This document shows, one piece after another, positions 1-25,811 of a stretch of DNA of 25,811 nucleotides. Source of the stretch: Spirogloea muscicola (lineage: Eukaryota; Streptophyta; Zygnematophyceae; Spirogloeales; Spirogloeaceae); the NCBI GenBank assembly GCA_009602725.1, contig WELB01000411.1, positions 1 through 25,811 on the forward strand. Direction: 5' to 3'. Position 1 is the first letter of the stretch; each line of letters starts with the position of its first letter. The notes below the pieces were generated by a model. It searched no databases. It was not told the origin of the DNA and saw nothing but the letters and a program-made list of their open reading frames with translations. A program made the translations under genes and the position numbers.

Positions 1-495
1 TGAAATCTGTACACATGGCCTTTTGATGAGGTCCTGCAGTGTGAGTTCCCCAACACTACAGCAATGTAACATGCAGAAACTTTCTGTTATGCCTGTCCTA
101 AGTCGTCATCTTGCCCCTTTCAGATTAGCAACAAGACTTGAGTGGTTGCCTCGCTGTCTTCAACAAGCAATATTGTTTTGATCTCATCAAGCTAAGAATG
201 ACCTGATTCCTGCAGATGTCACTTCTAAGTCCTTTAGCTACTCGTTGTTCAGGGGGCATGTCGAGTTTCGCACTGCGCCGGATCAGGCAGGTCAGCGGCG
301 CTCTCAAAATGAAACCCCGGTCCCTCTTGCTTACAGTTTGATGTTGAGTATGAGCTGTGGGTAGCAGCTCGCCCTCGACCGTCTATAAGCAGAACCTACT
401 ATTGCAATTATGACTTCAAGTAGTAACCTCGGGCGTGGTCAAGCTTCGGGGACTTAAGAGCCAACTTTTCAATGGTCTCACTAGCACTGTCTTAC
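1..495 (-). other. Intron of the CSA gene running off the left edge
   Basis: No coding exon can be supported here on either strand. The CSA exon at 496-718 ends in a good GTAAGA donor, and its partner acceptor should open with the Ser-Asp part of the next WD40 blade (SDSRIRLWD-like in plant homologues). No such stretch is present on the minus strand down to base 1. The stretch is therefore read as intron, and the remaining CSA exons must lie left of the window. The short open frames here have no family resemblance. Confidence 0.6.
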
Positions 496-2344
496 TTGCG
501 CTGAGGAGGTACAAGCCGTCTCCAGTCATTTGCAGCGATGTCACGGCACCATCATGTGCCGTGGCCTTGCTGGCCTCCAGCGATGCACCGGGGTGCTGCC
601 GGCTGGGTGTTGCCGCCGCATGGGGCCGCGAACCCGTGCCCGGTTGCGGCAGCCGTGGCCGCCGGCCTCTCTTGTCTGCCGGCCGCAGCTGCTGGCGGCG
701 CAGCGGACACGTTGCTTCCTCAGCACAGCGGTGACTCGAATCTCATTTGGAGGAAGAAGAGTCATAAATTGCTGTGAGATCTGCGTACCTGGAAGTCATA
801 TAAAGTGAGTAAATGTTGAGATCTCAGTCAAAAAATGGAGCTAATGATGTGCCTTACATGCTGAAGGGGCTTCCATTCGGGTGTTAAATTTCAACTTGAT
901 GGATTCAGGCTGTGGGCTTCACAGATTAGGGGTTGCTGAGTGGCCACAAAAAGCTCACTGAGTGTCCCACCTGGGTGGCGCCACCAGCAGCGCCGCTGGC
1001 TGCCCTGGGCAATGGCGGTGGCCGCCGGCCCGCCTGCGACCGGTGCTGGTCGAGCACGAGGTAGCAGCCGGCCGTGCGGATGTCCCAGAAGCGGACAGCA
1101 CCATCGGCGCCACCGCTCACCAGCACCCACTCGCTGGCGGGGGACCACTGCAAGGCCCACACGGCGTCTGCCCCACGCGGCCAGCCGGCGTGAGCCTCTT
1201 GATGGCTGTCAAGACGTAGAAGGCTGCAAGAGAGGCCCGATGACACTATATATGGCTTGAAAGTCTGCCGACTTCTGAACATAGATGCACAAGCCAAAGC
1301 CTTCGAAGTAAGGAGAGGGGGCAGCTGCTGGCCAAAGATATCGGGGCAGGATGGCTGAGAGAAAGCCGGGAGGTGGAGCAAAGGTGACATAGCCTGGTAG
1401 TACTATCGAGAACGGCAACTAGCAAGAGTGACTGATGGCGGCAGCAACGGTGGCACTGGCGTAGTGCAATCGCAGACCTCGGTGACCGGAAAGCGTGTGC
1501 GTGAAGGCGCCGCTGGGGATGTCGGCTAGGCGGACGCGGGGATCTTCTGTCGCGCAGGCGACGAGCGCGTGCGCGGCCGTCGCCGCGCCAGACATGGCGA
1601 CCGCGCACACCTTGGCGGGCATCGCGAAGTGGACCTCCACCTGCGCATGCCTCACCAGCGCGAGGCGATGGTGCCAGCGACAACGTCACAGGTACATAGC
1701 GGCGGCGCTGAGAGCAGCACCCCACTGGAAGCCAGTTGACAGCAACTTAGTCATTCAGAAATTTAGTTAAGAACTCGGTAAAGGTAATGTACGACTCAAA
1801 GGCACTCTAAGCTCCCTCTTAGCCTGCCTTTGAGCATGGACAGAGCTGCTTTCTGAAGCACCGCATCTCAGAGTGACGTTATCAGCAGCTGGGAAGAATC
1901 TCCTACGTCCAAGATTGTTGGCGATCATTGGCAATGAATCACTGACTTTGGAAGTGAGGGAACCTCATTACTCATGGGATTGCAGCAAGGAGCACGGGGA
2001 CTAGATCTGACGTACGCTAGCTGCAGGGTAGGGCTGACCCCAAACCCCAAATCCTGACCATAAGCCCTTCTGGAGAGTGCTACCTGGAGGGCGTTGGTGT
2101 CCCACACGTTGACGTTCTGGTCGTGCGAGCCGGTGACGAAGAGGCCGGTGTCCAGCGGGTACCACGCGACGCTCGAGACCGCAAAGCGGTGGCCCTGGTG
2201 CCGCTGCCTGTCCGCCGTGGCCAGCGCCTCATGCTGCACGCGCCCTGCCGGCCCGTCGTGCCGCGTCGCCTGTAGCACGTCGTACACGGACGCCGAGCCG
2301 TCGGCACACCCCGCCAGCAGGTAGCGGCCCTCCACGTTGTCAAC
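496..2344 (-). CDS. CSA: CSA/ERCC8-like WD40 repeat protein (partial, internal exons)
   Basis: WD40 propeller protein of the CSA/ERCC8 family, the substrate receptor of the CUL4-DDB1 ubiquitin ligase in transcription-coupled nucleotide excision repair (role from family knowledge). Exons on the minus strand: 2344-2084 (VEGRYLLAGCADGSASVYDV, then WYPLDTGLFVTGSHDQNVNVWDT), 1640-1478 (VRLADIPSGAFTHTLSGHR), 1167-971 (WALQWSPASEWVLVSGG, FWDIRTAGCYLVLDQHRSQ), and 718-496 (ATAHDGAVTSLQ, GLYLLSA). All three internal joins keep phase (0, 1, 0). The match is closest to plant CSA. The 3' end of exon 718-496 is well fixed, but its acceptor could instead be about 36 bases further in. About 281 residues are covered. 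The first exon (about 50 residues before the VDNVEGRY start) and the C-terminal blades are missing from what I can see. The upstream intron holds a retrotransposon fragment at 2365-2960. Confidence 0.88.
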
Positions 2345-2364
2345 CTGCCAGCGACCTTCACATG

Positions 2365-2960
2365 ATCAGGCCCGTCAGAGGCAGACGCCCAATGTGCCAC
2401 CAAGGTTGGGTATGCGGTCGCCTGCGCCGCTCGGGCTAAAGAGCTCAAGTACGCCGACCATCCGCGGGAAGACGAGTTCTTCCCGCTGGCAATTGACACG
2501 CCTGGGGCGTTGGGCGCTCGGAGGCTCGAGTTGCTCACCCAGCTCGCTACGCCATCGCCCGTCGCTTCCATGGGGAGCCGGTGGACTTCCCTGCAGCCGG
2601 ATCGCTAGCGCAGGTGTACCGGATGTGCTTGGCCGTCTCGCTGCAGCGGTCGATGGCCGCGCGCTGCACCTGCGGGCCGGCAGAGCCCTCGCTGTTGCCT
2701 CTGGCTCTGGCCAGGGGACCAACTTCCAGGAGCCTAGCGTCTCTGACCTGAGGCTGCTTAGCAGGGGTTACTGAGTGTTCCGTAGCTGCTTTGTTTTTTG
2801 TGTGCTTGTTTTTCTTAGCGCTTCCCCTGGCCCCCTTCTCGTCCTTCGTAGATTCTTATTTGGGCTGGCTTTTCCAGCCCCTATTCTCAATGGGCGAGCA
2901 CTTTCTTCTATACTGGCCTTGGGGTTCAGGGCGAGGCCGAGGGTGGCCTGTCCTACTCCT
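2365..2960 (+). mobile_element. Decayed 3' end of an RLE-type non-LTR retrotransposon
   Basis: A degenerate copy of the C-terminal end of the element found intact at 14723-19064. Readable stretches are VGYAVACAARAKELKYADHP, DEFFPLAIDTPGALGARRLE and LAQVYRMCLAVSLQRSM, ending in the family terminus SVSDLRLLSRGY and a TGA at 2772-2774. These fall in different frames with internal stops, so the copy is dead. It is followed by the family 3' UTR, including the stem-loop GGGCTGG-CTTTT-CCAGCCC at 2862-2880 and the box CTATTCTCAATGGGCGAGC. The copy is 5'-truncated, as is usual for target-primed insertions. It lies directly upstream of a CSA exon, in what should be a CSA intron, on the opposite strand. 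Confidence 0.9.
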
Positions 2961-3570
2961 TGCTCTACCATGGCGCCAATCAACTTACTCTGTCATGCCA
3001 GGCCTTGGCCGACATCTATTCTGGCTTCTCCGGCTGCATCGGTGGCGGTGCTACACGGTCCCTGTTGCTCGCGTGGACTCGTCTGGTAGCCCCTTCGTCG
3101 TCTCTTTCTTCCTGTACGTGTGCACCGCTGGCGGTCCTCGCCCGTGGCCTGTGAGCAAGGTTGGTGAGACCGTATCATGGGGCTCGCCCCGTCTAGTCAC
3201 TGCCAGCAGCTCGATTGACGCTGCTTTGCAAGTCTACTCCCACCCGGGCTATATCGCGTACCTCGACACCCCAGTTGCCGTGTCCTTCATAACCGAAAAT
3301 CTGCGCATTGCTGCCACCCAAAACAAGGAGGGTCAGAATTGAAGGGGAGAATCCTGCTCCGTGACCGGCGCAATGCCCGTGTCCCTGCCCTCCGCCTCGG
3401 CCACTTGGACTGGCGTTGACACCATCTTCCACTTTGGAAATAGTCTGCCCCATGGTGTCCTACGACTACATTTGGGCTCGCAAAAGCTTCCCCACCGACA
3501 CTACCCTCACCGCCACCGCCACCAAGGCCGTTCTCATCTACATATTTTCCACGTCCGGCCAAAATCTCGT
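2945..3570 (+). pseudogene. Frameshifted remnant of a PstS-like phosphate-binding protein
   Basis: Three pieces in order recall the PstS/periplasmic phosphate-binding fold. 2946-3027 reads GANQLTLSCQALADIYSG, like the conserved ADIYxG segment. 3060-3340 reads VARVDSSGSPF, then WPVSKVGETVSWGSP, then HPGYIAYLDTPVAVSF and AATQNKEGQ, like the RxDSSG, W-VG-G-V-W, TPGSIGYV and IQNKxG blocks. 3448-3560 reads PMVSYDYIWARKS, like the yPIvsYtYi block. The pieces lie in two frames with a stop at about 3340 between them, so this cannot be a working gene. The N-terminal third is absent, and the remnant begins right behind the retrotransposon tail. What is seen is motif order and spacing; the family call is from memory of PstS proteins. 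Whether it derives from a bacterial-type gene or an algal surface protein is unknown. The plus-strand frame continuing to about 3860 has no recognisable content. Confidence 0.5.
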
Positions 3571-3588
3571 TCCCTGAGCCGATTCACC

Positions 3589-3656
3589 TCCGCCGCCGCC
3601 GCCGCTGTCGTCGTCGCTCCTGTCGTCGCCGCTGCTGCTGCCGCCGCCGCTACCGC
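3589..3656 (+). repeat. Imperfect CCG/GTC/CTG trinucleotide repeat
   Basis: A run of CCGCCG, GTCGTC and CTGCTG triplets, probably a microsatellite in the pseudogene region. Read in one plus-strand frame it gives an Ala/Val-rich stretch, and in another a Pro/Leu/Ser-rich one. Neither is supported as coding. Confidence 0.8.
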
Positions 3657-3944
3657 TGAAAGATCAGCGGGCATTGAGCGCGCGTTGGCTGGCCAAGAAG
3701 GCATGGGTAGGCGTGAAGGTCTGGATCTGCTGCTTGAGGAGCCTTCTACCGGAGAACTCCGTCAATCGGTACGTGACTGGTGCATTGGCAAGGCACGCTT
3801 GTTATGCTCGACTTGACGCTCTGAACATACGTCTCAGAAATCGTTTATTCCGCATTACTTAACTGTTTTATCTACAGAAGCTGCATTGTCTGCATCTTTG
3901 CAAGTACTAAGCAAAGTCCCGAATAGAGCGTGTAGAGTTACTGT

Positions 3945-4012
3945 TCATTTCGGGCTGGCTTTTCACAGCCCTTGCCCCCATTGGGAGTGCCACTTCTTCT
4001 ACTGTGACGTAA
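3945..4012 (+). mobile_element. Solitary retrotransposon 3' tail
   Basis: Contains the family stem GGGCTGG-CTTTT-CACAGCCC at 3952-3970, followed by a diverged copy of the conserved box (CCATTGGGAGTGCCACTTCTTCT). No ORF part of the element precedes it. The 11-base word AAGTCCCGAAT occurs at 3914-3924 and again at 4047-4057, flanking it, which would fit a target-site duplication. This is either an extreme 5' truncation or a short non-autonomous element borrowing the tail. Confidence 0.7.
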
Positions 4013-4059
4013 GCTTGAATAGGGCGAACCATTGGCACTGGGCACTAAGTCCCGAATGA

Positions 4060-4500
4060 GGCGAACCAAATTATCGGGGACTGTCACCTTAAACTACAGT
4101 GCACAAAACCCCCTGTGGTCTCTAATTGAGCTCGATTCTGGTTCATGTACTGCTGTTGATCAGCAACCCATCCATCACAAGTTCCACTTATTCAGATTAT
4201 TCTTATCGTGCTGATATCATCTTTGACCATGTCCCTACATCTCTCGTTTTTTCTTTTTCTTTCATATTGCGGACGCTGCCAACCACGTGGACTCTGACGT
4301 GTAGCCTCAAAAGTTTTATATATCTGCCCTACCGACATCCCCTAGCAATCGACACAGTATGGCACGACAGCATATTGACACATGTACATCACCTGCGGCT
4401 AGGCTCAGTAAGCACGAGTCAGCACATAGAGGTCGCTAACTGATGCCCGAATACCGGACGGCGATCGACCAGCTCTTGTGCCACCAGCCAAGTCCGAAGG
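4060..4500. other. Intergenic, no gene recognised
   Basis: Moderately AT-rich sequence with pyrimidine runs around 4240-4265 and no reading frame with family resemblance. I looked here on the minus strand for the missing first exon of CSA and found nothing that fits its expected content or a phase-0 donor. Confidence 0.5.
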
Positions 4501-4507
4501 GGCCAAA

Positions 4508-4536
4508 GAGATCCTCAATGGGCGAGCCCTTTCTTA
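4508..4536 (+). mobile_element. Very short retrotransposon tail remnant
   Basis: Only the terminal box of the family tail remains (TCCTCAATGGGCGAGCCC followed by TTTCTTA). It stops where the AT-rich mitochondrial insertion starts. The stem-loop upstream of the box is missing. Confidence 0.6.
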
Positions 4537-4538
4537 GT

Positions 4539-4880
4539 TCAGAAAATAGCAAACAGGAGAATAGTATGATGTAATAAAACAGAAATACTACCCATCCAAG
4601 AAGCAAAATTATCACCTACTGTATATTTAGCATGAGCAAGCTCAATAATCATGTCTTCAAAGTAAATTCCAGTCAAGAAGGGAAATCCTATTAATGATGA
4701 ACTCCCTATTAATAGGAAAGGGTAATAGGGTGATAAGAAAGCAAGTCCTCCCATTTTACGCATATCCTGTTCATCTGACATAACGTGTATAACTGAACCA
4801 GCGCTTATTGATAAAAAAGCCTTAACAAAGCATGATGCTTCAAATGGAAAATACTCACTGAATAATTGGATGGACCGCAA
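4539..4880 (-). pseudogene. nad5: Nuclear copy of mitochondrial nad5 (NUMT fragment)
   Basis: The minus strand encodes an internal segment of NADH dehydrogenase subunit 5. Signature blocks are [20 protein letters not shown], then [20 protein letters not shown] and AKYTV. In a working mitochondrion this is a membrane subunit of complex I. Only about 110 residues of a protein that is normally over 600 long are present. At the left end the frame slips: the expected SVFxTSYYS continuation is found in another frame near 4560-4580, before the sequence runs into the retrotransposon tail. The segment is AT-rich, unlike the GC-rich genes around it. It lies between spliced nuclear genes, so it is read as a dead mitochondrial insertion. 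Confidence 0.88.
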
Positions 4881-4900
4881 GCAAAAGCCATGTATCCTAA

Positions 4901-4959
4901 TTGGCTACAAGTTGAAGCTCATAACGGTGATATTGCAGGTTCGAGCCCTACTAAGCCTA
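4901..4959 (+). pseudogene. 3' portion of a mitochondrial tRNA, probably tRNA-Met(CAU)
   Basis: Contains an anticodon-loop-like CTCATAA, then a T-arm (GCAGG-TTCGAGC-CCTAC, one mismatch in the stem) and an acceptor-like 3' end (TAAGCCTA). The matching 5' half, which should begin about TAGGCTTAGTA, is not present upstream, so the gene is truncated. It belongs to the same mitochondrial insertion as the nad5 piece. The isoacceptor call rests on the loop alone. Confidence 0.5.
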
Positions 4960-4970
4960 CTGTTACAAAC

Positions 4971-5006
4971 GGGTGTATAGCTCAGTTGGCAGAGCATTGG
5001 GCTTTC
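4971..5006 (+). pseudogene. 5' half of an organellar tRNA, probably tRNA-Lys
   Basis: GGGTGTATAGCTCAGTTGGC followed by AGAGCATTGGGCTTT is the acceptor strand, D-arm and start of the anticodon arm of an organelle-type tRNA, very like trnK(UUU). It breaks at the anticodon and continues into unrelated sequence leading to a retrotransposon tail. No 3' half follows, so it is a broken copy. Confidence 0.7.
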
Positions 5007-5028
5007 TTCTTTCTCGAAGTCTTATCCG

Positions 5029-5050
5029 CAGTCAATCTGGCCGCGCTTCC
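5029..5050 (+). repeat. 22-base word shared with 19065-19086
   Basis: CAGTCAATCTGGCCGCGCTT followed by CC occurs here and, in the same 22-base form, at 19065-19086. In both places it abuts a retrotransposon tail: here it precedes a minus-strand tail, there it follows a plus-strand tail. It may be a piece of an element subfamily or a shared insertion context. Confidence 0.8.
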
Positions 5051-5130
5051 TTTCCGCAGGGGGTGAAGGAAGTGGTCGCCCGTAGAGAAAGGGCTGTGAG
5101 GGCTGTGAAAAGCCAGGCCGAAAGAGAAGG
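5048..5130 (-). mobile_element. Retrotransposon 3' tail, inverted
   Basis: On the minus strand this reads the family tail with the stem-loop region GGCCTGGCTTTTCACAGCCC at 5099-5118, then a box TCTCTACGGGCGACCACTTC. The orientation is opposite to the tail remnant at 4508-4536, so the mitochondrial insertion sits between oppositely oriented tails. Confidence 0.75.
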
Positions 5131-5238
5131 GGGAGCTGGAGCGCCAGTGGTGGCGCCGGTGGCCCCCCCGCGCCAGGCCCGCAACGTGGGAGCGCGCGGC
5201 GCGTGGCAGGGCCCCCCGCGCCGCCCCGGCCATGCGTC

Positions 5239-5239
5239 N
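5239..5239. other. Ambiguous base (N)
   Basis: A single undetermined base in very GC-rich sequence just upstream of the first candidate exon of the DUF3754 gene. It blocks secure reading of the frames there. Confidence 1.
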
Positions 5240-5397
5240 GCGCCGACTGCCGCTGCGCGGCCGGCTCCTGCGCCGGCCCGCCCCTGCGCCGCTCCCGCCA
5301 CCCTGGAGCGCGACCGCCAGCGACGACCGGCGGGGCACAGGTCTGCATTCCGCGGGGCCTCTCTTGGCAGCACCTCGGCTCCCGCCATGGCCTCCGC

Positions 5398-8300
5398 ATG
5401 CTAGCAGCAGGCAGCAGCCTCTTGCTGCGGCCTCCCGGAGCTGCCGCGGCCCGGGGGGGGACGCCAAGGATTGCTCCACGAGGCGCTGTAGTCCTCGTCA
5501 GGCTGTCTTGCACCTCAGGCGGATGGGGCCAGCTCGCTCTGAAAGGTGACCTCCGAGGTCACAGTCGGTGGAAACCTTGCATGGTGCTTGCAGGCAATGT
5601 GGTACCCGCTGTGGCCGCAGAGCAGGGAGCCAGGGCCTCATCTCATGACTCTCGGCCTGGAGCACAAGTGCTGGAGCAGAGGCCGAAGTCGCTAACTGGA
5701 GGTGGACAGCAGCAGCACATGTCCGAAATTCAGGTCGCAGCTGAGAACCAGAAGCCCACGCCCCTTGCTCAGAGCAGACGGGGCATGTGCACCTCTCTGG
5801 TCCCTCTTGGAGGTGCATCAGTCCCCCGTGTCATGCCCGCCTATGCGGCCCATTGATGTGTTGTTGTTACAAGGGGCGTCGCTAGCAGCATTGACAGGGA
5901 GGTTACCCCTTTTTCCAACTGTAAGCTACCCTGCAAGCTGTGCTGTGACATACTATGTAAGGCTGAGTGTACGTCCGTGCAACAGGTGGCTCGGGAGTAT
6001 GCTATCCCAATCAGCAAAGCAGAGCTTGTGAAAGAGTTGAAGGCTTCCTTTGCGACTCCAGCGGAGGCGGAGGAGTTTGTTGCAGTGTGCATGTATGTGC
6101 CTCATACATGGCATTCGCTTCTCCAGAAGCAGGCACAGCACTTGGTTCTCCATGTGCAAACATGCAGTCGCCAGCCTCAGCCCTGATAATTGTGATGAAC
6201 CTGAGCGAGAGCTGACACGTACTGCAGCTCTAGTGAGCAGGATACCAGCCTCAGTGGGCAACTCGCATTGTTGCTGATATCAACCCTGTGGATGCCCAAA
6301 CTTACAGGTGGATGGAGTCCATCATACATGGGCAGCACCTGACCATCATGGAGGAGTTGCGGATTGACTATGAGATTACACACAAGCCTCTTCACTCCCT
6401 TCCATCAAGGCACTCCTCATCAGTCCTTCGGGACCTTCTAGTGTACTTCAAGGATGCCATCTTTGGTGACGAGGTTGACACAGAGACTTCAAAGAGCATG
6501 GCAAGCTCCATAGACAATCTGACGGCTGCAGCTAGCATCCTTCCTCGAGTGCCTAGTGCTGGTAGCAGCACTGAGGTGGCTGGAGCGGACAGCAATGATA
6601 AGGAAGGTGCAAATACGGGGGTTGCGAATTCGTTAACCACTGGTCCCAGCACTCTGAGAGGCAGGATAAGGGAGGCAGCAAAGCTTGCCAGGAAGGGTCT
6701 GAGCTTGCGAGCGATTGTTGGGCGTTTGAACGGCTTGGGAAGACCAGAGGACGCCAATGGCCCTGACGAGGTGGACCTTCCTGAGGACTTGGACTCTGAT
6801 GCCAGACAGGTGACCAGGAATTTGTCAAGCTCAAGCAATAATGCCAGCATTGCTGAGCAGGAGGAGAATCTGAGGGTCCAATTGCAGGCTCAGATTGATA
6901 GGCTCGGTGAATTGTCCATGCTCAAGGCAAAAGGGCAGCCAACTCAGGGCAAAATTGGGCAATCAGTAGTGTCTCCAGATGTAGAAGGTGCCGACAGACC
7001 ACAGCTTATGGAGGGGAGCAGCTACCGTGAGCTTCCAGACAGATCTCAGCGTGGAAGTCACCATGCAACACCACAGGCACAAGGAGGGGTGTCTGCAATC
7101 TCGCCTGATCCTCTGCAGGCCACTGGGTTGGGCAGAGAGGATGGGAGCAATGCCAAGGAACGAGTCAGGCAAAGCAGACCCCATGGGCAAGACATGGAGG
7201 GAAGCAACACGGGACCCTCACCAGATGGTAAAATGGAGAATGTGACAGAAGAGGAAAGTCAGCAGATATTTGGCGAGCTTAGTCAAATCATATCTGATAT
7301 TGGTGACCTAGTGGGAGCTGCGCAAGAGGCGGCTTCTGATGACGAAGAGGTTGAGGTTGACCCAAGGTAAGCTGCAATTCGACAATTATGCATCTGACAT
7401 CCTGGTACGTGCTCATGTGTGGAGGTTCCTTAGACCTTCTGTCACTCTGCTCATAAGTCTTCTGTCCTGCATGCAGGACTGAAGCGGCAGCGCGCTTCCA
7501 GCGTAACTTCATGCGGATGTTGAAAAGTGCACAATTTGTCGGCCTCTCGGCGCGTGACCTCCAGCTTACTACAGCTCTTAACTCAGACTACCTCCTTACC
7601 CTGCCCATTGACGTTGACTGGCGCAAGGCTTCATCTTCCAATGCCATAATTTTCAGGTCTGATGGATTTGCAAGAGTGCACAGCTTTGGCAGTCTGACTG
7701 TATGTCCCTGAGTTGTGTGCCTCGCCCCAATAGTGGGCTGCACAGCACGGCCAGACTACTAGACACTTTTCACTACCTTTGCAACACCGTGAGCTGAGAT
7801 TAGCTAATACTGACTCGATGTTTTCTAGCATGTGCCAAGTCATGTTAACAAGCACAACCCCCTGAGCTGTGCTCTTTGCTGCTCATTCATACGTCGGGCT
7901 CCATGGTCCCCGGGGGAGTGATCTTTGGCTTTCTGCTTAATTGGCTTCGCTGGACTTTCGTCTCAAGAAACTCCAGTTGTTGGTGCTCTTCTGAGGAAGG
8001 CTACTCTGTTGCTGAGCAGACGGGGCTACACCACGCAAAGAGAGGAAGGACGACTTTTTGGTGCAAAGGTGGACTTTCTGCAAGCCATTTTACTCCAGAA
8101 GGGCCTTAATCTTGCCACAGGGCCTGTCTTGCAGGCCATGAAGTGGCTCAGTCAGGTGCACAACCACAGCCCTGGCCTGACATCCTCGATGTTGCTTGAG
8201 CAGTCCAGTTTCTTTGCTCTGGCTTCTCGTCCCATTCTGCAATGAGCTATTTGTCTGCTTCTAAGACTCTTGAGCAGGACGCTTCAGAGCATGCTTTGAC

Positions 8301-11300
8301 CAATCAATCTCTTTGTGGGTCGTTGCCTGACTTGAGGGCTGTTTGTGTGCCCTCCAGTTTGTAGTGTTTGCTCCCTCTTGAGGTACTGACGTTGACTTCT
8401 GACCATCATCTCCAACAGAGGTGGAAAAGGCTTCAATCCAACAAGGAGGTGCAGCCATATGTTGACAACGTGAGGAATTGGCTCCAAGAACCGCTAAGAC
8501 CAGGAGATGACGAACATATGCCGCCAGATCGAACTGCAGTGCAGAAGAGATGGCCTTTGGTGCACAGAGGTGATATTCTCAGAGGATTTCACGTTAAGGC
8601 AGCCGTGGACCAAAGAGTATGTAGTCGGTCATGACATTGGGTGCCTGCCTCTTGAGGATTACTTGCTGCCGAGCAATCCGCTGCCTTAGCCTTTCTATGA
8701 AATGCATTGACATCAGAATGATGCTGCTGCTTGATGTATAGCAACAGGCAGTGAAGATTCTAAGGCCGCCAGCACTGAGCAGCTGCCAATATGGGAGGCA
8801 GCAAGGAAGGCAGTCCCAAGATATGAAGCAGTGCTCTCATCAGCGGGGTCAAGGGGCATCATGATCCGAAGGCTCCTTGAGCGGACTGGTCTTGTGCCTC
8901 CCTCCGAGGCTGTTGCTGCATACACACCTCCGCTTCCAGCTGACTTTGCAAGAGACCTCCCTCCTCACCTCAGGTCTTGTCTCATGCTGTTGCCCTGCTG
9001 ATAGCGTGAGGGCGATAACATCATCTCCAGCTGCTTCTCACATGCATGCCTGTCTTGCTTGCCGACAACCTGTCGGTGGCAAGGCTCCTGCTCGAAGCAT
9101 ACATAACAGATGGGCAGCTGGTCACATGTTTCATGGATATGGTGAACTTGAGCAGGCCTAGGTACGTGAAACGCATATCTATGCGAGACTTGTGGTTGCC
9201 AGTACTGAAGGGCTTCGACAGGCAGAGCATTTGGTGGCGCATACGCTCCTCTGTGTCCATCTTCTTTTCCCGGTCAGTACTTGTGGTAAGGGATCACTCG
9301 CACTTTCTTCCCACAACCAGGTTGATGGTTGATGGCGCTTGTGCTGTTTAGGCCGGAATACATCTGGCATCTCTTGTAGAAGGCATCGGTTTGTGGATTT
9401 TTGGAGATTCTGAATGCATCACATCAGTGCCTCTACTGGCAAGCCATGATCCTAAGTGGTCAGCTCCTTGCTGCTTGGCTTGCTGGGTGCTCTGAGTAGG
9501 ATGCGACTCATTGGTATACAGGGAGGATTTGTCAGGGCATTCGCTGTACCTATTCAGCGGAGGCTGCTGGGTGCCATTGGACAAATTCCAATGATAGTGG
9601 CTGTACCCCTGCTGCAGGAACCAGCATTCCAGGAACTTGTACTGCTGTACACCAAAAGCGAGGTGGAAGGCGAGGAAGGCCTGCTCCAGCTCAACACGTA
9701 CAGAGATATTCCGCTCCCTGACCTGAAGGTCCCGCCCATGCTGAATTGCTACCACGCCCCTCGTTGTCCAGCGGGTGTGTTGATTGCATGTAACAACAAA
9801 GAGAATGTCTTAAAGGATAGGCCGTAAGCCTTCGGTCAATAGGTGCACATAATAGGAGATTTCATTTTCCTGTATGAGGCGACTGGTTCATACTGGATGT
9901 GGGCAGGCTGTGTCATGCAGTCTTCTCCCTCTCCATCACCATCCTTGATTTGCTTCGAGTAGTCAGTCATGAGTCAAGGAGCGCCTGAAGCATGGCAATG
10001 GCTCTTCTCAGATCATCTTCCCCGACAAGAAGCTCAACTTTCGAGTTCTTGACACGGTAATGTTCTCCTTAGGTGCATGCTCAGCGTTAGCTTTAGCAGC
10101 TATGATGTAGTGAGGCAATTTGTCAGAGTTATCTTTTGCTAAGGCCATGTCATTGAAATAACGCACCTACAAAGAGGCTAGATCTGTCAATACGAGTCAA
10201 TGCTTCAGCTGACTGGAGCAATGTTCGTTTGGAACAGCTTAGGCTTGACCTTGCCACACTTGTGGGATTGCTGGCCTTCATCATCAACTACAGATTTGAT
10301 GACTTTCTAAGCTCGCCGTGAGTGTCAAGCCTTCCAAATCTGCAATGACCACGGCAGCTTCTAATATGGGAGGCCATCAAGGGTGATGCAGCAGGAGCAT
10401 GTCCTCTACGTTGTATACCCTTGTAGATCTTAGTGCAGGAGATGCTCAAGCAGGTCAGCTGGAATGACATCCACGCACATATCAATCTCACTGTGTAAGG
10501 TGCTTGTGCAGGTCAGCATTTGTACTCGACGTTATTGCTACCGTTGCTCTCTTTATTTTCCTTACACGTTCTTTACTTGGTTACAAACGCACATGGGATC
10601 GCTATCAGGTACAGTACCCAACATGACATGGTCTGCTGTGAGGCAGCTTTCAAGCGTCTAGGTTACATCTAGCACGTCAGATGTGATCTGATCCACATTG
10701 TCAAACAGGAGAAGCTCCCTTTCTCCCCATTGACTTTGCGTGGCATTTTTTGTTGCAAGGTACCCATAAGTCCTCTGGGTCCGGCCAGCAATTACCAGCT
10801 AATTCTCGACCTGTGCTGCATCTGCTCTTCTGGCTGTGCAGCTCCTAGTGAGCCGCACGCTCTATGAGAAGTCAGTTGCGAGCGGTTTTGGAGCTGTGCA
10901 CTATCTCGTGGATGCATCAGAGGAACAGCAAGTACGAGCTTGTCAAGCAGGATGCACTGTGCCACATCCACCTCAAACTTTTCACTTACCAGGATGTGTT
11001 TGACCTGCCCCGAGGTGTTTTTACACCTGGGTGGTGTGCACTGATGATGACTGCCTGACTGCGCAGTTTAAGGAGGCTGTGCTCTGTTACGCTTTCCTGT
11101 TGCAGTCTCGCAGACCCATGGTCAGCCCGGGTTGCAACTCTCCTTCTGAAGCATGTCACAAAAGCCAGTCTTCTGCCACTGTTACTCGGACAACTTCCAT
11201 GCATCAACCATCTGCATTGTCTATCACAAGACTTCGACGTGCTGACTCTCCTGTTGTCCTATTCTAATTTTCACAGCTTTTAGAAGATCTTGATGAGACT

Positions 11301-13208
11301 GCTGAGCGGTTTCTCTTTGACAAGTATCAAGTCCAAGTAAGATATCACAAACTTTTTACCAAAAGTTTGTGGTAGTTGCTTGCAAAGCTCATGGCTGCTG
11401 TTAGACTAGGCGTGGACTTTCTGCTACAAGAGCTCAACTGGCTAGAGACAGGGCAATGCCTTTGTGGGAGCACTGCCTGAGAAAAATCTGCATTTGGTTG
11501 GATTGTGTGATTGCAGGTAGATGTACCTGTAGATGATGCAGTCCGCACGTTACTGCAACTGGGGGTCATCATTCCCTGCCCCATGCCTCATGTGTCCCCT
11601 AGCCTCAGTAAGGCAGGAAATGGTGCCGCAGCAGCCCCTTCTGGTGCTGCAGCTGGGCTCGGGCAGGACCGAAGACTGGCAGTGCTAGAGGACTTGGGAA
11701 CCCCAGAAGGTGGTCTTCTTTCAGCAACAGCCCGAGTCTCAAGTGCAATGGTGCAGAGCATAGCTGCACCCGCCAAGGCCATGGAGGAATTGGAAGTGCC
11801 AAGCACTCTACAGCTTGATCCGCAGAGTGGGGATGCTAGCGAGGACAGCACCCAACCTGCACAGACTTTCTCAATCAGCTCCAGTACTGGAGCTGTGGTG
11901 AAGAAGCAAGAAGATGTGGAGGAAGACTTGGCAGGGCCTCAGTGGTCCGAAGGAGCATTTGCTGCCAATGTCAGCCTGGAGCCCTTTTTGATAAGGACAG
12001 TTTCTGAGGAGTTAGCAGCCAAGTCGGACTCTGAATCCGATTCCGGGAGTAGCTCGGCAGACGAGTGCGAGGGCGACCGGCTGTCCCAAGAGAGAAGGCT
12101 GCTGGCCATTGCAGAGCTTGAGGGAGCCCCAGAAGGTGCTGCACCTCCAGTGCCTGGTCCTTCCAGCAGTCCTTTGCTTATATCGCTCCCCAGCACCAGT
12201 GAGCCCCTGGAGCAGCTGGAGCTGCCTCTGTCGCCTGACTTCAAGCCTGCCGCAGCCCCTGTCTCAGGCTTCAATGGCAGCCCTTGGCAGTCCCAGCGGC
12301 CCCTGGACAGAGCAGGAGGCGCGGTAGAGCAGGTTTGGCATAAGCTTGATGCCTCGTCCCCGACGCTGTCAGCAGCAGCAGTGGAAGCTGCCGCCGCTGC
12401 AGCTCGTGCCGTGGCAGAAGCTGCTCGAGCGCCACCAAGCGCGAAGCTGCTGGCACAGGAGCGTGCGGCAGCAGCAGCAGCTATAGCCGAGGCAGCATCT
12501 CGTGCTGCTGTGACTTACGCAGGGCGGGAAGGGGAGCCGATTCTGAAGCTGCCACCCGTGGAAGAGTTGGAAGGGGCGTCGTTGATAAGTGTCTCTGCGA
12601 AGGGGTTGGACAGGAGTGTCGACAAGGGAGTCGCAGGTGGTGGAGAAGGAGGCCGTACCTTACCTCCAGCAACAGCCCAGGCGGTGAGCAGGGCTGTGCT
12701 GGGTGGCGAGGATGGAGCGCGGGGTATCGCAGGTGCGGTAGCTGCGACCCAGGCCAAGGCGGAAGGCAAGGCTGCGGCTGCAGCAGCCGCAGCTGCAGCG
12801 GCATCCCAGCAATCAGGAACGGCAGTGGCTGGACGAATTGAGATGGCAGAGGGACAGGGTAAAGTAGTGGCGGGTGGCATGCCAGGCCTGGCAGGCAACA
12901 GCAATGGACGTGGACTACGCACGCGTGACCCCTGGGCCATTGATGAAGGCAAAAGTGTCACTGAAACTGCTCACAGAGAGACAGCATTTGCAGGGGACCA
13001 GCAGCCTGAGGTCAAGGAGCGCAGTGAGTCACCTGCTGCAGCATCATCAGCGGCACGGCAGGTACTAGGGTCCCCTTCAGACGTGGCAGCAACAGGGGCT
13101 GCGGCAGTGGAGCAGGGGGTGGTGGCCTTGTCGCTGGCAGAGGCGCGTGCACATTTAGAGCAGCGATGGGCAGCATTACTGCGTCGAAAATCGCCTTGGG
13201 CACACTAA
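5398..13208 (+). CDS. DUF3754 (TMEM143-like) organelle membrane protein, 16 exons
   Basis: Member of the DUF3754 family, close to the land-plant form; function unknown. Exons: 5398-5733 (tentative), 5986-6092, 6308-7366, 7477-7656, 8020-8155, 8419-8569, 8748-8973, 9156-9285, 9618-9728, 10012-10056, 10238-10317, 10512-10608, 10842-10931, 11067-11120, 11277-11336, 11517-13208. Phases agree at every junction. Family blocks in order: YAIPISKAELVKEL, MEELRIDYE, LLTLPIDVDWRKASSSNAII, RRGYTTQREEG, LPIWEAARKAVPRYEAVLSS, RYVKRISMRDLW, EPAFQELVLLYT, IPLPDLK, IIFPDKKLNFRVLDT, TLYEKSVASGFGAVHYLVDA, FKEAVLCYAFLLQ. Two hydrophobic helices (LATLVGLLAFIINY; FVLDVIATVALFIFLTRSLL) are likely membrane spans. 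About 1517 residues, over twice the plant length as I remember it, because of low-complexity insertions in exon 3 (about residues 185-490) and the last exon, which still ends in the conserved ALEARAHLEQRW-like helix. The first exon is weak: residues from M at 5398 look like a transit peptide, but an alternative start at 5232 in another frame is possible. Confidence 0.88.
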
Positions 13209-13960
13209 GCAGAGACGAGTCAGTGGCGAGCCCAGGAAGGCATATCTGCAGCTGGCTGGCTGCAGATTAGGAAGGTCGAGTGTGTGTCCCTGTGGGGCTG
13301 GCCTCCCAGGGGGCGCAGGCAAGGGACAGTGTGCAGCAGGCAGTCTGGCGGGGCGACCCTTTCTCAGCAAGCCCTTGCCAGCAAGCCCACATTGCTGGCA
13401 AGCCCAAGTCTGGCTGGCTTGGCTGGCTGCTCAAGGTTATTGAGGGCCTACTTAGCACGTTGTGTGAATAAGGCACAAGTGTCACCAAGTGCATGCTGGT
13501 CACCCTCCGACCGCTTGTTCCTCGTCATTAAGGGTCTGAGCTATTTGGTAGCTCTGGATGAATTATGATATGGAAGGGCAGGATGTAATCTGCCAGCAAT
13601 CCTTGTTGTGGTTCACCTATATACGGCTGGCCGATCTGAATCAGGTGCCACACAGCCCTGATGTACACGAGTGAGAAGAGGTGTCTGGATGGAGAAATGC
13701 TACTGTAAGACGTCAGCCATTTGGGGCAGAGGGAGAGTTGATTGCCAAGTGCTTGGGACGCTTGGGAATCGGTGCCAAGGTGCCAGCCGAGGATCATTCT
13801 TGAGCCTGAGGACTAATATAAGAGGCACATCAGGAATCTGACTCATCACCCGCCAGTACTCATCCCCGCTAATGGCCACCTGAGCACTGCGCGAGTAGGA
13901 CGTACACATTTGGCAGCCGGCAAGGAGGGCTGAGGTTGGGCTGGGGGGATGCCTGCCTCT
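13209..13960. other. 3' flank of the DUF3754 gene
   Basis: No further gene is seen. A local GCTGGCAAGCCC / GCTGGCTTGGCTGGC repeat cluster occupies 13375-13430. The sequence then loses GC content and carries no convincing frame up to the retrotransposon tail. Confidence 0.5.
13584..13588 (+). terminator. Candidate polyadenylation signal TGTAA
   Basis: TGTAA is the usual green-algal polyadenylation signal. This one lies about 375 bases after the DUF3754 stop. The motif is short and could occur by chance; transcript ends would decide. Confidence 0.3.
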
Positions 13961-13961
13961 A

Positions 13962-14060
13962 GCCTGCCTGCCTCTGGCCCCCTTCTCATACTTTGGGCTG
14001 GCTTATTTTTTGGGCTGGCTTTTCCTGCCCCTATCCTCAACGGGCGAACCCTTTCTCGAG
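13962..14060 (+). mobile_element. Retrotransposon 3' tail
   Basis: Shares the 3' UTR word CTGGCCCCCTTCTC, the stem region GGGCTGGCTTTTCCTGCCCC (14012-14031, one side decayed) and the box CTATCCTCAACGGGCGAACC with the other family tails. A second GGGCTGGC at 13994-14001 suggests a small internal duplication. No ORF part is attached. Confidence 0.75.
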
Positions 14061-14475
14061 TCAAAGACAACCTGGCGGACCACCTAGCGAGGTGGTTAAG
14101 CTCAAGTAGTCTGAAAGGTGAGAACCCCACTGTTGGCTTCACCTGGCTAAATGTTGTGACATAATGCTGGTCACGTTGTCCAAAAGTGGGTAGCCAACTC
14201 TTGCAGGCCCTACCCCTGCATCAACCACAACAGCAGAGCAACAAGTCGGTCAGCGACCTCTACGCGCGGACTTGTAGCGACTGAGTGGGGGCATAGCAGG
14301 AGGAAGCTTACATTGGTAGATGTGCTTGCCTTTGTACTTGGCCGCACTGGCCCTGTAGTAGTCAACCACGCTTGTTTGCCTAGTCTTCCCATCCCCCCTC
14401 GCACACGTCCGTCTCCTGAAAGCGTCTTTCCCTCCTGAACGCGGACAATCCAGACTCCAGGGCGCTGCCTACGAG
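14061..14475. other. Between retrotransposon copies, no gene recognised
   Basis: No reading frame with family resemblance and no clear repeat. It separates the tail at 13962-14060 from the ORF-end remnant near 14640. Confidence 0.4.
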
Positions 14476-14639
14476 TGTGTCATCAGCCCAGCGCACGCTT
14501 CCAATGTCACGTACTGGTGATCGCCAAGCCCAAGGGCGAGGCGTCGAAGGCCAGGAAAGGGCCGGCAGGCAGCACAAGCAGGGCAGCCACGCTGTGGAAG
14601 AGGGCCAGGCAGCAGCAGCAGCCGCAGCAGCAGGGCAGC

Positions 14640-14722
14640 AGGCCTCCCCCTTCGCTGCTGCCTCTGGCTCTGGCCAGGGGACGCACTTCCAGGAGCCCAG
14701 CAGCTCTGATCTGCGGCTGCTT
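14640..14722 (+). mobile_element. Old copy of the element's ORF end, cut at its last codons
   Basis: Reads AAASGSGQGTHFQEPSSSDL then RLL, nearly identical to the terminus of the decayed copy at 2690-2765 (VASGSGQGTNFQEPSVSDLR then LLSRGY). It breaks off at CTTAG, where the terminus should continue as CAGGGGTTACTGA, and GC-rich sequence of the intact element follows. It happens to be in frame with the intact element's ORF, which makes that ORF look longer at its N-terminus. Confidence 0.8.
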
Positions 14723-14791
14723 AGAGGGCCGCCGCCGCCACCCCTCCTAAACCCCGGGCCGCCGCCGGCGTCGCTGCCGGCGGCGCCCGCC

Positions 14792-17700
14792 ATGGGGTCC
14801 GCGGCGCGCCGGCCCCCTCCCGGCCTGTCCCTCGCACCCGCCGCAGCTGCTCCCGCCGTCGCCCTGCCGCCCGTTGCCGCCGCCCTCGCCTCCGCCGGCC
14901 CGCTCCCCGTCGCCTCAACCGCGCGCTGCCGGCGCCGCCGACGGAGTCCGAGCCCCGAGTTGCTCCAGGAGTCGCTCCAGGCGAAGCATTTGTGCGAGGC
15001 GGTCAGGGCGCCTCGTCCCAGACTCAGGCTGGAGCAGCAGCGTTCCGCCGCGCCTCCGCCTCCAGCGCCGTCGCTGCTCCCCGCCGTACTCGCCGCCTCC
15101 TGCGTCCGCTTCGTCTGCAGGCCCGCTCTGCCGCCGTCGCCGCCGCCATTCCATCTCCACACGCCACCGACGTCCACCGCAACGCCGCCATCGCCCTCCC
15201 CATCCCCGCCGCCGCCGCCCCCACCCCCTGCGGAGTCCGAGGGCGTGCGGTGCCCCCGCTGTCCAAAGGTCTGCAAGAATGCGCACGGTCTTGCGATTCA
15301 TGCGCACTCCTGCTTGAAGCGCGCCGGCCTCGCCGCCGCGACGCCGGCTGTGGCCGTCGAGGCTTGCGGCCCCACCATCTCTGTCCAGGCCGTCCCTGCT
15401 CAGGAGCATCACGCGGAGGAGCATATATCGCCTCCCGCCCCAGAGATGTGTGGGGCACCTGCTTTATTGACTCCGCCCTCGAGACATGAAGGGCCCCCCG
15501 AGGTGAACCCGGTCTCTCCGCAGGGTGCCTTGCCCCATGAGCGCGATGCTGCCCCTCATATTCCTGTGAGCGTGCCTCCCGTGGCAGAAGGGCCGCAGCT
15601 GCAACAACCCGCCGTGCCGCCGCCGCCCCCACCATCCCCATCTCCCGTGCCGTCCACACCCGCCCCGCCGTCGTCACCATCCTCACCTTCCCCGCCGCCT
15701 CCGACACCGCCGCCGTCGCCGACGCCAGCGTCACCACCGTCGCCGCCGGGGTCGCCGCCGCCTGACCCGCGCCCCCCCCCGCTGAGCCAGCCACCCGCCT
15801 CGTCATCACCGCCGCCTTCTCCGGCCGAGCCTCTACGGTGCCGGCACTGTCAGCGCCCCTGGCCAACCCAGCGTGCGCGGACCTCACACGAGCGCGCTTG
15901 CCAGCAGCAGGCCAATCGTGCTGCACAGACGCGGGCCACGTCCGCAGCGGGCGGCCGCGGCCGTGGTGGCAGCCCAGGCCGGCGTGTCCCAGCAGGGCCG
16001 ACCCCTCCAGGTCCCCATCACTGGCAATGGGCGGCGGACCTTGACCTGGATGTGGTCCACCGGCAGGAGGCTCTCCCACTCCTGCGCCATGTGCCGCGGT
16101 GGGCGCGCCCACACCTGCGCCGCGCCCTCCGCCCCGTTCTGCAGCGCATCGTGGTCGACCACAGGGACGCGGCCGCCTGGAAAGTCTTCATCCTCTTCCC
16201 CAGGCTGCTGCTCGGGCGAGCACCCACCCAGGGCCACGGCCAAGGCCGCCAGCTGCTCCTGGACCGCATCTACCTCTTTGAGTGCGGGCGATGGGAGGAG
16301 CTCTTGGCGCGGCACGACGCTGCAGTGGCTGCAGCCTCGGCAGGCCGCCGCACTTCGCAGACAGCGCCTTCGTCTGACAGGGCGGCCAGTGTCCGCCGCG
16401 CTCTCCGGTATGGCCATGCCGGGGAGCTCTCAAGAGCCGTCCAGGCGCTCGATGATTCGGTGTTGGCGCCGGCGACTGAGGCCACGCGGGAAGCCCTCTC
16501 GTCCCTCCACCCCCCGGCGCGCTCTCCCCTGCCTTCGTGGTTGGCTTCCTACGTCCCGCAGGCGGAGGTGGCCCTTGATGCGGCAGCCTTCCGCAAGGCC
16601 TTGCAGAGCAGCCGGCGCGCAGCTGCAGGCGGCCCCTCGCGCATGGTCACGGAGCATTTGAGGGAGCTCTTCCTCGAGGGGGACGAGGCGGACTTTCGGG
16701 CGCTGCACCAGGTGTGCCAACACATGGCCCGGGGTCACATCCCTGCCAGCATCCGCAGTGTGCTCTGCGCCAGCACCCTGCTAGCCCTCAGCAAGGCCAA
16801 TGGCGGCGTCCGCCCCATGGCCATCGGCGAGGTTCTGTGTCGCCTGGTGGGCCGGGCACTCTGGCAACAGCACGCCGCTGCGGCCCAGACACATCTGGCC
16901 CCACACCAGTATAGCGCAGGCCTGCGGAGCGGCGGCGAAGCAGTGGTCCATGGGGTGCGGGCCTCCCTCGACTTGCACCCCGAGTGGGTGGTGTTGGCAG
17001 TGGACGTCCGCAATGCATTCAACTGCGTCGACCGCGCAGCTGTCGCCGAGGAGCTCCGTGACGCCTTCCCCACCCTGCTGCCGTTCTTCCGGCTGGGCTA
17101 CGGCCAGCCCAGTGATCTCCTATGGCGGCGTGGCGCCGGAGGGGTGGAGGTCCTTCAGTCTTCCACAGGCACGCGTCAGGGGGACCCGCTGGCGGGGTTC
17201 TTCTACGCGCTGGCCCACGACCGTGCCCTGAAGGCCACGGCAGCTGCTCACCCGGGCGTCCTCATGCCCACGTGTGCCGACGACACCACCCTAGTCGGGC
17301 CCGCAGACGAGGTCTTGGCTGCCTCTGCCACCCTCGAGGCGCAGCTGACGGAGATCGGCCTGGACATCCGCGCGTCGAAGTGCAGCGCTTGGTCCCCACA
17401 AGGGCTGCCAGCCCTCCTCCGCCTACCCTCCGGCTGTCAGACACCAGCGGGGGGCCTCCCACTCCTCGGGGTTCCCTTGGGCTCTCCGGCCTTCGTGGAC
17501 GAGCAGCTGCGGAGCAAGCTGCAGGAGCAACTCAGGCCGGCGGCCCGCCTCCCGGAGCTGCGCGACATGCAGCTAGGGCTCGCCATGCTGACGCGAAGCT
17601 TTGCCCAACGTCCTCAGTACCTGGCGCGAGCCCTCCCCCCCTCCCCGGCGGCGCAGGCTGCCTATGCAACCTTGGATGCAGGTATCCTCGCCAGCGCAGC

Positions 17701-18973
17701 GGCCCTGATCCAACACCCGGCCTTCCTGGCGACGCCGGCTGCCGTGCACCAGGCCTCCCTGCCTGTGAGCCGCGGGGGTCTGGGCTGCGGTCCCATGGCA
17801 CGTGCCTGCCGGGCAGCGCACCTGGGGAGCTGGGCGCAGGTTGCGTCGTCGGTGGCCCAGCGTTTCATCCGGCATGGGGGTTGCCCTCTGGAGCAGGCGG
17901 CAGCGGACGTGGAGAGTGGCCCGTACCCCTTCCAGGCGGCTCTCCGCTCTGCCCGGGATGCGCTGCTTGCAGATCACCCCGCCCTGGTGCCGCTGGCCGT
18001 CCCGTTCGCGCACCTCGCGCGCACGGCCGACCTCCGGGCCCAAGCTCGCTTCATGGCGGAGGTGGATGCGGCCTCTTTCTCCACGGCGATGGGGCTTTTG
18101 TCTCCTGACGACCTCCGGGGGCGCGCGCGGCTGCTCTCGGCGTCCTCACCAGGGGCGGCTGCCTGGTTGTCTGCCCTGCCGGTCCACGACGCACTTCGGA
18201 TGCCGGACGACGCCTTCCGCACGGCGGTGCACCGCCTCCTCGGCCTCCACCCCCCCTGCCTCAGTGGGGTACAGCAGTGTGAGTGTGGTGAGCGCGGTTC
18301 CGACGCGGCATCGCTGGCAGCTCACATGCTGAGGTGCGCATGGGGCGGGGAGCGGACAGGAACGCACGACCTGCTGCGAAATGCCATGTTTGGCATCTTC
18401 GTCGAGGCCGGTTATGCGGTGGCGCTCGAGAACACGAGCGTCATGCCTCCGACCGCTGGGGCGGATGGCCGCATCCACACCCGGCGCGCCGACCTCGTCG
18501 CCAGCGCGCTCGGCGGGGGGCCTCGGCTCATCGCAGACGTCGTCACCACTGACAGCTTTGCTTCCAGCAGCGCAAAACGCTCGTCGGAGGAGGCGGGCTA
18601 CGCAGTCGGCCAAGCAGCGGGCGAGAAGGAACGGAAGTACTCGGACCACCCGGTGGGCGACGAGTTCGTTCCACTGGCAGTGGACGTGCACGGAGCCTTT
18701 GGCTCCAAATGGCTTGACTTGCTCCACCGCCTGGCGCGGCGTGCAGCGGCCCCCCGCCTCCGGCAGCAGGGCGAGCAGCCCGGCCTCAACGTAGCCGGGG
18801 CCTTCGCTCAGGTTTTCCGTATGCGTTTGGCCGTCTCGATGCGGCGGTCCCTCGCCTTCGCGGTTCACTTGCCCGCAGGCCGAGCTTTGGCGGCGGCCTC
18901 CGGCTTCCGTCGGGGCGACGTCTTTCCGCCAGCTAGCTTCTCGGACCTGCATCTCCTGTCTAGAGGTTACTGA
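14792..18973 (+). CDS. Retrotransposon polyprotein: zinc fingers, reverse transcriptase, RLE endonuclease
   Basis: Uninterrupted 1393-residue ORF (numbered from M at 14792; ATG 14504 is in frame but lies before the older ORF-end remnant). Two C2HC fingers with identical C-x2-C-x12-H-x3-C spacing at residues 154-174 and 350-370 are separated by a long Pro/Ser/Ala-rich linker. The reverse transcriptase core has motif A LAVDVRNAFNCVD (Asp738), motif B GTRQGDPLAG (793-802) and motif C CADD (Asp830, Asp831), with Cys in place of the usual Tyr or Phe. A C-x-C-x12-H-x3-C cluster at 1163-1182 precedes a restriction-like endonuclease region: RRADLV (Asp1234), IADVVTT (Asp1249), EKERKYS (Lys1279/1282). 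The C-terminus is SFSDLHLLSRGY. The catalytic residues are all present, so the protein may be active. Clade assignment needs a tree. Confidence 0.92.
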   Translation: MGSAARRPPPGLSLAPAAAAPAVALPPVAAALASAGPLPVASTARCRRRRRSPSPELLQESLQAKHLCEAVRAPRPRLRLEQQRSAAPPPPAPSLLPAVLAASCVRFVCRPALPPSPPPFHLHTPPTSTATPPSPSPSPPPPPPPPAESEGVRCPRCPKVCKNAHGLAIHAHSCLKRAGLAAATPAVAVEACGPTISVQAVPAQEHHAEEHISPPAPEMCGAPALLTPPSRHEGPPEVNPVSPQGALPHERDAAPHIPVSVPPVAEGPQLQQPAVPPPPPPSPSPVPSTPAPPSSPSSPSPPPPTPPPSPTPASPPSPPGSPPPDPRPPPLSQPPASSSPPPSPAEPLRCRHCQRPWPTQRARTSHERACQQQANRAAQTRATSAAGGRGRGGSPGRRVPAGPTPPGPHHWQWAADLDLDVVHRQEALPLLRHVPRWARPHLRRALRPVLQRIVVDHRDAAAWKVFILFPRLLLGRAPTQGHGQGRQLLLDRIYLFECGRWEELLARHDAAVAAASAGRRTSQTAPSSDRAASVRRALRYGHAGELSRAVQALDDSVLAPATEATREALSSLHPPARSPLPSWLASYVPQAEVALDAAAFRKALQSSRRAAAGGPSRMVTEHLRELFLEGDEADFRALHQVCQHMARGHIPASIRSVLCASTLLALSKANGGVRPMAIGEVLCRLVGRALWQQHAAAAQTHLAPHQYSAGLRSGGEAVVHGVRASLDLHPEWVVLAVDVRNAFNCVDRAAVAEELRDAFPTLLPFFRLGYGQPSDLLWRRGAGGVEVLQSSTGTRQGDPLAGFFYALAHDRALKATAAAHPGVLMPTCADDTTLVGPADEVLAASATLEAQLTEIGLDIRASKCSAWSPQGLPALLRLPSGCQTPAGGLPLLGVPLGSPAFVDEQLRSKLQEQLRPAARLPELRDMQLGLAMLTRSFAQRPQYLARALPPSPAAQAAYATLDAGILASAAALIQHPAFLATPAAVHQASLPVSRGGLGCGPMARACRAAHLGSWAQVASSVAQRFIRHGGCPLEQAAADVESGPYPFQAALRSARDALLADHPALVPLAVPFAHLARTADLRAQARFMAEVDAASFSTAMGLLSPDDLRGRARLLSASSPGAAAWLSALPVHDALRMPDDAFRTAVHRLLGLHPPCLSGVQQCECGERGSDAASLAAHMLRCAWGGERTGTHDLLRNAMFGIFVEAGYAVALENTSVMPPTAGADGRIHTRRADLVASALGGGPRLIADVVTTDSFASSSAKRSSEEAGYAVGQAAGEKERKYSDHPVGDEFVPLAVDVHGAFGSKWLDLLHRLARRAAAPRLRQQGEQPGLNVAGAFAQVFRMRLAVSMRRSLAFAVHLPAGRALAAASGFRRGDVFPPASFSDLHLLSRGY

Positions 18974-19043
18974 GCGTTCCCTGGCTGATGTCTTAGTCCT
19001 AGTCGTTCGCACTCAGGCTCCCTCAGACTGTGTCCATTCTTTT

Positions 19044-19062
19044 GGGCTGGCCTTTCCCAGCC
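19044..19062 (+). repeat. 3' UTR stem-loop of the intact element
   Basis: GGCTGG and CCAGCC pair around a short pyrimidine loop. The same hairpin position recurs at 2862-2880 (perfect 7-bp stem) and 3952-3970. Decayed forms are at 14012-14031 and, inverted, 5099-5118. A form with an enlarged loop is at 19182-19217. A conserved 3' hairpin is a plausible recognition structure for the element's own reverse transcriptase (inference). Confidence 0.75.
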
Positions 19063-19064
19063 AC

Positions 19065-19086
19065 CAGTCAATCTGGCCGCGCTTCC
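19065..19086 (+). repeat. 22-base word shared with 5029-5050
   Basis: Exact match of the 22-base word seen at 5029-5050, here wedged between the tail of the intact element and the start of the next truncated copy. Confidence 0.8.
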
Positions 19087-19087
19087 T

Positions 19088-19245
19088 CTTAGCAGGGGTT
19101 ACTGAATGATTCGTAGCTGCTTTGTTGCTGTTTCTTAGCGCTTCCCCTGGCCCCCTTCTCGTACTCTGTTCATTCTTTTTCGGGCTGGCTTTTTCTTTTC
19201 TGCTTTTACCAGCCCCTGTCCTCAGTGAGCGAGCACCTTCCTTCT
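19088..19245 (+). mobile_element. 5'-truncated retrotransposon copy (last 5 codons plus 3' UTR)
   Basis: Starts at CTTAGCAGGGGTTACTGA, the codons for LSRGY and stop, so nearly the whole ORF is missing. It continues through a 3' UTR very close to that of the copy at 2768-2900: CGTAGCTGCTTTGTT, then CTTCCCCTGGCCCCCTTCTC. The stem GGGCTGG (19182-19188) pairs with CCAGCCC (19211-19217) across an enlarged loop, and the box CTGTCCTCAGTGAGCGAGC follows. It ends about 35 bases before the NFS1 start codon, so it supplies most of the NFS1 5' flank. Confidence 0.88.
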
Positions 19246-19255
19246 CCCCCCGCCT

Positions 19256-19280
19256 CCGCCCGCCCGCCCGCCCGCCCGCC
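19256..19280 (+). repeat. (CGCC)n microsatellite before the NFS1 start
   Basis: Six tandem CGCC units end directly at the ATG of NFS1, in the presumed 5' UTR. Confidence 0.9.
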
Positions 19281-20672
19281 ATGGCGCTGCGCCGCGCGTT
19301 GCGCCTCCGCCCGCCGCCGCCCGCGCTGCTGCGCGCCGCCTTCTCCTCCCTCTCCTCCTCCCCGGCCACCCCACCCGCGACTGCCGCCGCCGCCGAGGCC
19401 GCCGCCGCCGTGGCCGCCGCCACCGCGCCGTGTGGCATGAGCGTCAAGGGCGTGCGCATGGAGGGGCGGCCGCTGTACCTGGACATGCAGGCGACGTCGC
19501 CGCTGGACCCGCGGGCGCTGGACGCCATGCTGCCGTTTCTGGTGGAGCGGTTCGGCAACCCGCACTCGCGGACGCACCTGTACGGTTGGGAGAGCGAGGC
19601 TGCGGTGGAGGCGGCGCGCGCGCAGGTGGCGGGCCTGGTGGGCGCGTCGCCCAAGGAGGTGGTGTTCACGTCCGGCGCCACGGAGGCCAACAACGTGGCC
19701 ATCAAGGGCGTCGCGCGCTTCTACCGCGACCGCAAGCGGCACGTGGTGACGACGGTGACGGAGCACAAGTGCGTGCTGGACTCGTGCCGCCACCTGCAGG
19801 CGGAGGGGTTCGACGTCACCTACCTGCCCGTGCGCCCCGACGGCCTCGTCGACCTCGCCCAGCTGCGCGCCGCGCTGCGCCCCGACACCGCGCTCGTCTC
19901 CGTCATGGCCGTCAACAACGAGATCGGCGTCATCCAGCCGCTGGAGGCGATCGGCCGCCTCTGCCGCGAGCACCGGGTGTTCTTCCACACCGACGCGGCG
20001 CAGGCACTGGGCAAAATCCCGCTCGACGTCGACGCCATGCACATCGACCTCATGTCGCTCAGCGGCCACAAGGTGTACGGCCCTAAGGGCATCGGCGCGC
20101 TGTACGTGCGCCGTCGGCCCCGCGTGCGCCTCGAGCCCCAGATGAGCGGCGGTGGCCAGGAGCGCGGCCTGCGCAGCGGCACTGTGCCCACCCCCCTGGC
20201 CGTCGGCTTCGGCGCCGCCTGCGAGGTGGCGGCGCATGAGATGGCCAACGATACTGCCCACGTCGAGCGCCTCCGCCAGCGGCTCTACGACGGCATCACC
20301 TCGCGCCTGCAGGGCGTCGTCATCAATGGCAGCCCGGAGCACCGCTACCCGGGCAACCTCAACCTCTCATTTGCCTATGTGGAGGGAGAGAGCCTGCTGA
20401 TGGGCCTGAAGGAGGTTGCGGTGTCCAGCGGCAGCGCATGCACCAGCGCCAGCCTGGAGCCCTCATACGTGCTTCGCGCGCTTGGGGTTGAGGAGGACAT
20501 GGCACACACATCCATCCGCTTCGGCCTGGGCCGCTTCACGACGGTGGAGGAGGTGGATCGTGCCGTGGAGCTGACGGTTGCCCAGGTGGAGAAGCTGCGG
20601 CAGATGAGCCCGCTGTGGGAAATGGTCCAGGAGGGCATCGACCTCAAGACCATTCAGTGGAGCCAGCACTAG
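19281..20672 (+). CDS. NFS1: Cysteine desulfurase, mitochondrial NFS1 (IscS type)
   Basis: PLP enzyme that takes sulfur from L-cysteine as a persulfide for Fe-S cluster assembly on the ISCU scaffold in the mitochondrial matrix (family knowledge). Length 463 residues, complete. Residues 1-52 are an Arg/Ala/Ser-rich presequence ([10 protein letters not shown]). The fold then follows: [52 protein letters not shown] (His162), [29 protein letters not shown] with the PLP lysine Lys264, [17 protein letters not shown], and the catalytic-loop [20 protein letters not shown] with Cys387. The C-terminus [20 protein letters not shown] is eukaryotic NFS1-like. I chose ATG 19281 because the presequence starts there; the frame stays open upstream to 19122 only through retrotransposon tail. 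The gene has no introns, unlike its neighbours, and is convergent with the phosphatase gene. Confidence 0.97.
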
Positions 20673-21114
20673 TGATACCCTTGTGGGTGCGAAAGAATCT
20701 CTCTCCATCCTGCCTTGCGCAGGCGTTCTGTACAGTCTAGGCAATTCTCAGGAGGTAGGACTCCAGGAAAGGGGTGCAGGCTCAGCGGCACACCCCTCCT
20801 TAAATCAGCAGGCCTCGCTATTGAATCCACATACTGGTACCTGTAGTGCAAATACTGTCCAGAAATTGGACTACATCCTGCCTGCCTCTCAGGCCATTCT
20901 TTTGGTCAGGACCAGATAATTGCGTCACTCTTCTCAGCTGCCTCCTCCTGCCCAGCTGACCATTTGCCTTGAGGCATTGAAGAGAGCCATGGTTGCAACT
21001 TCATGGGGCACAATCACTACTGAATGGTACAGCTAATGGGCAGTAGAATAGGCCACGAGCATGCAGACTATCTGCGAGTCTAGAGAGATGAACAAGGTAG
21101 TAGGTGCTGAAATG
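20673..21114. other. Convergent 3' flanks of NFS1 and the 5-phosphatase
   Basis: About 440 bases between two converging genes. No open frame of note, no clear poly-A tract after the NFS1 stop, and no family repeat recognised. Confidence 0.6.
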
Positions 21115-21222
21115 CAGCATCAATCTTTACCTTTCCTTGTCCTCTCAAAAATGACCTGCCTCGGAACACAGCATCAATCTTTACCCTTCCTTGTCCTCTC
21201 ATAGATGACCTGCCTCAGAAAC
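21115..21222 (-). repeat. 54-base tandem duplication across the phosphatase stop codon
   Basis: Copies at 21115-21168 and 21169-21222 differ by a few bases. On the minus strand the first copy encodes RQVIYERTRKGKD and the TGA stop. The second repeats RQVIFERTRKGKD and another in-frame TGA, just downstream. The period is 18 codons exactly. Confidence 0.92.
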
Positions 21223-24200
21223 TGCTGCCTGCGGCGCAACTTCTTCCTGTCACTGGAGCTCGCCCCGTCAAATACCACTTCGGCAAACATATCAGCTGCA
21301 TAAATGCACAGGGACACACAATTTCGCTAAGCACCATCAACAGCGCAGGCCTCGCAACCATGAGCATCATCAATACTGGACTAACTTTCATCCCCGCACA
21401 AATAAGGCGCTTTGGCAGATAGAAAGACAAGCAGAGCATCTCGCAAACTGATTCTGATACTCCATACAAGGCACCGGCAGCTCAAGCAGTGTGTAGATCG
21501 CTCTGTTAATCTGCAGCTGCACTGCAAGTCGAGGCTCGTATGTGAGGGCGAGGCTTGGGTGACAGCTGCTTGGCTTTAGTGCCTACCAAGTGCACGCGAG
21601 GTAACACCATTGTGTCGGCGATTCTTGTAGAGCTCCTGCACAAGCATGAGCACGAGCTCCAACGCGGCCATCTCGCTTGGAGCCACATTCTCCTCCAGCA
21701 ACCGCATGCAGCTGCTGCTGCTCCCCAGACTGCTGCTTGCGTCGACAGCGTTGCAGGCTGTTAGGGGCACCAGCGGGCTTGGAAGGGCTCGCAGGTATGA
21801 CAGCAGCGCCGCCCCCATGGCCTGCGGGCTTGTGTCCTGTGCGAAAGGGGCGCCTGTGTCCAGGCTCTCCCTGATGGGCCGGATGCGGTCCTCAACCTGT
21901 AGCGTTCTGGGCTTGATGCTTGGAGGCTGCCCACTTCCAGCCCGCTGCTGCGCTGGTGGCCGTGACTCGCTGGTATTGCGCTGATAATCAGGGTACAATA
22001 GGCTGCTGTCATCGCCATCTCGCCCGCCAACATTAGAGTCTGCTGGTACTCCGAGCTCCAGACCAGAGGCAGCCAACATGGGCCCTGTGCGACCTCCCAC
22101 AAGATCTCGCAAGCGTAGATCGCGGCTAACCAGGTCGCCCTCGTCTTCGGACCCATCGTCCTGCGAGTATGCTGACCGCTCTGACACACTGCTGCTCTCA
22201 CGACATAGCGCTGATGGCAGTGGACTGGTGGTGCTTTGACTCAGATCCTCCACGTTGTTGTCCGACCAATCCGCTTCGAGTGCCCTGGTATCAAACATAT
22301 CTTGGCAATCCAACCACGCCAGCAACGAGTTCACCATGCGCAGCAGCTCTCTGGGGACAGTGGGCACTGGCCGTCTACCGCTGTTGTCTGCTGCATCAAC
22401 TCTGAATGTTGACTTTTCCGGCGAGGGAAAGGATTCCAAGGGACTTGATCTGATAGGCCCCTCCAATTGAGCCAGCACTCCCAAGCTGCAGGCATGGGGA
22501 GCCAGGTCAAACTTCAGAGGCACCATAAGCTCGAACATAGCACAAGTTTACGTTTATGTAGTCATACTCACACTTGCTCCTCAGATAGGATAGAAATCTA
22601 TGAATAGATAGCACCGCAGAAATTTTAGGCGTGTCAGCAGTCGTGCTCGCCGCTCTGGCGACTCTATTGACATGGCAGCACATGTCGCATAGGAACCTAT
22701 GGTAGGGCTGCAAGTGGAGGGGCCTTGTTACCTGACACCCCAGCATGATGGAGCATAATGAGCTGTGCAGTACAGGAAGAGGTCTCCTCCCCCCTCGAAG
22801 TGAACCACGAAGATGACCTCCAGCAGGCCCCCACTTCGTAATACTTGGTCGAGGTTGGCGGTGTGACTGTCAACCCATGCATGCACAGCAAGATTGATCT
22901 TCCCATGCGCTGCCACGACTCCTTCAAGAGGGTCAACAGTGACCCAGGCCGGCACCATGCCCCCCGCTGCCGGCGCTGTGCGGATGCCAAAATTGGCAAT
23001 CACCTGGCCAGTGTTGTGCAGCTCCACCTTCCTAGACAGAGGTGTTGCGTACGACACCTGGCCAAAGTCGATCAGCTGCGAGGAGAGCATGCAGTGCGGC
23101 TGCTGCATGGTATCCTTGGCATCGGCACGAAAGCGAGCCTCTTTGAGAGCAACCTCCAGGCGCTCCTGGCTCACGACGTCAGCTTGCGCAACAAAGACCG
23201 CCGACACCGGCCTGTGGTCGCTGAGAGCCAGCTCGCTCCTGCCATAGCTCAGCTGCTGCAGACGCCTTCCCCTCCACAGGATGCGGTCGCACCTGCGCGT
23301 CCGATCTGCCTGCTGTGAAGCCCTTGCTTGCCACGGCAGAAAGGGTGCAGCGTGGGCCTGTTGCTGCACCAGGGCAGTGGGCAGACACAGACGACCAGGT
23401 CTTACCAGGCCGGTGTACGGCGTTTGTCGACGGATTCTCCTGCATCACCCAGGTACTTATCGGACTGGAGCACATACTTGTATGTGGGGGCAAAATCGAT
23501 TACACCCTCGCTCCAGTTCTCAAAGACCTCACTGCCCCCGTGCTCTTGCCTGAGCTGTAAAAGCAACGCACATCTCTGCCTGAGAGCCTGCACCCGTGAG
23601 TTCCTAGACATATGGAAGGGCAAGGCGTGACCAGTTGTGCCCTCTCTAAGTTTCGTTCATTCCATCTTATAGACCTTTACTATAGAGCACTGCAACTCAG
23701 GATACAGCACCTGATCACTCTCGAGAAGGGTCTCCCAGTCCTCCTTGGCCACTAACGCCCTGGCCTCAGCATATGGCAGGCTGAGCCTGTAGTTGAGATC
23801 TCCTAGCCAGATCATGCAACTGCAGATAGCTTTGTGGTTCCACATCAGAATAGGAGCGGCACTCTGCATACTCGTGTCTCGGCTGGCTAGACATGGCACG
23901 AGCTAATGCTCAAGAAGTAGAACACGTTGAGGAACACACACGGCAGACCAGGAGTCAACAAGTGACCAGATTACGAGGCCTGGGTATGACTTTTGGCAGG
24001 AATTGTACTGCAGCCACTGGCATCAAGAGCAGAGCTGTGGGCTTACTCATGGTCTTCAATCGCCTCTGGCAGCTCCTTTCCATCAAGCACATTCTCCGGT
24101 CTGTTGAATTGCGTCCGCCTCAAGGTCTCTGTGAAGTCATAGTTCCTCTTCATTTCGTCACCCTCTCTATCCCCAGCAGTGAAGTGCGAGCAGACAAAGC

Positions 24201-25811
24201 TGAAGGTTGTCTCGTGGATGACCATACTGACTGCCACTGATCCCTGCCATGTCCCAGGAGGTACGGGGGGTCAGCAGAGACCACCATTGGTGGTGACGGT
24301 GTGAAAATCGGTGCTGCAAATCTGTGGACAGCAAGATAAGAGGTACATGACTGCAGCTAACGAGTCGCATGGCAGAGGCTGAGCTGGTTGTTAGCTGGGC
24401 GAGCGTTCGTGCCTTGTTCCCAAGCATACCCATGTAGCCACAGGCCACGGTCGAGACCTTGACATCACGGATGTGCTTCCGCAACTCTGAGCGAATCCAG
24501 ATGCATAGATGTAGGCCCACCATCTGCTTGCTGGCCGCCCTCAAGTACCTGAGACTCCCGGTGCTTGTCCAGTCTGAGGCTCTTCCCAAAGCCAGGTTTG
24601 CACTGTCACCAACTGACAGCTTACCCAAGGCCGTACCAGCCATGTCCTCTGCGCCCAACTTCTCACTCATCCTCTGCTCGTCGCACGACTCTGCAGCGCC
24701 CTTGCTGCAGTCATCATCCTCGCCATCCTCCATGCAGGTCAGGGGCGAGCCAGAGGTCCTGGGGAGCGGCATCTCTGCTTCCAAGCCACTCGTCACCCTT
24801 TCCAAGTGTGCGCCGCGTTCAGAAGCAATGGCCCCATTCAAGGAGGTCCTGATAAGGGCCTCCCACTTAGCTACTGGGCCCTCGTCTTCGACCAACAATA
24901 CGTTGCCCGCACTCAGCGGCACCACCTCTTGGAACCTATCCAGCCCAGCGACAGCACTTATCAAGGCGGGGGAGGCACATGAGCACGTTGCAAGCAGCTG
25001 GGCCTTGAAGCACAACAGACTGCCACATTTTACTGGAATACACACTCTGCTGCCGGCAGGAAGCGCCCACGAGTTAATGACACGTGCCCGCATGGGCAGC
25101 TGCAACCACACGGGTTTCCTATGCGCAGCATCGACTGGCAGGTGACCGGTGAAAGCTGTTCAGACCAAGCAGTGCCCACCCAATGACGTAGACATCAGCC
25201 AGCGTGTCGAGGTGCAACCAATGAGAGAGGTCCAGGCCTTCTGCTGGCGGCAAGCCGGCCACGTTCCATGTGCCCACCACGATCCTGCGTAGTCACGTTC
25301 TGTCCACCGTGAGTGGCAGGCTGGCCAGGGGCCTCTGCTCCTGGCAACATTGGCCAGCAGACTTTGGGCCGTGGAGAGTTGGGCAGAGCACCGACTGCAG
25401 CCACTCAGCTCTGCAGCGGGCAGGCCGCTCAGGGGCCTCGGCACCTGCCCGTGAGATCCGCCTGCGTGCACTGCGGAGCAGCGGGAAGCGAGCAGGACCT
25501 GACGGGACAGGAGTCCACGAACTGGTGGCGCATGTCCTCGAGCTCGCGACGGATGGAGCGGCTGCGCAGCCACACGCCGACCTTGGAGCCTGCAATGCCA
25601 CACGCACGCATGGCCCTCAGGCGGCAGAAGCGCGGTAAGAGAGTCGTAGTGCGGGCCTCGTCGAAGCCCGAGGCCAGGGTCGCCGGCGCGAGGGCGCAGG
25701 CGCGGCCGTGGTGCTACCGGGGGGCGGTGGTGGGGGAGGGGAGGGGCCGGGCGCGGGGCGGTCGTCGGGGGAGGCAGAGGCGGCAGGGCTGGTGGACGCC
25801 GCGTCGTCGTC
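21174..25811 (-). CDS. Inositol polyphosphate 5-phosphatase with ASH and RhoGAP-like domains (OCRL/INPP5B type), 5' partial
   Basis: Phosphoinositide 5-phosphatase expected to act on PI(4,5)P2 and related lipids at membranes. Exons, minus strand: 25811-25718 (tentative, Asp/Pro-rich), 25589-25499, 25284-25180, 24935-24413, 24243-24047, 23819-23711, 23554-23406, 23292-22732, 22485-21587, 21295-21174; all junction phases agree, giving at least 949 residues. Catalytic motifs, numbered from the window edge: IVVGTWNVAG (63-72), FQEVVPLSAGNVL, ASKQMVGLHLCIW, MGMLGNKG, ETTFSFVCSHFTAG, IWLGDLNYRL (339-348), FAPTYKY, CDRILW (424-429), SDHRPV (447-452). These resemble plant 5-phosphatases, including a variable insert before ASKQMVG. 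An ASH domain (about 494-605, IDFGQVSYATPL, HYAPSCWGV) and a RhoGAP-like domain (about 645-945, PRELLRMVNSLLAWL, SPQAMGAALLSYLRALPSPL, ADMFAEVVF) follow as in OCRL and INPP5B. The start codon is probably right of the window. Confidence 0.93.
24244..24412 (-). other. Probable GC-AG intron in the 5-phosphatase gene
   Basis: The conserved LGNKG motif requires a join of AACAAG at 24413 with GGATCA at 24243. The intron then begins with GC (24412-24411) and ends with AG. No GT near the exon end would keep both the motif and the phase. Confidence 0.75.

Follow-up and report, generated by a model that had tools for sequence, protein, structure and literature searches.

R2 retrotransposons are under development as an RNA-templated gene-insertion tool. 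In these elements (R2Bm, R2Tg and their relatives) a single open reading frame (ORF) encodes one or more N-terminal fingers, a reverse transcriptase (RT), a CCHC knuckle and a C-terminal restriction-like endonuclease (RLE), according to the layout given for R2Bm (PMC10499050). Insertion into 28S rDNA is a feature of the R2 clade, and R2 families without 28S specificity have also been described (PMC5035012). In the CRE clade, which comprises SLACS/CZAR/CRE and the fungal MoTeR/FoTeR and has one or two fingers, the knuckle and nuclease of SLACS/CRE follow the signature C[X1-3]C[X7-8]H[X3-4]C[X9-10]RHD/N.X19-33.E.X9-21.R/KPD.X12-14.D/E, from which the printed versions of MoTeR1 and FoTeR deviate as well (X6, RAD; PMC12857005). 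A poly(A) 3′ tail and a spliced-leader target, both features of the trypanosomatid CRE elements, are not required of the fungal members. NeSL/Utopia and HERO have an RLE as well; Utopia proteins carry one to three N-terminal fingers (PMC4640811), and HERO members often show no site specificity (PMC3636483, PMC4640811). By RT phylogeny, LINEs of the RLE class are older in origin than those of the APE class (PMC4640811). As for green algae, a table from 2013 gives L1, RandI and RTEX as their LINEs (PMC3747384).

The window analysed here, a single stretch of DNA of 25,811 nucleotides, contains an element (hereafter A) which, we are confident, belongs to the autonomous non-LTR retrotransposons (LINEs) and, within them, to the RLE class. 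This agrees with the first-pass annotation, as an RT is found together with RLE motifs that follow the published signature in order, if not exactly. Element A is apparently full-length (14725-19087, plus strand, 4363 bp) and is flanked by a perfect 5-bp target-site duplication, CTTAG, with its left copy at 14720-14724 and its right copy at 19088-19092, both on the plus strand. It lies within the 3′ end of B2, an older 5′-truncated relative, and splits it in two: the left part (14649-14724, plus strand) holds the end of the B2 ORF, which was the target of A, and the right part (19093-19245, plus strand) the stop codon and the 3′ untranslated region (UTR). When A and one CTTAG are taken away, B2 aligns without a gap to another relative, B1 (2686-2909), across the junction, and the restored junction set against B1 reads ...GGCTGCTTAG/CAGGGGTTACTGA... 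(the slash marks the junction). The duplication is short; by chance alone, 5 bp would agree at a given junction with a probability of about 0.001. Duplication and restored target together set the limits of A; the limits proposed at first, 14723-19064, thus described a real element whose 3′ edge was placed 23 bases short. The perfect duplication, the intact ORF and the nesting in a truncated copy support an insertion later than the B copies, and the earlier suggestion of a recent event therefore stands. It is very likely that A was recently inserted by target-primed reverse transcription (TPRT), the hallmarks of which (5′ truncation, a constant 3′ end and target-site duplication) are all found in the window, in the form of eight 3′ ends, CTTAG and the restored target.

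The single ORF of A (14792-18973, plus strand) encodes 1393 amino acids. It starts at the first ATG within the element (14792, context GCCATGG) and ends with the stop codon at 18971-18973, so that the roughly 1390 uninterrupted codons counted before are, more exactly, 1393. Upstream of it there is a GC-rich 5′ untranslated stretch of 67 nt (14725-14791, plus strand). Strong folding (z -2.78) is seen in the initial 106 nt of A (14725-14830), where only 1 of 200 shuffles folded at least as well. The 5′ end matches no Rfam family, and an HDV-like ribozyme, considered as a candidate there, was rejected, as Rfam gave no match in 14650-15000 even at E 5. It might be assumed that A is dead or domesticated and no longer moves, its ORF being open either by chance or for the sake of a host function. 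On one hand, the DNA is 71% GC and therefore poor in stops, and three of its peculiarities described below, namely CADD in RT motif C, THD in place of RHD and a long knuckle, could be losses. On the other hand, the longest open run in A extends over 1415 codons, whereas the maximum in 2000 mononucleotide shuffles was 610; the acidic residues of both RT and RLE are all retained, as are the closing K and Y; and the perfect duplication and the nesting point to a late insertion. Moreover, a domesticated gene would need neither a 3′ tail of its own nor a duplication. A dead or domesticated copy seems unlikely in our opinion, and element A, judged by its sequence, may still be competent at present.

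The N-terminus of the A protein is Pro-rich and holds two fingers, each of the form C-X2-C-X12-H-X3-C. Finger 1 occupies residues 154-174 (15251-15313, plus strand; Pfam zf-C2H2 below cut-off, E 0.13) and finger 2 residues 350-370 (15839-15901, plus strand; Pfam zf-C2H2_4 below cut-off, E 0.96). The paired C2HC fingers with identical spacing that had been pointed out are therefore real, but two N-terminal fingers as such are not exceptional, since R2B and R2C have two (PMC5035012) and Utopia one to three. That both fingers are of the C2HC type and equally spaced may be unusual. The RT core (16601-17410, plus strand) contains VDVRNAF, QGDPL and CADD, and it matches RVT_1 with E 2.3e-10 in Pfam, or 1.5e-11 with a 361-aa RT region as the query. 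As expected of the RLE class, the catalytic aspartates D738, D830 and D831 are intact. When residues are counted from the ATG at 14792, these three and the endonuclease candidates D1234, D1249, K1279 and K1282 are located exactly where the first-pass annotation had put them, and motif C does read CADD in the ORF of A.

Searches of the PDB pointed to R2. With the 361-aa RT region, phmmer found three sequences at E 10 or less, each of them R2 (E 1.8e-4, 0.0049 and 0.0064), and with a 988-aa query two sequences up to E 1, again both R2 (E 0.02 and 0.026). A PDB profile search with the A3 profile, which includes one unverified row and was left out of the class assignment, returned 18 sequences, R2 at the top (4.1e-14), followed by retron and group II RTs, and by LINE-1 ORF2 from 1.9e-4 on. 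Remote RT matches in NCBIfam were a group II RT (E 0.0011, 18.1 bits with a cut-off of 300) and Drt2 (E 0.25). Matches of the A protein to TetR_C_13 (17.4 bits for the whole protein, 21 bits for a subregion) and to EAD5 (13.4 bits) were below the cut-off of 27 in both cases and were disregarded. R2 is the nearest element to A among those with a solved structure, at an RT identity of 23-24%, and the two have the same layout. Unlike R2, element A has two fingers of the C2HC type and CADD in motif C. Its target is the tail of the B2 LINE rather than 28S rDNA, and no rRNA family reached the Rfam gathering level in the window.

The CCHC knuckle and the RLE motif are found at 18278-18640 (plus strand) and read C[X1]C[X12]H[X3]C[X8]THD.X19.E.X18.RAD.X14.D, followed by KERKY. 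Compared with the SLACS/CRE signature (PMC12857005), A has T instead of R in RHD, A instead of P, 12 knuckle residues instead of 7-8, and 8 residues after the knuckle instead of 9-10. The exact signature and spacing of the CRE clade are thus absent, and the strict SLACS/CRE pattern finds no match in the A protein. The succession typical of the RLE class, a C-C-H-C knuckle and then H-D/N, E, R/K-P/A-D and D/E, is present in order. A relaxed pattern, which was defined after seeing A, matches the A protein at a single place and none of 100,000 shuffles of this protein; the RLE core without the knuckle was met in 261 of 100,000. Element A and the CRE clade have in common the order of the RLE motifs, the closing K and Y, and the one or two fingers, and the RAD variant of the PD motif is shared by A, MoTeR1 and FoTeR (PMC12857005). 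Unlike CRE, A has THD for RHD and a knuckle of 12 residues, and its target is a LINE tail, neither a spliced-leader gene nor a telomere repeat; the poly(A) tail and spliced-leader target of the trypanosomatid members are both missing from it. This separation from CRE is drawn from published descriptions of the clade. A PD-(D/E)XK-type fold of the A nuclease can only be inferred from its sequence, because the AlphaFold models were uninformative (mean pLDDT 39.4 for 988 aa alone and 37.1 for 261 aa with one B1 fragment) and no convincing match to the RLE domain was found in the PDB by sequence (three non-nuclease matches with E from 0.24 to 0.94, and none up to E 10 in further searches).

In comparison to NeSL/Utopia and HERO, which likewise have an RLE, element A is devoid of recognizable Ulp1 protease and RNase H, as Pfam matched none of APE, Ulp1 protease and RNase H anywhere in the A protein. 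The Ulp1-like cysteine protease that marks NeSL sensu stricto is therefore not detected by Pfam in A. The U2 snRNA gene, the target of Utopia, is not the target of A either, since A sits in B2; no U2 match reached the Rfam gathering level in the window. One could also imagine that A is a Dualen/RandI element, thus one with both APE and RLE, which has lost or hidden its N-terminal APE. RandI does appear among the green algal LINEs in the 2013 table (PMC3747384), and Dualen encodes an APE along with a PD-(D/E)XK-like nuclease (PMC3636483). However, neither an exonuclease-endonuclease-phosphatase nor an RNase H domain was matched, be it in the N-terminal 575 aa or in the whole protein, and the N-terminus is the Pro-rich region with the two fingers; by Pfam, A has no N-terminal APE beside its RLE. 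Besides, the host is a plausible rather than a proven green alga. Such an origin appears very improbable. As the features specific to R2, Utopia, NeSL, Dualen and the trypanosomatid CRE elements that we tested are absent from A, we place it in the RLE class as a new member.

Membership of A in a clade or family that already has a name, e.g. CRE, HERO, R2, R4, NeSL/Utopia or Ambal of Repbase, is nevertheless probable. An RLE layout with one or more N-terminal fingers is common to A, CRE, Utopia (PMC4640811) and R2 (PMC5035012). In addition, an unverified RT fragment of a widespread animal retrotransposon type scored 108 bits against A, whereas two R2 segments scored 48-51 and 100 shuffles of the fragment no more than 22, which suggests that the true clade of A is not R2. 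An RLE fragment of the same animal type, also unverified, matched A with E 2e-7 and 28% identity. It should be weighed against this that R2 is the sole named element compared by sequence, and that this animal type was not found in the viral, plasmid or genome contig collections scanned for it. In its anatomy, A shows nothing beyond known LINE biology; moderately unusual are the equally spaced C2HC fingers, CADD, THD, the long knuckle and the nest.

Eight 3′ ends of the family, belonging to two lineages, are present in the window (A, A2 and B1-B6; seven on the plus strand and one on the minus strand), with no second full-length copy among them. The further truncated copies and tails noticed at first are hereby confirmed and their number extended, A's own end included, and the past mobility deduced from them is borne out. 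B1 (2408-2909, plus strand) is a degraded 5′-truncated relative; 354 of its positions align to A, with 66% DNA identity. Its pieces matching A fall in three frames, and B1 is a dead copy. A tail profile built from A, B1, B2 and B3, the last being a 3′ tail only (13968-14056, plus strand), found three additional ends: B4, again a 3′ tail only (3942-3999, plus strand; E 2.4e-6), B6, a 3′ tail on the minus strand (5065-5128; profile match 5128-5070, E 1.2e-4, the end at 5065 set by eye), and B5, which is very short and the weakest of them (4511-4536, plus strand; E 0.022). In controls, the best E was 1.8 on the reversed window and 0.57 among 20 block shuffles. A2 is a 21-nt A-type tail (5032-5052, plus strand) with a 23-nt exact match to A at 5029-5051, and it is bounded by copies of TCCGCAG at 5025-5031 and 5053-5059. 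A tRNA-like 5′ half precedes it, and we considered a tRNA-headed SINE with A's tail at 4971-5052; this reading is not preferred because the A2 tail has its own 7-bp TCCGCAG repeat on either side. The A2 (plus) and B6 (minus) tails stand with 3′ end facing 3′ end, about 12 bp apart (5025-5128). Between A and B1, dN is 0.30 and dS 1.37, which gives dN/dS of about 0.22 (104 codons in three B1 pieces, thus few codons, and dS near saturation). A ratio this far below 1 would be expected if both lineages, A and B, had been under purifying selection.

The 3′ UTR of A (18974-19087, plus strand), which ends in GCGCTTCCT, has neither poly(A) nor a terminal tandem repeat. It contains a hairpin, GGGCTGG-CCTTTC-CCAGCC, at 19044-19062. 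Identity of the hairpin is 17/18 between A and B1 and 17/19 between A and B2, as against 34/70 and 40/70 upstream of it and 14/25 and 12/25 downstream. Within the 3′ UTR, conservation in these comparisons is thus highest in the hairpin, and this fits a recognition of the RNA 3′ end. The same hairpin or a version of it occurs in all tails of the window except A2 and B5, which are too short to include it; B3 and B6 have an imperfect stem, and B2 a longer loop. Among the four tails folded (z -0.63 for A, -2.35 for B1, -1.23 for B2 and -0.39 for B3), B1 alone clearly exceeds its shuffles in stability. Judged by conservation rather than covariation, the hairpin might be a signal for 3′-end recognition.

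In the mechanism that we propose, the A protein would attach to the 3′ end of its own RNA, near the short hairpin, while the N-terminal fingers would bind DNA. The C-terminal nuclease, presumably of the PD-(D/E)XK type, would nick the target, and the nick would prime reverse transcription. First-strand synthesis, when left incomplete, would give rise to 5′-truncated copies and bare tails. Both the parts of A and the remains it has left match TPRT driven by a protein of the RLE class, a process described for R2Bm (PMC10499050). The window offers a clean natural case, comprising an intact element, an exact target, a duplication and a hairpin conserved between two diverged lineages, and 3′-end recognition becomes directly testable with a conserved tail hairpin and a known target.

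No common sequence follows the eight tails by eye, and strict site specificity is thus unlikely. The 3′ flanks of the two A-type ends (CTTAGCAGGGG and TCCGCAGGGGG) share GCAGGGG, and the six B flanks, again by eye, do not. A loose, GCAGGGG-like target motif or preference of the A lineage is possible, two events giving no consensus. Both A-type insertions in the window lie within a B copy or about 5-10 bp off one; as B copies make up 4.5% of the sequence minus A, the chance of this for both is about 0.002 (two events, post hoc). The 3′ ends of the family are also clustered, with a mean nearest-neighbour distance of 501 bp and a probability of 0.009 under uniform placement (seven events, post hoc), but clustering of ends would also be expected from insertion-tolerant intergenic DNA. 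It is conceivable that A and B make up a separate clade of RLE-only LINEs, marked by the two C2HC fingers, CADD, THD and the long knuckle, in which the A lineage prefers sites in or beside the tails of its relatives, perhaps guided by a GCAGGGG-like motif, and so nests in itself; we find this decidedly unlikely. A LINE nested in LINE relatives is known from Zepp of Coccomyxa/Chlorella (PMC3446292). Zepp is listed as LINE/L1 (PMC11005252), whereas A has an RLE and no APE. If self-targeting were true, this would be an RLE family that builds nests of itself, as Zepp does with APE.

Outside the window, no relatives of A were found in viral contigs, by either a protein pattern or a 23-nt DNA pattern, or in a collection of genome contigs; of the protein-pattern matches in viral and genome contigs, none was confirmed by tblastn. 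Nor was there a match to A in phages and plasmids by protein, in E. coli genomes by near DNA, or in phages by distant DNA. Six plasmid records were obtained by distant DNA (70-73% identity over 4-7% of the query) and were set aside as low complexity, because they correspond largely to the GC-rich, Pro-rich stretch of A. As the collections scanned are prokaryotic or viral, absence of relatives from them says little. The window appears to be eukaryotic, and a green algal host is plausible in view of its GC content, its genes and a locus resembling a permuted tRNA gene. In the literature searched, Repbase reports apart, we came across no RLE-only LINE of green algae; should the host belong to them, A would add such an element to a group tabulated with L1, RandI and RTEX.

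A cysteine-desulfurase-type gene (19281-20672; Aminotran_5, E 2.5e-88), which we take to be NFS1-like, is located downstream of A as one uninterrupted ORF. Its apparent start codon (19281) follows the end of the B2 tail by 35 bp and the end of A by about 190 bp; owing to this closeness, the promoter or 5′ UTR of the gene may fall in retrotransposon sequence. Near this gene, on the minus strand, an OCRL-type inositol phosphatase gene is spread across at least three ORF pieces, with phosphatase and ASH domains above cut-off and RhoGAP just below. At 4918-5003, a tRNA-like 3′ half (CTCATAACGG...GGTTCGAGCC...TAAGCCTA) comes before a tRNA-like 5′ half (GGGTGTATAGCTCAGTTGGCAGAGC...), an arrangement typical of circularly permuted tRNA genes, which have been reported in Auxenochlorella (PMC12636532). 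This reading is a weak one, as ARAGORN accepted 116 of 440 artificial joins; neither ARAGORN nor Rfam called a tRNA in place at 4918-5003. Finally, a 54-bp tandem duplication is present at 21115-21220, its two copies being 92% alike.
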